Positions 1 through 64,000 of a stretch of 64,000 nt of DNA are shown piece by piece (within the stretch, counting starts at the first letter, position 1; each line of letters begins with the position of its first letter). The notes under the pieces were generated by a model. The model was not told where the DNA came from, did no database searches, and saw only the letters and a list, made by a program, of their open reading frames with translations. The position numbers were made by a program, and so were the translations under genes. Source of the DNA: Halothiobacillus diazotrophicus (GTDB taxonomy: Bacteria > Pseudomonadota > Gammaproteobacteria > Halothiobacillales > Halothiobacillaceae); assembly GCF_001663815.1 (NCBI RefSeq), contig NZ_CP016027.1, positions 2,790,501 through 2,854,500 on the forward strand, in the 5' to 3' direction.

Positions 1-452
1 TTCATGACCTTGCCGGAGGTGTCGCCACGGGCGGCCGGTTCGGTGTAGGCCACTTCACGGACGATGATGGTCGGCAGTTCGACGGAGATCGGCTTTTCGT
101 TGTAGAACACCACTTCGCAAATGTCGGTCATGCCGTCGACGAGGTAGTTGATGGTGTCGCCCATGTTTTCCGCTTCGACTTCGTAGGAGTTGAATTCGGA
201 GTCCATGAAGACGTACAGCGGATCGGCGTAGTAGCTGTAGGTGCATTCCTTCTTGTCGAGGATGACCTGGTCGAACTTGTCGTCGGCCTTGAATACCGTT
301 TCGGTGCTCGAGCCGCTCAGCAGGTTCTTCATTTTCATCTTGACGACGGCAGCGTTGCGGCCGGATTTGTTGAATTCAGCCTTCAAAATGACCATGGGAT
401 CTTTGCCGACCATGATGACGTTGCCGGCGCGAAATTCTTGTGCGGTTTTCAT
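1..452 (-). CDS. efp: Translation elongation factor P (partial, C-terminus cut by window edge)
   Basis: EF-P enters the ribosome between the P and E sites and relieves stalling at polyproline stretches. The visible 150 residues begin [10 protein letters not shown] and cover the KOW-like domain I and most of the OB domains; the gene runs off the left edge. The tip of the domain I loop reads KSGRN, which puts Arg at position 32. Arg32 is the residue rhamnosylated by EarP in Pseudomonas and Neisseria, in contrast to the lysine that is beta-lysylated in Escherichia coli. The earP gene lies 49 bp upstream on the same strand, so the two are probably co-transcribed. The ATG is the only good start and gives the family N-terminus exactly. 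Confidence 0.97.
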
Positions 453-501
453 GTGGGTACCCGGTTTAGGAGGATTTTGGCCTGAAAAACCAGACCTTAG
501 A

Positions 502-1695
502 TTAAATGGTCGCGCATTGTAACCGCTGTTCGGCGGTTTTGACTAGCCATTGCGCCAGCTCGATACCCCGGGCGAGTTGGGTCGTTTGTGCTGCCATGGA
601 TTGATGCAATTCGGGCAGGGCGGCGACCAGTGCCTGCCAATGGGCCGGCGTGAAGGTCTCGGCGTTCCAGTCGTGACTCACCTGTCGCCAGGCCGTTTGC
701 GCAGTTGGCGGAACTGTTTCGCCCAGCGTGTCGAGGAGGGCATCGAGCTTGATCCAATGGGCGTCGTCTGCCGTGGGATAGATTTGCCAGATGAACGGCT
801 TGCCGGCCCAGATCGCTCGGGCGAGGGAATCTTCACCGCGCACGAAGTTGAGATCGCAGAGCCAGAGCAGCCGGTCGAACTCGTGCTGGGGCAGGAACGG
901 CAGGATATGCAACGTGAGGTTTCCGTGGCTATGACGGTCGCCGGTGGACAGCGTCGGCAGATTCAGCGCCATTCGTGCCGACGTCAGCAATCGGCCTTCA
1001 GGCAGGTAGGCGACGACGGGCGTCGGATGAGTCGCCAATGCCTGAAGCAGCCCACTCAGCGCCGCGTTTTCATAACCGAACAGGAAAACGGTGAGGCAGT
1101 TCCCGACCGGTAGTGGTACCCGCCACCGTGTCGCCCAGTCCTGCCGAAGGGATGGGGTGCTCAGAAATCGTTGCCGCTCGGCGAGCAGGTCGGCTTCCCG
1201 GAGCAGGCCGCCGGTACCCGGCGCAATACCCGGAATGGCGAAAATCTTGGGGACCCCGTTGGGTTGCGGCGAGGGTAGGCCATGGCACTCTGCGGCCCAG
1301 GGCTCTGCCGTGAAATATTCGAGATTGAACCACGCTCGGGTGTGCTCGGCCATGACTCTGACGTAGTTCTCGGGCAGGGCGCAGGCAAAGGCCTCGATGA
1401 CGACCGTGGCGGGCGTGACGTCGGGGAAGGGCGTCGACCACAGGCGAATCTCGATGCCCAGGCAGTGCTGTCGGTTGACCAGGGGATCGATGTCCGGAAC
1501 CAGCTTGGCCAGGGCCGCCGGATCGTCGACCCAGAGTCGTACGGTCTGTCGGTACTCCGTGGCGAGGATGCGTGCCAGCCGCCAGGTGATGCCGATATCG
1601 CCGAAATTGTCGATGACCCGGCAGAAGATGTCCCAGTTCGCCTTGAATTCGGGACGGTCTTTGTGTGGGCAGACGTTCGTAGGGAAGGTGCTCAT
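502..1695 (-). CDS. earP: EF-P arginine rhamnosyltransferase EarP
   Basis: EarP transfers rhamnose from dTDP-L-rhamnose to Arg32 of EF-P, activating it for rescue of polyproline-stalled ribosomes. The protein has the family N-terminal motif [16 protein letters not shown], supplying the two conserved aspartates (D29 and D33 from the ATG used here), and the C-terminal RGEDS motif with the catalytic-type glutamate (E288). Length of 397 residues fits the family. The ATG at 1695 is chosen; a TTG at 1722 would add nine residues and overlap the stop of the upstream gene as TTGA, but neither start has a clear Shine-Dalgarno. The gene lies between the thioredoxin/NHL gene and efp. The dTDP-rhamnose pathway genes are not in this window. 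Confidence 0.95.
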
Positions 1696-1718
1696 CGATG
1701 AGGTGACGTGTTTCGCCT

Positions 1719-3251
1719 TCAATGGCCGGTTTGCGCGATCGGCTTGGTCTCTGCGGGCCAGGGCGTCACGACACCGGTCTGCACGTCGACCGTGACCATC
1801 CGGTCGTGGTTGGTGTCTGCCACGAGCAGGTGTCGGTCGTCGAGCACGGCCAGTCCGTTCGGCTGAGCCAGCGACTTGGTCAGGGTGGTCACCTGGAGGC
1901 TGTCGAGGTCCAGTTTGCGGATGGCGTTGTTGAAGGTGTCGGCGATGTAGAGGGCATGGTTCAGATAGGCGACGCCCTGCGGGTGCTGCAATTGGGCCTG
2001 CGCCGCCAGACCGTCCTGATCACCGAAATTGAACAGCCCCTTGCCGACCAGGGTGATCACGAGGCCGGTGTTGAGGTTGATCTGGCGGATCGAGGAGGAT
2101 TCCGGATCGGCGACGTAGAGGTTGCCGGCGTGATAGGCCAGTCCGCTCGACTGGGCAAAATTGGCGTTCAGACGCTCGCCGTCGCTCAGTCCCTCGCGCC
2201 CGCTGCCGGCATAGGGAGCCAGGCGGTTCTTGTCGGGCAGGTAGCGCCAGATCTGGTGATCGCCGGCCATGGCGATGAAGAGCTGTTTGTCCGCATAAGT
2301 CAGGGCCCAGGGCGAATTGAGCGCAATGTCGCGGGGATTGCGCGCCCCGGTGATGCCGGGCATGCGCTGGCCATTGCCGGCGACGGTTCGGACACGGTGA
2401 TGCTTCAGGTCGATGGCCCGGATTCGCTGGTTGTCCGTATCCGCGACGTAGAGGATCGACCCGGCGAAGGCCAGACCCTGCGGCCGGTTGAATTCGGCGT
2501 GTGCATCGTCACCGTCGGAAAAACCGGCGCGCCCCGAGCCGATGGCGGCGAGCCGCTTGCCGGCGCGGTCGTAGATCAGGATTTGATTACGACCGGTGTC
2601 GCTGATGGCGATGCGATCCCCGTCGACGGCAACTTTCGTCGGTAGCGCAAAGACATGGTCGTCGGGTTTCAGGGGGCGGAGGGGTAGGGGCGGGTGCGTG
2701 AGCAGGTTCGCCTTGCTTGCCTGCGCTATCTCGGCGGCGATCGGTGCGGCCATCTGCGCGTAGCTGCGTTCGCCCACGAAACTCTGTACCACCTTGCCAT
2801 CCGGGCCGAGCAGGATCATCGTCGGCCAGGCAAACACGCCGTAGTGCTGCCACCAGGCCATGCCCGAATCGATGAACACCGGTTCGTCGATGCCGTAGCG
2901 ACGAAGGAAGGGCGGCATATTTGCCGCCTGCTGGGAGGCACTGAATTTCGGCGAAGTGACGCCGACCACCAGCAGATCGTCACCGAACTTCTGTTTCAGT
3001 TGCTGCTGGATCGGAATCATGTGGATGCAGTTGATGCAGCCCGGCGTGAAGAAATCCAGCAGTACCACACGACCGTGCAGTTCGGTTTTCGTCAGTGGGC
3101 GGCTAACGTTGAACCAGGTGGCGCCCGCTGGGAAGGCGGGGTAGTCCGCGGCCTTGGCGGCGGTGACGAGCGGCGGGGCAAGCCAGAGCAGGGCGACCAC
3201 CGTGACGGCAATCAGGGCCAGGGGGGTGATGAGCGGACGAAATCGCATCAT
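1719..3251 (-). CDS. Membrane-anchored or secreted thioredoxin-like / NHL-repeat fusion protein
   Basis: A 510-residue exported protein. Residues 1-35 form a hydrophobic signal or anchor ending near TAAKAAD. Residues about 40-190 are a TlpA/thioredoxin-like domain with a redox motif C72-I-N-C75 preceded by the family LDFFTPGC context. Residues about 200-500 are NHL beta-propeller blades with recurring NRPQGLAF, ALYIADTFNN and LLVADTNHD patterns. The architecture resembles NHLRC2-type proteins, whose substrates are mostly unknown; a periplasmic thiol-disulfide role is inferred. Two tandem ATGs start the gene and AGGAA lies about 7 bp upstream. Its stop meets the earP start region, suggesting one transcript with earP and efp. 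Confidence 0.85.
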   Translation of the reverse strand: MMRFRPLITPLALIAVTVVALLWLAPPLVTAAKAADYPAFPAGATWFNVSRPLTKTELHGRVVLLDFFTPGCINCIHMIPIQQQLKQKFGDDLLVVGVTSPKFSASQQAANMPPFLRRYGIDEPVFIDSGMAWWQHYGVFAWPTMILLGPDGKVVQSFVGERSYAQMAAPIAAEIAQASKANLLTHPPLPLRPLKPDDHVFALPTKVAVDGDRIAISDTGRNQILIYDRAGKRLAAIGSGRAGFSDGDDAHAEFNRPQGLAFAGSILYVADTDNQRIRAIDLKHHRVRTVAGNGQRMPGITGARNPRDIALNSPWALTYADKQLFIAMAGDHQIWRYLPDKNRLAPYAGSGREGLSDGERLNANFAQSSGLAYHAGNLYVADPESSSIRQINLNTGLVITLVGKGLFNFGDQDGLAAQAQLQHPQGVAYLNHALYIADTFNNAIRKLDLDSLQVTTLTKSLAQPNGLAVLDDRHLLVADTNHDRMVTVDVQTGVVTPWPAETKPIAQTGH

Positions 3252-3381
3252 GACGGGTTCCTGTGGCGTGTTCGGTCTTCATCGTCGAGTCTACACGAGA
3301 AAGTGCCGGGACAGGTTTGCGGCAGGGCAGGGCTTGGCGCGTACAATGGCGATCTTCTTTCGTTGATTGCCGGAAATCGCC

Positions 3382-5334
3382 ATGCCCTTGTTGACCGTTG
3401 AACGCCTGCACTTTGCCCTGGGAACCCGGGTGCTGCTCGACCACGTGAATCTGACGGTCGAGGCCGGCGAGCGCATTGCGCTGATCGGCCGCAACGGGGC
3501 AGGGAAGTCGACCTTCCTGAAGATCCTGGCGGGCGAGGCGCGGGCGGACGACGGGCAGGTGCGTGCCGAAGGCGGCGCGCGCGTGGCCTATCTGCAGCAG
3601 GATCCGCAGATGGATTCGTCGGACAGTGTCTATGCCGTCGTGGCCGAGGGGCTGGGCGATCTGCACGATGTGCTGACGGCCTATCACGCCTGCATCGATC
3701 GTCTGGGGCAGGGGGACGAATCGGCCATGGACGAGATGGCCCGCCTCCAGCAGCAGATCGAGGCCCGGGGCGGCTGGCTGGTGGCGCAGCGGCTGGATGA
3801 GGTCATCACCCGGCTCGACCTGGACCCGAACGTGCCCGTCAAATCGCTCTCTGGCGGCGCGAAGCGGCGCGTGCTGCTTGCCCAGGCCCTGGTGCAGGAC
3901 CCGGACGTGCTTCTGCTCGACGAGCCGACCAACCATCTGGACATCGCCAGCATCGAATGGCTGGAAGGACTGATTCGCGATTTTCGCGGTGCGGTGATCT
4001 TCATCACCCACGACCGGGCTTTCCTGCAAAGTCTGGCGAACCGCATCCTGGAACTCGACCGGGGACAGCTCACGTCCTGGCCGGGCGATTACCAGAATTA
4101 CCTGCGTCGCGTGGAAGAGCGCGAGCATGCCGAACAGATCCAGAATGCGGAGTTCGACAAGTTCCTGGCCCAGGAGGAAGTGTGGATCCGTCAGGGCATC
4201 AAGGCGCGGCGGACCCGGAACGAGGGGCGGGTGCGCCGGCTGGAGGCGCTACGCAAGGAGCGGGCGGCGCGGGTGAACAAGCAGGGCAAGGTCGAGGTGA
4301 GCCTCGCCAGCGCCAAGACCTCCGGCAAGATCGTGGTGGAGGCGGAACACGCCAGCAAGACCTTCGCGGGCAAGCCGGTGCTGCGCGATTTTTCCCTGCG
4401 CATCATGCGCGGCGACCGCATCGGTCTCGTCGGCCCCAATGGCGTGGGCAAGAGCACCCTGATCAAACTGATGCTGGGGCAGATCCAGCCCGATTCGGGC
4501 TCGGTGCGCCTGGGCACGCAGCTGGACGTGGCCTATTTCGACCAGCATCGCGCGCAACTGCGACCGGACTGGACGGCACTGGAAAACCTCTGCGACGGGG
4601 GTGACCGTATCGACGTGCATGGTCAGAACATGCACGGGATCGGTTATCTGCAGCAGTTCCTGTTCACACCGGATCGGGCGCGGACCAAGGTTGAATCGCT
4701 CTCCGGCGGCGAGCGCAACCGCCTGTTGCTGGCCCGGCTGTTTGCGCAGTCCGCCAACCTGCTGGTGCTGGATGAACCGACCAACGATCTGGATCTCGAA
4801 ACGCTGGAAGTCCTGGAACAGGTGCTGCTCGATTTCGATGGCACCCTGCTGGTGGTCAGCCACGACCGGGCCTTCCTCGATAACGTGGTGACTAGCCTGC
4901 TGGTGTTCGAGGGCGACGGCAAGGTGCGTGAAGTGGTCGGCACCTATGAGGACTGGCTGGCCATTCGGGCCCGGGAGGCTACTCAGGCCGAATCGGGGCA
5001 GTCGACCAAGGGCGGGGGGCGCGCTGCGCCTACGAAATCGGTTGTGTCGTCCGGTGGCGCCGAGGCCGCGGAGCACCCCGCCAAGTCGGCGGCGAAGACC
5101 AACAAGCTCAGCTTCAAGGAAAAGCATGAGCTGGCGGAATTGCCTGCACGGATCGAGGCGCTGGAGGCGGAGCAGGAGACCTTGAGCGCCCAGGTTGGCA
5201 ATCCGGATTTCTATCTGCGACCGGCCGAGGAAACCCAGCCCGTGCTGGCACGGGTTGCGGCCCTTTCCGAAGAGCTGGAGCAGCTGATCGACCGGTGGAG
5301 CGACCTGGAGTCGCGGGCAGGCGGGGATGCCTGA
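3382..5334 (+). CDS. uup: ABC-F family ATPase Uup
   Basis: A duplicated soluble ABC ATPase without transmembrane segments, about 650 residues. The first cassette has Walker A GRNGAGKST, signature LSGGAKRR and Walker B VLLLDEPTNHLD; the second has GPNGVGKST, LSGGERNR and LVLDEPTNDLD. An Arg/Lys-rich interdomain linker (IKARRTRNEGRVRR) and a C-terminal coiled-coil tail (about residues 570-645) after an Ala/Ser/Gly-rich spacer are typical of Uup, which binds ribosomes or DNA and affects transposon excision. The ATG at 3382 has GGAAAT upstream and matches family N-termini; a TTG at 3367 is less likely. The gene is divergent from the thioredoxin/NHL gene; TACAAT at 3342-3347 could be a -10 but lacks a good -35. 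Confidence 0.95.
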   Translation: MPLLTVERLHFALGTRVLLDHVNLTVEAGERIALIGRNGAGKSTFLKILAGEARADDGQVRAEGGARVAYLQQDPQMDSSDSVYAVVAEGLGDLHDVLTAYHACIDRLGQGDESAMDEMARLQQQIEARGGWLVAQRLDEVITRLDLDPNVPVKSLSGGAKRRVLLAQALVQDPDVLLLDEPTNHLDIASIEWLEGLIRDFRGAVIFITHDRAFLQSLANRILELDRGQLTSWPGDYQNYLRRVEEREHAEQIQNAEFDKFLAQEEVWIRQGIKARRTRNEGRVRRLEALRKERAARVNKQGKVEVSLASAKTSGKIVVEAEHASKTFAGKPVLRDFSLRIMRGDRIGLVGPNGVGKSTLIKLMLGQIQPDSGSVRLGTQLDVAYFDQHRAQLRPDWTALENLCDGGDRIDVHGQNMHGIGYLQQFLFTPDRARTKVESLSGGERNRLLLARLFAQSANLLVLDEPTNDLDLETLEVLEQVLLDFDGTLLVVSHDRAFLDNVVTSLLVFEGDGKVREVVGTYEDWLAIRAREATQAESGQSTKGGGRAAPTKSVVSSGGAEAAEHPAKSAAKTNKLSFKEKHELAELPARIEALEAEQETLSAQVGNPDFYLRPAEETQPVLARVAALSEELEQLIDRWSDLESRAGGDA

Positions 5335-5379
5335 ACGCGATGTAGCGTGTACGCCCGGTTTCCCGATGCGGTGAAACAG

Positions 5380-5685
5380 ATGACGCACGACGGGGGGAGG
5401 GACTGGTATGCCTGGCGAGGCGATATCCTGATCCTGCGGATCAAGGTACAGCCCCGGTCAAGTCGCAATGCCCTGGGCGAGGTGCTGGGCGATCGGGTCA
5501 AGCTCTATCTGACCGCACCCCCCGTGGACGGCAAGGCGAATGCCGCCGTGGTGGCCTTTCTGGCCAACCATTTCGGGGTTGCCAAGGGGCAGGTGACGAT
5601 CCGGCGCGGCGAAACGGGCCGCGACAAGGAAATCCATGTCCAGTCACCGCAGAATCTGGCGGTTCTGGGGATCTGTCGTGACTGA
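5380..5685 (+). CDS. DUF167 (YggU family) protein
   Basis: A small protein of 101 residues from the ATG at 5380. It carries the full family signature: LRIKVQPRSSRNA near the N-terminus, then PPVDGKANAAVVAFLA, then KGQVTIRRGETGRDKEIHV. The biochemical function of YggU/DUF167 is unknown. A GTG at 5347, 12 bp after the uup stop, would add 11 residues, but the family normally begins about 20 residues before the IKVQP strand, which fits the ATG. It is probably co-transcribed with uup and ends before a bidirectional terminator. Confidence 0.9.
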   Translation: MTHDGGRDWYAWRGDILILRIKVQPRSSRNALGEVLGDRVKLYLTAPPVDGKANAAVVAFLANHFGVAKGQVTIRRGETGRDKEIHVQSPQNLAVLGICRD

Positions 5686-5713
5686 GGGCGATGAAAATCC
5701 GTGTGGCCGGCCA

Positions 5714-5752
5714 TAAAAAAACCGCCCTCCATCTGGGGGCGGTCTGTCTTTT
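5714..5752. terminator. Bidirectional intrinsic terminator
   Basis: Stem ACCGCCC (5721-5727) pairs with GGGCGGT (5737-5743). A run of A precedes the stem and TCTGTCTTTT follows it, so it can terminate both the plus-strand DUF167 transcript and the converging minus-strand gene. Confidence 0.85.
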
Positions 5753-5791
5753 CCAGCTGGCCTGATCCGTCAGGCCGGGCTCAAGCCGATA

Positions 5792-6112
5792 TTACGGCTT
5801 GTACGGCCCCGGGTTCGGCTGGCTTTTCCACTCTCGCTCAGCCAGCGGCTGCAGGCTGGCGATGTAGTCGGCGTACTTGATGGCACCGGCGTAGTCGCCC
5901 TTCTCGGCAAGCTTGTCGGCATGCTCAAGGATCGGAGACTTGGCCTTCGGATTCCAGGGGGCAATCCCTTCCTTTTCCAGCTTCTTGACTTCAGCCATGG
6001 CTGTGCTGCGGGCCTTCTCGTACTCCGCCTTGTCGGCGGCATTGGCAACGCCAATACCCGCGATCAACGCGGCAACCGCCAGAGCGGATGTCAATTTTTG
6101 AACGTTTTTCAT
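5792..6112 (-). CDS. Small secreted helical protein, possibly SoxXA-binding (SoxK/SAXB)-like
   Basis: A 106-residue protein with a cleavable signal peptide (hydrophobic core ALAVAALIAGIGVANA, likely cut before AD at about residue 26). The mature part is charged and helical: an EYEKARSTAMAEVKKLEKEG helix, a loop with PWNPKAKSP, and ILEHADKLAEKGDYAGAIKYAD, which recalls half of a TPR. The pattern of an ADYExA helix, a central Trp and a KxGDYxxAIKxA helix resembles the small periplasmic SoxXA-binding proteins of sulfur oxidisers; this is a weak resemblance by eye, and no sox genes are nearby. A strong AGGAGG lies about 8 bp before the ATG. It is divergent from guaB. Confidence 0.65.
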   Translation of the reverse strand: MKNVQKLTSALAVAALIAGIGVANAADKAEYEKARSTAMAEVKKLEKEGIAPWNPKAKSPILEHADKLAEKGDYAGAIKYADYIASLQPLAEREWKSQPNPGPYKP

Positions 6113-6198
6113 TCTAATGCCTCCTAGATGGATTCCTTTGGTGCGGTTCGACTGTAGCCTAAAGCCTTCGGGATGGCTACTGCTTCAGCGGGTTTGAG

Positions 6199-6227
6199 TT
6201 TACCCGTTAGGCTTCCATCCTTATAAT
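6199..6227 (+). promoter_or_regulatory. Sigma-70 promoter of guaB
   Basis: -35 TTTACC (6199-6204), 17-bp spacer, perfect -10 TATAAT (6222-6227). The predicted transcript starts about 25 nt before the guaB ATG. Confidence 0.7.
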
Positions 6228-6250
6228 TGGCAAAATTTTCATTCCCGTAA

Positions 6251-7720
<1,470 letters not shown>

Positions 7721-7747
7721 CCGATAGTTTCGCGCGTTCGCCAGAAT

Positions 7748-7768
7748 AAGCGGCTGTGCCGCTTTTTT
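7748..7768 (+). terminator. Hairpin terminator between guaB and guaA
   Basis: AAGCGGC (7748-7754), TGT loop, GCCGCTT (7758-7764), then further T residues. The stem is short, so read-through into guaA is likely to be partial rather than absent. Confidence 0.65.
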
Positions 7769-7904
7769 GGCTTTCTGGTGCCGGCTTCCGCCGCTGGGTC
7801 AAGGCATCCGCGGCGTGTGACCGTTGAGATTTTCCGGCGATTGCCCCACCCCCGGCGATCACCTGATGGCGATCACCGCCATAACCTACAGGATTTTTGA
7901 ATTC

Positions 7905-9497
7905 ATGACCCAGATCACCAACACTGCCGATATCCACGCCGAACGCATCCTGATCCTGGATTTCGGCTCACAGTACACCCAGCTGATCGCCCGCCGGGTG
8001 CGCGAATGCGGCGTGTATTGCGAGATTCATTCCTGGGACGTGGACGATGCCTTCGTGACGGATTTCGCGCCGGTGGGCGTCATTCTCTCCGGCGGGCCCG
8101 AATCGGTCATCGACAGCACCCCGCCCGCAGCGCCGATGGCCGTGTTCAACCTCGGCGTACCGGTATTGGGCATCTGCTACGGCATGCAGACCATGGCGGC
8201 CCAGCTCGGCGGCATCGTGGAAAATGCCCTGCACCGCGAGTTCGGTCATGCCCTGGTGCGCGCGCGCGGCCATACAGCGCTGCTCAAGGACATCGAGGAT
8301 CAGGTCACCCCGGAAGGCTACGGCTTGCTGGACGTGTGGATGAGCCATGGCGACCACGTGATCGAGATGCCGGAAGGCTTCAAGCTGATGGCCTCGACCG
8401 ACAACGCGCCGATTGCCGGCATGGCCGACGAGACGCGCCGGTTTTATGCCGTCCAGTTCCACCCGGAAGTCACCCATACCCGTCAGGGGCATCGCATTCT
8501 GGAGCGGTTCGTGCGCGACATCTGCGCGACCCACGGCCTGTGGAAGCCGGACAACATCATTGAGGACATGCTAACGCGCATCCGCGAGCAGGTGGGTGAC
8601 GACGAGGTCATCCTGGGGCTGTCCGGCGGGGTGGATTCCTCGGTGGTGGCGGCCCTGCTGCACCGGGCCATCGGCGACCAGCTGACCTGCATCTTCGTCG
8701 ACAACGGCCTGCTGCGCCTGAATGAAGGCGATCAGGTGATGCAGACCTTCGCCCAACACATGGGCGTGCGCGTCATCCGCGTCGATGCCGAGGAGCGCTT
8801 CCTGTCCCGCCTGGCCGGGCAGGACGACCCGGAGGTCAAGCGCAAGACCATCGGCAATGTCTTCGTCGAGATTTTCGAGGAAGAGGCCAACAAGCGGCAG
8901 AACGCCGCCTGGCTGGCCCAAGGCACGATCTACCCGGACGTGATCGAGTCGGCCGGCTCCAAGACCGGCAAGGCGCATGTGATCAAGTCCCACCACAACG
9001 TCGGCGGCCTGCCGGCGCACATGCGCCTGAAGCTGCTCGAACCCCTGCGCGAACTGTTCAAGGATGAGGTCCGCAAGATCGGTGTCGAACTGGGCCTGCC
9101 GAGCGAGATGGTCTACCGCCATCCCTTCCCGGGCCCGGGCCTCGGCGTGCGTATCCTGGGTGAAGTGAAGAAGCCCTATGCCGACCTGCTGCGGCGCGCC
9201 GACGCCATCTTCATCGATGAACTGCGTTCGGCAGATCTCTACGACAAGGTCTCCCAGGCCTTCGTGGTCTTCCTCCCCGTGAAGTCGGTCGGCGTCATGG
9301 GCGATGGCCGCAAGTACGATTACGTGGTGGCCCTGCGCGCCGTCGAGACCATCGACTTCATGACGGCCCGCTGGGCGCATCTGCCCTACGAATTCATCGA
9401 GCGCGTCTCCCTGCGCATCGTCAACGAGATCGACGGGATCTCGCGGGTCGTGTACGACGTGACGGGCAAGCCGCCCGGAACGATCGAGTGGGAGTAA
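7905..9497 (+). CDS. guaA: GMP synthase (glutamine-hydrolysing)
   Basis: Amidates XMP to GMP using glutamine-derived ammonia and ATP. The protein has 530 residues. The N-terminal class I glutamine amidotransferase domain has GICYGMQTM with nucleophile C91 and the FHPEVTH His/Glu pair. The ATP pyrophosphatase domain has the P-loop [12 protein letters not shown], and the C-terminal dimerisation domain ends GTIEWE as in the family. The ATG at 7905 gives the conserved start close to [20 protein letters not shown]; the frame is open upstream but lacks homology there. It lies 184 bp after guaB. Confidence 0.98.
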
Positions 9498-10004
9498 CCG
9501 ATACAGGCGACCACAAAAAGCTCAGTGGTTTCACGCGGCCTCGTTGGTGTGGTTAAGGTGGCTTGTAAAACCTGTTGTACCCGATTGGGTTGGTTCTGGC
9601 CGAAGCTGTCTATCGGGCATCGTATAATCGCCGCCGTTTTGCCTGCGATAAGGGATCGGCTTAACCATGGTGCCTGCGCGACAGGATGCGCGCAGGCCTT
9701 CAGCGATGGGTTCCAATGCGGATGTGTCATAGCGGAAGGCCACGAAGTGCGGCATCACGCCGTAACCAAGCTGATAGATAATGCCGTGGTTGATCGGGAA
9801 CAACGGGTCTTAAATTTCGCCGTCTACGGCGCGTGACGCGATACAGCTTGCCGGGAGGCGCACACGCTGGGTCTCTCCGGTTTGTCGAAGCGCTCGCTGC
9901 CTTAAAGTCTCCAAGAGGTTCCGTCCACTCTTGTGTTTGGGCTCGTATCGCGGACTTTCGCGTAAGGCGCTGTCCTGGCGCGGAAAATCAATCTTTCCTG
10001 GTTT
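9498..10004. other. 507-bp gap without a recognisable gene
   Basis: I see no gene that I can name here. A 9-bp perfect stem GCCTGCGCG (9672-9680) / CGCGCAGGC (9689-9697) with an 8-nt loop is the clearest structure, and TATAAT occurs at 9623-9628 without a good -35. A minus-strand open frame at 9531-9803 starts with a plausible protein stretch (GIIYQLGYGVMPHFVAF) but has only a TTG start, no ribosome binding site and a low-complexity end; it may be a decayed gene. The gap marks the junction between guaA and the accessory stretch to its right. Confidence 0.5.
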
Positions 10005-11030
10005 TTAATTCACCTCAATGACGATTTTGCCGAACGCACCTCGGTCGAGATGATCGAGTGCGTCAGGTAGTTCGGAAAAAGCATATCGAGCATCAATGAC
10101 TGGTTTGATGCCTAACCGGTCAATGGCGCCGATCATGTCTTCCAGGCTGCGGCGGTGGCCGACGCCGATGCCCTGGAGCGTCAGACCTTTGCGCAGCACC
10201 GGCCCGGCGGGGCCGGATATCTCGAAGCCGCCGAACACGCCGATGACGGAAATTCGTCCATTCACGGCTGCGGCTTCGATGGACCGTCCGAGATGCGTGC
10301 CGCCGATCGTTTCTAAAATATGGTCGGCGCCCTGGTCGTTCGTCAGTCGATAAACCGATTCAACCCAATCTTCGCTGAGACGATTGATGCCGTACGTGGC
10401 GCCGAGCATTTTTGCGCGTGCGATTTTATCGTCGCTTCCAGAGACGACTATGACGCTGGCACCGAGCGCCTTTGCTAACTGCAAACCGAAAATTGCCACG
10501 CCACCGGTGCCGTGCGTCAGCACGGTTTGCCCCGCACGCAGCGTTCCTCGTTCAACCAGTGCAAACCATGCGGTTAATGCGGCGCAAGGCAGGGTGCTGG
10601 CTTCGGCATCGTCCAGCGTGGCCGGTGCGTGAACCAGCCAATCTTCGGGAAAACAGACGTACTCGGCAAGGACGCCGGGATAGAGACCGCCAAGTGTTTT
10701 ATAGGGTGGGTTACGCGCCGTGCCGGTATTTCGGCCATCGATCCAGTCGGGAGAAAAGTTGCCAACGACCCGGTCACCGACTTGGAATCGCGTGTTGCCC
10801 CCTCCCACAGCTTCCACAACGCCGGCCATGTCGGATCCGGGTATGAAGGGAAACGTTAGCGCGAGACCCATGCCGTTTTCGATCACCAGTTTGTCGCGGT
10901 AGTTGAGTGACACGGCGGAGACTTTGACCAGGACTTCGCCCGCATTGGGCAAGGGGATCGGCAGCGTTGCCTGCGACAATCTGTTACGCCCCTTCTCGTC
11001 CATTCTCCAGCTATTCATTTTTGCATTCAT
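10005..11030 (-). CDS. MDR-family NAD(P)-dependent alcohol dehydrogenase / quinone oxidoreductase
   Basis: About 341 residues of the medium-chain dehydrogenase superfamily. The N-terminal GroES-like domain has GEVLVKVSAVSLNYRD and FIPGSDMAGVVEAVG; the Rossmann domain has the nucleotide-binding loop HGTGGVAIFGLQLAKALGA. The cysteine cluster of the structural zinc is absent, so it is closer to the zinc-independent quinone oxidoreductase group; the substrate is unknown. The ATG at 11030 has GGAG 6 bp upstream; an ATG at 11036 and a GTG at 11042 are alternatives. It is divergent from a LysR gene across 113 bp, so that regulator probably controls it. Base composition appears less GC-rich than the flanking housekeeping genes. 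Confidence 0.88.
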   Translation of the reverse strand: MNAKMNSWRMDEKGRNRLSQATLPIPLPNAGEVLVKVSAVSLNYRDKLVIENGMGLALTFPFIPGSDMAGVVEAVGGGNTRFQVGDRVVGNFSPDWIDGRNTGTARNPPYKTLGGLYPGVLAEYVCFPEDWLVHAPATLDDAEASTLPCAALTAWFALVERGTLRAGQTVLTHGTGGVAIFGLQLAKALGASVIVVSGSDDKIARAKMLGATYGINRLSEDWVESVYRLTNDQGADHILETIGGTHLGRSIEAAAVNGRISVIGVFGGFEISGPAGPVLRKGLTLQGIGVGHRRSLEDMIGAIDRLGIKPVIDARYAFSELPDALDHLDRGAFGKIVIEVN

Positions 11031-11143
11031 ATTCATCTCCACGAAATCGCATTTGACAGTCGAGACGACAATAACATTGCGCCAATGGAAACAGTGGCGA
11101 TAATATTTCGCTAGTTTGTTGCGAAAAAATATCCAATCAAGTC

Positions 11144-12052
11144 ATGCGCGATCATTTGGCCGGTATTTCGATTTTTGTCGAGGCGGTTGAGGCGGGGGGA
11201 TTTTCCGCCGCAGCCGAGCGACTGAATTTGTCTCGTTCGTCCGTGGGGAAAGCGATTGCACGACTGGAAGAACGGCTGGGTACTCGTCTGTTTCATCGCA
11301 CCACACGGAGCACGATGTTGACCGACGATGGCAATGCTTATTACGAGCATTGTCTTCAAGCCCTGGAGGCGATTCGTGCAGGAGAAGCTATGCTCGAGTC
11401 CGGCCGACACACTGTCAGCGGCAGAGTACGGATTTCGATGCCGGTATTATTCGGCCGTTATTGCGTAGTGCCGATATTGGTCGGGTTGGCTCGCCGATAC
11501 CCAGAACTCGAACTGGAGCTCAGTTTCAGTGACAAACTGGTTAACTTGGTCGAGGACGGATTCGATCTGGCAGTGCGTAACGGGCCGTTGGATCATGCGG
11601 CAGATCATTTAATCGCCCGCAAGATTGCCCGTCAGCATATGGTTGTTTGTGCCGCACCATCGTATGTTGAGCGACATGGTCAGCCCGAGTGTATCGAGGA
11701 TCTCGGCATGCATGGCATCGTTGCCTACGGCTGGTCCGGCTACACGTCCACATGGCGGTTTCCAAAACCAGGTAGGGAGTCGGCCGTGATGTTCAAACCC
11801 CAGGCAAGGCTGAAACTGGATGATCTCGAAGCCATTGCCGATCTGGCATCTCAAGGTATGGGGCTTGCTTGGTTGCCGTATTGGCTGGTCAAAGCGCGTA
11901 TCCAGTCCGGCACGCTGGTCCCGGTACTCGAGCATCAACCGGGTTTTGTCATGGAATCGTATGCCCTTTGGCCGCAAACGCAGAGTTTGCCGTTCCGTCT
12001 GCGTGTTGTCGTCGATGCGCTTTCGAGTGAACTTCCCAAGGTAATGGCTTGA
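11144..12052 (+). CDS. LysR-family transcriptional regulator
   Basis: A 302-residue LysR protein. Residues about 5-62 are the winged helix-turn-helix (GGFSAAAERLNLSRSSVGKAIARLEERLGTRLFHRTTR). Residues about 90-295 are the periplasmic-binding-like effector domain, with the usual GRVRISMP start and VEDGFDLAVRNG. Its gene is divergent from the MDR oxidoreductase, the typical position for a LysR activator of that gene. The effector is unknown. The stop codon lies inside a 16-bp tandem duplication, and no strong Shine-Dalgarno is visible at the ATG. Confidence 0.92.
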   Translation: MRDHLAGISIFVEAVEAGGFSAAAERLNLSRSSVGKAIARLEERLGTRLFHRTTRSTMLTDDGNAYYEHCLQALEAIRAGEAMLESGRHTVSGRVRISMPVLFGRYCVVPILVGLARRYPELELELSFSDKLVNLVEDGFDLAVRNGPLDHAADHLIARKIARQHMVVCAAPSYVERHGQPECIEDLGMHGIVAYGWSGYTSTWRFPKPGRESAVMFKPQARLKLDDLEAIADLASQGMGLAWLPYWLVKARIQSGTLVPVLEHQPGFVMESYALWPQTQSLPFRLRVVVDALSSELPKVMA

Positions 12053-12072
12053 CCGGGTAATGGCTTGACGGG
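12041..12072. repeat. 16-bp tandem duplication across a lysR stop codon
   Basis: Two copies of GTAATGGCTTGACCGG (12041-12056 and 12057-12072, one mismatch). The first copy contains the last codons and TGA of the LysR gene, so the duplication probably arose by slippage at the 3' end without changing the protein. Confidence 0.85.
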
Positions 12073-12076
12073 GCGT

Positions 12077-12988
12077 TTAAACCTTCAGCGATTGCATCCC
12101 TGGTAATTGCGGAATTCGCGCCGCCATGAAGTCCAGAAATGAGCGGACTCTTTGCGGCTGATAGCGGCGAGACGGATATACCAGGTGAACCGCTTGTGCA
12201 GGCAGACGCCACGCCGGGAGAACACGAACGAGGGATTCGTTCTCGATCAAGTCCTGCACGAGCCAGGCGGGCACGGATCCCAAACCCACACCCTCAAGAA
12301 AGCATTGGCGCAGGGCGAGCGAGCTGTTGACGCGATAGCGCCCGTGGAGCGAAACCCTAACCACTTCTTGCGCGCGGGAGAATGCCATTTCATGTCCTGA
12401 TGCTATGCCGGCATAGCGAAGGTACTCATGTTCGGCCAGATCTTCGGGTTTGGTGATCCGGGCGGATCGAACGATGTATTCGCGCGCGGCGACCAGCACG
12501 CGCGGGGACGTGGCAATTTGAGGCGCAACGACGTTGGGTGGAAGATCATCGCCGAGTCGGATGGCCACATCAACGCCTTCTTCAACCAGATCGATGATTC
12601 TATCGTTGAGAATTAATTCAATTTCAATCTGTGGATGTAAGGCAAGAAACTCGATAACCAGACTATTCAGGCGCAATTCGCCTAATCCGACAGGCGCATT
12701 CACGCGCAAAGTTCCCGTTAGCTGCCGAGTCTGACCGCGCACTTCTGCAACGGCGCCGGCATACTCTTCAAGTACGATCTTACTGCGCGCATAGAAGCGC
12801 TTGCCTTCCTCGGTTGGCGTCAAGTGCGTGGTCGACCGCTCAAGCAACCTGACCCCTAAACGCGCTTCGAGCGCTGCAATCACCTTGCTCATCGTCGGTT
12901 GGCCGATATTTTTCTCCCGCGCGGCCGCGGAAAAACTCCCCAGTTCAATGACGCGGTTGAACATCCGCATGGATTCGAGCGTGTCCAT
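12077..12988 (-). CDS. LysR-family transcriptional regulator
   Basis: A 303-residue LysR protein starting MDTLESMRMFNRVIELGSF. The N-terminal winged helix (residues about 3-60: SFSAAAREKNIGQPTMSKVI) is followed by the effector domain (TGTLRVNAPVGLGEL, then VEEGVDVAIRLG). It belongs to the CrgA/DmlR-like group by its overall pattern. It is convergent with the preceding LysR gene and divergent from the SDR gene across 105 bp, which makes the SDR its likely target. The inducer is unknown. Confidence 0.92.
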   Translation of the reverse strand: MDTLESMRMFNRVIELGSFSAAAREKNIGQPTMSKVIAALEARLGVRLLERSTTHLTPTEEGKRFYARSKIVLEEYAGAVAEVRGQTRQLTGTLRVNAPVGLGELRLNSLVIEFLALHPQIEIELILNDRIIDLVEEGVDVAIRLGDDLPPNVVAPQIATSPRVLVAAREYIVRSARITKPEDLAEHEYLRYAGIASGHEMAFSRAQEVVRVSLHGRYRVNSSLALRQCFLEGVGLGSVPAWLVQDLIENESLVRVLPAWRLPAQAVHLVYPSRRYQPQRVRSFLDFMAARIPQLPGMQSLKV

Positions 12989-13093
12989 CCTATTCTCCTT
13001 TGGAATGAGTTATAGGGCGATTATCGGCATTCTAAGGTTAAAAGGAATGAGATAACTTGCCCCCGTCTACCAACATTCCGCTGAGGAACCCCC

Positions 13094-13828
13094 ATGAATA
13101 TTGCACAAACATCATCATTCCATGGCCGCCATATCGTTGTGTTTGGCGGAAGTTCGGGGATCGGATTGGCGACGGCAAAAGCACTGAAAACACAGGGAGC
13201 TAACGTCACCATCGTGGGGCGAACGCTTGAGAGGCTCCAGACTGCCGCAGATCAAATTGGCGGCGCCCGATACGCTGTAGCCGATCTTGCAGACAGAAAA
13301 TCCATCGAAGCGATATTCGATGATACGACGCAGGTTGATCACCTGGTTATCACCGCGGGCGGCATACATGCCGGCAAACTGGTCGACTCTGATCCTGAAA
13401 AGTTGCTGTCCGAAGTTAACGAGCATATTTCCGGATCGCTCTATGCGGTTAAAAGCGTTATCCCTCGGATGCCCGGTACGGGTTCGATCGTTTTGATGGG
13501 TGGGCAGTTTTCGGACCGCCCCACGGGCGATGGCACGTCGGTCATGGCGTTGGCTTGCCGTGGGATCGAGGCGCTGGCCCGCGGGCTTGCGCTTGAAATC
13601 AAACCGATTCGCGTTAACGTAATCGCGCCGGGTTTCGTCGATACCCCGCTCTATGATGCATTCGGTGCCGAGGGTCGTGCCGCATTACTGGCTCATGCGG
13701 CCGGTAGCTTGCCCATTGGCCGCATTGGCCGACCGGAAGAAATCGCCGATGCAATCAGTTTTCTCCTGAGTAATGAATACATGAATTGCGAAGTGCTGCA
13801 TATCGACGGCGGCGGGCGATTTGCCTGA
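13094..13828 (+). CDS. SDR-family protein lacking the canonical YxxxK
   Basis: A 244-residue short-chain dehydrogenase/reductase fold. The cofactor loop is GGSSGIG (residues 18-24), VADLADRKSIEAIF follows the usual acidic turn, and the C-terminus has IRVNVIAPGFVDTPLYD and the closing HIDGGGRFA. Where the catalytic Tyr-x-x-x-Lys is expected, the sequence reads SVMALACRGIEAL, with neither Tyr nor Lys, and the catalytic Ser region is MGGQFSDRP. A clade of SDR proteins is known to have this region replaced, so it may be a different enzyme or a binding protein. GAGGAA precedes the ATG. It is divergent from a LysR gene. Confidence 0.85.
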   Translation: MNIAQTSSFHGRHIVVFGGSSGIGLATAKALKTQGANVTIVGRTLERLQTAADQIGGARYAVADLADRKSIEAIFDDTTQVDHLVITAGGIHAGKLVDSDPEKLLSEVNEHISGSLYAVKSVIPRMPGTGSIVLMGGQFSDRPTGDGTSVMALACRGIEALARGLALEIKPIRVNVIAPGFVDTPLYDAFGAEGRAALLAHAAGSLPIGRIGRPEEIADAISFLLSNEYMNCEVLHIDGGGRFA

Positions 13829-13950
13829 ACCGGTACATCCCAATGATTCAGCGTTGATGGGCCGGGCCGCTACCGACAGTTCCTCGGCGATCATCGTTCG
13901 TGAGGTCTCCGTGGCCAGCAAGGTGTCATGGTTACATCGCGCTCATGCCA

Positions 13951-14274
13951 TCATTCTTTCTGCCGCATCGCTGCTGTCAGCAGCGTGAGTAGAAGGATCG
14001 CGATGGCACAGATGCTTGAGGCGGCGGCAAATCCCGTCACGAAAGCATCTCGCGCCTGTTCAAGCAAACCGGTCGGTAATGCGTGTGCCTCCGAAATGGC
14101 ACCCGTCAGGCTGTCCGCCACCACGCCTTGAACGTCAGGGGGCAACCCGCTGGGCAGTTGGGCCGTGATACGCAGGCGGTAGACCGTACTGGCCAGACTC
14201 CCTAGGGTGGCGATGCCGATTGCCAGCCCCAGCTCCTGCACCATCTCCGATAGCGCCGAATGGCGAAATAGCAC
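13951..14274 (-). pseudogene. C-terminal remnant of an MFS (DHA2-type) drug exporter
   Basis: The 107-codon open frame matches the last part of an EmrB/QacA-type 14-helix transporter: SALSEMVQELGLAIGIATLGSLASTVYR is the usual helix 11-12 motif region, followed by an extracellular loop (LPSGLPPDVQGVVADSLTG) and a final helix (GFAAASSICAIAILLLTLLTAA). The first roughly 350-400 residues expected for the family are missing; upstream of about 14275 the homology stops. The only start is GTG with no ribosome binding site. I read it as a truncated gene from a deletion. Confidence 0.75.
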
Positions 14275-14703
14275 AGTACGGCATCAGTGCGGTCGAAAAT
14301 GCCGATGGCGGGCGCATGGACGTACAACATGAGACGCTGGTGGTTGATCCGCATCGGCATCTGAAAATGGTGGTGTACTTCGCAGCATTGGGCAATCACT
14401 GATGTAAAGCTTGTCTGCCTTCCGATCCTGTTACCGCACATGACTCACCCGTGGGCAGTGGATTGCTTCCGCTGAACATCATCAGGGCATTTTAGGTATT
14501 CCTGAGTGGTTGCTGGACTCGGGTGACAAAGGATGTTGACCTTCCCGATATGATTATTTATTTCTGGCTTTTATCCTGGGTCATTGTCCGGCAGACGGAA
14601 GTACTCTGTCATGTTTGGATAGGGTGGTATTCACGGTCATCTCTACCTGTGGTGACCAGTAAGTCTTTGAAGTTAAATATTATGATGGTTGGTCTGTAAT
14701 CAA
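14275..14703. other. Gene-poor junction upstream of tadA, possible gene fragment
   Basis: No complete gene is recognisable. On the plus strand the frame ending at the TGA at 14400-14402 has about 45 codons of protein-like sequence (ISAVENADGGRMDVQHETLV, then VVYFAALGNH) that may be the 3' end of another lost gene, abutting the MFS remnant head to head. From 14403 to 14703 I see only AT-richer DNA with no clear structure; the tadA promoter must lie here but no convincing -35/-10 pair stands out. Confidence 0.4.
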
Positions 14704-15192
14704 ATGGAAATTCCCGACGCACGGCCCGGTAAGATGTTGAGGTCTCGTGATCGCAACTTCATGCAGCAGGCCCTGGATGAGGCGCGGCATGCCGCCGCAG
14801 CCGGTGAGGTGCCCGTTGGCGCCGTGCTGGTGCGGGACGGTGCGGTGATCGCCCGGGGGCACAATACGCCGATTGGCGACCACGACCCCACGGCCCATGC
14901 CGAGATTCGCGCCCTGCGGGCCGCCGGGGCTGCGCTGGGCAACTACCGGCTGGATGGTTGTACCCTGTACGTCACGCTTGAACCCTGTCCGATGTGTCTG
15001 GCGGCGATGACCCATGCCCGAATCGACCGGGTCGTGTATGCCGCACCCGATCCGCGGGCCGGAGCCTGCGGCGGGGCGATCGACCTCAACCGGGCACCCT
15101 GGCACCACCACCCGCTGGTGATCGACACCGGCCCTTGCGAGCAGGAGGCGGCTGAACTGTTGCGGACCTTCTTCGAGGATCGGCGCGACTGA
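14704..15192 (+). CDS. tadA: tRNA-specific adenosine deaminase
   Basis: Deaminates A34 to inosine in tRNA-Arg(ACG), an essential wobble modification. The 162-residue protein has the zinc deaminase signature HAE (H65, E67) and PCPMC (C95, C98), with NYRLDGCTLYVTLEP as in the family. The ATG at 14704 gives a length like the E. coli enzyme; an ATG at 14734 (MLRSRDRNFM) is also reasonable and would give 152 residues. No partner genes of the usual tadA context are present. Confidence 0.93.
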   Translation: MEIPDARPGKMLRSRDRNFMQQALDEARHAAAAGEVPVGAVLVRDGAVIARGHNTPIGDHDPTAHAEIRALRAAGAALGNYRLDGCTLYVTLEPCPMCLAAMTHARIDRVVYAAPDPRAGACGGAIDLNRAPWHHHPLVIDTGPCEQEAAELLRTFFEDRRD

Positions 15193-15238
15193 GCCGTGTT
15201 CGGCAGCCCGGGTCCTGCCGCCCCCAGCCATTTCACCT

Positions 15239-15280
15239 CGGTCCTATCATCCCGGTCCTATCATCCCGGTCATCTCACGC
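15239..15280. repeat. 14-bp tandem repeat in a convergent intergenic region
   Basis: CGGTCCTATCATCC occurs at 15239-15252 and again exactly at 15253-15266, with a degenerate third copy (CGGTCATCTCACGC) from 15267. It lies between the converging ends of tadA and the decarboxylase gene. Confidence 0.8.
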
Positions 15281-15300
15281 CCGTCCGTTCAGCGGGGCCC

Positions 15301-16683
15301 TCAGCCCGGAACGAAGTATTCCCCGGGCGCTGGTCGGGAAAGAAACCCCTGGGGCGAAGCGCTGGCGCCATAGGCTCCGGACTGGAGTACGCCGACAACA
15401 TCGCCCGGTTGCAGTATCGGCAGGGCCTGGTTCTGACCCAGTACATCGAGCGGCGTGCACAGCGGCCCGGCCAGATCGACGGTCTCGCTGTGCGGCTCGT
15501 CCATCTGCGCGATGGCCACGATCGGCCAGTTGCGCCGCAACACCTGACCCAGGTTCCCCGACAGCGCGAGATGGTGATGCATGCCGCCGTCGCACATCAG
15601 GTAGATCTTGCCGCGGGAGGTCTTGCGGTCGACGATCCGCGTGACATAGATGCCCGCCGCGGCGACGAGATATCGTCCCAGTTCCAGATTCACCCGTACG
15701 CCGGTCCAGGCCTGCTGGGCGTCGGCGCCGATTTCGGCCAGGACGGGTTTCAGGGCCGCGAGGTCCAGCGGGGCGTCCTGCGGCTGGTAGACCACGCCGA
15801 ACCCCCCTCCGAGGTTGAGGTGGCGGGGCATGAATCCCGTCTGCCGTGTCCAATCCTGCACCAAAATCAGGGATTGGCGCAGCGTGGCGGCGATGGCCTC
15901 GGCCTGGCGGTTCTGCGAACCGGCGAACAGGTGAAACCCTTCAAGAGCGAGGTGATCCCGAAGCGTGGCGTCGGTGCGGATGCGTTCGATCAGCGCCGGA
16001 ATCGCCTCGCTGTCGATGCCGAAAGGCCGGGCACCGCCGCCCATTTTCATGCCGGCGCCCTTGAGCTCGAAGGGCGGATTGACGCGCAGGGCCACCCGGG
16101 CGCGCTTCCCGAGAGACTGTGCTACATCGGCGACTCGCTGCAACTCCCCTGCGGATTCGATATTGATGAGCACGCCGTGCGAGATGGCGAACCGGTGCTC
16201 GTCTGCGGATTTGGCCGGTCCGGCGATGCTGGTCTGTGCCAGGCGCGCCGGGGCGAGTTCGGCGACCCGTTGCATCTCGGCCAGGGAGGCGCAGTCGAAA
16301 CCATCGACCTGGGTGGCGAGGTGGCTGATGACCGGCGGAAACGGATTGGCCTTGATGGCGTAATGCAGATGGATCGTGCCCGGCAGGACGGCCCGCACGG
16401 CCTGAACCTGAGCGCTGATCGCGGCGCCGTTATAGATATAGGCCGGCGTGGCAGGCTGCGCCTGATGGTTGAGCCAGTCGACGGCGGATTCGCCGGCAAG
16501 ACACAGGCCCCGATCATCGATCTGCCAGGCGGCTGCCGCACCGCCCAGGGTTTCGGCGAGTAGCTGGCGTCCCGTGATGGGTGCCATGGACCCGGTTTCT
16601 TTGGACCCGGCTTCTTTGGACCCGGCTTCTTTGGACAGGTTTTCCTTAGACATGCTTTCTCGGGACCCGGTTTCATTGGGCAT
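15301..16683 (-). CDS. PLP-dependent decarboxylase, exosortase-A-associated type
   Basis: A group IV (LysA/ornithine decarboxylase fold) enzyme of up to 460 residues. The N-terminal TIM barrel has the PLP lysine in HYAIKAN (K111), the phosphate loop LGGGFG (291-296), and the C-terminal barrel carries the active-site cysteine in GPLCTPLD (C409) and GAYGASAS. The overall pattern matches the decarboxylases found beside exosortase A loci. Residues 1-32 are a repetitive (GSKEA)n-like tail encoded by a 15-bp tandem repeat, so Met11 or Met33 may be the real start. The first ATG overlaps the 3' end of the ligase gene by 11 bp, so translation is probably coupled. The amino acid substrate is unknown. 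Confidence 0.85.
   Translation of the reverse strand: MPNETGSRESMSKENLSKEAGSKEAGSKETGSMAPITGRQLLAETLGGAAAAWQIDDRGLCLAGESAVDWLNHQAQPATPAYIYNGAAISAQVQAVRAVLPGTIHLHYAIKANPFPPVISHLATQVDGFDCASLAEMQRVAELAPARLAQTSIAGPAKSADEHRFAISHGVLINIESAGELQRVADVAQSLGKRARVALRVNPPFELKGAGMKMGGGARPFGIDSEAIPALIERIRTDATLRDHLALEGFHLFAGSQNRQAEAIAATLRQSLILVQDWTRQTGFMPRHLNLGGGFGVVYQPQDAPLDLAALKPVLAEIGADAQQAWTGVRVNLELGRYLVAAAGIYVTRIVDRKTSRGKIYLMCDGGMHHHLALSGNLGQVLRRNWPIVAIAQMDEPHSETVDLAGPLCTPLDVLGQNQALPILQPGDVVGVLQSGAYGASASPQGFLSRPAPGEYFVPG
16588..16677. repeat. 15-bp tandem repeat (about six units) in the decarboxylase 5' end
   Basis: Six consecutive 15-bp units. The units at 16603-16617 and 16618-16632 are identical (GGACCCGGCTTCTTT), the one at 16588 differs by one base, and three outer ones are diverged. 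Being a multiple of three, copy changes lengthen or shorten the (GSKEA)n N-terminal tail without a frameshift. Confidence 0.9.
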
Positions 16684-18316
16684 GGCGAGCGCCTCCCTCG
16701 TCCTTGGATGATTGTTCGGTCAGAAACTGTGCACGGGCGGCATGACGATCGAGTTTGCCATTGGCGGAGCGCGGCAGTTCGTCCCGGCAGCGAATGGCAT
16801 CGGGTTGCTGGTAGGGGGCGAGCGCCTGTTTCAGCCAGCGGGCGAGTTCGGTCGTCGGGACGGGTGGCGCCACCATCAGGCCGATGGCATCGGGGGCATC
16901 TGGCGGGGCATCAGGGCCATCCGAGGGCGTGTAGCCGAAGGCAAGAGCTTCATGGACGCCGGAAAACTGCAGTGCCGCCGCCTCGATCTCTTCGGGGCTG
17001 ACGCGAAACCCCTGGTGCTTGATCTGATCGTCCAGCCGGCTCACGAAATACAGTCGGCCCTCGGCGTCGCGGCGAACCCGATCCCCCGAAAAGACGACAC
17101 GATGATCCGCCGGATTCGGCCAGCCGGCCGGCGGCATCCGAAAACGTTCGGCAGTGGCGGCCGGGTCGTTGAAGTAGCCGGCCGTCACCAGGGGACCGCC
17201 CTGGATCAACTCGCCTTCCGCCGCGACGTTCTCGGGGTACAGATGGCCCTGTTCGTCCACGAGACCCAGGGTCGTTTCGGGGAAGGCCCGGCCGATCGAG
17301 TCCGGGTGCGCATCCGTTTCGTCGGGGGGGAGGAAGCTGGCACGAAAGGCTTCGGTCAGCCCGTACATCAGGAACAGCCGGGTCGCGGGCAGGGCGCTGC
17401 GGATGGCCTGGACTGAGGAAACGGGGAGGCGCCCGCCCGAATTGGTGAGGTTGCGCAGCTGCGGACAGTCCGGCAGCCAGGCTTGCCGGGACAGGGGGAT
17501 CAGCAATCCGGGCGTGCCGGCGAGCAGGGTGATGCCACCTTGCGTCAGCGGTTTTTTCAGGTCGTTGGGCAGCAGGTAGTCCTGCAGATGGATGCCCGCG
17601 CCGACGGTCAGAGCCGTGGTGATCTGGGAGAGTCCGTAATCGAAGGACAGCGGCAGGATGGACAGCACCTCGTCGTCTGCCGTCATGCCCAGATAATCGG
17701 CGACGGCCCGTGCCCCCAGGGTCAGATTCGCCCGGGTCACCATCACGCCCTTGGGCTGACCGGTGCTGCCGGAGGTGTAGAGCAGGGCGGCCAGTGCGTC
17801 GGGGCGCACTCCGGTCGCTGGCGCGAAAGGCGTGCGGTCGTTCGCTGGGGTGACGATGTCGTGGTGGGTGTCCACACGGGTTGTAAAAGGGGTCAGCATG
17901 CCATCCGGGGAGGTGCCGTATCCGAGTGTGCCCGCCTCGGTCTCCGTCGCGTCGAACGCGTCGGTCGAGAGGGTCAGGGCTTGTGCATGCGCCCTGTCGA
18001 CAATCAGGCCCCGTGCCTCGGCGCGCTGGAAGATTTGACGGAGCTGGGCCGGGCGCAATGCGGGGTGCAGGGGCACGAAGACGATGCCGGCAGCCAGGGC
18101 GGCCAGCAGCATGATGACGGTTTCCGGCCGCTTGTTGGCCCAGATCAGCAGACGATCGCCTGGTTGTAGTCCGTGATCGATCAGGCGGGCCGCGGTCTGC
18201 CGGATGCGCTCGGCCAGTGCGCCATAGGCGATGGATTGCTGCCCGTGGCGCAGGGCGATACGGTCTGGCGCCAGAGCGGCAACGTGATGAAGTCGGTCGA
18301 TCAGATCGGGGGGCAT
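16673..18316 (-). CDS. AMP-forming acyl/aminoacyl ligase, exosortase-A-associated type
   Basis: A 547-residue member of the ANL adenylating enzyme superfamily. It has the P-loop YTSGSTGQPKGV, the A5-type motif MYGLTEAFRASFLPP, YFNDPAATAERF, the hinge GDRVRRDAEGRLYFVSR, and the C-terminal lysine in SANGKLDRHA. Start MPPDLIDRLHHVAALAPDRIALRHG matches ligases (peptide synthetase adenylation-like) that accompany exosortase A clusters. It should activate a carboxylate as an adenylate; the substrate and acceptor are not evident, and no acyl-carrier gene is adjacent. The frame is open far upstream, but homology begins at the ATG at 18316. It is divergent from aroC and overlaps the decarboxylase gene downstream. 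Confidence 0.85.
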   Translation of the reverse strand: MPPDLIDRLHHVAALAPDRIALRHGQQSIAYGALAERIRQTAARLIDHGLQPGDRLLIWANKRPETVIMLLAALAAGIVFVPLHPALRPAQLRQIFQRAEARGLIVDRAHAQALTLSTDAFDATETEAGTLGYGTSPDGMLTPFTTRVDTHHDIVTPANDRTPFAPATGVRPDALAALLYTSGSTGQPKGVMVTRANLTLGARAVADYLGMTADDEVLSILPLSFDYGLSQITTALTVGAGIHLQDYLLPNDLKKPLTQGGITLLAGTPGLLIPLSRQAWLPDCPQLRNLTNSGGRLPVSSVQAIRSALPATRLFLMYGLTEAFRASFLPPDETDAHPDSIGRAFPETTLGLVDEQGHLYPENVAAEGELIQGGPLVTAGYFNDPAATAERFRMPPAGWPNPADHRVVFSGDRVRRDAEGRLYFVSRLDDQIKHQGFRVSPEEIEAAALQFSGVHEALAFGYTPSDGPDAPPDAPDAIGLMVAPPVPTTELARWLKQALAPYQQPDAIRCRDELPRSANGKLDRHAARAQFLTEQSSKDEGGARHAQ

Positions 18317-18533
18317 GATGTGCCTATGAAATGCGTCTGGGTAATGTGCTTGGGCCGCGGGATTCCGGGGGATGGTTCGTGGTGTTGGATCGCGCAAGAG
18401 CCGGGCCGGGCTCGGGATGCGTATAATGGGTGGAATTCTAACACGTGGCCGCTCGTGCTCCCGTTGAATCGCCCGGCATCTCCTCCGGTCGGGCAGGGGG
18501 CGGGCGGCCGCCACTTCGACGCGATGGAAAACT

Positions 18534-19634
18534 ATGTCTGGCAATACCTTCGGCAAACTGTTCACGGTCACGACCTTCGGCGAATCCCATGGCCTGGCGC
18601 TGGGGGCGATCGTCGACGGCTGCCCGCCCGGCCTGCCGCTGACCGAGGCCGATCTGCAGATCGATCTGGATCGTCGTAAACCGGGCACGTCACGCCACAC
18701 CACGCAGCGGCGCGAGCCGGACAGCGTGCGGATTCTCTCCGGCGTGTTCGAGGGCAAGACGACGGGCACGCCGATCGGGCTGCTGATCGAGAACGTCGAC
18801 CAGCGCTCGCACGATTACGGCAAGATCGCCGATCAGTTCCGCCCCGGCCACGCGGATTACACCTACCTGCAGAAATACGGTATCCGCGACTATCGGGGCG
18901 GCGGGCGTTCCTCGGCGCGGGAAACGGCGATGCGGGTGGCGGCCGGGGCCATCGCCCGCAAGTGGCTGCGCGAGAAGTTCGGCGTCGAGATCCGGGGGTA
19001 TCTGTCGCAACTCGGCCCGATCACGCCGAAGGTGTTCGACTGGTCGGTGGTGGATCAGAATCCGTTCTTCTGGCCCGATGCCGCACAGGTGCCGGAACTG
19101 GAGACGTTCATGGATGAGCTGCGCAAGTCCGGCGATTCCGTCGGCGCGCGGGTCTCCGTGGTGGCGACCGGTTGCCCGCCGGGCTGGGGGGAGCCGATCT
19201 TCGACCGGCTGGATGCGGAGCTGGCCCATGCCCTGATGAGCATCAATGCGGTGAAGGGCGTGGAAATCGGTGACGGCTTTGCCTGCGTGGCCGCGCGCGG
19301 TACCGAGTTCCGGGACGAAATGACGCCCGAAGGATTCCTGAGCAATCATGCTGGCGGCATCCTCGGCGGGATTTCCAGCGGGCAGGACATCGTGGCGCAT
19401 ATCGCGCTGAAGCCGACGTCGAGCATCCGACTGCCCGGCCAGAGTCTGGACCGGAGCGGGGCTGCCACCGAGGTGATCACGACCGGCCGGCACGACCCCT
19501 GCGTTGGTATTCGCGCAACGCCCATTGCCGAGGCGATGATGGCGCTGACCCTGATCGACCACGCCCTGCGCCACCGTGGCCAGTGCGGCGACGTGCATAC
19601 TGATACGCCGATCGTTCCCGCTTCCGTTCGCTGA
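18534..19634 (+). CDS. aroC: Chorismate synthase
   Basis: Converts 5-enolpyruvylshikimate-3-phosphate to chorismate with reduced FMN, the last step of the shikimate pathway. The 366-residue protein has all three family signatures: [20 protein letters not shown] at the start, [20 protein letters not shown] in the middle, and [17 protein letters not shown] near the end. GGAAA lies just before the ATG. TATAAT at 18422-18427 in the divergent region may be the -10, but no matching -35 is visible. The downstream transporter starts 6 bp after the stop. Confidence 0.98.
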
Positions 19635-19640
19635 TCCGCG

Positions 19641-20879
19641 GTGCGCGAATCGTCCTGGCCCGCCGATTCCCTGACCGCGATGCGGTTGACGCTGTTCGTC
19701 TATTTTCTGGGTTACGGGATTTTTCTGCCGTATTTCAGTCCCTTTCTGCTCGCTCAGGGGTTTCGCCCCGAACAGGTCGGGCAACTGCTCGCGGCGATCA
19801 TGGCCGCCAAGATCGTGGCGCCGCCGCTGCTGGGCTGGTGGATCGATCACAGCAACCGCTTGATGCCCGTGCTGCGCAGCATGTCCTGGCTGGCGACCCT
19901 GCTGGCCGGGCTGGTTGGCGTGCTGGTGGCGACGCAGGCTTCCTTTGTGTGGTGGCTGGTCGTGCTTGGGGTGTTCGGACTTGTCTGGCAACCGATCCTG
20001 TCGCAGCTCGACGTGCTGACCCTGCGTCTCGTGGTGGGTCGGAGCCATGTCTATTCGGCGCTCAGGGCCTGGGGGTCGATCGGATTCATCGTTTCGGCTG
20101 TGGGATTCGGCTGGCTGCTCGACAGCACACCCAAGGCGCAGCAGTCGGTGCTTTTGATCGGCCTCCTGCTCGTGTGCCTGCTGGGTATGGCGCTGCTGCT
20201 CAGTCGCATGCCGGAACCGGCGCACCAGCCCGCCGCGCCGCATCAGGCGCCGCGCCTGACGGCGGATTTCTGGCATCAGTTCCGTCAGCCGGCGTTGTTC
20301 GGCTTCCTGCTGATGCAATTCCTGATCAACGTGGCGCATGGCGTCTACTACGCCTTTTTCAGTATCTATCTCGCCCAGCACGGATATTCGACCGGCGTGA
20401 TCGGCCTGCTCTGGGCCTTGGGCGTGGTGGCGGAGATCGTGCTGTTCTTCGTGTTGCCCAAATTCATGCGGCGGGTTTCCGTCGTGATTCTGCTCGCAAT
20501 CGCGCTTCTGCTGATGGCTTTGCGCTGGATCATGATCGGCACGCTCGTCGATTCGTTGGCCTGGCTGCTGCTCGCCCAGCTGCTGCATGCGGCCAGCTTC
20601 GGCTTGACGCACGCCATCGGGGTTGCCACGATTCATGAACATTTCACGGGGCGAGCGCAAGCCAGGGGGCAGGCGGTGTTGTCGGGGTTCAGTTATGGCG
20701 GCGGCGCGGCATTGGGGCTGTTGTTGGCCGGTTGGTTGTGGGTTCAGATGGGCCCGCGCGCGGCGTTTCTGGTCATGACCCTGGTCACCCTGATGGCCCT
20801 GGTTCTGCTCGGTTTCTGTCGCAGGCTGGTGGCGCGGGTCCGTCCCGATGACGAAGTGTCTGGGGAGGTCGTTGGCTGA
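19641..20879 (+). CDS. MFS transporter, HcaT (phenylpropionate permease)-like
   Basis: A 12-helix major facilitator protein of up to 412 residues. The first helix (LTLFVYFLGYGIFLPYFSPFLL) and the loop KIVAPPLLGWWIDHSNR match the MFS_1-like family containing E. coli HcaT; MQFLINVAHGVYYAFFSIYL opens the second half. The cargo is unknown. The annotated start is a GTG 6 bp after the aroC stop; an ATG at 19680 lies directly before helix 1 and may be the true start. The stop overlaps the next start as TGATG, so aroC, the transporter and the methyltransferase are probably one operon. Confidence 0.85.
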   Translation: MRESSWPADSLTAMRLTLFVYFLGYGIFLPYFSPFLLAQGFRPEQVGQLLAAIMAAKIVAPPLLGWWIDHSNRLMPVLRSMSWLATLLAGLVGVLVATQASFVWWLVVLGVFGLVWQPILSQLDVLTLRLVVGRSHVYSALRAWGSIGFIVSAVGFGWLLDSTPKAQQSVLLIGLLLVCLLGMALLLSRMPEPAHQPAAPHQAPRLTADFWHQFRQPALFGFLLMQFLINVAHGVYYAFFSIYLAQHGYSTGVIGLLWALGVVAEIVLFFVLPKFMRRVSVVILLAIALLLMALRWIMIGTLVDSLAWLLLAQLLHAASFGLTHAIGVATIHEHFTGRAQARGQAVLSGFSYGGGAALGLLLAGWLWVQMGPRAAFLVMTLVTLMALVLLGFCRRLVARVRPDDEVSGEVVG

Positions 20880-21700
20880 TGGCCACTTTCGTGAATCGAT
20901 CCGCGCCTTCGGCGATCGCGTCGATCTCGGCCTGGTATCAAACGCCCATCGGTGCTCGGGTCGGCCGGGATCTGACCCAGTGTCTCGCCCGCCGTGCCGA
21001 GGATGCCTTTGGTTATCACGCGGTGGTGATGGGTGCGACGCTCCCCCTCGGCACGCGTCTGCGGATTCGCCATGTCACCCAGGTGAGCCCGTCGGTGGCG
21101 GCGATGGGCGGCCCTGCGCCGGGCGCGGGCAACGAATATCCCGGTGCCGGGTTGGTGGCGGATTTCACGGCCCTGCCGATCGCCAGCGAGGCGGCGGATC
21201 TGGTCATCGCCCTGCATGTGCTGGAAAATCTGCGTCAGCCCCACGATCTCCTGCGCGAGATGGATCGGATCGTCCGCCCCGAGGGGCGGCTGATGATCGT
21301 CGGGGTCAACCCGGTCAGCCTGTTCCCGGTGGCGCGTTTGCTGGGGCGGAGCTGTTATGCCCCGCTGCTGCGCGGGCACCGGCATGCGGCCTGGCGGCTC
21401 GTGGACTGGTTGCGGGTGCTGGGTTACGAAATCAATGCCGTGGAGCATGTGGGCGGACTCTGCCCGACCTGCCACGTGCGGCGCTATGAGCGTTTTCGCC
21501 CGCTGCGGGATTGGAGTCTGCGCTGGGCGTGGTTTCTGCATGGGTTCTACGTGATTGATGCGACCCGGCGGGAAAGCACCCCGACCGCGATCCGCCCGGC
21601 CTTCCGGTTCCGTGAACTGATGCCGCAGAAGGCCGGATCCCAGGTGGCGGGTTCGACGACCGCGGGTGCCCGCCTCAAGACATGGCCGAAGACCCGGTAG
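20879..21700 (+). CDS. YafS-like SAM-dependent methyltransferase
   Basis: A 273-residue class I methyltransferase fold. The central part has VADFTALPIASEAADLVIALHVLE, the end of the SAM site and the motif IV/V region, then LLREMDRIVRPEGRLMIVG, the usual post-II motif. The N-terminal glycine loop of SAM binding is degenerate. Its place directly before rnhA and dnaQ is the same as yafS in E. coli (gloB-yafS-rnhA-dnaQ), which supports orthology; the substrate is unknown. A Cys pair in GGLCPTCHVRRY is noted without an assigned role. Confidence 0.8.
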   Translation: MATFVNRSAPSAIASISAWYQTPIGARVGRDLTQCLARRAEDAFGYHAVVMGATLPLGTRLRIRHVTQVSPSVAAMGGPAPGAGNEYPGAGLVADFTALPIASEAADLVIALHVLENLRQPHDLLREMDRIVRPEGRLMIVGVNPVSLFPVARLLGRSCYAPLLRGHRHAAWRLVDWLRVLGYEINAVEHVGGLCPTCHVRRYERFRPLRDWSLRWAWFLHGFYVIDATRRESTPTAIRPAFRFRELMPQKAGSQVAGSTTAGARLKTWPKTR

Positions 21701-21724
21701 AATCAGCAGCGTAACAGGAACTCA

Positions 21725-22231
21725 ATGAACGACTTTTCGACACCGATGACCGCAGAGGCGGATGCATCCGCGACAAATGCCCCCTTGACCGAAGTCCACG
21801 TGTGGACCGATGGTGCCTGCAAGGGGAATCCCGGCCGGGGCGGTTGGGGCGCCTTGCTGCGTTATGGCGGTCACGAGCGGGAACTCTGTGGCGGCGAGGC
21901 CCATACCACCAACAACCGGATGGAACTGCTGGCGGCCATCGTTGCCCTGGAAACGCTGAAGCGTCCCTGTCGCGTGCATCTGACGACCGATTCCCAATAC
22001 GTGCGACAGGGCATGCTCGAGTGGCTGCCCAACTGGCGTAAGCGCAACTGGCGCCGCGCCGACGGTCAACCGGTCAAGAACGCCGATCTCTGGGAGCGCC
22101 TCGATCAGGCGGCCCGGCGTCACGAGATGCATTGGCACTGGATCAAGGGCCATGCCGGCCATGCCGAGAACGAGCGGGCGGACGAGCTGGCCAATCGCGG
22201 CATCGATAATCGTTGTGGAGTGCAGCCATGA
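21725..22231 (+). CDS. rnhA: Ribonuclease HI
   Basis: Cleaves the RNA strand of RNA-DNA hybrids. The 168-residue protein has the four metal-binding acidic residues in their motifs: D29 ([12 protein letters not shown]), E67 (NRMELLAAI), D89 ([10 protein letters not shown]) and D153 ([11 protein letters not shown]), and the catalytic-loop His within GHAGHAEN. An extra 20 residues precede the core, rich in Ala, Thr and Ser. The stop overlaps the dnaQ start by 4 bp (ATGA). Confidence 0.97.
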
Positions 22232-22950
22232 GCGAACGACAGATCATCCTGGATACCGAAACCACGGGCATGCCCGTCACGGAAGGCCATCGGCTGGTGG
22301 AGATCGGCGCGGTGGAAATGGTCGGCCGGCGGGTCACGGGGCGTCATTACCATGTCTACCTGAATCCCGAGCGGCCCGTCGACCCCGGGGCCTTGGCGGT
22401 CCACGGTCTGGATGACGTGTTTCTCTCCGACAAGCCGAAATTCGCCGATGTCGTCGACGAGTTCCTCGCCTTCATCCAGGACGGTGAGCTGATCATCCAC
22501 AATGCCGAGTTCGACGTGGGCTTCATCAATGCCGAACTCGAGCGTCTGCCTGCGCGCGGTCGTTTGTCGGACTACGTGCCGAACATCGTCGATTCGCTGG
22601 CACTGGCCCGGCAGAAGCATCCCGGTCAGCGCAACAGCCTGGATGCCCTGTGCCGTCGCTACAGCATCGACAACAGCGCCCGTACGCTGCATGGCGCCTT
22701 GCTGGACTCCGAAATCCTCGCCGACGTCTACCTTGCCATTACGGGCGGCCAGAAGACGCTGTCCTTCGATGCCGACGGCGATGCATCAGGAGATACGGAT
22801 CAGGCCGATACGGCTGCCCGCATCCTCCGCCTGCCGGCCGATCGGCCGCCGTTGCGGGTGATCGCCGCCGATGCGGCGGAAGCCGAGGCGCATGCGGCCT
22901 GGATGGAAAAACTGGGTACCGACGGCACGCCGCGCGTCTGGCCCGGCTGA
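22228..22950 (+). CDS. dnaQ: DNA polymerase III epsilon subunit (3'-5' proofreading exonuclease)
   Basis: The proofreading subunit of the replicative polymerase. The 240-residue protein has exo I LDTETTG (D9, E11), exo [11 protein letters not shown], and exo III with [16 protein letters not shown]. The start ATG overlaps the rnhA stop, fixing the frame. The C-terminal tail after about residue 190 is variable and would bind the alpha subunit. The rnhA-dnaQ pair is usually divergent in E. coli but here both run in the same direction. Confidence 0.96.
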
Positions 22951-23136
22951 TCCGCCGCCGGCCCGCCGCATTTCAAGGTTTCTGGGTGTCGGCAGGGCGA
23001 TAGGTAAATATAAACCGATCGCCTATAATGAACATCTCCTGGCAGTGGGCTTCTGCAGATTGCCGTCGCTGCCGCGCACTTTCCATCAATGAGGTTCCTG
23101 AAACAGCGGGGGCGTTGAACCGGCCGAGGTGTCTGC

Positions 23137-23718
23137 GTGACTGAATATGTCCTGATTTTGATTAGCACGGTGCTCGTCAACAACTTCGTGCTGGTGAAGT
23201 TTCTTGGCCTGTGCCCATTCTTCGGCGTGTCCAAGAAAATCGAAACCGCAATCGGCATGTCCCTGGCCACGACCTTCGTGCTGACCCTCTCGGCCATTGC
23301 CAGCTACCTGACCGAAACCTATCTGCTCGAACCGCTGGGGCTGGCGTACCTGCGCACCATCATGTTCATCGTGGTGATCGCGGTCGTCGTCAACTTCACC
23401 GAGATGGTGGTGCGCAAGACAAGCCCGCTGCTGCACAACGTGCTGGGCATCTACCTGCCGTTGATCACCACGAACTGTGCGGTGCTGGGCGTCGCCCTGC
23501 TGAACGTGCAGCAGGCGCACAATTTCACCGAATCCGCACTGTATGGGTTCGGGGCTTCCCTCGGCTTTTCGATGGTACTGATCCTGTTCTCCGCCCTGCG
23601 CGAGCGCGTGAATGCCGCTGACGTACCCCTGGCCTTCGAGGGTGTGCCGATTGCCCTGATCACGGCGGGCCTGATGGCGTTGGGCTTCATGGGCTTTGCC
23701 GGGATGGTGAAGGGCTGA
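23137..23718 (+). CDS. rsxA: Electron transport complex subunit RsxA (RnfA)
   Basis: One of the two homologous six-helix subunits that embed the central membrane Fe-S cluster of the Rnf/Rsx complex. The 193-residue protein has the half-cluster motifs [18 protein letters not shown] (Cys in the first repeat) and [15 protein letters not shown] (second). The start is GTG, with GAGGT upstream; [16 protein letters not shown] is the exact family N-terminus. First gene of rsxABCDGE. TATAAT at 23024-23029 is a possible -10 without a recognisable -35. Confidence 0.97.
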
Positions 23719-24368
23719 TGCTGACGGCGATTCTGGTTTCGGCGGGGCTCGCGCTGGCCTTCGGCATCGTGCTCGGTGTCGCGGCGCAGTGGTTCCATGT
23801 CGAGGGAAATCCCCTGGCAGAGAAGATCGATGCGATCCTGCCGCAGACCCAGTGCGGTCAGTGCGGTTTCCCGGGTTGTCGACCCTACGCCGAGGCGATT
23901 GCCTCCGGTGCGGCGGACATCAACCAGTGTCCGCCCGGTGGCGAGACCACGATCAAGAATCTGGCCGATCTCCTGGGCGTCGAGCCCAAACCGCTGAATG
24001 CCGATAACGGTACTGCGAAGGAAGTCCCGCTCGTGGCGGTGATCGACGAGGACGTCTGCATCGGCTGTACCAAGTGCATCCAGGCCTGTCCCGTCGATGC
24101 CATCCTCGGCGCCGCCAAGCAGATGCACACCGTGATCGCCGCCGAGTGCACGGGTTGCGAGCTCTGCATTGCGCCCTGTCCCGTCGACTGCATCGACATG
24201 ATCCCCGTGGCGGCGGGCGTGGACGATTATCGCTTTCCCTTGCCGGTTTCCGCGCTGCCGGTCGCATCCGACGGGATGGCAGGTCATGTGCAAGGCCACG
24301 AAAAGCGCCCGATGGACGAGCAGGTACCCGCTCAGGAAAACCCCCCGTCGGAGTCGGCGCATGTCTGA
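23718..24368 (+). CDS. rsxB: Electron transport complex subunit RsxB (RnfB), iron-sulfur protein
   Basis: The peripheral ferredoxin-like subunit. The 216-residue protein begins with a membrane helix (residues 3-23), then a Fe-S domain with C46, C49, C54 and C71 ([10 protein letters not shown]), then two 4Fe-4S clusters: C114/C117/C120/C124 and C144/C147/C150/C154. It starts on the TGATG junction with rsxA and overlaps rsxC by 8 bp. The tail after residue 165 is longer and more variable than the core. Confidence 0.97.
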
Positions 24369-26076
24369 TTCTGCCGCGAACGTCACAACGGCCGCCTTTG
24401 ATTTCCACGGCGGCATCCACCCGCCGGAAAACAAGGATCTGACTCGGGATCGTGCCGTCGTCGATCTGCCTTTGATGGCCCGATACGTTCTGCCGCTGCA
24501 CATGCACATCGGAGCTCCGGCACGACCGGTGGTCAAGGTCGGCGATCAGGTCGGCAAGGGGCAGGTGCTGGCGCAGGCGACCGATTTCATCTCGGCCACG
24601 ATCCATGCGCCGACTTCCGGCATGGTGGTGGCCATCGACGATCATCTGATTCCGCATCCGGGCGGACTTGCCGCGCCGTCGATCCAGCTGGTGGCCGATG
24701 GGGCCGACCGCTGGGCGGACATGCCCAACCCCTGGCCGGACTACGCCACCCGTTCCCCGGCGGAGTTGCGTACCCGTCTGCGCGAATCCGGGGTGGTCGG
24801 GCTGGGTGGCGCCGTATTTCCCACGGCCGCGAAACTGGCCACGGGTGCCGCCGCCGTCAGAACCCTGGTGCTCAATGGGGCAGAGTGTGAACCCTACATC
24901 ACCTGCGACGATCGCCTGATGCGCGAGTCCCCGGCAGAGATCATCGCCGGGGCGCAGATCGCCCTGCACATGCTGGGGGCGGAGCAATGTCTGGTCGGCA
25001 TCGAGGACAACAAGCCCGAGGCGCTGGCGGCCATGAGCGCCGCGGCGGCCCACGATCCGCGATTCACCGTGGTCTCCGTGCCTACGCGCTATCCGGCGGG
25101 CGGGGAGAAGCAATTGATCCGGATGCTGACCGGCATCGAGGTGCCGCGCGATCGTCGGGCCATGGAATACGGCCTGATCTGCCTGAATGTCGGAACGGCC
25201 GCGTCGGTCCATCAGGCCGTGGTGCACGGGAAGCCGGTGATCGACCGGTTGTTGACGGTGACGGGGGGGGGCGTGCGCCAGCCGGAGAATTTCCGGGTGC
25301 GGATCGGCACGCTGATGAGTGACGTCATTACGGCGGCCGGCGGTTACCAGGCGGGCGTCGATCGGTTGATCATGGGCGGGCCGATGATGGGGTTTGCCCT
25401 GCCTGACGATGCCGTGCCCGTGGTCAAGGCAACCAATTGCCTGTTGGCGCTGCGTCCCGAGGATCGGCCCGCGGAGCCGGTTCCACAGCCCTGCATCCGC
25501 TGCAGCCTGTGTGCCGAGTCCTGTCCGGCGGATCTGCTGCCGCAACAGCTCTACTGGTATGCGCGCTCACGCCAGTTCGAGCGGGCCGTGGCCTATCACC
25601 TGTTCGACTGCATCGAGTGCGGCGTCTGCTCGGCGGTTTGTCCGTCGCACATCCCGCTGGTCGAGTATTACCGCTTTGCCAAGACCGAAGTCTGGGCCCA
25701 GGAGCGGGAAAAGACCAAGGCGACTGTGGCCCGGGATCGCTTCGAATTCCGCAAGGAACGACTGGAGCGGCAGAAGGCCGAACGCGAAGCGGCCCTGAAC
25801 AAGAAGCGTCAGGCGCTGGAGGCCAAGACGGCCCGCGTGGCCAAGGCGGAACCCTCGACCGATGCCGCGTCGAAAGGCGCGCGTGCGGCCGCAAAGACAG
25901 ATGAAACGGCGTTCGGTACCTATCAACCCGGCCAGACCCCGGACGGGTCGCAGCTCGATTCCGCGGTAGAAGCGGCGCGCGCCCGGGCCAAGGCGCGCCG
26001 CGCCGCGCTGGAAGCGCAACGATCCGCACCCGTGCCGTCATCCGATGATCCCTCCGACGAGAGTGAACAGATATGA
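24361..26076 (+). CDS. rsxC: Electron transport complex subunit RsxC (RnfC)
   Basis: The NADH/FMN-binding subunit of the complex. The 571-residue protein has the N-terminal [12 protein letters not shown], the FMN/NADH region [12 protein letters not shown] with [18 protein letters not shown], and two 4Fe-4S motifs, [12 protein letters not shown] and [22 protein letters not shown]. The C-terminus is an Ala/Lys/Glu-rich helix (about residues 440-571), shorter than the tail of the E. coli protein of about 740 residues. The ATG overlaps rsxB by 8 bp; the stop overlaps rsxD by 4 bp. Confidence 0.97.
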
Positions 26077-27122
26077 AATTTGGGACGCAATCCCGCCCTT
26101 TGTCTGCAGGTTTCAACAGCGTCCAACGGGTCATGCTGACGGTCTGGCTGGCGCTGGTGCCCGGTACGATCGCTGCCACGGTGCTGCTGGGTTGGGGGGT
26201 GCTCATCAATGTGCTGCTGGCGGTGGCGACCGGTCTCGTCGCCGAGTCGTCGATGTTGTGGCTGCGCAAGCGGCCGGTGCGCCCGGCGATCACCGACGGT
26301 TCAGTGGTCGTGCTTGCCTGGATTTTTGCCCTGTGCCTGCCCAATCTCGGTCCCTGGTGGTTGCCGGTGTTCGGTGCGGCCTTTGCCGTCGTCGTGGCCA
26401 AGCAGCTGTACGGCGGCCTCGGCTTCAATCTCTTCAACCCGGCGATGGTCGGTTACGTGGTGCTGCTGATTTCCTTCCCGGAACCGATGACGCGCTGGGG
26501 GCCGGCGATCGATGTCGGCGGTTCGGCACTGAACTTCGCGCAGAGCCTTGCCTGGTCGTTCACGGGCAGCCTGCCTACCGGCGTCGGTTACGACGGCCTG
26601 AGCGTGGCCACGCCGCTGGACCACATGCGCGAGCAGATCATGGCCGGTGCGCCCATCCATGCCGCGACCCAGAGTGTGCTTGGCGGGGCCGGACTCGAAC
26701 GCTCCTGGAATCTCTGGCTGGCGGGCGCCTTCCTGCTTGGCGGTGCATTCATGCTCTGGCGGGGGGTGATCCGCTGGCATATTCCGGTCGCCGTCCTTAC
26801 GGGCGTGGCGTTCATGTCGGGCTTACTCTGGCTGATCGATCCGCAGACCCATGCCTCGCCCCTGTTCCACCTCGTGTCGGGGGCCGCGATCTTCGGGGCG
26901 TTTTTCGTGGCCACCGATCCGGTGACGGCTTCGACGACGCCCCGTGGCCGTCTCATTTTCGGCTTTGGCATCGGCGTGCTCACCGTGCTGATTCGCAGTT
27001 TCGGCAACTATCCCGACGGGGTGGCTTTCGCCGTGTTGCTGATGAACCTGTGCGTGCCGCTCATCGACTATTACACCCAGCCCCGGGTGTTTGGTCACAA
27101 AGCGTCGGGTAAGCAGTCATGA
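26073..27122 (+). CDS. rsxD: Electron transport complex subunit RsxD (RnfD)
   Basis: A multi-spanning membrane subunit carrying covalent FMN. The 349-residue protein has the family motif AITDGSVVVLAWIFALCLP, GGLGFNLFNPAMVGYVVLL, and the flavinylation-type motif DGLSVATPLD with the acceptor T180. The fused helices continue to VAFAVLLMNLCVPLIDYYTQPR. It overlaps rsxC and rsxG by 4 bp each (ATGA), typical of translational coupling in this operon. Confidence 0.97.
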   Translation: MKFGTQSRPLSAGFNSVQRVMLTVWLALVPGTIAATVLLGWGVLINVLLAVATGLVAESSMLWLRKRPVRPAITDGSVVVLAWIFALCLPNLGPWWLPVFGAAFAVVVAKQLYGGLGFNLFNPAMVGYVVLLISFPEPMTRWGPAIDVGGSALNFAQSLAWSFTGSLPTGVGYDGLSVATPLDHMREQIMAGAPIHAATQSVLGGAGLERSWNLWLAGAFLLGGAFMLWRGVIRWHIPVAVLTGVAFMSGLLWLIDPQTHASPLFHLVSGAAIFGAFFVATDPVTASTTPRGRLIFGFGIGVLTVLIRSFGNYPDGVAFAVLLMNLCVPLIDYYTQPRVFGHKASGKQS

Positions 27123-27868
27123 AGCGCCTGTTGAGATTGGATCGCAGCCGGATCGTGATCACGGCCCTGCTGCTGGCCGGGTTCTCCATCGTCGGTGTGG
27201 GGCTTGTGGCCGTGACGGAGGAGGGGACGCGTGACCGGATTGCCGAAGCCGCCCTGGCCGTGCTGCGTGCCCAGGTCAGTGCCGTGCTTCCCAAGGGGCA
27301 GTACGACAATGACCCCGCCGACGCCGCGTTCCTGTTGCCGGATCCGGCCGAGCTGAATCTGCCCAGGTTGAAGCACGAAGACGAATCGGCGGCTGAACGG
27401 CTGGAAGACGCGACGGAAGCCGGCATCGTCGGTTTCCGGGCAACCCTGAAGGGTACGGTCACTGCAGTCGTGCTGCCGGTCATCACCCACTACGGCTACA
27501 GCGGGGACATCAAGCTGATTGTCGGGGTCGATCGTGCCGGTACGGTGACCGGCGTTCGGGTCACCCGACAGAACGAAACGCCGGGATTGGGCGACAAGAT
27601 CGAACCCGCCAAATCGCCCTGGATCTTCGAGTTCACGGGCAAGAGTCTGAACGACCCCGGTGCCAAGGGCTGGGCGGTGAAAAAGGACGGCGGGGTCTTC
27701 GATCAGTTCACCGGGGCGACCATCACGCCGCGTGCGGTGGTCGGCGCAATCCATCAGGTTCTGGCCTATGTTCAGAAGCATCATGCCCTGCTGTTTGCGC
27801 CGGACGGTAAGCCGACCACCGCTGAGCCGCCCATGACACACGACGAATCCAGGAGTGCCCATGAGTGA
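27119..27868 (+). CDS. rsxG: Electron transport complex subunit RsxG (RnfG)
   Basis: The periplasm-facing flavoprotein subunit. The 249-residue protein has one N-terminal helix (residues 12-32), then the FMN-binding domain with GYSGDIKLIVGVD, QNETPGLGDKI and the flavinylation motif TGAT (T201) in FDQFTGATITPRAVV. The C-terminal extension after residue 225 is short and hydrophilic. The ATG overlaps rsxD and the stop overlaps the start of rsxE by 8 bp. Confidence 0.97.
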   Translation: MKRLLRLDRSRIVITALLLAGFSIVGVGLVAVTEEGTRDRIAEAALAVLRAQVSAVLPKGQYDNDPADAAFLLPDPAELNLPRLKHEDESAAERLEDATEAGIVGFRATLKGTVTAVVLPVITHYGYSGDIKLIVGVDRAGTVTGVRVTRQNETPGLGDKIEPAKSPWIFEFTGKSLNDPGAKGWAVKKDGGVFDQFTGATITPRAVVGAIHQVLAYVQKHHALLFAPDGKPTTAEPPMTHDESRSAHE

Positions 27869-28580
27869 TGTTTCCTACCGCGAGTTGACGATACAGGGGC
27901 TGTGGAAGAACAACCCGGGCCTCGTACAGATTCTCGGCATGTGCCCGATGATGGCCATTTCCACCACGGTGGTGAATGCGCTGGGTCTCGCCCTGGCGAC
28001 GATCCTGACCATGGTGGTGTCCAACGGCCTGGCTTCGGCCATCCGCCATTGGGTGCGTCCCGAAGTGCGGTTGCCCGTCTTCGTCATGGTGGTCGCCTCG
28101 GTGGTGACGGTGATCGAGCTGCTCATGAATGCCTACATGACCACGCTCTATCATGCACTGGGCATTTTCCTGCCGCTGATCGTGACCAACTGCATCGTGA
28201 TTGCGCGGGTGGAAGGTTTTGCCGCCCGCAATCGGCTGGCGCCTGCGCTTTACGACGGTCTGATGATGGGGCTGGGATTCGGTCTCGTATTGATCGCCCT
28301 GGGCGCAATCCGGGAAGTGCTGGGGTTCGGCACGCTGTTCGCCAATGCAGACCAGCTGTTCGGGCCGGTGGCCGCTCATTGGACGCTGCACATCCTGCCT
28401 GAGCAGGCGAACTTCCTGCTCGCGATCCTCCCGCCGGGCGCATTCATGGCGCTGGCGGTGCTGATCGCGCTCAAGCAGGCGTTGGAACGCCATCAGGAGG
28501 TGCGTCAACGCCAGCGAGAGGCGCAACGCCAGGAGCGTGCCGCTGGCGAAGCCCCCGCTGTCGAGGCAGCGCTATTCTGA
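27861..28580 (+). CDS. rsxE: Electron transport complex subunit RsxE (RnfE)
   Basis: The second six-helix paralogue that pairs with RsxA around the membrane Fe-S cluster. The 239-residue protein has NNPGLVQILGMCPMMAIST and LPLIVTNCIVIARVEGFA, the two Cys motifs. The C-terminal tail (QEVRQRQREAQRQERAAG) is charged. The ATG at 27861 gives the family start; a GTG 6 bp upstream is less likely. In E. coli the operon continues with nth; here an unrelated gene converges on it. Confidence 0.96.
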   Translation: MSDVSYRELTIQGLWKNNPGLVQILGMCPMMAISTTVVNALGLALATILTMVVSNGLASAIRHWVRPEVRLPVFVMVVASVVTVIELLMNAYMTTLYHALGIFLPLIVTNCIVIARVEGFAARNRLAPALYDGLMMGLGFGLVLIALGAIREVLGFGTLFANADQLFGPVAAHWTLHILPEQANFLLAILPPGAFMALAVLIALKQALERHQEVRQRQREAQRQERAAGEAPAVEAALF

Positions 28581-28614
28581 GCCGTTCGGTTCGCCGGGTG
28601 TGCCTTCCCGGGGA

Positions 28615-29043
28615 CTATCCCTGACGCTCGGTGGTCCGTACGCAAAGCGGCTGCTGGTCCGGGTTTTCGACCGCCTGTGCAATGGCGGTCACGAAGGTCG
28701 TCAGTTCATCCGGTGTCAGCGCGGCCAGCAGGCGGTTCATCAGGGCCGGATCGATGCGTGCCAGGCTGCTTTCTCCTGAGCTCAAGGGCACCCAGATGCC
28801 CGCCGAACGGAATTCGTCCTCGGCGTCCTCGGCCCGGGCCGCAGCCTCGTTTTCCTCAATGTCCGCCTCGTACCACGCTTCGATCCGGTCGAGCAGCTCG
28901 TCGTCGATGTCGTCGGGGATGGCGACGATCGTGACGTCTTCGTTGATCGGATCCGGGCGACTGGTGACGACGAGACCCAAGGCTTCGATCCGGGCGATGA
29001 AGTTCACGCCCCGATCCCTGGTCAAGAAACAGAATTCATACAT
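28615..29043 (-). CDS. Acidic protein of unknown function
   Basis: A 142-residue protein that I do not recognise. It is strongly acidic in the centre (IPDDIDDELLDRIEAWYEAD, then EENEAAARAEDAEDEF) and has no signal peptide or membrane helix. The first part, YEFCFLTRDRGVNFIARIEALG, looks like a compact alpha/beta start, and the C-terminal part (IDPALMNRLLAALTPDELTT) is helical. A strong GGAGG about 10 bp before the ATG supports real translation. It converges on rsxE. Confidence 0.75.
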   Translation of the reverse strand: MYEFCFLTRDRGVNFIARIEALGLVVTSRPDPINEDVTIVAIPDDIDDELLDRIEAWYEADIEENEAAARAEDAEDEFRSAGIWVPLSSGESSLARIDPALMNRLLAALTPDELTTFVTAIAQAVENPDQQPLCVRTTERQG

Positions 29044-29193
29044 CTTCGTCTTTCCTCCGCGTGACCAATGGGCGGCGCGCTTTCACTGAGTATGGCGTGT
29101 GGACGCCTCCCTTGTTCGATGCTTCCGTGGAGCCCATGGCATCATAGATTTTTTCAGGATGCTTATAACGAAACTAATCAGTAACTTATTGGC

Positions 29194-29221
29194 TTGACAG
29201 GATTTTTCTTCTGGATACAGT
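29194..29221 (+). promoter_or_regulatory. Sigma-70 promoter of the 43-aa membrane protein gene
   Basis: Perfect -35 TTGACA (29194-29199), 16-bp spacer, -10 TACAGT (29216-29221). The predicted leader of about 43 nt contains a C-run/G-run hairpin (about 29227-29252) just ahead of the ribosome binding site. Confidence 0.6.
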
Positions 29222-29270
29222 GCTTGAACCACCCCATGTTTTTTGGGGGGTTTGACGGGAGAAGTTCAGT

Positions 29271-29402
29271 ATGAGCATTGAATCTCAGATTTTAGATATC
29301 TCGATCATCGCCATGGTTGGCATTATCGCTGTTCCGACGTATGTGTTCCTGTGGTTCTGGTACAAGTCCGGCAAGGCAATGAAGGAAAAACACCTTCATT
29401 GA
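29271..29402 (+). CDS. Small single-span membrane protein (43 aa), function unknown
   Basis: A 43-residue protein too short for most gene finders. It starts MSIESQILDI, has one hydrophobic helix (residues about 9-30: ISIIAMVGIIAVPTYVFLW), an aromatic belt FWY at the interface, and a basic tail KSGKAMKEKHLH; a positive-inside topology would place the C-terminus in the cytoplasm. GGGAGAAG lies about 8 bp before the ATG. The gene has its own promoter and a strong terminator, so it is a monocistronic unit. The size and build recall small subunits of terminal oxidases, but I see no specific motif and no oxidase genes nearby. Confidence 0.75.
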   Translation: MSIESQILDISIIAMVGIIAVPTYVFLWFWYKSGKAMKEKHLH

Positions 29403-29478
29403 TCATCCCCGTGCCGCAGGGTGATGCGGCTTTTCAGGTGTCCCTGCACGGCACGCTGTTAAGTTTTATCACACGCGA

Positions 29479-29510
29479 AGCCCGGACGAACGTCCGGGCT
29501 TTTTGTTTTT
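29479..29510 (+). terminator. Strong intrinsic terminator after the 43-aa gene
   Basis: Perfect 10-bp stem AGCCCGGACG (29479-29488) / CGTCCGGGCT (29491-29500) with a 2-nt loop, or a shorter stem with a larger loop, followed by TTTTGTTTTT. Confidence 0.95.
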
Positions 29511-29539
29511 CTGCTGTTGCCAACGCTTGGCCGGTGGAA

Positions 29540-30406
29540 CTACCGCAGGGGGAGATAAAGATCGGTAATGAGTTCGTGCTCATCCACGTCGGGCACGAGA
29601 TTGAGGTAATGGAAAAAGAGCGGAAAGTCGCGTAGGGCCTCGCCGCTCTCCGGAAGCCAGTTGCGGTATAGATAGATTGCACGGGCGCCGATGCCCTGAT
29701 GACTGCCCTCATGACGGATTCGCGCGCAGCGGCCGCCTGGAATGATCCGGTTGATCACGCCGAAGCCGTTGTCGGGAATCTCGGTATTCACCGACCCGCA
29801 GATATCGAAACGGAATTCGTCCGGCGGGGTCGTCTGGGGGTTGTCGTAGGCGATACCGAACGTATGGCTGCTTCGGACGGGTGACAAGCCGCTCTGCTTG
29901 CGCCATTCGATGAAGCGCATCACGGAGTCGTTCAGCAGCTCGGGGTCGCCCCGGTGCTCCAGGGCGGCAATTCGGGTTTCCTCAAAATCGACAATTGATA
30001 CATTCATGTTCTGCGGTCTCTCCGGCGTGTTGATCTGAAATTGCGCCCACCAGGGTTTCCAGGCAGGCGATTTCTTGAACCGGGATGGGGTCTGGTCGAA
30101 CACGCGTTTGAAGGCACGGGAGAAGGACTCCGGGTTTTCGAACCCGGCATCCAGCGCAATGTCGATGATGCGCAGGTCGCCACCGAATACGAGTTGGTAC
30201 GACGCTCGCTTCAGTCTCATCAATTGGACGTAGTGGTGGACATTGACGCCCGTGTGGCTGGAAAACACCCGATGAAAATGGAATTTGGACAGATTGGCCA
30301 CTTCGCTGAGATGCGCTACGGACAAATCCGCATCCAGATTCCTGTCGATGTAGTCGAGTACCTTGGCGAATCGTTCGTTGTAGGTGCCTGCGCCTGCGTT
30401 GTTCAC
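29540..30406 (-). CDS. AraC-family regulator with GyrI-like effector domain
   Basis: A 288-residue two-domain regulator. Residues about 12-110 form the AraC double helix-turn-helix (HLSEVANLSKFHFHRVFSSHTG and IIDIALDAGFENPESFSRAFKRVF). Residues about 130-288 form a GyrI/SbmC-like ligand-binding domain (VSIVDFEETRIAALEHRGDP, then the YDNPQTTPPDEFRFDI strand). The Rob-type arrangement suggests response to small hydrophobic or cationic compounds. The start is GTG with a strong GAGGAGGGA 8 bp upstream. The target is unknown; it converges on the 43-aa gene and is followed by radA in the same direction upstream. Confidence 0.92.
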   Translation of the reverse strand: MNNAGAGTYNERFAKVLDYIDRNLDADLSVAHLSEVANLSKFHFHRVFSSHTGVNVHHYVQLMRLKRASYQLVFGGDLRIIDIALDAGFENPESFSRAFKRVFDQTPSRFKKSPAWKPWWAQFQINTPERPQNMNVSIVDFEETRIAALEHRGDPELLNDSVMRFIEWRKQSGLSPVRSSHTFGIAYDNPQTTPPDEFRFDICGSVNTEIPDNGFGVINRIIPGGRCARIRHEGSHQGIGARAIYLYRNWLPESGEALRDFPLFFHYLNLVPDVDEHELITDLYLPLR

Positions 30407-30521
30407 ACTGCGTTCCCTCCTCGGTTCGATCGGTACTATGACGGCTGTCGATAGACTGTGTCCTGACCGGAATTGCGGGATTGTCCGGTCGCTCGATGAT
30501 CGACGACCTAGCTCGGTCGAC

Positions 30522-31904
30522 CTAGATAAGGTCCAGTGCTTGATTGAGGTGGCTGACGGGCGTGATGGTCAAGCCGTCGATCGGTCGACCCGGCAGGTTG
30601 GCCTTGGGGACGATGGCATGGGTCATCCCGTGCTTGGCGGCTTCGGCCAAGCGTTCCGGACCGCCGCTGACCGGGCGAATCTCGCCAGCAAGCCCGACTT
30701 CGCCGAAGACGACGAGTCCCTCGGGCAGCGGGCGGTTTCGGAAGCTCGACAGCACGGCGAGCAGGCTGGGTAGATCCGCCGCGGTTTCGCCGACGCGCAC
30801 GCCGCCGACCACATTCAGAAAGACATCTTGATCGTAGAGGGCGATCTGGCCGTGCCGATGCAGCACGGCCAGCAGCATCGCCAGACGGTTCTGCTCCAGG
30901 CCGACCGTGAGCCGCCGGGGATTGCCGCCCGGGTGCTCGGCTACCAGTGCCTGCACTTCGACAAGCAGGGGGCGCGTGCCCTCGCGCGTCACGGTGATCA
31001 CGCTGCCCGCGACAGGTTGCTCATGACGTGACAAAAAAATGGCGGACGGATTGCTGACGGGTTTGAGGCCACGGTCCGTCATCGCGAAGACGCCGATCTC
31101 GTTGGCGGCGCCGAAGCGGTTCTTGACGGCCCGGATCACGCGGAAACGCGCGCCCGGATCGCCTTCGAAGTACAGGACGGTATCGACCATATGCTCCAGC
31201 ACGCGCGGACCGGCCAAGGCGCCTTCCTTGGTGACGTGACCCACGATGAAGATCGTGACGTCGTGGCGCTTGGCGAAGCGGACCAGTTGGGCCGTGCCTT
31301 CGCGCAGCTGGGATACCGAGCCGGGCGCGGCGGTGAGCCCTTCCGTATGCAGGGTCTGGATGGAATCCACGACGAGCAGGCGTGGCAGTTGCCGGGCGCA
31401 ATGGGCAAGGATCGATTCGACCGAGGTTTCGCTCATCAGCGTGAGCTGGCCTTCCTTGCCCGCGAGATCGACCCCCAGGCGCTGTGCCCGCAGGGCGACC
31501 TGCTGGAGGGATTCCTCGCCGGTGACGTACAGGCAGGGCATGTTCGCCTGCAGGGTCAGCAGGGTTTGCAGCAGCAGGGTGGATTTGCCGATGCCGGGAT
31601 CGCCGCCGATCAGGACGACCGACCCCGGAACGAGGCCGCCACCCAGGACGCGGTCGAGTTCGTCGAGGCCGGTCGTCTCCCGGGGCGTTTCGCTGATGCG
31701 CACCTCCGACAGGATCGTGACCTGGGGACTGCCGCCGGCATAGCCGGCCGCACGCTCGTTGCGTGCGCCGGCGGGCGCATTGGGTATACGAATTTCCGTG
31801 AGACTGTTCCAGGCCCCGCATTCGCTGCAGCGTCCCGCCCATTTGGGGAAGTCGGCACCGCATTCCTGGCAGACGAAGGCGGATTTTTCCTTCGCCCGCG
31901 CCAT
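30522..31904 (-). CDS. radA: DNA repair protein RadA (Sms)
   Basis: A DnaB-like helicase that processes recombination intermediates. The 460-residue protein has an N-terminal zinc finger (C12/C15 and C26/C29), the RecA-like core with Walker A GGDPGIGKST (100-109), LLVVDSIQT as Walker B, the family KNRFG motif (261-265), and a C-terminal Lon-protease-like domain (about residues 290-450) without protease activity in known members. The ATG overlaps the stop of the upstream CorB-like gene by 1 bp. Confidence 0.97.
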   Translation of the reverse strand: MARAKEKSAFVCQECGADFPKWAGRCSECGAWNSLTEIRIPNAPAGARNERAAGYAGGSPQVTILSEVRISETPRETTGLDELDRVLGGGLVPGSVVLIGGDPGIGKSTLLLQTLLTLQANMPCLYVTGEESLQQVALRAQRLGVDLAGKEGQLTLMSETSVESILAHCARQLPRLLVVDSIQTLHTEGLTAAPGSVSQLREGTAQLVRFAKRHDVTIFIVGHVTKEGALAGPRVLEHMVDTVLYFEGDPGARFRVIRAVKNRFGAANEIGVFAMTDRGLKPVSNPSAIFLSRHEQPVAGSVITVTREGTRPLLVEVQALVAEHPGGNPRRLTVGLEQNRLAMLLAVLHRHGQIALYDQDVFLNVVGGVRVGETAADLPSLLAVLSSFRNRPLPEGLVVFGEVGLAGEIRPVSGGPERLAEAAKHGMTHAIVPKANLPGRPIDGLTITPVSHLNQALDLI

Positions 31905-33175
31905 CAGGAAGCGCCGGATTCCATCTTGAAGGTCAAGCGTGCCATTTCGACCGCACGCTTGCGTACGCTGAGCACTTCGATCTGCACGCCGTCCGGTTCG
32001 ATGACCGCGCCGACGGTGGGCAGGGTTTCAAGCTGCTCGATGATCAGGCCGTTCAGGGTGCTGGCTTCCTGGGTCGGCAATTCGATGGCCAGTTCCCGGT
32101 TGATCTCCCGGATCGGCACGTTCCCGCGGAGGAGATAGCTGCCGTCTTCCTGGCGACTGATGCCCTCGACGTCCGATTCCGGGTCCGTGGTGAAATCCCC
32201 CACGATTTCCTCGAGGATGTCTTCCAGGGTGACCATGCCCAGCACGTCGCCGTATTCGTCCACCACCAGGGCAGAACGACGGTTTTCCGTCTGGAAATTC
32301 AGCAACTGCGTCGTCAACGGCGTGCCTTCGGGGACGTAATAGGGTTCCCGCAACAGCCGCTTGAGCTGGCTCTTGGTGAGGGAGTTGTCCATCAGCGGGG
32401 CGAACAGCCGACGTACGTTGATGATGCCGACGGTGTGTTCCACGGAACCGTGAAACACGGGGATCCGGCTGTAGGGCGAACTCCGGAGCTGATTGAGCAC
32501 CTCGTCCCAGGGAACGTCGATGTCGATGCCGAAGATTTCCGCCCGCGGGATCATGATGTCTTCGACCCGGGCCTGTTCGAGTTCCAGCACCGAAAGCAAC
32601 AGACTCTGGTTTTGTTCCGGCAGATGGTGACTGGATTCGCGCACGATGGTCTGCAACTCCGCGGTGGACAGGCCCTGAACCGCCCCCGCACGCGTGTTGA
32701 ACCCCAGAACGAACAGCAGACTGTTGGCCAGCAGGTTGATCAGGCGGATCAACGGCGACATGAACCGCATGACGAAGGAGAAGAAGTAGGCAGCCGGCCA
32801 GGCGATGCGTTCCGGCGAGATCGCGGCGGCCGTTTTGGGCGCCACTTCGGCAAAGATGAGCAGGGCGAAGGTCATGATGCCGGTGGCGACGGCGATCCCG
32901 CTGTCGCCGAACACGCGCAGACCAATGACGGTCGCGATCGAGGACGCCAGAATATTGGCAAAGTTGTTGCCCAGCAGAATCAGGCCGATCAGCCGATCCG
33001 GCTGTTCCAGCAGTTTCTGGGCACGCACGGCACCGCCATGCCCTCGTTTGGCCAGGTGGCGAAGCCGGTATCGGTTCAGAGAAATCAGTGCGGTTTCTGA
33101 ACTCGAGAAAAAGGCCGACACCAGAATGAGGACGATGAGCGCAGCGATCAGGACGCCAAGATGGATCTCGTTCAA
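31904..33175 (-). CDS. CorB/YfjD-like CNNM-family membrane protein with CBS domains
   Basis: A four-helix DUF21 domain (SAFFSSSETALISLNRYRLR, then LLGNNFANILASSIAT and IFAEVAPKT), two CBS domains (about residues 180-310 of this model) and a C-terminal CorC_HlyC domain (GDFTTDPESD onward). The closest pattern is E. coli YfjD/CorB, implicated in Mg2+/Co2+ handling. I start at the TTG at 33175 (MNEIHLGVLIAALIV), which matches YfjD; a GTG at 33259 would add 28 residues with no homology, and the DNA between contains promoter-like sequence. The stop overlaps the radA start. It is divergent from flgB. Confidence 0.88.
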   Translation of the reverse strand: MNEIHLGVLIAALIVLILVSAFFSSSETALISLNRYRLRHLAKRGHGGAVRAQKLLEQPDRLIGLILLGNNFANILASSIATVIGLRVFGDSGIAVATGIMTFALLIFAEVAPKTAAAISPERIAWPAAYFFSFVMRFMSPLIRLINLLANSLLFVLGFNTRAGAVQGLSTAELQTIVRESSHHLPEQNQSLLLSVLELEQARVEDIMIPRAEIFGIDIDVPWDEVLNQLRSSPYSRIPVFHGSVEHTVGIINVRRLFAPLMDNSLTKSQLKRLLREPYYVPEGTPLTTQLLNFQTENRRSALVVDEYGDVLGMVTLEDILEEIVGDFTTDPESDVEGISRQEDGSYLLRGNVPIREINRELAIELPTQEASTLNGLIIEQLETLPTVGAVIEPDGVQIEVLSVRKRAVEMARLTFKMESGAS

Positions 33176-33326
33176 TGAGCGTTCTATGGGTAGTGAAACC
33201 GAAGCCAAGTGTACGCAAATTTTCGCGATAAAAGAAAGTTTTCCCGACTGCTCGTTCACTGATCGAGGTGAATGATCTCGCAGGAGGGGGATTTATGCGC
33301 GGGCGTCAGGAATCCGTTTCCGATGT

Positions 33327-33342
33327 TGGCACGGATATGGCT
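33327..33342 (+). promoter_or_regulatory. Sigma-54 promoter of flgBCDE
   Basis: TTGGCACGGATATGGC: the -24 GG (33328-33329) and -12 GC (33340-33341) are separated by exactly 10 bp, with TGGCACG matching consensus. Predicted start is about 25-30 nt before the flgB ATG. Confidence 0.8.
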
Positions 33343-33379
33343 AGGGATACATCCATCAATGCTGAGGAGGTTATCAGTC

Positions 33380-33787
33380 ATGACGGATCAAATTTTTGGG
33401 ATTCACGGGTTGGCCTTGACCTACCGCTCGCAGCGGATGGGCGTCCTGTCCTCGAATATCGCCAATGCCGATACGCCGGAATACAAGGCGCGGGATCTCT
33501 CGTTCGGGGATGCCCTGCGTGCGGCGGCCGGACCGGTCGGGCAGGGGGGCGTGGATCAGCCGCTGGCGCTCAAGCGCGATGCGCCGGGACAGTTGACGGC
33601 GGCCGGTTCGATCGATGGGGCGAAGGAAATGTACCGCATTCCGGATCAGCCGGCGCTGGACGGAAACACGGTGGATATGGAGCGCGAGCGTGTGCGATTC
33701 ACCGAGAATGCGGTGGCCTATCAGACGACACTCAATTTTCTCAACAGCCGAATCAAAGGCATCAACTCGGCCCTGACCGGGCAATAG
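33380..33787 (+). CDS. flgB: Flagellar basal-body rod protein FlgB
   Basis: A proximal rod subunit exported by the flagellar type III apparatus. The 135-residue protein has the family N-terminus ALTYRSQRMGVLSSNIANADTPEYKARD and the C-terminal helix VRFTENAVAYQTTLNFLNSRIKGI. The frame is open further upstream, but the ATG at 33380 has a strong GAGGAGG about 9 bp before it and gives the family start. First gene of the flgBCDE unit. Confidence 0.96.
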   Translation: MTDQIFGIHGLALTYRSQRMGVLSSNIANADTPEYKARDLSFGDALRAAAGPVGQGGVDQPLALKRDAPGQLTAAGSIDGAKEMYRIPDQPALDGNTVDMERERVRFTENAVAYQTTLNFLNSRIKGINSALTGQ

Positions 33788-33799
33788 GAGGCCTGACCC

Positions 33800-34201
33800 A
33801 TGAGCTTGTTCTCGATTTTCAATGTGGCGAGTTCCGCCATGTCCGCCCAGTCGCTGCGGTTGAATGCCACGGCGTCCAACATGGCCAACGCCAATTCCGT
33901 GGCCACCAAGCCCGAAGATGCCTACAAGGCCCGCGAACCCGTATTCCAGCAGGTTCTTGAGCAGAATGGCGGGGTCGGGGTGCGCGTGATGGGCATCACC
34001 CAGAGCAATGCCACAAACCCCGCCCTGTACCAGCCCGGCAACCCCCTGGCGAACAAGGACGGTTATGTGTATTCATCGAACGTGAACCCGGTGGAGGAGA
34101 TGGTCAATATGTTGTCGGCGTCCCGCTCCTATCAGACGAACGTGCAGGTGATGGATACCGCCAAAAATCTGGCGTTACGTACGTTGCAACTCGGTCAGTA
34201 A
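33800..34201 (+). CDS. flgC: Flagellar basal-body rod protein FlgC
   Basis: A proximal rod subunit, 133 residues. It has the rod signature SLRLNATASNMANANSVATK at the N-terminus and the conserved C-terminal NVNPVEEMVNMLSASRSYQTNVQVMDTAK. It starts 12 bp after flgB and precedes flgD by 12 bp, in the standard order. Confidence 0.97.
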   Translation: MSLFSIFNVASSAMSAQSLRLNATASNMANANSVATKPEDAYKAREPVFQQVLEQNGGVGVRVMGITQSNATNPALYQPGNPLANKDGYVYSSNVNPVEEMVNMLSASRSYQTNVQVMDTAKNLALRTLQLGQ

Positions 34202-34213
34202 GAGGTCAAGACC

Positions 34214-34933
34214 ATGACTACCACGAATTCGGTGACCAATAATCCCTATGCCGCGCTCGGACTGGCCGCATCGACCGCCACCAACGGTACGACGGGCGGC
34301 GGGGCGCAAACCCTGGATATGAACAGCTTCATGAAGCTGCTGACGACGCAGCTGCAGAACCAGGATCCGACGAACCCGACCGACAACAGTCAGATGGTCG
34401 CCCAGCTGGCGCAATTCAGTGCCCTGCAGGGGATCAACCAGCTCAATACGACCGTCAGTGGGTTCCAGACCTCCGTGCAGTCCAACCAGATCATGCAGGC
34501 CGCATCCCTGGTCGGCAAGGCCGCCATCGTCAAGGGTGGGTCGGCGTACGTGTCGACATCGACGTCCTCGACCGGAGCCCAACAGACGTCCGGATTGCTG
34601 GGCGCCGTCGACGTACCGACGGGGGCCACGGATTTGAAGGTCACCATCACGAATGCGAATGGTCAGGTGGTCAACACGCAATCCGTGCCGATCACGGGGT
34701 CGGCGCAACCCACCTTTGCCTGGAATGGTCTGTTGCCCGATGGCAGCACCGCCCCGGCCGGAACCTACAAGGTCACGGCCAGTGCGACGGTGGATGGCAA
34801 GGGCGTGGCGGCGCAAACCTATGTGGGGGCGGTCATCGATAGTGTCGGTGTGTCGTCGAATGGTCCGAAACTGAATCTGGCCGGCGGGCTGCCTTCGGCA
34901 CAGCTTTCGGATGTCGTGCAGATTCTCAACTAG
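34214..34933 (+). CDS. flgD: Flagellar hook assembly (cap) protein FlgD
   Basis: The scaffold that caps the growing hook and is later replaced by FlgK. The 239-residue protein has the diagnostic NSFMKLLTTQLQNQDPTNPTD and MVAQLAQFSALQGINQLNT near the N-terminus, then a FlgD Ig-like/Tudor region (VPTGATDLKVTITNANGQVV) with the hinge TFAWNGLLPDGSTAPAGTYK. It is transcribed with flgB and flgC. A perfect palindrome follows before flgE. Confidence 0.96.
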   Translation: MTTTNSVTNNPYAALGLAASTATNGTTGGGAQTLDMNSFMKLLTTQLQNQDPTNPTDNSQMVAQLAQFSALQGINQLNTTVSGFQTSVQSNQIMQAASLVGKAAIVKGGSAYVSTSTSSTGAQQTSGLLGAVDVPTGATDLKVTITNANGQVVNTQSVPITGSAQPTFAWNGLLPDGSTAPAGTYKVTASATVDGKGVAAQTYVGAVIDSVGVSSNGPKLNLAGGLPSAQLSDVVQILN

Positions 34934-34956
34934 TATTTTTTAATGATTCATCCCAG

Positions 34957-34974
34957 TATTCTTGATCAAGAATA
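34957..34974. repeat. 18-bp perfect palindrome just before the flgE ribosome binding site
   Basis: TATTCTTGATCAAGAATA reads the same on both strands and runs into the AAGGAG Shine-Dalgarno (34972-34977). As RNA the two halves could pair and hold the first bases of the ribosome binding site; as DNA it could be an operator. Neither is established. Confidence 0.75.
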
Positions 34975-34987
34975 AGGAGACAACGCG

Positions 34988-36241
34988 ATGTCCTTCAATA
35001 CTTCCATCACGGGGCTGAATGCCGCCCAGAAAGACCTGGACGTGACCAGCAACAACATTGCCAACGCCAACTCGACCGGTTTCAAGCAGTCCCGTGCCCA
35101 GTTCGGCGATATTTACGCCGTGAGCGCCTATGGCAACAGCAAGACCGCGACCGGGCAGGGCGTGCTCACCGAGGCCGTTCAGCAGCAATTCACCCAGGGC
35201 AGTCTGCAGTTCACCAACAACTCGCTGGATCTGGCAATTTCCGGTCAGGGATTCTTCTCTTTCCAACCGACGCTCGACAGCCAGCAGTCGGTCTATTCGC
35301 GTGCCGGTGCTCTGGGCGTGAACAAGGACGGGTTCATCGTCAATACGGCAGGGCAGTTCCTCAAGGCGCTCCCGGTGAATGCAAATGGGACCCTGCAGTC
35401 GACGTCTCTCGCCAGTGCAAAGCCCATTCAGCTCCCCGTGGCCGCCGGCGCACCCCAGGCTACGACGACCGTCACCCAGTCCTTCAACCTGCCTGCCAGT
35501 GCGACGGCGCCCACGGTGGCCTTCGATCCTACCCAGGCGACACCGGATCCGGCATCCTACACCCAGGCCAACTCGCAGCAGGTCTACGATTCCCTGGGCA
35601 ATACGCACACGCTGACGAGCTATTACGTCAAGACGGCCAATCCTAACGAGTGGAACCTGTATTACCAGATCGATACGCAGACACCGATCCAGGGGCCGTC
35701 CACCCTGACCTTCAATGCGAATGGCCAACTGCCCGCGACGCCTGCACCGTTCACGGTCACGGCCACGGCGGCCAGCCTGGGTACGGGGGCCGCACCCTTG
35801 AGTATCAATGTGCAGAGCCAGGGCGATTCCACTCAATATAATGCGCCGTTCAACATGGCGGCCCAGTCGCAAAACGGGAATACGACCGGACAGCTCACGG
35901 GGATTTCCGTAGGCAGCAACGGCCTGATTCAGGCCAGTTATACCAATGGCCAGTCGGTAGCCCTGGGCATGGTGGCGTTGGTCAATTTCAGCGATCCTCA
36001 GGCACTCAAGCAGGTCGGCAACAACTCCTGGGCCGAGACCGTGGATTCGGGCAGCCCGACGGTGGGGCAGCCGGGAACGGGTTCGTTCGGTGCCATTCAG
36101 GGGGGCGCGCTGGAGCAGTCCAACGTGGATCTGACTCAACAGCTCGTCAACCTGATTACCGCTCAGCGGAATTTCCAGGCGAACGCACAGGCGATTCAGA
36201 CGGACAAGACGGCGACCGATGCGGTGATCAATATCCGGTGA
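34988..36241 (+). CDS. flgE: Flagellar hook protein FlgE
   Basis: The subunit of the flexible hook. The 417-residue protein starts MSFNTSITGLNAAQKDLDVT with NNIANANSTGFKQSRAQFGD, and ends with the conserved SNVDLTQQLVNLITAQRNFQANAQAI. The middle D2 region (about residues 150-330) is Ala/Thr-rich and variable as usual. The ATG follows AAGGAG at 8-10 bp. An intrinsic terminator follows the stop, separating it from flgF. Confidence 0.97.
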   Translation: MSFNTSITGLNAAQKDLDVTSNNIANANSTGFKQSRAQFGDIYAVSAYGNSKTATGQGVLTEAVQQQFTQGSLQFTNNSLDLAISGQGFFSFQPTLDSQQSVYSRAGALGVNKDGFIVNTAGQFLKALPVNANGTLQSTSLASAKPIQLPVAAGAPQATTTVTQSFNLPASATAPTVAFDPTQATPDPASYTQANSQQVYDSLGNTHTLTSYYVKTANPNEWNLYYQIDTQTPIQGPSTLTFNANGQLPATPAPFTVTATAASLGTGAAPLSINVQSQGDSTQYNAPFNMAAQSQNGNTTGQLTGISVGSNGLIQASYTNGQSVALGMVALVNFSDPQALKQVGNNSWAETVDSGSPTVGQPGTGSFGAIQGGALEQSNVDLTQQLVNLITAQRNFQANAQAIQTDKTATDAVINIR

Positions 36242-36267
36242 TGTTCACTGCCTTTGGTAGTTTTCGG

Positions 36268-36292
36268 AAAGCGGGCCTCGGCCCGCTTTTTT
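36268..36292 (+). terminator. Intrinsic terminator after flgE
   Basis: GCGGGC (36271-36276), CTCG loop, GCCCGC (36281-36286), with a flanking AAA and TTTTTT tail pairing to extend the stem. Confidence 0.93.
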
Positions 36293-36385
36293 CATGGCTG
36301 GTGCCGGCGTCGAAAATTTGGCGTATCGCCATCTATTTGGGAGCTCAGATCTGAATAATGGCGTCCTGATGCGGTTTGTTTGATT

Positions 36386-36401
36386 TGGCACGATCGGTGC
36401 T
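36386..36401 (+). promoter_or_regulatory. Sigma-54 promoter of flgFGHIJ
   Basis: TTGGCACGATCGGTGC: -24 GG (36387-36388) and -12 GC (36399-36400) separated by 10 bp, with TGGCACG matching the consensus. Predicted start lies about 28 nt before the flgF ATG. Confidence 0.85.
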
Positions 36402-36440
36402 TATTCAACACTATCTCAATGATAGTACGAGGAGTCGGTC

Positions 36441-37184
36441 ATGGATCGTCTTGCCTATATCGCCATGAGTGGCGCCAAGCAGACCCTGTTGGCACAGGCC
36501 ACCAACGCCAACAATCTGGCCAACGTGAACACGCAGGGGTTCAAGGCCGACCTGGATGCCTATACCTCGCTCCCGGTGTATGGCCCGACCTATGCCAGCC
36601 GTGTCTATGCCCAGGATGTCCGTACCGGTACCGATTTCCAGCCGGGCCCTCTGATGACCACAGGCCGCGATCTCGATATCGCCCTCAAGGGACAGGGATT
36701 CATCGCGGTTCAAGCCCCTGACGGCTCCGTGGCCTATACGCGTCGCGGCGATCTGCATGTATCGCCCAACGGGCAGTTGCAAACGGCCGAGGGGGATCCC
36801 GTGATGGGCAACCAGGGACCGATCGCCATTCCACCGGCCAATCGGATCGATATTCTGGCCGACGGTACGATTTCCATCATTCCTTTGGGCGGCACACCAA
36901 ATGCGCCTGCGCAGATCGATCGTATCCGTCTCGTCAATCCGCCGGCCACCGCGCTTGAAAAACGTGCCGACGGACTGTTCGGTCTGAAGCCCAATACGCC
37001 GGCGCCGCAGCCGGATGCCACGATCCAGGTCGCCAGTGGGGTACTCGAAGGCAGCAATGTGAATGCCGTCGATGCCATGGTGAAGATGATCGAGTACGGA
37101 CGACTGTTCGAGATGCAGACCAAGATGATCAAGACGGCAGGCGAGGATAGCGCCAATGCCGACAAATTATTGCAATTCAGCTGA
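36441..37184 (+). CDS. flgF: Flagellar basal-body rod protein FlgF
   Basis: A proximal rod subunit, 247 residues. It begins MDRLAYIAMSGAKQTLLAQATNANN, the FlgF-specific start, with LANVNTQGFKADLDAY, and ends with EGSNVNAVDAMVKMIEYGRLFEMQTKM. GAGGAG lies about 8 bp upstream. First gene of the second flagellar unit. Confidence 0.96.
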   Translation: MDRLAYIAMSGAKQTLLAQATNANNLANVNTQGFKADLDAYTSLPVYGPTYASRVYAQDVRTGTDFQPGPLMTTGRDLDIALKGQGFIAVQAPDGSVAYTRRGDLHVSPNGQLQTAEGDPVMGNQGPIAIPPANRIDILADGTISIIPLGGTPNAPAQIDRIRLVNPPATALEKRADGLFGLKPNTPAPQPDATIQVASGVLEGSNVNAVDAMVKMIEYGRLFEMQTKMIKTAGEDSANADKLLQFS

Positions 37185-37194
37185 GGATTGAACC

Positions 37195-37983
37195 ATGACG
37201 ACGCCAGCTCTTTGGATCGCGAAAACCGGCCTCGATGCGCAGCAAACCCGCATGTCGGTCATTTCCAACAACCTTGCCAACGTGAACACGACCGGGTTCA
37301 AGCAGGATCGGGCCGTCTTCGAGGACCTGATCTATCAGAACTACCGTCAGGTCGGCTCGGCCAACACGCAACAGAACGAGGTGCCGACCGGTCTGAACAT
37401 CGGTACGGGTGTGAAAGTCGTCGCCACGGAGAAAAACCATACGCAGGGCAATCTCGTGACGACCAACAATGCGCTGGATCTTGCCATCAACGGTCGCGGC
37501 TTCTTTCAGGTGCTGCAACCGGACGGTTCCGTCGCTTACACGCGGGACGGCAGTTTCAGTCTGAACAGCAATGGTCAGGTCGTGACCGCCAACGGTTTGG
37601 CGTTGCAGCCGGCGATCACGATTCCGCAAGGCGCGCAGTCGATCACCGTGGGCAGCGACGGTACCGTCAGCGTGCAGCTGGCCGGTCAGGCCCAGCCCAC
37701 GCAGGTCGGTACGATCAACCTGGCCGATTTCGTGAATCCGGCCGGCCTGCAGCCGATCGGCGACAACCTGTTCCTCGAGTCGGGTTCGAGCGGCGCGGCC
37801 CAGACCAGCACGCCGGGACTGAACGGGGTTGGTGCGATGCAGCAGGGCATGCTGGAAAGCTCGAACGTCAACGTGGTCGAGGAACTCGTCAGCATGATCG
37901 AGACGCAGCGTGCCTATGAGATGAACTCCAAGGCGATTTCGACAACGTCGAGCATGTTGCAGACGTTGAATCAGAACGTGTAA
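37195..37983 (+). CDS. flgG: Flagellar distal rod protein FlgG
   Basis: The main distal rod subunit, 262 residues. It starts [25 protein letters not shown] with [19 protein letters not shown], contains the FlgG-typical [17 protein letters not shown], and ends [27 protein letters not shown]. It lies 10 bp after flgF. Confidence 0.98.
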
Positions 37984-38013
37984 TGCACCTGGGGTGACCC
38001 GGGGAGGCTTGAG

Positions 38014-38712
38014 ATGAAGAATAGCGGTTTTGTCTGGGTCCTGGGGCCCGTAATGCTGGGGGGGGTGACCCTGGGGTTGGGTGGATGCGCCAGTCAGCCC
38101 CCCGTCAAGCCGGACCCTTCCTTTTCCGTGGTCATGCCGCCGGAAGAGTCGCAGAACAACCCGATGCAAACCAGTGGCGCCATCTATCAGCCCGGTCAGA
38201 TGGACAATATGTTCGTGGATGCGCGGCCTTACCGGGTCGGCGACATTCTCACGGTGGTGCTGCAGGAAAGCATGAATGGCAGCAAGAGCGCCACCACGGC
38301 CACCAACAAATCACAGGCGACCGCCATCACGCCGCCTGCCGTATTCGGGCTGACCTCGTCGGCCATTGCCCGACTGACCGGGAACCTGAGCAGCAGCAAT
38401 GCGTTCAAGGGGGACGGTACCAGTGCGCAGACGAACAATCTCAGTGGTCAGATCACCGTGACGGTCGCCCGTGTCTACGCCAACGGTAGCCTGTTCATCC
38501 AGGGTCAGAAGTACATCGGCATCAATCAGGGCACGGAGTACGTGAAGCTTTCCGGGCTGGTCCGGCCGCAGGACATCGCGCCGGACAACACCGTCATCTC
38601 CACGCGGATTGCCGATGCCCATATCGCCTACGGGGGCAGCGGTGCCGTCAACGATGCCAACAACATGGGCTGGCTGGCACGCTTCTTCAACAGCCCGATC
38701 TTCCCGTTCTAA
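38014..38712 (+). CDS. flgH: Flagellar L-ring lipoprotein FlgH
   Basis: Forms the outer membrane L ring around the rod. The 232-residue precursor has a type II signal peptide with lipobox LGGC (lipidated C25), then FVDARPYRVGDILTVVLQESMNGSKSA and the SGQITVTVARVYANGSLFIQGQK region. The end, VNDANNMGWLARFFNSPIFPF, is the conserved FlgH C-terminus. GGGAGG precedes the ATG. Confidence 0.97.
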   Translation: MKNSGFVWVLGPVMLGGVTLGLGGCASQPPVKPDPSFSVVMPPEESQNNPMQTSGAIYQPGQMDNMFVDARPYRVGDILTVVLQESMNGSKSATTATNKSQATAITPPAVFGLTSSAIARLTGNLSSSNAFKGDGTSAQTNNLSGQITVTVARVYANGSLFIQGQKYIGINQGTEYVKLSGLVRPQDIAPDNTVISTRIADAHIAYGGSGAVNDANNMGWLARFFNSPIFPF

Positions 38713-38724
38713 GCGAGGCCCGTC

Positions 38725-39837
38725 ATGCGTCATCCACTCATTGTTCTGCTGATCGCGATCGGGTTGCCCTGGGGTGTCATCGGCACCGCTCAGGCCGATC
38801 GCATCAAGGATCTGGCGACCTTCGCCGGTGTTCGCAACAATCAGATCATCGGTTATGGGATCGTGGTCGGTCTTCCCGGCACGGGCGATCAGACGACCCA
38901 GGTGCCGTTTACCCTGCAGAGTATCCAGAACATGCTGGCGCGTCAGGGGTTGTCCAGCGCAAGTGCCGGAAACGTGCAGCTGAAGAACGTGGCCGCGGTG
39001 ATGGTCACGGCCAATCTGCCGCCCTTTGCCAAGCCCGGGCAGCAGATCGACGTCACGGTATCCTCCATCGGCAACGCCAAGAGCCTGCGCGGTGGGGAGT
39101 TGCTGATGACGCCGTTGAAAGGTGTTGACGGACAGATCTACGCCATTGCTCAGGGCAGCCTGCTGGTAGGTGGTCTGGATGCGTCCGGGAAGGACGGGTC
39201 GAGGATCACAGTCAATATTCCGACGGCGGGACGGATCCCCAACGGCGCGTTGGTAGAACGTTCCGTGGTCAGCTCGATGGGCGGGGCAAACTCGGTCTAT
39301 CTGGATCTGAATTCGCCGGACTTCACGACGGCTAAGCACATGGAACAGGCAATCAACCGGGCTTTGGGTGGGGGCGTGGCCGAGGCGGTGGACGGCGGCA
39401 CGGTTCGTGTGCGCGCGCCTCAGGATCCGAACCAGCGCGTGAGTTTCATGTCGGTGCTGGAGGGCATCGAGGTCACGCCGGGTGAGGGATCCGCCAAGGT
39501 CGTGGTCAATGCCCGGACCGGCACGGTGGTGATCGGCCAGAATGTGCGCATCGAGGCCGCTGCCGTCTCTCATGGCGATCTGACGGTCACCATCAAGGAA
39601 AACAACCAAGTTTCGCAGCCGGCGCCTTTTTCCCAGGGGCAGACCGTCGTGACCCCGAATTCCCAGGTGAGCGTCAAGGAGGACAAGAAGCGGGCATTCC
39701 TGTTCAATCCCGGCGTCACCCTGAACGATATCGTCAAGGCGGTGAACGCAGTCGGGGCATCGCCATCGGATCTTGTCGCGATTCTCGAGGCGCTGAAAAG
39801 TGCCGGTGCGCTCAAGGCACAACTGATCGTGATCTGA
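38725..39837 (+). CDS. flgI: Flagellar P-ring protein FlgI
   Basis: Forms the periplasmic P ring. The 370-residue precursor has a Sec signal peptide (cut after TAQA at about residue 23), then [32 protein letters not shown], the diagnostic FlgI start, and the [26 protein letters not shown] segment. The C-terminus [26 protein letters not shown] is conserved. It lies 12 bp after flgH. Confidence 0.98.
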
Positions 39838-39857
39838 TCGGTGGAGGAGGGGAAGTC

Positions 39858-40895
39858 ATGACCATCAACCAAAGTACGGCCATCACGAGTTATAACGACT
39901 TCGAGGGATTGGCACGACTGCAGTCGGTCGCCAAGAACGATCCGCGTGCCGCGCTGAAAACGGTGGCGCATCAGTTCGAAACGCAGTTCATCAACATGAT
40001 GATGAAGTCCATGCGGGATGCCACGCCGCAGAATGGATTGCTGGACAGCGAACAGAGCAAGACCTTCCAGAGCATGATGGATCAGGAAGTGTCGCAGAAG
40101 ATTGCGGCGCACGGCGGAATCGGCCTGGCAAGGATGATCGAGCAGCAGCTGCGACAGGATACCTCCAGCCAGGCGGCCATCCCTCAGGGCATGGCTTTTC
40201 CCTTGCACAATGCCAGCATCGCCAGCAGTCAGCCGGTGGATGCGCCGCCCCGCGCATTCAAGTTGCCGCCTCGGGACATGACGTTGCGCCCGTTCGCCCT
40301 GCACCGTCCGCCGACCGGCCCCGAAGCAACCGCTTCCGGCGATACGGCGCCCGGTTCGGGCGGTACGTCGGTCAATCCGATTTCGACCGCCCAGACGCCG
40401 AAGTACTGGGACTCGCCGGAGGCGTTCGTCGACGCGATCATGCCGCATGCACAGGCGGCCGCACGGAAATTGGGGGTTCCGGCCAAGGTGCTGGTGGCCC
40501 AGTCCGCCCTGGAAACGGGTTGGGGCAAGCACCTGCCTGTCGATGCGCAAGGCCGTCAGAATTACAATTTTTTCGGGATCAAGGCGGACCCCTCCTGGCA
40601 GGGCGCCCAGCAAACGGTGAATACGCTGGAATTCGAAGGCGGCGCCATGGTGACGCGCAAGGCGGCATTCCGGGCATACGACTCCATCGCGTCTTCCTTC
40701 AACGATTTCGTGCAGTTTCTGCAGGAAAATCCGCGCTACAGCCAGGCGTTGTCGAGCAAGGGGGATCCGGATGCCTTTGCGCGCGCCCTGCAAAAGGCGG
40801 GTTATGCCACGGATCCCCAGTATGCGGATAAACTGATTGCCATCATGCATTCGGGGCGGATCCCCGATGCGACGTCTGAGTCCGCCGCTTCCTGA
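39858..40895 (+). CDS. flgJ: Flagellar rod-assembly muramidase FlgJ
   Basis: A bifunctional protein that caps the rod and opens a hole in peptidoglycan. The 345-residue protein has the N-terminal rod-binding domain (about residues 15-100: FETQFINMMMKSMRDA), a Pro/Ala/Gly-rich linker (about 105-180), and a C-terminal glucosaminidase domain (about 185-340) with catalytic-type E219 in QSALETGWGKHLP and NYNFFGIKADPSWQG. A very strong GGAGGAGGGGA precedes the ATG. Confidence 0.97.
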   Translation: MTINQSTAITSYNDFEGLARLQSVAKNDPRAALKTVAHQFETQFINMMMKSMRDATPQNGLLDSEQSKTFQSMMDQEVSQKIAAHGGIGLARMIEQQLRQDTSSQAAIPQGMAFPLHNASIASSQPVDAPPRAFKLPPRDMTLRPFALHRPPTGPEATASGDTAPGSGGTSVNPISTAQTPKYWDSPEAFVDAIMPHAQAAARKLGVPAKVLVAQSALETGWGKHLPVDAQGRQNYNFFGIKADPSWQGAQQTVNTLEFEGGAMVTRKAAFRAYDSIASSFNDFVQFLQENPRYSQALSSKGDPDAFARALQKAGYATDPQYADKLIAIMHSGRIPDATSESAAS

Positions 40896-40927
40896 ATAAA
40901 ATCAGTAGGCTTTTCGGTATCTGGTGC

Positions 40928-40954
40928 TAAAGTTTTCCAGAAATGAGCCGATAG
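40928..40954 (+). promoter_or_regulatory. Sigma-28 (FliA) promoter of flgKL
   Basis: TAAAGTTT (40928-40935), 11-bp spacer, GCCGATAG (40947-40954). This matches the class 3 consensus TAAAGTTT-N11-GCCGATAA at 15 of 16 positions and predicts a start about 20 nt before the flgK ATG. Confidence 0.9.
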
Positions 40955-40984
40955 CTCGAGTATCCCGCTAAAGAGGTTTTGGCC

Positions 40985-42634
40985 ATGCCAGACTTGATGA
41001 GTAATTCCGTAACCGGCCTGCTGGCCATGCAGCAGGCCTTGGCCACGACCGGCCATAATGTGGCGAATGCCAATACGCCGGGTTATTCGCGCCAGAGAGT
41101 GAACCTGACGACGATGCCCCCGCAGTTTCAGCAAGGGAGCTATGTCGGCTCGGGTGTTCAGGTGGCTTCAATCACCCGGAGCTATGACCAGTTCATCACC
41201 AGTCAACTCAACAGTGCAACTTCGGAAAACAACCGCTTGAGCTTCCTGAAGGACTTCACGAGCCAAGCCACACAACTGCTCGGGGATACCAGCACCGGCA
41301 TCGCGCAGCAGACGCAGGACTTTTTCAATGCGACGCAGGCCATCGCCAGCAATCCGACCGATCCCACCGCTCGGTCGGCCTTCCTGGGTTCGGCGCAGGC
41401 GTTGACCAACGAATTCAACCGGATCGACAGCCAGTTGCAGAACCTGGATTCGCAGATCGGTCAGCAGGCTTCGGACATCGGCCGTCAGATTAATACCTAT
41501 GCCGGGCAGATTGCCTCGCTCAACGGGGAAATCAGCAAGGCGTTGGCAACCAACCCCAACGCGCCGCCCAATGATCTGATGGACCAGCGGGATCTGTTGA
41601 TCAACAAGATCTCCGAGCAGATCAACGTGACGGCAAACAGCGATAATCAGGGCAATATCAACCTCACCCTGGCCAGTGGCCAGTCCCTCGTGTTGAACGA
41701 CCATGCAACGACGGTTAGCGTTGGCAATCTGCCGTCGGGGTTGAACGTCACGCTGGGCGGTGCGGATATCACTTCCCGTGTGACCGGCGGTACGCTGGGG
41801 GGGATGCTGCAGGCTCAGAGCCAGTTGGTCACGCCCTTGCGCAATCAGCTGGGACGGGCGGCGCTGGTCCTGGCGGATCAGGTCAACCAGAATCAGACGG
41901 CGGGTGTGGATCTCAACGGCAATCCCGGCACCAATCTGTTTACGGATGTGTCGGGCTTCGCGCCGCAGACGACCGCACTGCCCACCAACCAGGGCACCGG
42001 ATCGGCCGTCGGTACCTATACGGATCCGACGTTGTTGACGGGGCAGACCTATCAGGCGCGTTTCGACGGAGCTAACTGGCAGGTGCGCACGCAGCCTGAT
42101 AATGGCGCGGCGCCTCTGACCGTTGCCTCTGGCGGCACCTTGAGTCTCCCCGGGATGAACGTCACCTTCTCAGGAGCACCGCAATCCGGAGACGTGTTGA
42201 ACATTCTGCCGACCGTGGGTGCGGCCGGGAAAATCGGCGTGGTCCAGCAAAGCCCTTCGGGCGTGGCCGCTGCGGCTGCCGGACAGCCGGCCTATTCCCG
42301 CGACAATACGCAGATACAGGCGCTGTTCAATCTCGGTAGCACGACGCTGGTCGGACAAAGCGCTGCAGGTGCACTCGATGGCTCCAGCCTGACCGATACC
42401 ATCAGTTCCGCCGTGAGCCAGGCGGGCGCCTATGCGGGACAGATCCAGTTGTCGGCGCAAGCGGCCAGTACGACCCTGCAGAATTTGACGGCGCAGCAAC
42501 AGTCGGTTTCCGGGGTGAATCTGGATGAGGAGGCCGCCAACCTGATGAAGTACCAGCAGGCCTACCAGGCCCTGTCGCAATCGATCAGTTCATCGAATGT
42601 GATGTTCCAGTCGTTGCTTTCCGCCTTCCGCTAA
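40985..42634 (+). CDS. flgK: Flagellar hook-filament junction protein FlgK (HAP1)
   Basis: The first junction protein between hook and filament. The 549-residue protein starts MPDLMSNSVTGLLAMQQALATTGHN with VANANTPGYSRQRVNLTT, has the long coiled D1 region (YAGQIASLNGEISKAL, then PPNDLMDQRDLLINKISEQI), and ends GVNLDEEAANLMKYQQAYQALSQ, the FlgK C-terminal signature. AGAGG lies about 9 bp before the ATG at 40985. It has its own sigma-28 promoter, so it is probably expressed late. Confidence 0.97.
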   Translation: MPDLMSNSVTGLLAMQQALATTGHNVANANTPGYSRQRVNLTTMPPQFQQGSYVGSGVQVASITRSYDQFITSQLNSATSENNRLSFLKDFTSQATQLLGDTSTGIAQQTQDFFNATQAIASNPTDPTARSAFLGSAQALTNEFNRIDSQLQNLDSQIGQQASDIGRQINTYAGQIASLNGEISKALATNPNAPPNDLMDQRDLLINKISEQINVTANSDNQGNINLTLASGQSLVLNDHATTVSVGNLPSGLNVTLGGADITSRVTGGTLGGMLQAQSQLVTPLRNQLGRAALVLADQVNQNQTAGVDLNGNPGTNLFTDVSGFAPQTTALPTNQGTGSAVGTYTDPTLLTGQTYQARFDGANWQVRTQPDNGAAPLTVASGGTLSLPGMNVTFSGAPQSGDVLNILPTVGAAGKIGVVQQSPSGVAAAAAGQPAYSRDNTQIQALFNLGSTTLVGQSAAGALDGSSLTDTISSAVSQAGAYAGQIQLSAQAASTTLQNLTAQQQSVSGVNLDEEAANLMKYQQAYQALSQSISSSNVMFQSLLSAFR

Positions 42635-42646
42635 GGAGATATGAGC

Positions 42647-43570
42647 ATGCGCGTATCGACTTCCATGATTTTCTCGCAGGGCCTGACCAATCTGCAGCAA
42701 CAGCAGACGACGATCCTGCAGGCCCAGCAGCAGATCGCCACCGGCGTGAAACTGACCAATCCGGCCGATGACCCCGTGGCGTTCGCGACGGCCAGCAACC
42801 TGTCGGTGTACACCAGCAAGCAGAACCAGTACAGCACGAACATCGATACGGCTACGGGCAAGGTCCAGGTTCAGGAGTCCACTCTGGGGAGCATAACGAG
42901 CATTCTGCAGAATGTGCGGGACGTGGCCATCCAGGCGAACAACTCGGCTCAGAGCCCGACCTCCTTGGCGGCATTGACCGATCAGTTGGGCCAATTGCGC
43001 GAAGCGCTGGCCAGCCAGATCAATGCCAAGGACGAGCGAGGCGAATACCTGTTCTCCGGAACGGCGGCACGACAGCAGCCCTACGATGCCGCCGGGGTGC
43101 TTAATCCCAACGTTGCTTCGGCGGGTACGGTCAAGCTCGCGATTGCGGACAATCAATCGGCGACCATCAACCAGCCTGCCGGCCAGATCTTCCAGTTGAC
43201 GTCCAGTGCCACGGCGGGCGGAGGCAGTGCAAGCATTCTCCAGGTCATCGACCAGTTGCAGGCCGCTATTACCGCACAGCCTGCCAATCTGCAGACGGTG
43301 TATCAGAACGCACAGCAGGATCTGGATAACGTGATGAATCAGGTGACCGATGCGCGCGGCGGGATGGGGAATACCCTGAATACCCTGTCGGCAGCCAAGG
43401 ACAGCAATGCCGCCCTGAATGTTGTCAATCAGCAGACCCTGTCCAACCTGCGGGATACGGACATGGCCACGGCCGTGACCAAGCTCAACCAGAGCTATCT
43501 CAATCTTCAGGCCACTCAGCAAAGCATGGTGAAGATCCAGGGCCTGTCCCTGTTCAACTATCTCCGCTGA
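42647..43570 (+). CDS. flgL: Flagellar hook-filament junction protein FlgL (HAP3)
   Basis: The second junction protein. The 307-residue protein starts MRVSTSMIFSQGLTNLQQQQ with ATGVKLTNPADDPVAFATA, the flagellin-like N-terminal coiled coil, and ends LSNLRDTDMATAVTKLNQSYLNLQ. AAGGAG lies 8 bp before the ATG at 42647; an ATG 6 bp upstream is too close to it. It lies 12 bp after flgK and is the last flagellar gene of the window. Confidence 0.96.
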   Translation: MRVSTSMIFSQGLTNLQQQQTTILQAQQQIATGVKLTNPADDPVAFATASNLSVYTSKQNQYSTNIDTATGKVQVQESTLGSITSILQNVRDVAIQANNSAQSPTSLAALTDQLGQLREALASQINAKDERGEYLFSGTAARQQPYDAAGVLNPNVASAGTVKLAIADNQSATINQPAGQIFQLTSSATAGGGSASILQVIDQLQAAITAQPANLQTVYQNAQQDLDNVMNQVTDARGGMGNTLNTLSAAKDSNAALNVVNQQTLSNLRDTDMATAVTKLNQSYLNLQATQQSMVKIQGLSLFNYLR

Positions 43571-43571
43571 T

Positions 43572-43594
43572 GACCCAGGGCATAGTCTGGGGTC
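43572..43594. terminator. Weak hairpin after flgL, possible terminator
   Basis: GACCCAG (43572-43578) pairs with CTGGGGTC (43587-43594) with one bulged base. A T-poor tail follows, so termination strength is uncertain; the region separates the convergent flgL and nitroreductase genes. Confidence 0.35.
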
Positions 43595-43621
43595 GTGTCT
43601 CGTTTCTTCCTTGGTGCCGCC

Positions 43622-44191
43622 TCAAGGCTGCCAGTAAGTAACCACCGCCGCAGTGCGGTCTGCCGCTCTGGCAGGCGAGCGCGCGCTTGGCGTGCCGATA
43701 TTGATCAGGCCCAGCAACTGTTCGTTGTCCGCAAGGCCCAGTGACGTCATCACAAACGGGTCATAGATCCGGCTTCCCGTCAGCCACACGGTCCCGTAGC
43801 CCAGATGGTTGGCAGCCAACATCATCTGTTGGGTCGCGGCCGCGACGGCCAGTTGCTGTTCGATGACGGGAATTTTCGGGTGATCCTGCGTCAGAGTGGC
43901 AATGGCGGCAATCAGCATCGGTGCGCGGAGGGCCCGATCCCGCTCGCGTTCCAGGAGCGCAGGCTCGGTTTCCGGGGCGCGACGCAGCAGCGCCTGAACG
44001 AAGAGATCGCCCAGTGCTGGCCGCTGTTCGGGCCCGATAACCAGATAGCGCCAGGGGTGAAGTGCGCCATGGTCCGGCGCGCTTTCCGCGGCTTGAAGAA
44101 TTCGCAGGAGCTCATCATGAGTCGGGACGGGTTCGACCAGGTGTTTTGCCGGCGTGGATTGACGCTGCTGGATGAAATCGATGAAGTCCAT
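43622..44191 (-). CDS. YdjA-like nitroreductase family protein
   Basis: An FMN-dependent nitroreductase-fold oxidoreductase, 189 residues. It has DFIDFIQQRQSTPAKHLVEPVP with the Arg-Gln-Ser FMN contact, ILQAAESAPDHGALHPWRYLVI, and AANHLGYGTVWLTGSRIYDP; the pattern is that of E. coli YdjA, whose physiological substrate is not known. The ATG at 44191 has AAGGA 6 bp upstream; the frame is open further upstream without homology. It is divergent from infA. Confidence 0.9.
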   Translation of the reverse strand: MDFIDFIQQRQSTPAKHLVEPVPTHDELLRILQAAESAPDHGALHPWRYLVIGPEQRPALGDLFVQALLRRAPETEPALLERERDRALRAPMLIAAIATLTQDHPKIPVIEQQLAVAAATQQMMLAANHLGYGTVWLTGSRIYDPFVMTSLGLADNEQLLGLINIGTPSARSPARAADRTAAVVTYWQP

Positions 44192-44232
44192 GTTTTTCCT
44201 TGACATGTTTTTTGGAAAATTGAAATGAAAAC

Positions 44233-44261
44233 TTGGCGTGGCGAACTTTTTGTCCGATAAT
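44233..44261 (+). promoter_or_regulatory. Sigma-70 promoter of infA
   Basis: -35 TTGGCG (44233-44238), 17-bp spacer, -10 GATAAT (44256-44261). The predicted start is about 23 nt before the infA ATG. Confidence 0.6.
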
Positions 44262-44290
44262 TTGCGCCCACTTTGAAGCATGCTGGATTT

Positions 44291-44509
44291 ATGGCTAAAG
44301 AAGATTATATCGAGATGCAAGGCACTGTCGTCGACACCTTGCCGAATACCATGTTCCGCGTTGAGCTGGAAAATGGCCACATCGTGACCGCGCACATTTC
44401 GGGACGGATGCGTAAGAACTACATCCGTATTCTGACCGGCGACAAGGTGACGGTGCAGCTGACCCCCTACGATCTGACCAAGGGTCGTATCTCCTTCCGC
44501 GCGCGCTGA
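44291..44509 (+). CDS. infA: Translation initiation factor IF-1
   Basis: A 72-residue OB-fold protein that binds the ribosomal A site during initiation. It matches the family throughout: [19 protein letters not shown], then [20 protein letters not shown], and [13 protein letters not shown] at the end. The ATG at 44291 is the family start; the frame is open 18 bp further upstream. It converges on clpA, as in E. coli where infA and clpA are also neighbours. Confidence 0.98.
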
Positions 44510-44619
44510 TCGCGCCAGGCACGACAGCCATCCCTTGACGGGCATTCACTGAGGAACGACGTGAACCCCTGGGCGAAGCGCCCAAGAGGGTGGATTGGTT
44601 GTGCCCGATGAAGTAGTCC

Positions 44620-44670
44620 GGCCGGAAGCCTACTCCGGCCCCGAATTACCCCCGAATTACCCCCGAATTA
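44620..44670. repeat. Hairpin plus short tandem repeat between infA and clpA
   Basis: GGCCGGA (44620-44626) pairs with TCCGGCC (44634-44640) in a 7-bp stem. It is followed by three tandem 11-bp copies of a CCCCCGAATTA unit (about 44638-44670), the last reaching the clpA stop codon. No T tract is present, so a terminator role is uncertain. Confidence 0.7.
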
Positions 44671-46941
44671 CGATGAGGTCTCGGTGAGGGGCTCTTCCTG
44701 GGCAACGATCGACAGCGTCGGTTGGCCATCCGCATCCAGATAGAAGCGGACTTCACCGCCATGATCCGCGAGTGGGCCGAACAGCAGCTCCTCGGCGAGG
44801 GGGCGCTTGATCCGTTCCTGAATGAGTCGGGCCATCGGGCGGGCGCCCAGCACCTCGTCATAGCCTTCCTTGCCAAGCCATTGACGCACCTCGTCGTCGA
44901 TCACCATGCGTACTTTCTTTTCCTCGAGCTGTTGTTCCAGTTCGAGCAGCAGTTTGTCGACCACGTTGGCGATCTGGCGCGGTGCCAGTGACTTGAACTG
45001 GACGATGGCGTCCAGACGATTCCGGAACTCGGGACTGAAGCCACGCTTGATGGCCTCGTGCCCGTCCGGGCTGTGATCCTGGGTGACGAAGCCCATGGTA
45101 TTGCGGGCCAGTACTTCGGCACCCATGTTCGAGGTCATGATCAGGATGACGTTGCGGAAGTCGACCCGGCGACCGTTGGTGTCGGTCAGCATCCCGTTGT
45201 CCATGACCTGAAGGAGGATGTTGAATACGTCCGGGTGGGCCTTCTCGATTTCGTCCAGCAACAGGACGGCATGCGGCGTTTTGTTGATGGCTTCCGTCAG
45301 GAGGCCGCCCTCGTCGAATCCGACATAGCCCGGCGGCGCGCCGATCAGCCGGGAAACGCTGTGGCGTTCCATGTATTCGGACATGTCGAACCGCACGAGT
45401 TGGATGCCCAGCAGTCGCGCCAGTTGTTTACTGACCTCGGTCTTGCCGACACCGGTCGGGCCGGCGAACAGGTACGAGCCAATGGGCTTGTCCGCCGTGC
45501 GCAGGCCGGAGCGGGCAAGCCGGATGGCGGTCGTGATCTGCTCGATGGCTTCTTCCTGGCCGAAGACGACCATGTTGAGATTGCGGTCGAGATGGCGGAG
45601 TACTTCACGATCGGAGGTGGACACGCTGCGTTCTGGAATGCGGGCAATCTTGGCAACCACGCGTTCGATATCGGATGCCTCGATGATATGGGATTCCGGC
45701 TGGGGCGCCAGCAGGCGATGCTGTGCGCCGGCCTCGTCGATGACGTCGATGGCCTTGTCGGGCAGATGCCGATCCGAGATGTGTCGGCTCGCGAGGCGCA
45801 CGGCCGCTTCCAGCGCTTCATCGCTGTATTCCACGCCGTGGTGTTGTTCGTATCCCTTGCGCAATCCCTTGAGAATCGCGATGGCCTCGCTTTCGCTGGG
45901 CTCCGGAATGTCGACTTTCTGGAACCGCCGTGTGAGGGCGGCGTCTTTCTCAAAGATCGCCCGGTATTCCTGGTGGGTGGTGGAGCCGATGCAGCGTAGC
46001 TCGCCGTTGGCGAGTGCCGGCTTGATCAGGTTGGAGGCATCCATGGAGCCGCCGGAGGCCGAGCCTGCGCCGATGAGGGTATGAATTTCGTCGATGAACA
46101 GGATGGCGTGCGGAATCGACTTGATTTTCTTGAGCACGACCTTCAGCCGTTTTTCGAAATCGCCCCGATACTTGGTGCCGGCTACCAGCGAACCGAGATC
46201 TAGCGAATAGACGACCGCCTCCTGCAAGGCTTCAGGGACTTCTCCTTCGATGATCTTGCGGGCAAGTCCTTCGGCGATGGCCGTCTTGCCGACGCCAGCT
46301 TCGCCGACCAGCAGGGGGTTGTTCTTGCGTCGCCGACCCAGGATCTGCTGGACGCGTTCGATTTCCTGGCTGCGTCCGATCAGGGGGTCGATCTTCCCCT
46401 CCCGGGCCAGCTGGTTGAGGTTGACGACGAAGTTTTCGAAACTGTTCTCATCGGCAGATTCCGGCTTCTCGCGCTCTTTTTCGCTGGTCGATTCGTTGAT
46501 GACCGGCGTGTCCTGGGTCAGGCCGTGTGCGATGAAGTTCATGACGTCCAGCCGGGTCACGCCGGCCTTGTGCAACAGATGGACGGCATGGGAGTCCTGT
46601 TCGCCGAACAGGGCGGCGAGTACGTGTGCCCCGGTGACTTCCGTGCGCTGGGCAGACTGTACCTGCATGACGGCGCGCTGCAGGACGCGCTGGAAACCCA
46701 GCGTGGGCTGGGTTTCTCGCGGGTCGCTGTCGGGAATGCGGGGCGTGGTGTGGCGTACATGGTTTTCCAGATCCACCGCCAGTTGCGAAATGTTGGCGTT
46801 GAATCCTTCCAGTACGGCACGAGCGTCCGGATCTTCCAGCAGGGCGTGGGTCAGCGCTTCGAGTGTGACGAATTCATAGCGCTGCCGGCGGGCGCGATCG
46901 AATACACGGCTGATGGTGGTTTCCAGAGCTTTACTTAACAC
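44668..46941 (-). CDS. clpA: ATP-dependent Clp protease ATP-binding subunit ClpA
   Basis: The AAA+ unfoldase that feeds ClpP. The 757-residue protein has the N-domain (1-150: [22 protein letters not shown]), AAA module 1 with Walker A GEAGVGKT (213-220), module 2 with GPTGVGKTE and [16 protein letters not shown], and no ClpB-type middle domain. The family IGL/IGI-type ClpP-binding loop should lie near residue 615 but I did not isolate it. The start is GTG with TAGGAG 8 bp upstream, and MLSKALE matches E. coli MLNQELE. It follows clpS by 20 bp. Confidence 0.97.
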
Positions 46942-46961
46942 GCTGAACTCCTATGGACGAT

Positions 46962-47273
46962 CTAAGGGGCGCGTTCCATGACACACAGTAGAGGATGCTC
47001 GTTCTGCCGCGCTACCTGGTTCACCTGTGCCACGCGCGTTTCCGCGATTTCTCGCGTGAAAATCCCACACAAACCACGCCCTGTATGATGAACTTCTAAC
47101 ATAACCCGTTCTGCCTGTTCGGTCGATAGATAAAATAGCTCCACGAGGATGCGTACGACGAAATCCATCGGCGTGAAGTCATCGTTGAGCAGGATGACCT
47201 GATACATCGGCGGTTCATCGACCGTGGCGATGGTTTCCGTATCGTGCTCGTGCTGTGTAATGTGATCGACCAT
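46962..47273 (-). CDS. clpS: ClpA adaptor protein ClpS
   Basis: The adaptor that delivers N-end-rule substrates to ClpA. The 103-residue protein has the conserved [17 protein letters not shown], with substrate-site residues in the NDD segment, then [23 protein letters not shown]. The N-terminal extension of about 20 residues is acidic and disordered. It is followed by clpA in the same direction. Confidence 0.97.
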
Positions 47274-47382
47274 GGCTGTAAAAAGTTTAATCAGGGAAGT
47301 GGGGCGGCGGGTTCTGCGACCGTGAGGCGGAATGCCCGCCCCACGACGATAAGGGCCTGACGCAAGTGGCCGGATAGCTAAG

Positions 47383-47403
47383 GCTTGGCCTTTATGGCCA
47401 AGC
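47383..47403. terminator. Hairpin downstream of sppA, possible weak terminator
   Basis: GCTTGGCC (47383-47390) pairs with GGCCAAGC (47396-47403), an 8-bp perfect stem with a 5-nt loop, about 17 bp after the sppA stop on the minus strand. No T tract follows on that strand. Confidence 0.35.
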
Positions 47404-47419
47404 GCTCAGGACCATGCTT

Positions 47420-48481
47420 TCATGGTAATAGTTTGGGGCCGATTTGGTCTGCCCACAACCCCATGAGCGCGTGACCGAATTCGGTGGTGGTTTGGCTCAG
47501 CAGACGGTCAAGCGGGCTCTTGTGCGGCGTGAGATCCACTTCGTGCTGAAGTCGGAACTGGTCGCGAACGACACTCCGTACCGAGCCCAGCCCGTCGACC
47601 AGTCCGTTCTTGACGGCCTGGTCGCCCGTGTAGATCAGACCGGAAAACAGATCCGGGTCGCTGGCCAGCCGATTGCCGCGGCCCTGTTTGACCGCATCGA
47701 TGAACTGCTGGTGGACGGTGTCGAGCAGCTTCTGCATGTACTGGACCTGGGCCGGATTTTCCGGGGTGAACGGATCGAGCATCGCCTTATTGGCCCCGGC
47801 GGTGAGCAGACGGCTTTCGATGCCGAGTTTCTGCATGGCGTCCACGAAGCCGAAGCCATCCATCCGCACGCCGATCGAGCCGACCAGTGAAGCCTTGTCT
47901 GCGTAGATCTTGTCTGCGGCTGCGGCGATGTAGTAGCCCCCGGAGGCACAAATATCCTCCGTGACCGCGTAGATGGGCTTGGCCGGATACGCCTTGCGCA
48001 GCCGCATGATGGCGTCGTAGATCTGGCCAGCCTGTACCGGGCTGCCGCCGGGCGTGTTCATCCTGAGGACGATGCCCTTGATCTGCGGGGCCTTGAAGGC
48101 CTTTTCCAGAACCGGAATCAGGTTCGCCGCCGAGGCGTCCTGACCCGGGGCGATGACGCCGCGGACGTCGATGATTGCTGCTGTGGGCTGCTTCAAGTTG
48201 CCGAGCGCCCCCGATTCGACGTGATCGACCTTCAGGGTGAAGAGTGCGATGACCCAGATCAGGATGCCGAGACCGATCAGGCGGAAGAACATCTGCCAGC
48301 GCCGCGTGCGTCGACGTTCCAGCAGACCTTCTCGGGCCAGATCGAGCAGTGCGTCGCGGGCCCATGCCTCGTCGGTTTGGGCGGCACGCGTTTCGTGTTC
48401 GACGTGGGCATTTCTGGTCGGGGCATGTTCCTCCTTGGGCTCGATGCGCAGATCGTCGGAGGTACGGTTCGAGTCGGTCAT
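47420..48481 (-). CDS. sppA: Signal peptide peptidase SppA (36-kDa type)
   Basis: A membrane-bound S49 serine protease that degrades cleaved signal peptides. The 353-residue protein has one N-terminal helix (residues about 65-82) preceded by a charged cytoplasmic segment of 60 residues. The Ser/Lys dyad is visible: S180 in CASGGYYIA and K232 in GANKAMLDPF, 52 residues apart, as in the Bacillus enzyme. VGSIGVRMDG is also conserved. GAGG precedes the ATG. It follows the gph-like gene by 39 bp. Confidence 0.95.
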   Translation of the reverse strand: MTDSNRTSDDLRIEPKEEHAPTRNAHVEHETRAAQTDEAWARDALLDLAREGLLERRRTRRWQMFFRLIGLGILIWVIALFTLKVDHVESGALGNLKQPTAAIIDVRGVIAPGQDASAANLIPVLEKAFKAPQIKGIVLRMNTPGGSPVQAGQIYDAIMRLRKAYPAKPIYAVTEDICASGGYYIAAAADKIYADKASLVGSIGVRMDGFGFVDAMQKLGIESRLLTAGANKAMLDPFTPENPAQVQYMQKLLDTVHQQFIDAVKQGRGNRLASDPDLFSGLIYTGDQAVKNGLVDGLGSVRSVVRDQFRLQHEVDLTPHKSPLDRLLSQTTTEFGHALMGLWADQIGPKLLP

Positions 48482-48520
48482 GGTAGGCCTCGTTGGCAGA
48501 AGGGTTCGGTTGTGTCGTTA

Positions 48521-49243
48521 TCAGCCTCGGGTACGGGCTGCCTGATACAGGTCGAGAATCTCGTCCAGCGCATCGATCATCACATGGGGGCGCGCGGCTG
48601 CCAGGCGTGCTCGGTCATGGGCGCCATGGGTAATGGCCACGGGGGCGCAACCGGCATTGTGCGCCATCAGGATGTCAAAGTCCGTATCGCCGATCATCCA
48701 GGTTTCGTCCGGGGTGACCCCGAATTCGTCCAGAAGTTGCATCAGCATCAGCGGGGCGGGCTTGGAGACCGTCTGCTCCGCGGTCCGCGTGCTGAGGAAA
48801 TAGTGGCCCAATCCGGTTTCGGCCAGGGCTTCCTGAAGCCCCCGGTTGGATTTCCCCGTGGCGATGGCCAGCCAGCAGCCGGCATCACGCAAACCGGACA
48901 GGATTTCCCCGACGCCGGGGTAGGGCTCGATGGCTTCGGTGCGGGTGAAATAATGGCTTCGGTAGGCGGCCGCCAGAGAGGCGGCCTTGTCGTCACTGAG
49001 GTCGGGGAACAATGTGCGTGCTGCCTCGTAGAGGCCAAGGCCGATGATGCCCTGGATCTGCTCCGCCGGAAGGATGGGCAGATTTTCGCTGGCCATGGCG
49101 CGTTCGAAACAGCGCACGATGTGGCCGGTCGACTGTACCAGGGTGCCATCCCAGTCGAAAACGATCAGCTGTGGCGCTGGGAGTGTGCGCCTATCTGTCT
49201 GGGTGGCGTCATTGGGGGTGATGAGCGTGGTGTTCATGGTCAT
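48521..49243 (-). CDS. HAD-family phosphatase, phosphoglycolate phosphatase-like
   Basis: A haloacid dehalogenase-superfamily hydrolase of 240 residues. Motif I is FDWDGT (D30 nucleophile, D32), motif II is ATGKSNRG, motif III lysine is in VSKPAPLML, and motif IV is IGDTDFDILMA. The cap insertion IQGIIGLGLYEAARTLFPD places it in the Gph-like group. Substrates of such proteins next to rluC are not firmly assigned. It lies 7 bp after rluC and is probably in one operon with rluC and sppA. Confidence 0.9.
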   Translation of the reverse strand: MTMNTTLITPNDATQTDRRTLPAPQLIVFDWDGTLVQSTGHIVRCFERAMASENLPILPAEQIQGIIGLGLYEAARTLFPDLSDDKAASLAAAYRSHYFTRTEAIEPYPGVGEILSGLRDAGCWLAIATGKSNRGLQEALAETGLGHYFLSTRTAEQTVSKPAPLMLMQLLDEFGVTPDETWMIGDTDFDILMAHNAGCAPVAITHGAHDRARLAAARPHVMIDALDEILDLYQAARTRG

Positions 49244-49250
49244 TGGGTGA

Positions 49251-50309
49251 TCAGTCAGCGGTGTCGGGTTGCCGGTATTCGGGCGGTACGTGGAGATGCA
49301 GCGTGCGCAACCAAGGCGTCCATGACTCCGGAACAGGCGCCTGGAAGGTGCGCGGTGTTCCGTCCGTGGGATGCCGGATTTTCAGGGCGGCTGCGTGCAG
49401 CATCAGGTTCGGGCGCACGCCGGAAGCCGAAGTGGATGACTGCCCGAGACGCTTGTCCAGGTTGCGGTCTCCATATTTGTTGTCGCCGATGACCGGGTGT
49501 CCCGCATGGGCAGTATGCACGCGGATCTGATGGGTGCGGCCGGTTTCCAGCTGGACTTCGAGCAGGCTGGCATGGGCATTGGCGGCCAGGATCGAAAAAT
49601 GCGTCACGGCCGCTTTTCCCTGGGCGTCGACGACGACGCGATGGGCTTCCCCTTCGCCCTGCCATTTGCGCAGCGGGGCGTCGCTTCGGCGAAGCCTGTC
49701 CGGCCAGTGGCCGTGAACCAGGGTGAGGTAGATCTTTTCGGCGCTGCCTTCGGGCCTGAACTGCTCATGTATCGCACCGAGCGCGGCCAGGCTCTTGGCC
49801 AGAACGACCAGGCCGCTGGTGTCGCGATCGATGCGGTGCGCCAGTTCCAGCAGGGGGGGGTGACCCAGATGTTGACGCATCAGATCGATCAATCCGAACG
49901 GAATGTTCGAACCGCCATGCACGGCCAGCCCCCCGGGCTTGTTGACCACGAGCATCTCGGCGTCCTCGAATACGATCATTGCAGCGGCACGGTTCAGCCA
50001 ATGGTCGGGTACGACCACGGGGGCATCCGGGTCGAGGGGATCTCTACCGGGTATATGGCGGATGGGCGGAATCCGGATTTCATCGCCCGCAGTGAGGCGG
50101 GTGGTGGGTTTGGCCCGCTGGCTGTTGATGCGCACCTCGCCGGTGCGCAGGATGCGGTAGATTACCGATCGCGGCAGCTCGCCATGTGATGCACCCAGCA
50201 CGCGGAGCAGAAAGTTGTCGATGCGCTGTCCGGCATATTGCGGCTCGACCGTGACGCGTCGGACGGCGCTTTTACTGGTGGCGGAGACTTTGTCGGCGCG
50301 ATGGTTCAT
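49251..50309 (-). CDS. rluC: 23S rRNA pseudouridine synthase RluC
   Basis: Makes pseudouridines 955, 2504 and 2580 in 23S rRNA. The 352-residue protein has an N-terminal S4 RNA-binding domain (about residues 18-80: GQRIDNFLLRVL), then the catalytic motif LELAHRIDRDTSGLV with the nucleophile aspartate in HRIDRDT, and LETGRTHQIRVH. The ATG at 50309 is preferred to a TTG at 50336. It is divergent from rne, the same arrangement as in E. coli, which supports RluC over RluD. Confidence 0.95.
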   Translation of the reverse strand: MNHRADKVSATSKSAVRRVTVEPQYAGQRIDNFLLRVLGASHGELPRSVIYRILRTGEVRINSQRAKPTTRLTAGDEIRIPPIRHIPGRDPLDPDAPVVVPDHWLNRAAAMIVFEDAEMLVVNKPGGLAVHGGSNIPFGLIDLMRQHLGHPPLLELAHRIDRDTSGLVVLAKSLAALGAIHEQFRPEGSAEKIYLTLVHGHWPDRLRRSDAPLRKWQGEGEAHRVVVDAQGKAAVTHFSILAANAHASLLEVQLETGRTHQIRVHTAHAGHPVIGDNKYGDRNLDKRLGQSSTSASGVRPNLMLHAAALKIRHPTDGTPRTFQAPVPESWTPWLRTLHLHVPPEYRQPDTAD

Positions 50310-50970
50310 GCCGCTTATTATGGCGTATTTCCTCAATGCGATGCGCCCGATCTGAGAGAGTGACGTGGTCGTGCACCGTCGTGGTGACGATTATTTTGCG
50401 TGGTGTCATGTTCGGCCTGCATCTGTGTTAACATCGGACGCGTTTGATGGGGCAATGTCCGTGCGGCAAAGGTCGCGTGGCGAGGACCGAATCCGGTCCA
50501 TGACGCCCGGCAGGTCGATCGATGCCCGCGGATGCCCCATCGGCTCGTATGTGACGGCAATTTGCCTGCAGATCGAATTTTTGGCGCCCCCTTCGGTGGG
50601 GGTGGCCGGGCTGCTTCGGGGTGTGTGATCGATGATGAGATCGACCATGAAGATCGCCCCAAGCGACCCTGGATGCGTTCGGAGACGAACGAAACTCACA
50701 ACTTTTTTCCCAAAGGATCTATGCGCCTTTTCTGGCTGGTGACACTGGTACTGCTGCACGATTTCTCCCTGCGACCAAGCAGGGCAGACGGTCATGCGAA
50801 CGAGACTGACCGGACGCGGAACGCGTGGGCGGGGCATGTTGCCCGCCGCGTCCGCGGTCGTGCGCTTTTCCGGCAGCCAGAGACGCATGGATCTCCCCTT
50901 AAGTATCCGATACCGAGGTTGTCGCGGGCACTGACCCAGCGCATTCGGTATCTTGTTCGAGAAATTTTCC
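50310..50970 (+). other. Long rne leader / rluC-rne intergenic region
   Basis: About 660 bp lie between rluC and rne. In E. coli the rne leader is long, structured and used for autoregulation by RNase E, so an untranslated leader is the simplest reading. A GC-rich hairpin is visible at 50821-50851 (ACGC outer and GGCGGG / CCCGCC inner pairs). An open frame from the ATG at 50721 (MRLFWLVTLVLLHDFSL) has AAAGGA before it but runs over the rne start and loses protein-like composition; I do not call it. I see no convincing rne promoter. Confidence 0.5.
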
Positions 50971-53900
50971 ATGAAAAGAATGCTTATCAATGCCACACAT
51001 GCCGAAGAGATTCGTGTGGCACTCGTCGACGGCCAAACCCTCTATGACATCGACATCGAGACGCCGGGCCACGAGCAGAAGAAATCCAATGTCTACAAGG
51101 CGCTGATCACCCGGATCGAGCCCAGCCTCGAAGCCGTCTTCGTCAACTATGGCGCCGATCGCCACGGTTTCCTGCCCTTCAAGGAAATCGCGCGCAGCTA
51201 CTTCGACCCCGAAGCCGTGGATGACAAGGGGCGTCCCGTCATCAAGTCCGCCCTGAAAGAGGGGCAGGAAATCCTGGTCCAGGTGGAGAAGGAAGAGCGG
51301 GGCAACAAGGGCGCGGCCCTGACCACCTTTGTCAGCCTGGCTGGCCGTTACCTCGTGCTGATGCCCAATAACCCGCGTGCGGGTGGCGTTTCCCGCCGGA
51401 TCGAAGGCGACGACCGGGCGGACATCAAGGCCGCTCTATCCGAACTGGATGTGCCGGAAGGCATGGGGCTGATCGTTCGCACAGCCGGGGTCGGGCGCGA
51501 GGCCAGCGAGCTTCAGGCTGACCTCAACTACCTGCGCCAGGTCTGGGACGCCATTCTGAAGAAGGCCGAATCCCGCAAGGCGCCGTTCCTGATCTACCAG
51601 GAAAGCGATCTCATCATCCGTGCCCTGCGCGACTACATGCGCAACGACATCGGCGAGGTGCTGATCGACGAACCGAAAATGCATCAGCAGGCGCTGGAAT
51701 TCGTCAATCTCGTTTCGCCGGATGCGGTGAACAAGATCCGGCTGTATCAGGACCGGACGCCCCTGTTTACCCGTTACCAGATCGAAGGCCAGATCGAATC
51801 CGCCTACGAACGTACCGTGACACTCCCTTCGGGCGGCGAACTCGTATTCGACGTGGCCGAGGCCCTGACGGCCGTGGATATCAACTCCGGCCGCAGCACC
51901 AAGGGGCAGGACATCGAGGAAACCGCCTTCCACACCAACCTGGAAGCGGCGGATGAAATCGCCCGGCAATTGCGTCTGCGCGACCTGGGCGGCCTCGTGG
52001 TGATCGATTTCATCGACATGGGGCAACCCAAGCATCAGCGCGAGGTCGAGAACCGCCTGCGCGACGCGTTGAAGATGGATCGTGCGCGTGTTCAGCTCGG
52101 CCGGATCTCCCGTTTCGGCCTGCTCGAAATGTCGCGTCAGCGTCTGAGTGCTTCCCTTGAGGAATCGGCCCAGCACGTCTGCCCGCGATGCATGGGGCAG
52201 GGGCATATCCGCTCGGTGGAATCCCTGGCGCTGTCCATCCTGCGACAGATGATCGACGAGGCCATGAAGGACCAGACCGCGCGGGTGATCGCCCAGGTGC
52301 CGGTCGACGTGGCCACCTATCTGTTGAACGAGAAACGCGAGCAGCTGCGCATCATCGAGCAGGACAACCGGGTCGAACTGCTGCTGATTCCGAACATCAA
52401 CCTGGAAACGCCGCATTTCACCGTCGAGCGCGTCCGGGCATCGGATCTGGGCGAGTCGCCGGCGTCCGCACGCTCGCTGATCGAGCCGCTGGCCGTGGTC
52501 GTGCCTGATACTGATCGTCCGCTCCGTCGCGTGCCCCCGCCGACGAACGTCTTGGCGCCGGCGAAACCCGCAGCGCCTGCGCCCGTTGCGGAAGTGCAGC
52601 CTCCCGTCGTGGTGCCGGCAGCGACGCCCAGCGCCCCAAGCAGCCCGCTCAGCCTGCTCAAGCGGGTGATTGGACAGATCTTCGGTTCATCCACTAGCGG
52701 CGCCACTGTCGAACCGCCGGCAGCGGCCGAGGCCCCGGCGCAGACCAAGGCGCCGCGCGCCGCCACGGGCCGCCCGCCGCGCGGCGCTCAGGGTGAAAGC
52801 AAAGGCGAGCAGAAGGGCCGCAAGCCGCGTACGCCGGCCAAACCGGCCGTTGCTGCGAACGCGGAACCCGAAGACGAAAAACCGACCAGCGAGCAGAAGC
52901 CGTCGGGGAATCGTCGTCGCCGTTCACGCAACAGGAAGCCGGCTGGGGAGACCCCGGCAGTCGCCAACGTCGCAGCGGTCGAAACGGCCGGTACACAGCC
53001 CGCCCGTGCCGCACGGGAAGAGGGTGCCGACACCAAGTCGCGCGAATCGCGGGGCGGTGCCCAGGCCGTTCGCCCCTTGGCGGCTCATGAGCAGAACCTG
53101 GTCGCCCAGCAGTTGAGCGCACCGGTCGCCGATCGCCAGGCCTTGCCGCTGGATGTTGGCGTCAAGCGGGACCCGGCGGAAAATATTCGACCGAATGCCG
53201 CCGTATCGCTGATGACGGATGATCGGGTGGTTGCGGCTGGCGTTGCCGCAGTGGGTGCTGCGCTCCTGGCCGAGGCGAGCGATGCATCAGCCTTGACCGC
53301 AGTCTCAACTCAGGGCGGGGCGCGTGTGGCTGAGACTGAGGTTGAGGCGCCGTATCAATCGTCCGATACCCAATCGTCCGATACCCAATCGGTTGATCCG
53401 GTGGAATCAGTCGCCAATTCGGAAGCTGTGGCCGAGCCCGCTGTCGCGTCACAAGCGCAACCCGTTGCTGAACCGGTAGTGGCGTCCGCCGAGCCGGTGG
53501 TTGATACGGCTGTGCAGCCTGCCGATCCCGATATGTCCGTTATCGCGCCGACGAGCGAGCGCGTCGATGCCGACACCGGGCCCTCGGTCGAAGTGCCAGC
53601 CATGGCACCGGTCGCCCCGGACGCTGCCGTGGAAGCTCAACCGGAGATCGAGTCGTCGGATGTGACGTCATCGGTTTCCGCGCCAGCGATGACTGCCGAG
53701 GTGGTTGAGTCCGCGGCAGTTCATGCACCGGACGAGTCCGACTTCGAGAAGGATGCCACGCCGATCGTGGAGCGTCCCGCCTCTGAAGCTGTGATGAGCG
53801 AGCCGTCCGTTGCTGAAGCGCCAACGGCCCCGGTGGTCGAGTCCGAATCGCTAAACCCGGAACCGGAGCAGGTGGAGCCGATCGCGTCGACAGCCGAGGA

Positions 53901-54069
53901 TCAGGTCACCTCTCCGGAATCCGTTGCGGTCGATCAGGTCAGCGTGCTCGAACCGGTGGTCGATCACGATGCCGTTCCGACTGAGGCGGATGCTTCTGCC
54001 CCCGTGGCGGATGCGGTGACGGATGCATCCGGTCAGGATGAGACCGAGGCGTCACACAAGCACTCCTGA
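50971..54069 (+). CDS. rne: Ribonuclease E
   Basis: The central mRNA-decay and rRNA/tRNA-processing endonuclease and scaffold of the degradosome. The 1032-residue protein has the S1 domain (about 36-120), catalytic D303 and D346 at the same numbers as in E. coli, and the zinc-link C404-P-R-C407. After about residue 520 the protein is low complexity: an Arg-rich RNA-binding stretch ([14 protein letters not shown] near residue 650) and a long Val/Glu/Pro/Ala-rich tail with no clear helicase or enolase site. The ATG at 50971 gives [21 protein letters not shown], the family start. A terminator follows. Confidence 0.97.
53357..53386 (+). repeat. 15-bp tandem repeat within the rne tail
   Basis: AATCGTCCGATACCC occurs twice in tandem (53357-53371 and 53372-53386), encoding the repeated peptide QSSDT in the disordered C-terminal tail. 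Confidence 0.85.
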
Positions 54070-54158
54070 TTCCGTAGCGCCAGCCCGGGGCACCTGGGCG
54101 GGGGCAGGGTATCGATGGGTTCCCCTGGATGCTTGTGTCCGAGGGCCAAATCAATAAG

Positions 54159-54184
54159 AAAGGGCGGTTACGCCCTTTTTTGTT
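54159..54184 (+). terminator. Intrinsic terminator of rne
   Basis: AAGGGCG (54160-54166), GTTA loop, CGCCCTT (54171-54177), then TTTTTGTTTT. Confidence 0.93.
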
Positions 54185-54339
54185 TTCGGCAAGGGATGTC
54201 CCGTGTGGGTGTACCGATTTGTGCGTCAGACCGGCTTCGGATGTCGGAGTACCGCCGGTACCCTAATCGATAGCCGATTTATGGCGCCGAGCGTGCGTTC
54301 GGGCTTCGTGATTATCGGTTCCGGAATTGGCTTCGCGCT

Positions 54340-55374
<1,035 letters not shown>

Positions 55375-55465
55375 GCCGCACTCCACTCAGGCTGACTGTT
55401 TCAGCCTGTGAGCATAGCAAGCCCATCGATCCGGCCCAAGAACAAGGACAGGGGCCGGTAGCGCG

Positions 55466-56332
55466 CTAGTGCAGCAGGCCGAACATCTTCCGGCGCCAGT
55501 TCTTGGTCAGCGGGTGATCGCCGCCGAGCACTTCGAACAGGTCCAGCATGCCCCGTCGACCGGCATCGTCGTTGAATGTCCGATCGCGACGCATGATTTC
55601 GAAGAACTGGCCCAGTGCCCCTTCGTAATCCTGTTGCAGGGCCAGCTGCCCGGCGAGCTGCTCTCGGGTGGCCAGATCGTTTTCGTCCGCGGCAATACGT
55701 GCCAGCAGCTCATCCGTGGCCGGACCCTCGCTGGCGTGCTGGGCCAGATTGATCCGGGCCTTCAGTTCCTTCACGAGCGGACGGCCGGCTACATCGATGG
55801 GCAGGGCGTTGAGGATTTCCATCGCCTGGGCCAATTCGCCGCGACCGACCAGGATGTCCGCCAGATCCACGAGAATATCAGCGTTGTTCGGCTCGATGCC
55901 GCTGGCTTGCTTGAGCGGCTCGACCACAGCCTCGAGCGGGGCATCGGTGGCCGCCAGTTCACGGGCCTGTTGGCGCAGTTTGTCGACGTCGGACAGAATG
56001 TGCTTCTTCAGGAAATCACGGATCTGGGATTCCGGCAGTGCGCCCGAGAATTGGTCGACGATCTGTCCGTTGATGACGAGCATCACCGTCGGCAGGCTGC
56101 GGACGCCGAAATGGCTGGCCAGTTGCTGTTCCTCGTCGGAGTTGACCTTCGCCAGGCGCAGTTTTCCTTCGTAGCTTTCGGTGATCTTGGCGAGCAAGGG
56201 CATGAGCGTACGACAGGGGCCGCACCACTCTGCCCAGAAGTCCACGAGGATCGGCGTTTCGTGCGATGCGTCGACAACCCTTGCTTGAAATTCGGGGGCC
56301 GTTACCGAGAAAACGTACGGGGAATCGGACAT
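55466..56332 (-). CDS. cnoX: Thioredoxin-TPR chaperedoxin CnoX (YbbN)
   Basis: A cytoplasmic redox holdase that protects clients under oxidative stress and cooperates with GroEL. The 288-residue protein has an N-terminal thioredoxin domain (1-112) with an intact W-C37-G-P-C40, then a C-terminal helical TPR domain (about 120-288: ASGIEPNNADILVDLADILV, then LAGQLALQQDYEGALGQFFEIMRRD). E. coli YbbN has lost the first Cys of the motif; here both are present, so thiol-disulfide activity is likely. It is divergent from parE. Confidence 0.93.
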   Translation of the reverse strand: MSDSPYVFSVTAPEFQARVVDASHETPILVDFWAEWCGPCRTLMPLLAKITESYEGKLRLAKVNSDEEQQLASHFGVRSLPTVMLVINGQIVDQFSGALPESQIRDFLKKHILSDVDKLRQQARELAATDAPLEAVVEPLKQASGIEPNNADILVDLADILVGRGELAQAMEILNALPIDVAGRPLVKELKARINLAQHASEGPATDELLARIAADENDLATREQLAGQLALQQDYEGALGQFFEIMRRDRTFNDDAGRRGMLDLFEVLGGDHPLTKNWRRKMFGLLH

Positions 56333-56546
56333 GTTTGCTCCTCTTGAATGAAAACGACGATGGGGCGGTGCCCAGCTTGCCGGACAACATGGTGACGCCG
56401 CCCGGCATTTTCAAGCGGGACAGGTGGTCTTGCGTGTACACTCGGTACCGAATCGCCGGTCCTGCCGTTGCCCCGCCGCCCCAGAGGGAAGTCGGCCTGC
56501 CCGGTGCCCCGAGCCATCCTTATTCACCGAGTCTGTAGTTGTCATT

Positions 56547-58460
56547 ATGGCTGAATCGATTTCGAATCAATATGATGCCCGTGCCATCGAGGTTCTGACG
56601 GGCCTGGAGCCGGTCCGCAAGCGGCCGGGCATGTATACGGACACCACCCGGCCGAATCATCTGGCCCAGGAAGTGATCGACAACAGCGTGGACGAGGCGG
56701 TCAGCGGTTTCGCTTCGCGCATCGACGTGATCCTGCATGCGGACGGTTCGCTGTCCGTTCAGGACAACGGGCGCGGGATGCCCGTCGACATCCATCCGGA
56801 GCATCAGGTTTCCGGGGTCGAACTGATCCTGACGCGTCTGCATGCGGGTGGAAAGTTCTCCGACAAGGCCTACCGGTTTTCCGGCGGTCTGCACGGGGTC
56901 GGGGTCTCGGTGGTGAACGCGCTGTCGGAACGGCTGACCGTGGAAGTCACGCGGGAAGGCCAGCGCTGGCAGATGGCATTTGCCGATGGGGCGCCGCTCG
57001 GTCCCTTGACCGCCGTCGGTACCGTCCCCAAGAAGCAGACCGGCACGTTATTGCGCTTCTGGCCGCGGGCCAGCTATTTCGATTTCCCCAAGTTCCAGGT
57101 CAGCCGTCTGCTGCACGTGCTGCGCGCGAAGGCCGTGTTGTGTCCGGGGCTGACGGTCACGTTCCTCGACGAGGCGGCTGGCGAGGCGCAGACCTGGCAT
57201 TACGAGAACGGGCTCTGCGACTACTTGCTGGGTGCGCTGGCCGACCGGGCCATCCTGCCGCCGCAGGGGTTCGTTGGGCACATGAGCGCCGAGACGGCGG
57301 AGCGACCCCAGGCGGTCGACTGGGCGCTGGTCTGGCTCGCCGAGCCGGGCGGCGAGCCGGTGACCGAGAGTTACGTGAATCTCATCCCCACGCCCCAGGG
57401 CGGGACCCATGTGAACGGTCTGCGTCAGGGGCTGACCGATGCCGTGCGGGAGTTCTGCGATTTCCGCAACCTGGTGCCTCGCGGGGTCAAGCTGTCGCCG
57501 GAGGACGTGTTCGACCGGGTCGCATTCGTGCTGTCGGCCAAGTTGTCCGAGCCGCAATTCGCCGGGCAGACCAAGGAGCGACTATCCTCGCGCGAATCGG
57601 CCAGTTTCATCGGGGGCGTGGTCAAGGATGCCCTGTCGCTCTGGCTGAACCAGCATCCCGATCTGGGCGAGGCGATCGCCCGCATGGCCATCGATGCCGC
57701 CCAGGCGCGTCTGAAGAACGACAAGAAAGTCGTGCGTAAACGCCTGACGGCCGGCCCCGCGCTGCCGGGCAAGCTGGCGGACTGCACCGCGACGGATCTC
57801 TCGCGCACGGAGCTCTTCCTGGTGGAGGGCGATTCGGCGGGCGGGTCGGCCAAGCAGGCGCGCGATCGGGAGTTCCAGGCGATCATGCCCTTGCGCGGCA
57901 AGATCCTGAATACCTGGGAGACGGGTGCCGACCAGGTGCTCGCGAGTCAGGAAGTGCACGACATCGCCGTGGCGCTGGGCCTGGAGCCGGGCAGCGACGA
58001 CCTCTCGAAACTGCGCTACGGCAAGGTCTGTATCCTGGCCGATGCGGATTCGGACGGCCTGCATATCGCGACCCTGCTGTCGGCGCTCTTCCTGCGTCAT
58101 TTCCCGGCACTGGTCCGGGCGGGGCATGTGTTTGTCGCCATGCCGCCCCTGTACCGGATCGACCTGAACAAGGAAACCTTCTACGCCCTGGACGAGGCCG
58201 AGCGCGATGGCATTCTGGCCCGGCTCGACGCCGAGCATCGTCGCGGCAAGCCCCAGGTCACCCGGTTCAAGGGCCTGGGCGAGATGAACCCCGGCCAGTT
58301 GCGCGAATCCACGCTGGCGCCGCAGACGCGCCGGCTGGTGCAACTGGTCATCGAGGAGGATCAGCCCTATGCCCTGCTCGACATGCTGCTCGCCAAGAAA
58401 CGGGCCGCCGATCGTCGGGCCTGGCTGGAAACCAAGGGTGATCTGGCCGAGGTGGTCTGA
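56547..58460 (+). CDS. parE: DNA topoisomerase IV subunit B
   Basis: The ATPase subunit of topoisomerase IV, which decatenates chromosomes. The 637-residue protein has the GHKL ATPase domain (EVIDNSVDEAVSG, DNGRGMPV, RFSGGLHGVGVSVVNALS), the QTK-type loop, and the Toprim domain with EGDSAGGSAKQ and ILADADSDGLHIATLL. Its length and lack of the GyrB insertion point to ParE. The ATG at 56547 gives MAESISNQYDARAIEVL. The stop codon abuts tamA. parC is not in the window. Confidence 0.96.
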   Translation: MAESISNQYDARAIEVLTGLEPVRKRPGMYTDTTRPNHLAQEVIDNSVDEAVSGFASRIDVILHADGSLSVQDNGRGMPVDIHPEHQVSGVELILTRLHAGGKFSDKAYRFSGGLHGVGVSVVNALSERLTVEVTREGQRWQMAFADGAPLGPLTAVGTVPKKQTGTLLRFWPRASYFDFPKFQVSRLLHVLRAKAVLCPGLTVTFLDEAAGEAQTWHYENGLCDYLLGALADRAILPPQGFVGHMSAETAERPQAVDWALVWLAEPGGEPVTESYVNLIPTPQGGTHVNGLRQGLTDAVREFCDFRNLVPRGVKLSPEDVFDRVAFVLSAKLSEPQFAGQTKERLSSRESASFIGGVVKDALSLWLNQHPDLGEAIARMAIDAAQARLKNDKKVVRKRLTAGPALPGKLADCTATDLSRTELFLVEGDSAGGSAKQARDREFQAIMPLRGKILNTWETGADQVLASQEVHDIAVALGLEPGSDDLSKLRYGKVCILADADSDGLHIATLLSALFLRHFPALVRAGHVFVAMPPLYRIDLNKETFYALDEAERDGILARLDAEHRRGKPQVTRFKGLGEMNPGQLRESTLAPQTRRLVQLVIEEDQPYALLDMLLAKKRAADRRAWLETKGDLAEVV

Positions 58461-60233
58461 TTGCTTGGGCGGCTGATCCCATGGATGGTGCGGATTGGCG
58501 TTGGGACGGCGTGCGTCTTCGGGGTGGCCGGTTCGGGTTGGGCCGGTTCCGGGCCGCACCTTCAGCTGATCGGGCTTACGGATCCCGCCCTTGTCCGTAA
58601 TGTTGGTCTGAGCGTACCGCCGATCCGTTTCGACTGCTCGGCACCCGAAGTCATGGTGCGGCGTTATCTGGCGAGCGCCAGCACGGCCGCAGAGCAGGCG
58701 TTGCAGGCGCTGGGCCACTTCAATGCGACGATACAGTCTCGGGCGATCGATCAGAATGACTGTCGGGAGCCCCAGCTCGACATCGTGGCCGGGCCGGTCG
58801 TTCATGTGACCGATGTCGCCCTGGACCTGCGCAATGCGGCAGGGGACGATCTGACCCAAGCGCCCTTCCTCCAGCGCTTCCTCCATTCCGCAGTGCCCGA
58901 AACCGGTTCGCCGCTCAATCAGGCCGCCTACACGGATCTTCGGGAGGGCATCTGGTCCCGGGTGCGGGGGCAGGGGTATCTCGATGCGCGATGGACGACC
59001 CATGAACTGATCGTCGACCCTGTGCATAACACCGCGCGTTTCGTGCTCACGCTGGAAGCCGGCCGCCCCTACCGGATTGGGAAGATCAGCGTCGACCAGT
59101 CGATACTGGAACCGGCGCTGGCCGAACGCCTGACGGGCAGTCGTCCCGGCGATCCCTACAGTACCCGCACCCTGGTCGCCATGAACCAGAACCTTATCGC
59201 CAGCGGCTATTTCAGTGACGTGCGTGTCCGTCCCGAGGTAGACAATCGACAGAGCGACACGGTCCCCATCACGATCAAGACGACGGCAGCCCCGCGTTCG
59301 TCCTACGAAGCACGCGTCGGCTATGGTACGGATACCGGGGCGCGGATCGGTGCGAAAATGGCCCGTCGCTACATCAATGCCGCGGGCCATCACTGGAAAG
59401 CGGATTTTTCGTTGGCCCAGCGGCAGCAGACGCTGAACGCAACCTACACGATTCCGCGGCTTTCCGATCCGCTGAATCAGCATTACGACCTCTATGCTAC
59501 GGTCGATCGGGAAAAAAACCTCGGTATCACGACGCTTTCGTCGACGACGGGCCTTCAGTGGGTTCGCGATTTCAATCGTTGGACCAGCGCACTGTTCACC
59601 GAGTATCTGGTCGAGCGCAGCCAGTTCGGCAGCAATCCCGCCATCACCAGCCATTACTGGCTGATGGGCGCGCGCCTCGGCTGGCAGAACCTCAATGACC
59701 CGCTGTTTCCGACCCGGGGGCTGGTATTCAGCAGTTCGCTCAGCACTGCTGCTCGACCGTTGCTGTCCAGTGCCTCGCTGCTGCGTGGGCAGATGATGCT
59801 CGGGGGCCTTTATCCGCTCGGCAAGTGGATCCTCAAGGGGCGGGTCGAGCTGGGGGGACTCAATACCAGCAACTTTACCCAGTTGCCGAAGACCCTGCGG
59901 TTTTTCGCCGGCGGTGATCAATCCGTGCGGGGTTACGCTTACCAGTCGCTGGGGCCGACGGATAGCACGGGGCAGGCGATCGGGGGGCAGTACCTGTTTA
60001 CCGGCAGCGTGGAGGTCATGCATCCGGTTCATGGACAGAACTGGTACGGCGCCGCGTTTGTGGATACCGGCAATGCCTTCGATACGTTGCAGCGTATTCA
60101 TCTCTTCACGGGGGCGGGTGTCGGTGTGCGTTGGCGCTCGCCGGTAGGCATGGTCCGGGTGGATGTGGCGTATCCCTTCGACGGCACACGGCGGGTGCCC
60201 CGATTGAGTCTGGGCATCGGAGCGGCATTCTGA
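58461..60233 (+). CDS. tamA: Translocation and assembly module outer-membrane protein TamA
   Basis: An Omp85-family protein that works with TamB in outer-membrane biogenesis. The 590-residue precursor has a signal peptide (ACVFGVAGSGWAGS), three POTRA-like domains (about 30-265) and a C-terminal beta-barrel with the L6 signature-like FFAGGDQSVRGYAYQS and terminal GMVRVDVAYPF. I keep the TTG at 58461, which has GAGGTGG upstream; the ATG at 58485 is a plausible alternative and shortens only the signal peptide. It follows parE directly and overlaps tamB as TGATG. Confidence 0.93.
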   Translation: MLGRLIPWMVRIGVGTACVFGVAGSGWAGSGPHLQLIGLTDPALVRNVGLSVPPIRFDCSAPEVMVRRYLASASTAAEQALQALGHFNATIQSRAIDQNDCREPQLDIVAGPVVHVTDVALDLRNAAGDDLTQAPFLQRFLHSAVPETGSPLNQAAYTDLREGIWSRVRGQGYLDARWTTHELIVDPVHNTARFVLTLEAGRPYRIGKISVDQSILEPALAERLTGSRPGDPYSTRTLVAMNQNLIASGYFSDVRVRPEVDNRQSDTVPITIKTTAAPRSSYEARVGYGTDTGARIGAKMARRYINAAGHHWKADFSLAQRQQTLNATYTIPRLSDPLNQHYDLYATVDREKNLGITTLSSTTGLQWVRDFNRWTSALFTEYLVERSQFGSNPAITSHYWLMGARLGWQNLNDPLFPTRGLVFSSSLSTAARPLLSSASLLRGQMMLGGLYPLGKWILKGRVELGGLNTSNFTQLPKTLRFFAGGDQSVRGYAYQSLGPTDSTGQAIGGQYLFTGSVEVMHPVHGQNWYGAAFVDTGNAFDTLQRIHLFTGAGVGVRWRSPVGMVRVDVAYPFDGTRRVPRLSLGIGAAF

Positions 60234-63200
60234 TGCGGGGGTGGCGGGTTCTGGGATCGGTCTTCGTTTGGAGCACGGCCGTGTTGACTTGGGCGGTCGG
60301 TATCCTCTTTGCGACGCTGTTCACCGGATTCGTCTGGCTCACGGCTACGGAGTCGGGTACGCACTGGCTGATTGCCCAGGCAGGCCAGCGCATCGCGGGA
60401 CTGCACATCGATGCCAGTCACGGCACTCTTTGGCGTGGACTGACCCTGTCGGGCCTTCGGCTTCATCAGGCGGACGGCCTCACGGTGGACGCCGGACAGG
60501 TCGAAGTTCAGTTGGACTGGCGGCAATTCTGGCATTTGAATCTGCAGATGCACCGATTGACCGCTGCGGATGTGCAGATTCATTTGCCGTCCCCTTCGGG
60601 TCAGTCCCCAACGGTCGCGAAACCGCTGGATCTGAACGATCTGCCACTGAAGCTGCCCGTCGGGGTGGACGTTACGCAACTCGCCCTGCAGCGGCTGGCG
60701 GTCTACCTGCCAGACGGCAACGCCTATCGGCTGGACGATCTGGTCGCCCGGGCTCATGCGGGGCACGAGGTGTTGTCGCTGCAGGTGAGTCGGTTGACGG
60801 GCGTCGTGCCGGGCGAGATCCGGGTGGGATTGCAGGGCGATCTGACGGTCGCGACCGCGCGTCCTCATCGAGTGACGGGCCGATTGCAGGGCGGCATCGA
60901 TCTGCCCCAGGGCTGGTTGGCAGTCTCGGGTCGATTAAGCGGGAAGTTGTCGGATGTCGAGGCGGAATGGTCCGGCGTGTGGACCGGTTTCGACCTGCCG
61001 GGTGCGCGCTTCCAGGCCCGGACCCGGATCACGCCCACCCGGTTGACCTTGGCGCGGGTTGCTCTGGATACCCTCGGGGGAACGGTCTGCGCGCAGGGCG
61101 ATCTCGATTACGCCGATGGCTGGCGGTTAGCCCTGTCCGGCAGGGCCGAGGCGCTGGATCCCGGCCTGCTTGCCCCATCGGTGCCCGGCCGGTTGGCATT
61201 CGATTTCCAGACGCAGTTGACCGCCGGTATCGGTGCGATCCCCGTTAAGGGGCAGATCGATCTCACCCGGATTCGTGGGGTTCTGGCGCACTTGCCCATT
61301 CAATCGCTGACGGCGCATCTCGGGTTGGCAGATCAGCAGTTGAACCTGGCGCTTTCGGGCGATCAGGTGTCCGGGGGTACCCTGAGGCTCACGGGGCGTC
61401 TGGGGCTGGCGGATACGCATTCGATGACGCTGAACGTGACTACCCGACAGATGGATGTGGCGCCGCTGCTGGCTTCTCTGCCGATCGGCGCCCACGCGCG
61501 CACGGATGTGGACCTCTCGCTCCAGGGCGAACTGGGTCGCGATCCGGTACACGATGCCCGGCTGGATGGACACCTGGCCCCCCTGCGCCTGGATCTGGTT
61601 CTGCCTGAGACGTCGAACGCCCCGGCGCATTCGGTTCTGCTCACCGGCGATGTGCAGGGTTCGGTTCAGGGTGGGCGGGCACAGATCACGAAGAGCAAAT
61701 GGCATTGGGGCAATGCGCGTCTCACGGCGCGCGGCGATCTGGACTGGGTGCGGCCGGATGGGCCCATGTCGCTGAAGGCGGCGCTGTCTGTCCCGGATCT
61801 AGGACGGATACCGCTGACGGCATTCGGCTTGCCGGCGGCCACGGGCAGTGTGCAGCTGGAGACGGACCTGCATGGGACACTGGGGCATCCGACGGGCCTC
61901 GTTGCACTTCATGCCCGTCATCTCGGTGCGTTGGACTGGCGTATGGGGCAGCTCGATGTCCAGGCACGGGTTGCCCGGGGCGGGCATACACTGGCCGAAT
62001 CGCCGGTCGATGTAAGCCTGACGGCCACGGGCGTGGGTCGACAGACCGCTGCGCCAGGCGACGCATCGATGACCACGTCGCCGGCCGAGACCTGGCTGGA
62101 TCGGCTCAGTCTGTCCATCAAGGGGCGTTGGGCGAAACAGGCCATCGTGATGGCGGCCCAGTCACCCGAGGGCACGCTGGCGCTGTCCGCAACGGGCGGC
62201 ATGTCTGGGGCGGGGGCGCAGAGCGTCTGGCAAGGTCGTCTGGAGCGCCTGGATATTTCCGCGCCGAAATCCCGCGCAAGGCATGCACGTACGATCGATT
62301 GGGGCCAGTGGCGTCTGGCGTCGCCGGCGCCGCTCACCGTCTCGACGCGGGTGCAGAAGCTGGGCACGACCTGCCTGACGCAGGCGGATTCCCGACTGTG
62401 CCTTTCCGGTAGCCATCAGGCCGGGGCCAGTACCGCCGCGTTGACGGGGAATCTGTCATTGTCGCTCCTCGCACCCTGGTTGCCGGAGGGCATGCATCTG
62501 CCCGGCCGACTCGTTCTGGATGCGCAGGGCGGCCAGGGTCAGGACGGGGCGATGAGTGGCCATGCGCAGCTGACCCTGCCGGATAATGTGGCGAGCCTGC
62601 CCGATCTGGATGCGGGGAGACCTTTTGCGTACCGTCAGGTTCGTCTGGATGCCCGGCTGTCCGGGGATCAGCTGGCAATGCACTACCAGGCGCGGGTGCC
62701 CCAGTTGCTGACGCTGAACGGCGACGGATCGGTGCAACTGACCGGTTCGCAAAATATGAATCTCGCCACGCGGATCCAGATGGCGGATCTGGGCGTCCTG
62801 GCCTTTGCCGTACCGCAGGCAACCCGGATCGCCGGGCAGGCCGAGGCGGATATTTCCGTCGTCGGACCTGTGGCGCATCCGCGACCCAGCGGTCGTTTTC
62901 AGGTGCGTGGTCTGGGGTTTGTCCTGCCGGATACCGGTGTGGGGTATGACCAGGGAACGGTCGATGGGTCCATCGATGCCCAGGGCCAACTGCGGTTTAC
63001 GGGACAATTGGTGGGGCAGATCCAGGATCGGAAAACCGACGGGCAGGCTGATGCGGCCAGCCGTGCCATGGCGTCGGGGGCATTGCGCATTCAGGGCACT
63101 GGCAATCTGGCGCAATTGCCGGATTGGCATCTCGACGCCCGGATCGACGGCAATGCCGTGCCGGTCCTGCGCCTGCCGTCGCTGCTTGCGGATGCCAGCC

Positions 63201-64000
63201 CCTCATTGACCGTTCAGGCGAATCAGGACGGGGCGACGATCGGTGGTTCGGTGCTGCTGCCCCGCGTGACGGCACGCATCGAGAAGTTGCCCGAATCCGC
63301 GGTGCGTTCCTCGCCGGATCTGGTGATCGTGGGCGCCAAGGCGACGCCGAAGACGACCGGTTATCCGGTGCAGGGGGATGTCGCGCTCAAGCTGGGCGAT
63401 GCGGTGAGCCTCGCGGGCATGGGGTTCTCCACGGGGATCACCGGTCAGCTCAACCTGCGCCTGCGCCCGGAAAAACCCCTGGCGGCCTTTGGGGAAATCG
63501 ACCTGAAGAACGGCGTGTACAAGGCTTACGGGCAGAATCTGGCGATCCAGAGCGGTCAGTTGATCTTTGTCGGGCCCCTGACCGATCCCGGGTTGTCGGT
63601 TACCGCATCGCGGACCGTGGACAGTGACGTGGTGGGCCTGAAGATCGGCGGAACCCTGCATGATCCGAAGACCACGGTTTATTCCCAGCCCAGCATGCCG
63701 GAGTCCGATGCCCTGTCATTGTTGCTGACCGGGCGAAAATTGAACGGCAGCAGTTCGACGGATGCGTCCATGCTCATCAATGCGATCACCGGCCTGGGCA
63801 TCGCGCAGGGAGACGATATCGCCCGCGATATCGGCCAGCGTTTCGGGCTGGACTCCATCGGTCTGGATACGACCGGCGGCCTGACGGGCACCCGGCTGAC
63901 GCTGGGCAAGCGCATCGGCGACAATCTGCTGGTCCGTTATGCCATCGGCGTGACCACCGGGGTTGGGGAAGTGATTACGGAATACAAACTCAATAGACTG
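60233..64000 (+). CDS. tamB: Translocation and assembly module inner-membrane protein TamB (partial, C-terminus cut)
   Basis: The inner-membrane-anchored, periplasm-spanning AsmA-type bridge of the TAM complex, carrying lipids or aiding autotransporter assembly. The frame is open without a stop for 1256 codons to the window edge. It begins MRGWRVLGSVFVWSTAVLTW with a single N-terminal helix, then long beta-taco repeats with Gly/Leu/Asp patterns, and near the edge the DUF490 C-terminal motifs LNLRLRPEKPLAAFGEIDL, PSMPESDALSLLLTGRKL and LTLGKRIGDNLLVRYAIGV. Perhaps 30-60 residues are missing. The start overlaps the tamA stop. Confidence 0.94.
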   Translation, partial: MRGWRVLGSVFVWSTAVLTWAVGILFATLFTGFVWLTATESGTHWLIAQAGQRIAGLHIDASHGTLWRGLTLSGLRLHQADGLTVDAGQVEVQLDWRQFWHLNLQMHRLTAADVQIHLPSPSGQSPTVAKPLDLNDLPLKLPVGVDVTQLALQRLAVYLPDGNAYRLDDLVARAHAGHEVLSLQVSRLTGVVPGEIRVGLQGDLTVATARPHRVTGRLQGGIDLPQGWLAVSGRLSGKLSDVEAEWSGVWTGFDLPGARFQARTRITPTRLTLARVALDTLGGTVCAQGDLDYADGWRLALSGRAEALDPGLLAPSVPGRLAFDFQTQLTAGIGAIPVKGQIDLTRIRGVLAHLPIQSLTAHLGLADQQLNLALSGDQVSGGTLRLTGRLGLADTHSMTLNVTTRQMDVAPLLASLPIGAHARTDVDLSLQGELGRDPVHDARLDGHLAPLRLDLVLPETSNAPAHSVLLTGDVQGSVQGGRAQITKSKWHWGNARLTARGDLDWVRPDGPMSLKAALSVPDLGRIPLTAFGLPAATGSVQLETDLHGTLGHPTGLVALHARHLGALDWRMGQLDVQARVARGGHTLAESPVDVSLTATGVGRQTAAPGDASMTTSPAETWLDRLSLSIKGRWAKQAIVMAAQSPEGTLALSATGGMSGAGAQSVWQGRLERLDISAPKSRARHARTIDWGQWRLASPAPLTVSTRVQKLGTTCLTQADSRLCLSGSHQAGASTAALTGNLSLSLLAPWLPEGMHLPGRLVLDAQGGQGQDGAMSGHAQLTLPDNVASLPDLDAGRPFAYRQVRLDARLSGDQLAMHYQARVPQLLTLNGDGSVQLTGSQNMNLATRIQMADLGVLAFAVPQATRIAGQAEADISVVGPVAHPRPSGRFQVRGLGFVLPDTGVGYDQGTVDGSIDAQGQLRFTGQLVGQIQDRKTDGQADAASRAMASGALRIQGTGNLAQLPDWHLDARIDGNAVPVLRLPSLLADASPSLTVQANQDGATIGGSVLLPRVTARIEKLPESAVRSSPDLVIVGAKATPKTTGYPVQGDVALKLGDAVSLAGMGFSTGITGQLNLRLRPEKPLAAFGEIDLKNGVYKAYGQNLAIQSGQLIFVGPLTDPGLSVTASRTVDSDVVGLKIGGTLHDPKTTVYSQPSMPESDALSLLLTGRKLNGSSSTDASMLINAITGLGIAQGDDIARDIGQRFGLDSIGLDTTGGLTGTRLTLGKRIGDNLLVRYAIGVTTGVGEVITEYKLNRL

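Follow-up and report, generated by a model that had tools for sequence, protein, structure and literature searches.

A VinN-like ligase and a BtrK-like decarboxylase of Halothiobacillus diazotrophicus probably act with a separately encoded carrier protein in aspartate decarboxylation for beta-alanine supply

The gene pair and its neighbourhood

The window analysed here is a stretch of 64,000 nucleotides (G000:C1:2790501-2854500) of the Halothiobacillus diazotrophicus genome (G000), which consists of one contig of 2,908,964 bp and is 99.99% complete. Two genes on the minus strand form a pair. The first (16673..18316) encodes a VinN-like ANL ligase of 547 aa, predicted to join aspartate, through its side-chain carboxyl, to a carrier protein. 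The second (15301..16683) encodes a BtrK-like PLP decarboxylase of 460 aa with an alanine-racemase fold, and its predicted substrate is carrier-bound aspartate. As the initial annotation had stated, the two open reading frames overlap by 11 bp (16673..16683, minus strand) and the pair lies between tadA and aroC. Specifically, tadA (14761..15192, plus strand) is convergent on the decarboxylase gene, and aroC (chorismate synthase; 18534..19634, plus strand) is divergent from the ligase gene. Both neighbours were named by sequence recognition; aroC is a conserved neighbour outside the pathway. A promoter is expected in the intergenic region from which the ligase gene and aroC diverge (18317..18533); no σ70-type consensus was found there. 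A 15-bp tandem repeat of 6.2 copies (16587..16679, minus strand) encodes an N-terminal extension of the decarboxylase that is modelled with low confidence and is not present in 15 aligned relatives.

The pair is conserved rather than a chance arrangement, because 23 of 25 Halothiobacillaceae genomes score above 425 bits with TIGR03099. Of the two exceptions, G001 has the pair broken across two contigs and G013 is a draft genome with no decarboxylase match. aroC was called beside the pair in 18 of 24 stretches from the family, covering Halothiobacillus, Guyparkeria and two further genera; it was not called there in the other six, some of which end at contig ends. The same order, decarboxylase-ligase-(96-aa ORF)-aroC-MFS, is found in G170, a genome of another family. 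Among 80 named loci, aroC is in the available flank of six, all of which match Halothiobacillaceae genomes. An apparent natural fusion of ligase and decarboxylase in G008 (L041) was rejected, as its open frame crosses a stretch of N.

Family membership

TIGR03098 and TIGR03099, the exosortase A-associated ligase and decarboxylase families, are by far the best NCBIfam models for the two proteins, in agreement with the families first proposed for them, though both scores are below the curated cut-offs. The ligase scores 464 bits against a cut-off of 592.35, and the decarboxylase scores 471.4 bits against 478.45, 7 bits short. In five Halothiobacillaceae genomes of g2 and g3, the TIGR03099 score is 555-577 bits, over the cut-off. 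Compared with aligned relatives outside the Halothiobacillus/Guyparkeria group, the ligase is 36-43% identical and the decarboxylase 39-51% identical.

An ordinary diaminopimelate (DAP) or ornithine decarboxylase is ruled out by the profile scores and by a separate lysA-like gene. With the lysA model the decarboxylase scores 213.6 bits, far under the cut-off of 297.9, and the lysA-like gene (G000:C1:2128851-2130017) scores 212.8 bits with TIGR03099. The ligase is a stand-alone protein rather than a peptide synthetase module, the other identity that would have spoken against the original assignment.

Exosortase-free genomes

The absence of exosortase, first claimed from the window, extends to the complete single-contig genome, which has no match to PF09721 and none to TIGR03109. 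Weak PF09721 matches (34-39 bits) occur in three other genomes of the family (G002, G010 and G022). Judged from the open reading frames in the window view, there are no PEP-CTERM or glycan genes beside the pair.

The occurrence of the pair in a genome without exosortase is not rare. A sample of 369 genomes of the class contains 52 with a TIGR03098 match at E <= 1e-130. Of these 52, 14 have no TIGR03109 match, and in 8 of the 14 the ligase scores over the curated cut-off. An exosortase-like gene is in the available flanking DNA of 4 of the 80 named loci. Six class ligases with 430-504 bits (G354, G210, G333, G364, G213 and G075) were left out of the ligase set because they are 31-34% identical to the window ligase and the retrieved stretches contain no relative of the decarboxylase. 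G016 was included, despite its ligase missing the E cut-off, because the pair is plain in L048.

In exosortase-type loci, the pair is accompanied by a carrier that has the motif PE[FL]DSM and a length of about 80-90 aa, and by two hydrolases (hydr1 and hydr2), among glycan genes. The window pair has the same best family models as these exosortase A loci. It differs from them in that both curated cut-offs are missed, exosortase is absent, no hydr2 match exceeds 35 bits in Halothiobacillaceae genomes, and the carrier is split off.

The ligase resembles VinN

VinN (3WV4/3WVN) is the best PDB match of ligase residues 150-400 (E 6.8e-35). With the full-length ligase, multi-domain gramicidin synthetase chains rank above VinN by summing several stretches, and among single-domain proteins VinN ranks first (E 8.6e-56). 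Ligase residues D226, S293 and R325 align with VinN D230, S299 and R331, where equivalent positions were found by residue counting at an offset of 16. Published accounts describe these Asp, Ser and Arg residues of VinN-type ligases as holding (methyl)aspartate by its amino and carboxyl groups (PMC7756342, PMC11253843). Equivalents of D230 and R331 are present in 44 of 44 aligned ligases and that of S299 in 42 of 44; the alignment holds the ligases longer than 430 aa, with one frame containing N excluded. Two other VinN positions are changed in the window ligase, K330 to F and F231 to Y. By analogy with VinN, the ligase is likely to activate the side-chain carboxyl of aspartate. A structure model of the ligase (pLDDT 82.8) gives the ANL superfamily only in a fold search, which is not discriminating; VinN is absent among the best 50 whole-fold matches listed.

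The decarboxylase resembles BtrK

BtrK is the best PDB match of the decarboxylase both by sequence (E 3.4e-61) and by fold (E 4.5e-34), followed by SbnH and then by DAP decarboxylases. The two proteins have the GPLCTP motif in common. K111, the putative PLP lysine, is invariant in 16 of 16 aligned sequences. The decarboxylase model has a mean pLDDT of 84.9, with low confidence for residues 1-32. A further feature expected of a BtrK/VinO-type decarboxylase, a dedicated carrier with a phosphopantetheine serine, is also found in the genome.

A carrier protein is encoded behind serS

PF00550 has seven matches in the genome, six of them over the cut-off. The candidate cognate carrier is a protein of 92 aa with a PELDSM motif containing the phosphopantetheine serine (G000:C1, about 725230-725508), and its gene starts within serS, 4 bp from its end. 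Its identity to seven carriers encoded in loci outside the family is 36-43%, and, as far as sequence tells, it is of the same subfamily as the carriers that accompany the pair in exosortase-type loci. The carrier gene lies 2.08 Mb from the pair by coordinates; on a circular chromosome, the shorter path would be 0.83 Mb.

A profile built from the carriers of exosortase-type loci, with the Halothiobacillus diazotrophicus carrier itself included, matches 59 of 80 genomes. Matches occur in 25 of 25 genomes of the family and in 0 of 12 pair-less genomes of the same class; among the other genomes with the ligase they occur in 34 of 43, the match in G235 being weak. In every one of the 25 family genomes, as in G170, the carrier gene comes directly after serS and in the same orientation. 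G019 has serS, the carrier gene, the pair and aroC next to one another, and G170 has all four within about 12 kb, with the carrier within 7 kb of the pair. Because the four are together in these two genomes, the arrangement suggests one ancestral serS-carrier-pair-aroC cluster that was later split.

The initial annotation had reported no carrier-protein gene, which is true of the surroundings in the window but not of the genome. Its proposal of a free-standing two-enzyme pathway does not stand, since a third part, the acyl carrier protein, is encoded behind serS. Such a pathway, with a free or CoA-bound substrate and no carrier, would fit the lack of a carrier gene beside the pair and the megabase-scale distance to the carrier. 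We consider it very improbable: the carrier is found throughout the family, is missing from all 12 pair-less genomes of the class, and in G019 and G170 adjoins or lies close to the pair.

Proposed chemistry and known carrier-bound systems

The underlying idea of an adenylating enzyme followed by a decarboxylase on an amino acid agrees well with the VinN-like and BtrK-like homologies. In the first step, inferred by homology, the ligase would use ATP to adenylate the side-chain carboxyl of L-aspartate and would attach it to the phosphopantetheine of the carrier encoded behind serS. In the second, the PLP decarboxylase would release the free α-carboxyl as CO2 to give beta-alanyl-carrier. The precedents of VinN/VinL/VinO, AfcQ/AfcK/AfcP and BtrK are the reason for this scheme, and by sequence and analogy we consider these two steps likely.

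In vicenistatin biosynthesis, as described in PMC11284099, VinN attaches 3-methylaspartate to VinL, and VinO then decarboxylates it in the carrier-bound state. This system resembles the trio of ligase, carrier and decarboxylase in having a stand-alone adenylation enzyme, a stand-alone carrier and a PLP decarboxylase for a carrier-bound amino acid. It differs in belonging to an actinobacterial polyketide cluster and in using 3-methylaspartate; the trio has no adjoining polyketide partner, and its carrier is behind serS. AfcQ/AfcK/AfcP (AFC-BC11) and BolO/BolC/BolN (bolagladins) are two further such systems. Both are described as combining a proteobacterial VinN-type ligase with a carrier and a decarboxylase for the conversion of L-Asp to a beta-Ala-type unit. 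AfcQ/AfcK/AfcP are reported to convert L-Asp to beta-alanine on the carrier in vitro, repeating this up to three times; for the Bol proteins, the authors put the assignment forward as a proposal. The Afc and Bol genes are in lipopeptide biosynthetic clusters, unlike the trio, which has no cluster. BtrK, which acts with BtrI in butirosin biosynthesis, is the nearest solved structure to the decarboxylase; it differs in having a glutamate substrate and in serving an antibiotic side chain.

The same logic could apply to another substrate, with glutamate giving a GABA-carrier as for BtrK, or 3-methylaspartate giving a 3-aminoisobutyryl-carrier as for VinN. BtrK, the best match of the decarboxylase, acts on glutamyl-BtrI, the substrate of VinN itself is 3-methylaspartate, and the K330 and F231 positions of VinN are changed in the window ligase. 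On the other hand, the VinN-type AfcQ is described as activating L-Asp, L-Asp is a common metabolite, and the anticorrelation with panD described below fits aspartate. A substrate other than aspartate appears improbable.

panD loss and a possible role in coenzyme A supply

The genome has a folK-panB-panC arrangement, with names given by sequence recognition. Among the Halothiobacillaceae genomes, panC is present in 25 of 25 and panD in 0 of 25. The other known type of decarboxylase besides PanD belongs to PF00282. No PF00282 decarboxylase is found in the Halothiobacillus diazotrophicus genome; within the family, clear matches are present in G005 only, with one match at the cut-off in G002 and one below it in G011.

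In the sample of 369 class genomes, panD is present in 240 and panC in 321. Among the panC-bearing genomes, panD is missing from 25 of 37 with ligase and carrier, from 1 of 10 with ligase and a weak or no carrier match, and from 60 of 274 with no ligase (Fisher p=5e-8 and 0.0026). With one panC-bearing genome per family (158 families), panD is missing from 11/17 with ligase and carrier versus 25/118 without the ligase (p=0.0005). PF00282 has no match over the cut-off in 21 of the 25 panD-less trio genomes, and has such a match in 11 of 25 tested (out of 60) panD-less genomes without ligase. The single panD-less genome with ligase and no carrier, G144, has strong PF00282 matches. The link between trio and panD is only partial, because 12 of the 37 trio genomes keep panD, and the 60 ligase-free genomes that lack panD manage without the trio. 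No trio gene lies beside panBC in the five loci examined.

Contrasts within families mostly follow the same pattern. In f108, G131 has the trio and no panD, and G247 has no ligase and has panD; f129 (G152 versus G265 and G360), f142 (G277 versus G165 and G372) and f18 (G041 versus G297) also fit. The contrast in f135 does not, as G158 has the trio with panD and G365 has neither ligase nor panD.

As a third step, which is correlative only, beta-alanine would be freed and used by PanC for pantothenate and CoA in place of the missing PanD. Counting against it, the family has no hydr2 match over 35 bits that could stand for a release enzyme. In the net conversion proposed, aspartate to beta-alanine, the trio would resemble PanD and its PF00282-type replacements. 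The mechanism would differ: PanD works on free aspartate with a pyruvoyl group, and the trio would consume ATP and depend on a carrier and on PLP. Split three-part decarboxylation of carrier-bound aspartate, probably for beta-alanine supply, is the best overall reading, and we give the whole explanation, including supply for pantothenate and CoA, an even chance.

The same chemistry may have another destination, with a beta-alanyl- or oligo-beta-alanyl-carrier decorating an envelope glycan, a lipid or a secondary metabolite, and with panD loss compensated otherwise. The exosortase-type trio sits among glycan genes with two hydrolases, panD is kept in 11 of 27 ligase- and carrier-bearing genomes that have exosortase, and AfcQ is reported to iterate to (beta-Ala)n in vitro. 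However, in Halothiobacillaceae and G170 the trio genes lie by serS and aroC, outside any biosynthetic cluster, and none of the 25 family genomes has panD. We regard another destination as rather unlikely. A further beta-alanine route, of the uracil/transaminase kind, has been shown in Rhizobium etli (PMC7142369).

Possible generality of the route

Beta-alanine supply by the trio would be a candidate answer to the source of beta-alanine in panD-less, panC-bearing bacteria such as Halothiobacillus. It would also provide a specific, testable product, beta-alanyl-carrier, for a widespread enzyme pair that has been described without a defined product, and would explain the exosortase-free genomes that carry the pair, the carrier being encoded elsewhere. 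A narrow literature search for exosortase and beta-alanine found no relevant report. Tentatively, and with somewhat less than an even chance, we propose that the "exosortase A-associated" ligase, decarboxylase and carrier make beta-alanine from aspartate on a carrier at the expense of ATP, and thereby take the place of PanD in CoA synthesis across several gammaproteobacterial families, the form in EPS loci being a second use of this chemistry. If true, this would add a new entry route to coenzyme A synthesis. Oddly, that route would depend on its own end product, since the carrier on which beta-alanine is made would bear a phosphopantetheine that comes from CoA.

A tree of ligase and decarboxylase from 40 genomes (FastTree, midpoint root) places most of Halothiobacillaceae in one clade (support 0.999). 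The position of the root is uncertain, one deep node having a support of 0.084, and we therefore claim no direction of change. Near the base of the tree are G170, three g3 genomes, G277 and G220, all of them exosortase-free and panD-less, and the panD-bearing members all lie within the exosortase-type part.

Gene neighbourhood and start of the decarboxylase gene

Upstream of tadA, the neighbour of the ligase–decarboxylase pair, guaA and tadA are separated by ~5 kb in the window (9498-14760), and this gap contains quinone-oxidoreductase-like and SDR-like genes and two LysR-like ones. Because only 26 bp separate guaA and tadA in G005 (stretch L038), a genome of the same family, the segment looks like an insertion in the lineage of H. 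diazotrophicus. The start of the decarboxylase gene contains a 15-bp tandem repeat of 6.2 copies (window 16587-16679), which encodes a SKEAG-type stretch where model confidence is low.

Arrangement of the trio and related genes

In two genomes the carrier gene adjoins the decarboxylase gene and the ligase gene lies elsewhere (L189 4188-5688 in G277; L192 2769-4261 in G345); therefore, the trio of ligase, decarboxylase and carrier is split in further ways too. G007 has a degenerate, carrier-protein-like fragment of 53 aa (L170 658-819), ~3 kb from its intact serS-linked carrier copy. The H. diazotrophicus genome itself also has an aryl-polyene-like cluster containing two small carrier proteins of a type differing from the trio carrier (L102 8168-19501), and a locus encoding a PKS-like protein of 2553 aa followed by an alpha-oxoamine-synthase-like protein (L103 1606-10679).

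An additional decarboxylase resembling TIGR03099, the exosortase A-associated profile, with a score of 239 bits, is encoded in an operon common to two same-family genomes (L060 8197-9378 in G021; L061 8577-9758 in G018). This operon is possibly a siderophore cluster. Directly behind the pair in G039, a genome with an exosortase, are two paralogous proteins with PEP-CTERM-like tails (L058 11405-13346).

Follow-up and report, generated by a model that had tools for sequence, protein, structure and literature searches.

Small one-helix subunits of terminal oxidases, such as CcoQ, CcoM and YnhF, are easily overlooked by annotation, and several of them were found through purified complexes alone, CcoM and YnhF with intact-mass MALDI. 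CcoM is a 36-aa subunit of the cytochrome cbb3 oxidase in Pseudomonas stutzeri (PMC10433244). In Campylobacter jejuni, CcoX is encoded behind ccoP and is essential for oxidase activity, and small subunits which occur beyond CcoQ or replace it were found in different bacteria (PMC8267372). The Pfam family DUF3149 (PF11346) is uncharacterised, and no mention of it could be found in the literature searched. Here, a gene for a 43-aa membrane protein was analyzed in a 64,000-nucleotide stretch of DNA from Halothiobacillus diazotrophicus, referred to as the window, and its product was compared with DUF3149 and with the small proteins of the cbb3 oxidase.

The 43-aa gene and its signals

The transcription unit consisted of five features, given here by position in the window.

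29194..29221, forward strand: sigma-70 promoter, with the -35 box TTGACA at 29194-29199, a spacer of 16 nt and the -10 box TACAGT at 29216-29221
29226..29253, forward strand: 5' leader stem-loop, -14.6 kcal/mol, z -1.7, weakly supported
29257..29261, forward strand: Shine-Dalgarno GGGAG, 9 nt upstream of the ATG
29271..29402, forward strand: 43-aa membrane protein MSIESQILDISIIAMVGIIAVPTYVFLWFWYKSGKAMKEKHLH, ATG at 29271 and stop at 29400-29402, with one predicted transmembrane helix and a basic C-terminus
29477..29510, forward strand: intrinsic terminator, stem at 29477-29502 followed by a T-run

The sequence-only reading had described a promoter, a leader hairpin, a Shine-Dalgarno site, a 43-codon frame and a terminator, and each could be located where it had been placed. 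The two promoter boxes agreed with the consensus at 10 of 12 positions. The stem of the terminator (-18.8 kcal/mol) had a z score of -5.1, and none of 200 shuffles was as good. The leader hairpin was not significant, as 13 of 200 shuffles were equally stable, and the mean z score was -1.2 across 18 leaders. The leader hairpins of Guyparkeria had almost invariant TGACC..GGTCA arms. Since the outer arms were nearly constant and the inner arms were out of register, the compensatory changes in this hairpin were discounted as covariation.

The same reading had taken the completeness of the unit as an argument for a real gene. All parts were indeed present; however, a shuffled region is expected to contain approximately 0.6 promoter-like and 0.5 terminator-like sites, against one of each in the window, and the motifs alone are therefore weak proof of a gene. 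The unit rises above chance because the frame, the selection acting on it and the layout are conserved across relatives. Inspection by eye revealed that the promoter layout was kept in relatives (for example L002, L003, L006, L007, L009 and L011) as TTGAAT, TTGAAA or TTGATA, a spacer of 16–17 nt and TAnnGT, and a purine-rich site occurred at the position equivalent to GGGAG. Terminators were present downstream of most relatives' genes. None could be found in several of the Halothiobacillus genomes, in which the small gene abuts the convergent radA. No consistent FNR/ANR-type site was common to the small gene and ccoN.

The family motif could be written as M-x-[IV]-E...FWxxWKKSGxA with a single membrane helix, the N-terminal start being MxIExQ. 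Nine residues were invariant across the 17 members (M1, E4, I7, S11, I18, W30, S33, G34 and A36). AlphaFold, run with single-sequence input, predicted one helix covering residues 3-42 with a mean pLDDT of 92. The positive-inside rule would place the N-terminus in the periplasm and the basic FWxxWKKSGxA tail in the cytoplasm. The Guyparkeria members carried a histidine-rich C-terminal tail, e.g. HRHQHS, and many Halothiobacillus members had a C-terminal KEK followed by a short end.

Distribution, selection and genomic neighbours

The source genome is 2.91 Mb long, and its near relatives are Halothiobacillus and Guyparkeria. A homologous frame was present in 18 of the 27 searched genomes of the family, the source genome included, which belonged to Halothiobacillus, Guyparkeria and one further genus. 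By genus, the gene was found in 8/10 genomes of g1, 9/11 of g4, 1/1 of g2 and 0/5 of g3, and the two g1 genomes lacking it were drafts of 220–270 contigs. The single member outside the family was found in G172, which belongs to another family (E 2e-15). A scan of the genome contigs with an alignment-based profile returned 14 loci, all in Halothiobacillaceae except one that was labelled just Proteobacteria. Each genome carried one copy, the members were 42–51 aa long, and their identity to the window protein was mostly 44–70%; the homologue in G009 (G009:C1:1914090-1914218, minus strand) was 56% identical. The dN/dS values of the 25 closest pairs ranged from 0.05 to 0.31. The conserved frame, promoter layout and terminators together with purifying selection thus bore out the claim that the unit is self-contained and encodes a membrane protein with one helix. 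We hold with very high confidence that this is a real, stand-alone gene under such selection, and its product is predicted to be a single-helix protein of the inner membrane.

In Halothiobacillus, the gene was situated between radA and a conserved gene adjoining the rnf operon. On the rnf side, at 28615-29043 on the minus strand, the window encodes a 142-aa acidic protein (MYEFCFLT...) that is conserved beside the Halothiobacillus rnf operon and matched no family above threshold. Between the small gene and radA, at 29540-30406 on the minus strand, lies a gene for an AraC-type regulator with a GyrI-like domain; it occupied that spot in the window and in G005 and was absent there in the other Halothiobacillus genomes examined. 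In Guyparkeria, g2 and G172, the gene was found downstream of a ROK sugar kinase, which in G172 matched fructokinase models. The kinase neighbourhood is common to two families, which suggests that it is an older location and that the Halothiobacillus gene moved away from it. The neighbours give no hint of function, and cco genes never adjoined the small gene in the Halothiobacillaceae neighbourhoods examined.

Relation to DUF3149 and cbb3 genes

The protein had been said to resemble no known small protein. This was correct for the window sequence taken alone, which matched no Pfam or other curated model and remained below the DUF3149 gathering cut-off of 23.2 bits. It did not stand for the family, since the L006 ortholog (58% identical and also beside radA) passed that cut-off with 24.2 bits (E 2.4e-5) and the hhalign comparison agreed. 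Among ten orthologs scanned, L006 was the one above the cut-off, while the rest scored 14.7–21.0 bits or gave no match; the ortholog with 70% identity scored 21.0 bits. DUF3149 was the commonest Pfam match among the members (8/17).

A set of 28 DUF3149 proteins was obtained by a class-wide search with the Pfam model, collected independently of the small-protein family. Alignment of the two profiles using hhalign gave a probability of 94.4% and a score of 36.6 over 34 columns, covering the helix and the KKS end. None of 1000 permutations of the DUF3149 core columns reached this score, the best being 36.1. As controls, the reversed profile gave 10%, CcoQ 38%, CcoS 16% and CcoM 5%. The N-terminal (M)DLLFGN of DUF3149 was absent from the family, and the alignment began downstream of that segment. 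The family is likely, but not certain, to be a lineage-specific branch with remote homology to DUF3149, a relation that would rest on approximately 34 columns of membrane helix, with most members below the cut-off. Two stand-alone 48-aa proteins, at L059 and L061 (e.g. ...FTIVFILGFLGYLGWKLFKLSGHKPNPGEKVW), seemed intermediate between DUF3149 and the small-protein family.

Of the 27 genomes with a match above the cut-off, 5 had the DUF3149 gene among their cbb3 genes, and most DUF3149 genes were outside cco operons. It was flanked by ccoP and ccoG in L181, L171, L173 and L179, and lay downstream of ccoG and ccoH in L160; a sub-threshold match in L183 was similarly placed. The match in L181 was borderline, with 24.4 bits in one search and 20.3 in another. 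NCBIfam or Pfam models confirmed ccoP (L181, L173 and L179), ccoG (L181, L171, L173 and L160), FixQ (L181) and FixH (L160), and the remaining cco genes, ccoP of L171 and ccoG of L179 among them, were identified by reading the translations. A protein of approximately 85–95 aa with apparently two helices was encoded next to DUF3149 among the cbb3 genes of L160 (1726-1980, minus strand) and L173 (1210-1497, minus strand). The protein of L173 had no Pfam or NCBIfam match, and a similar frame was seemingly present in L179 and L183.

Within the same sample of 274 genomes, ccoN was above the cut-off in 26 of the 27 DUF3149 genomes compared to 143 of 274 overall, and the lone DUF3149 genome without it was 55% complete. 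Fisher's test of the co-occurrence gave P 2e-7, which rose to 2e-5 when the ccoN threshold was relaxed; these values ignore kinship, genome size and reduced genomes lacking both genes. The presence of DUF3149 genes among cbb3 genes in some bacteria suggests that their distant relative may help to build or stabilise the cbb3 oxidase.

The source genome (G000) carries a ccoNOQP-ccoG cluster and thus a cbb3 oxidase. A true CcoQ lies within the ccoNOQP operon and a separate true CcoS at G000:C1:611439; the 43-aa protein therefore exists in addition to both, and a displaced CcoQ or CcoS could be rejected. No DUF3149-like frame was found between ccoP and ccoG in Halothiobacillaceae, including this genome. 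Two ccoN genes were present in most Halothiobacillus genomes searched. The second ccoN of the source genome (G000:C1:933323-934702, within L186, G000:C1:926000-937000) had no ccoO, ccoQ or ccoP directly behind it and was followed by a gene that appeared by eye to encode a UvrD-type helicase. The five genomes of the sister genus g3, which lack the small protein, contained CcoG and CcoS, and ccoN was present in the four of them that were searched. One of these, G011, had ccoNOQP followed by CinA-like and rnf genes instead of ccoG (L188, G011:C61:25000-37000), and its ccoG was on a different contig.

Proposed function and known small oxidase proteins

The 43-aa protein may be an accessory or assembly subunit of the cytochrome cbb3 oxidase that is encoded outside the cco operon, a proposal for which we consider the case to be evenly balanced. 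The helix would bind the cbb3 complex or an assembly intermediate and would stabilise or mature the complex, with a mode of action possibly like that of CcoQ, CcoM or Campylobacter CcoX. A broader proposal, that DUF3149 and the small-protein family form an unrecognised, dispersed class of cbb3 accessory or assembly subunits in Gammaproteobacteria, encoded depending on the lineage in the cco operon or, as in the window, by a separate gene that has a promoter and terminator to itself, is advanced more tentatively and falls just short of even. The main counter-evidence to an oxidase role is that genus g3 has a cbb3 oxidase without the protein and that linkage to cco genes is absent within the family. 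These same facts, the lack of a family match for the window protein itself, its neighbours other than cco genes and the location of most DUF3149 genes would suit a small membrane protein unrelated to cbb3. Such a protein might belong to another membrane complex or regulate it, or it might act in membrane stress. The likeness to DUF3149 would then reflect convergence of hydrophobic helices or homology with a different function. Such an explanation has considerable weight and we place it somewhat below an even probability, because the profile match was register-specific, as judged from the permutations and from how poorly the other one-helix proteins of the oxidase scored, and because an ortholog passed the Pfam cut-off of a family that is linked to cbb3 genes.

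Two further explanations concern the nature of the gene product. The gene could encode the small hydrophobic toxin in a type I toxin-antitoxin pair, whose antisense RNA would target the leader hairpin, and this would agree with the short hydrophobic protein, the hairpin and the strong terminator. Such a toxin is nevertheless very improbable, as there is a single copy per genome under strong purifying selection across genera, the region contained no RNA family at or above the Rfam gathering score, antitoxins included, and a promoter scan of the antisense strand of the unit showed no promoter-like site. The hairpin and terminator could equally be expected if the product were a noncoding or regulatory RNA and the frame a coincidence, and this can be dismissed almost entirely. 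Third codon positions varied most, with a mean majority identity of 0.65 compared to 0.81 and 0.91 at the first and second positions, dN/dS was well below 1 and the hairpin was weakly supported. The sequence-only reading had named a frame not conserved in relatives, or an RNA signal alone, as outcomes against it; neither was seen, and the region gave no Rfam match.

A role in the oxidase for DUF3149 and its divergent relatives, if true, would account for many orphan small genes in Gammaproteobacteria. The proposed role is testable, and Halothiobacillus neapolitanus, which can be cultured, offers a suitable organism for this.

Among known families, DUF3149 shares with the small-protein family a length of approximately 40–45 aa, a single helix, the register LLS...GM...F..KKS, a stand-alone gene in most carriers and a cbb3 oxidase in nearly all sampled carriers. 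The small-protein family differs in lacking (M)DLLFGN, in having the extra W27/W30 and the SGxA tail, and in never being encoded in the cco operon within Halothiobacillaceae. Weak matches to Psb30/Ycf12 of photosystem II (E 0.5, judged to be chance) and to an EYxxD small membrane protein (E 0.14) were rejected.

CcoM of Pseudomonas stutzeri (PDB 5djq chain N) has one helix and a basic C-terminus, and its gene is outside the cco operon, as is that of the 43-aa protein. However, the profile comparison showed no similarity, so that homology was rejected, and CcoM was found in just 2 of 369 genomes of the class. CcoQ/FixQ (PF05545) is likewise a small one-helix cbb3 subunit, but the profiles were aligned over 15 columns only and the small-protein gene is not between ccoO and ccoP; the best FixQ match among the members, that of g2, had 22.8 bits (E 9e-5) against a gathering cut-off of 29. 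The assembly protein CcoS/FixS (PF03597) is also small with one helix, and it differs by its low score in the profile comparison and by the lack of any FixS profile match in the family. CcoX (DUF4006), which belongs to a different Pfam family, provides the precedent of an extra small protein that is needed for the oxidase.
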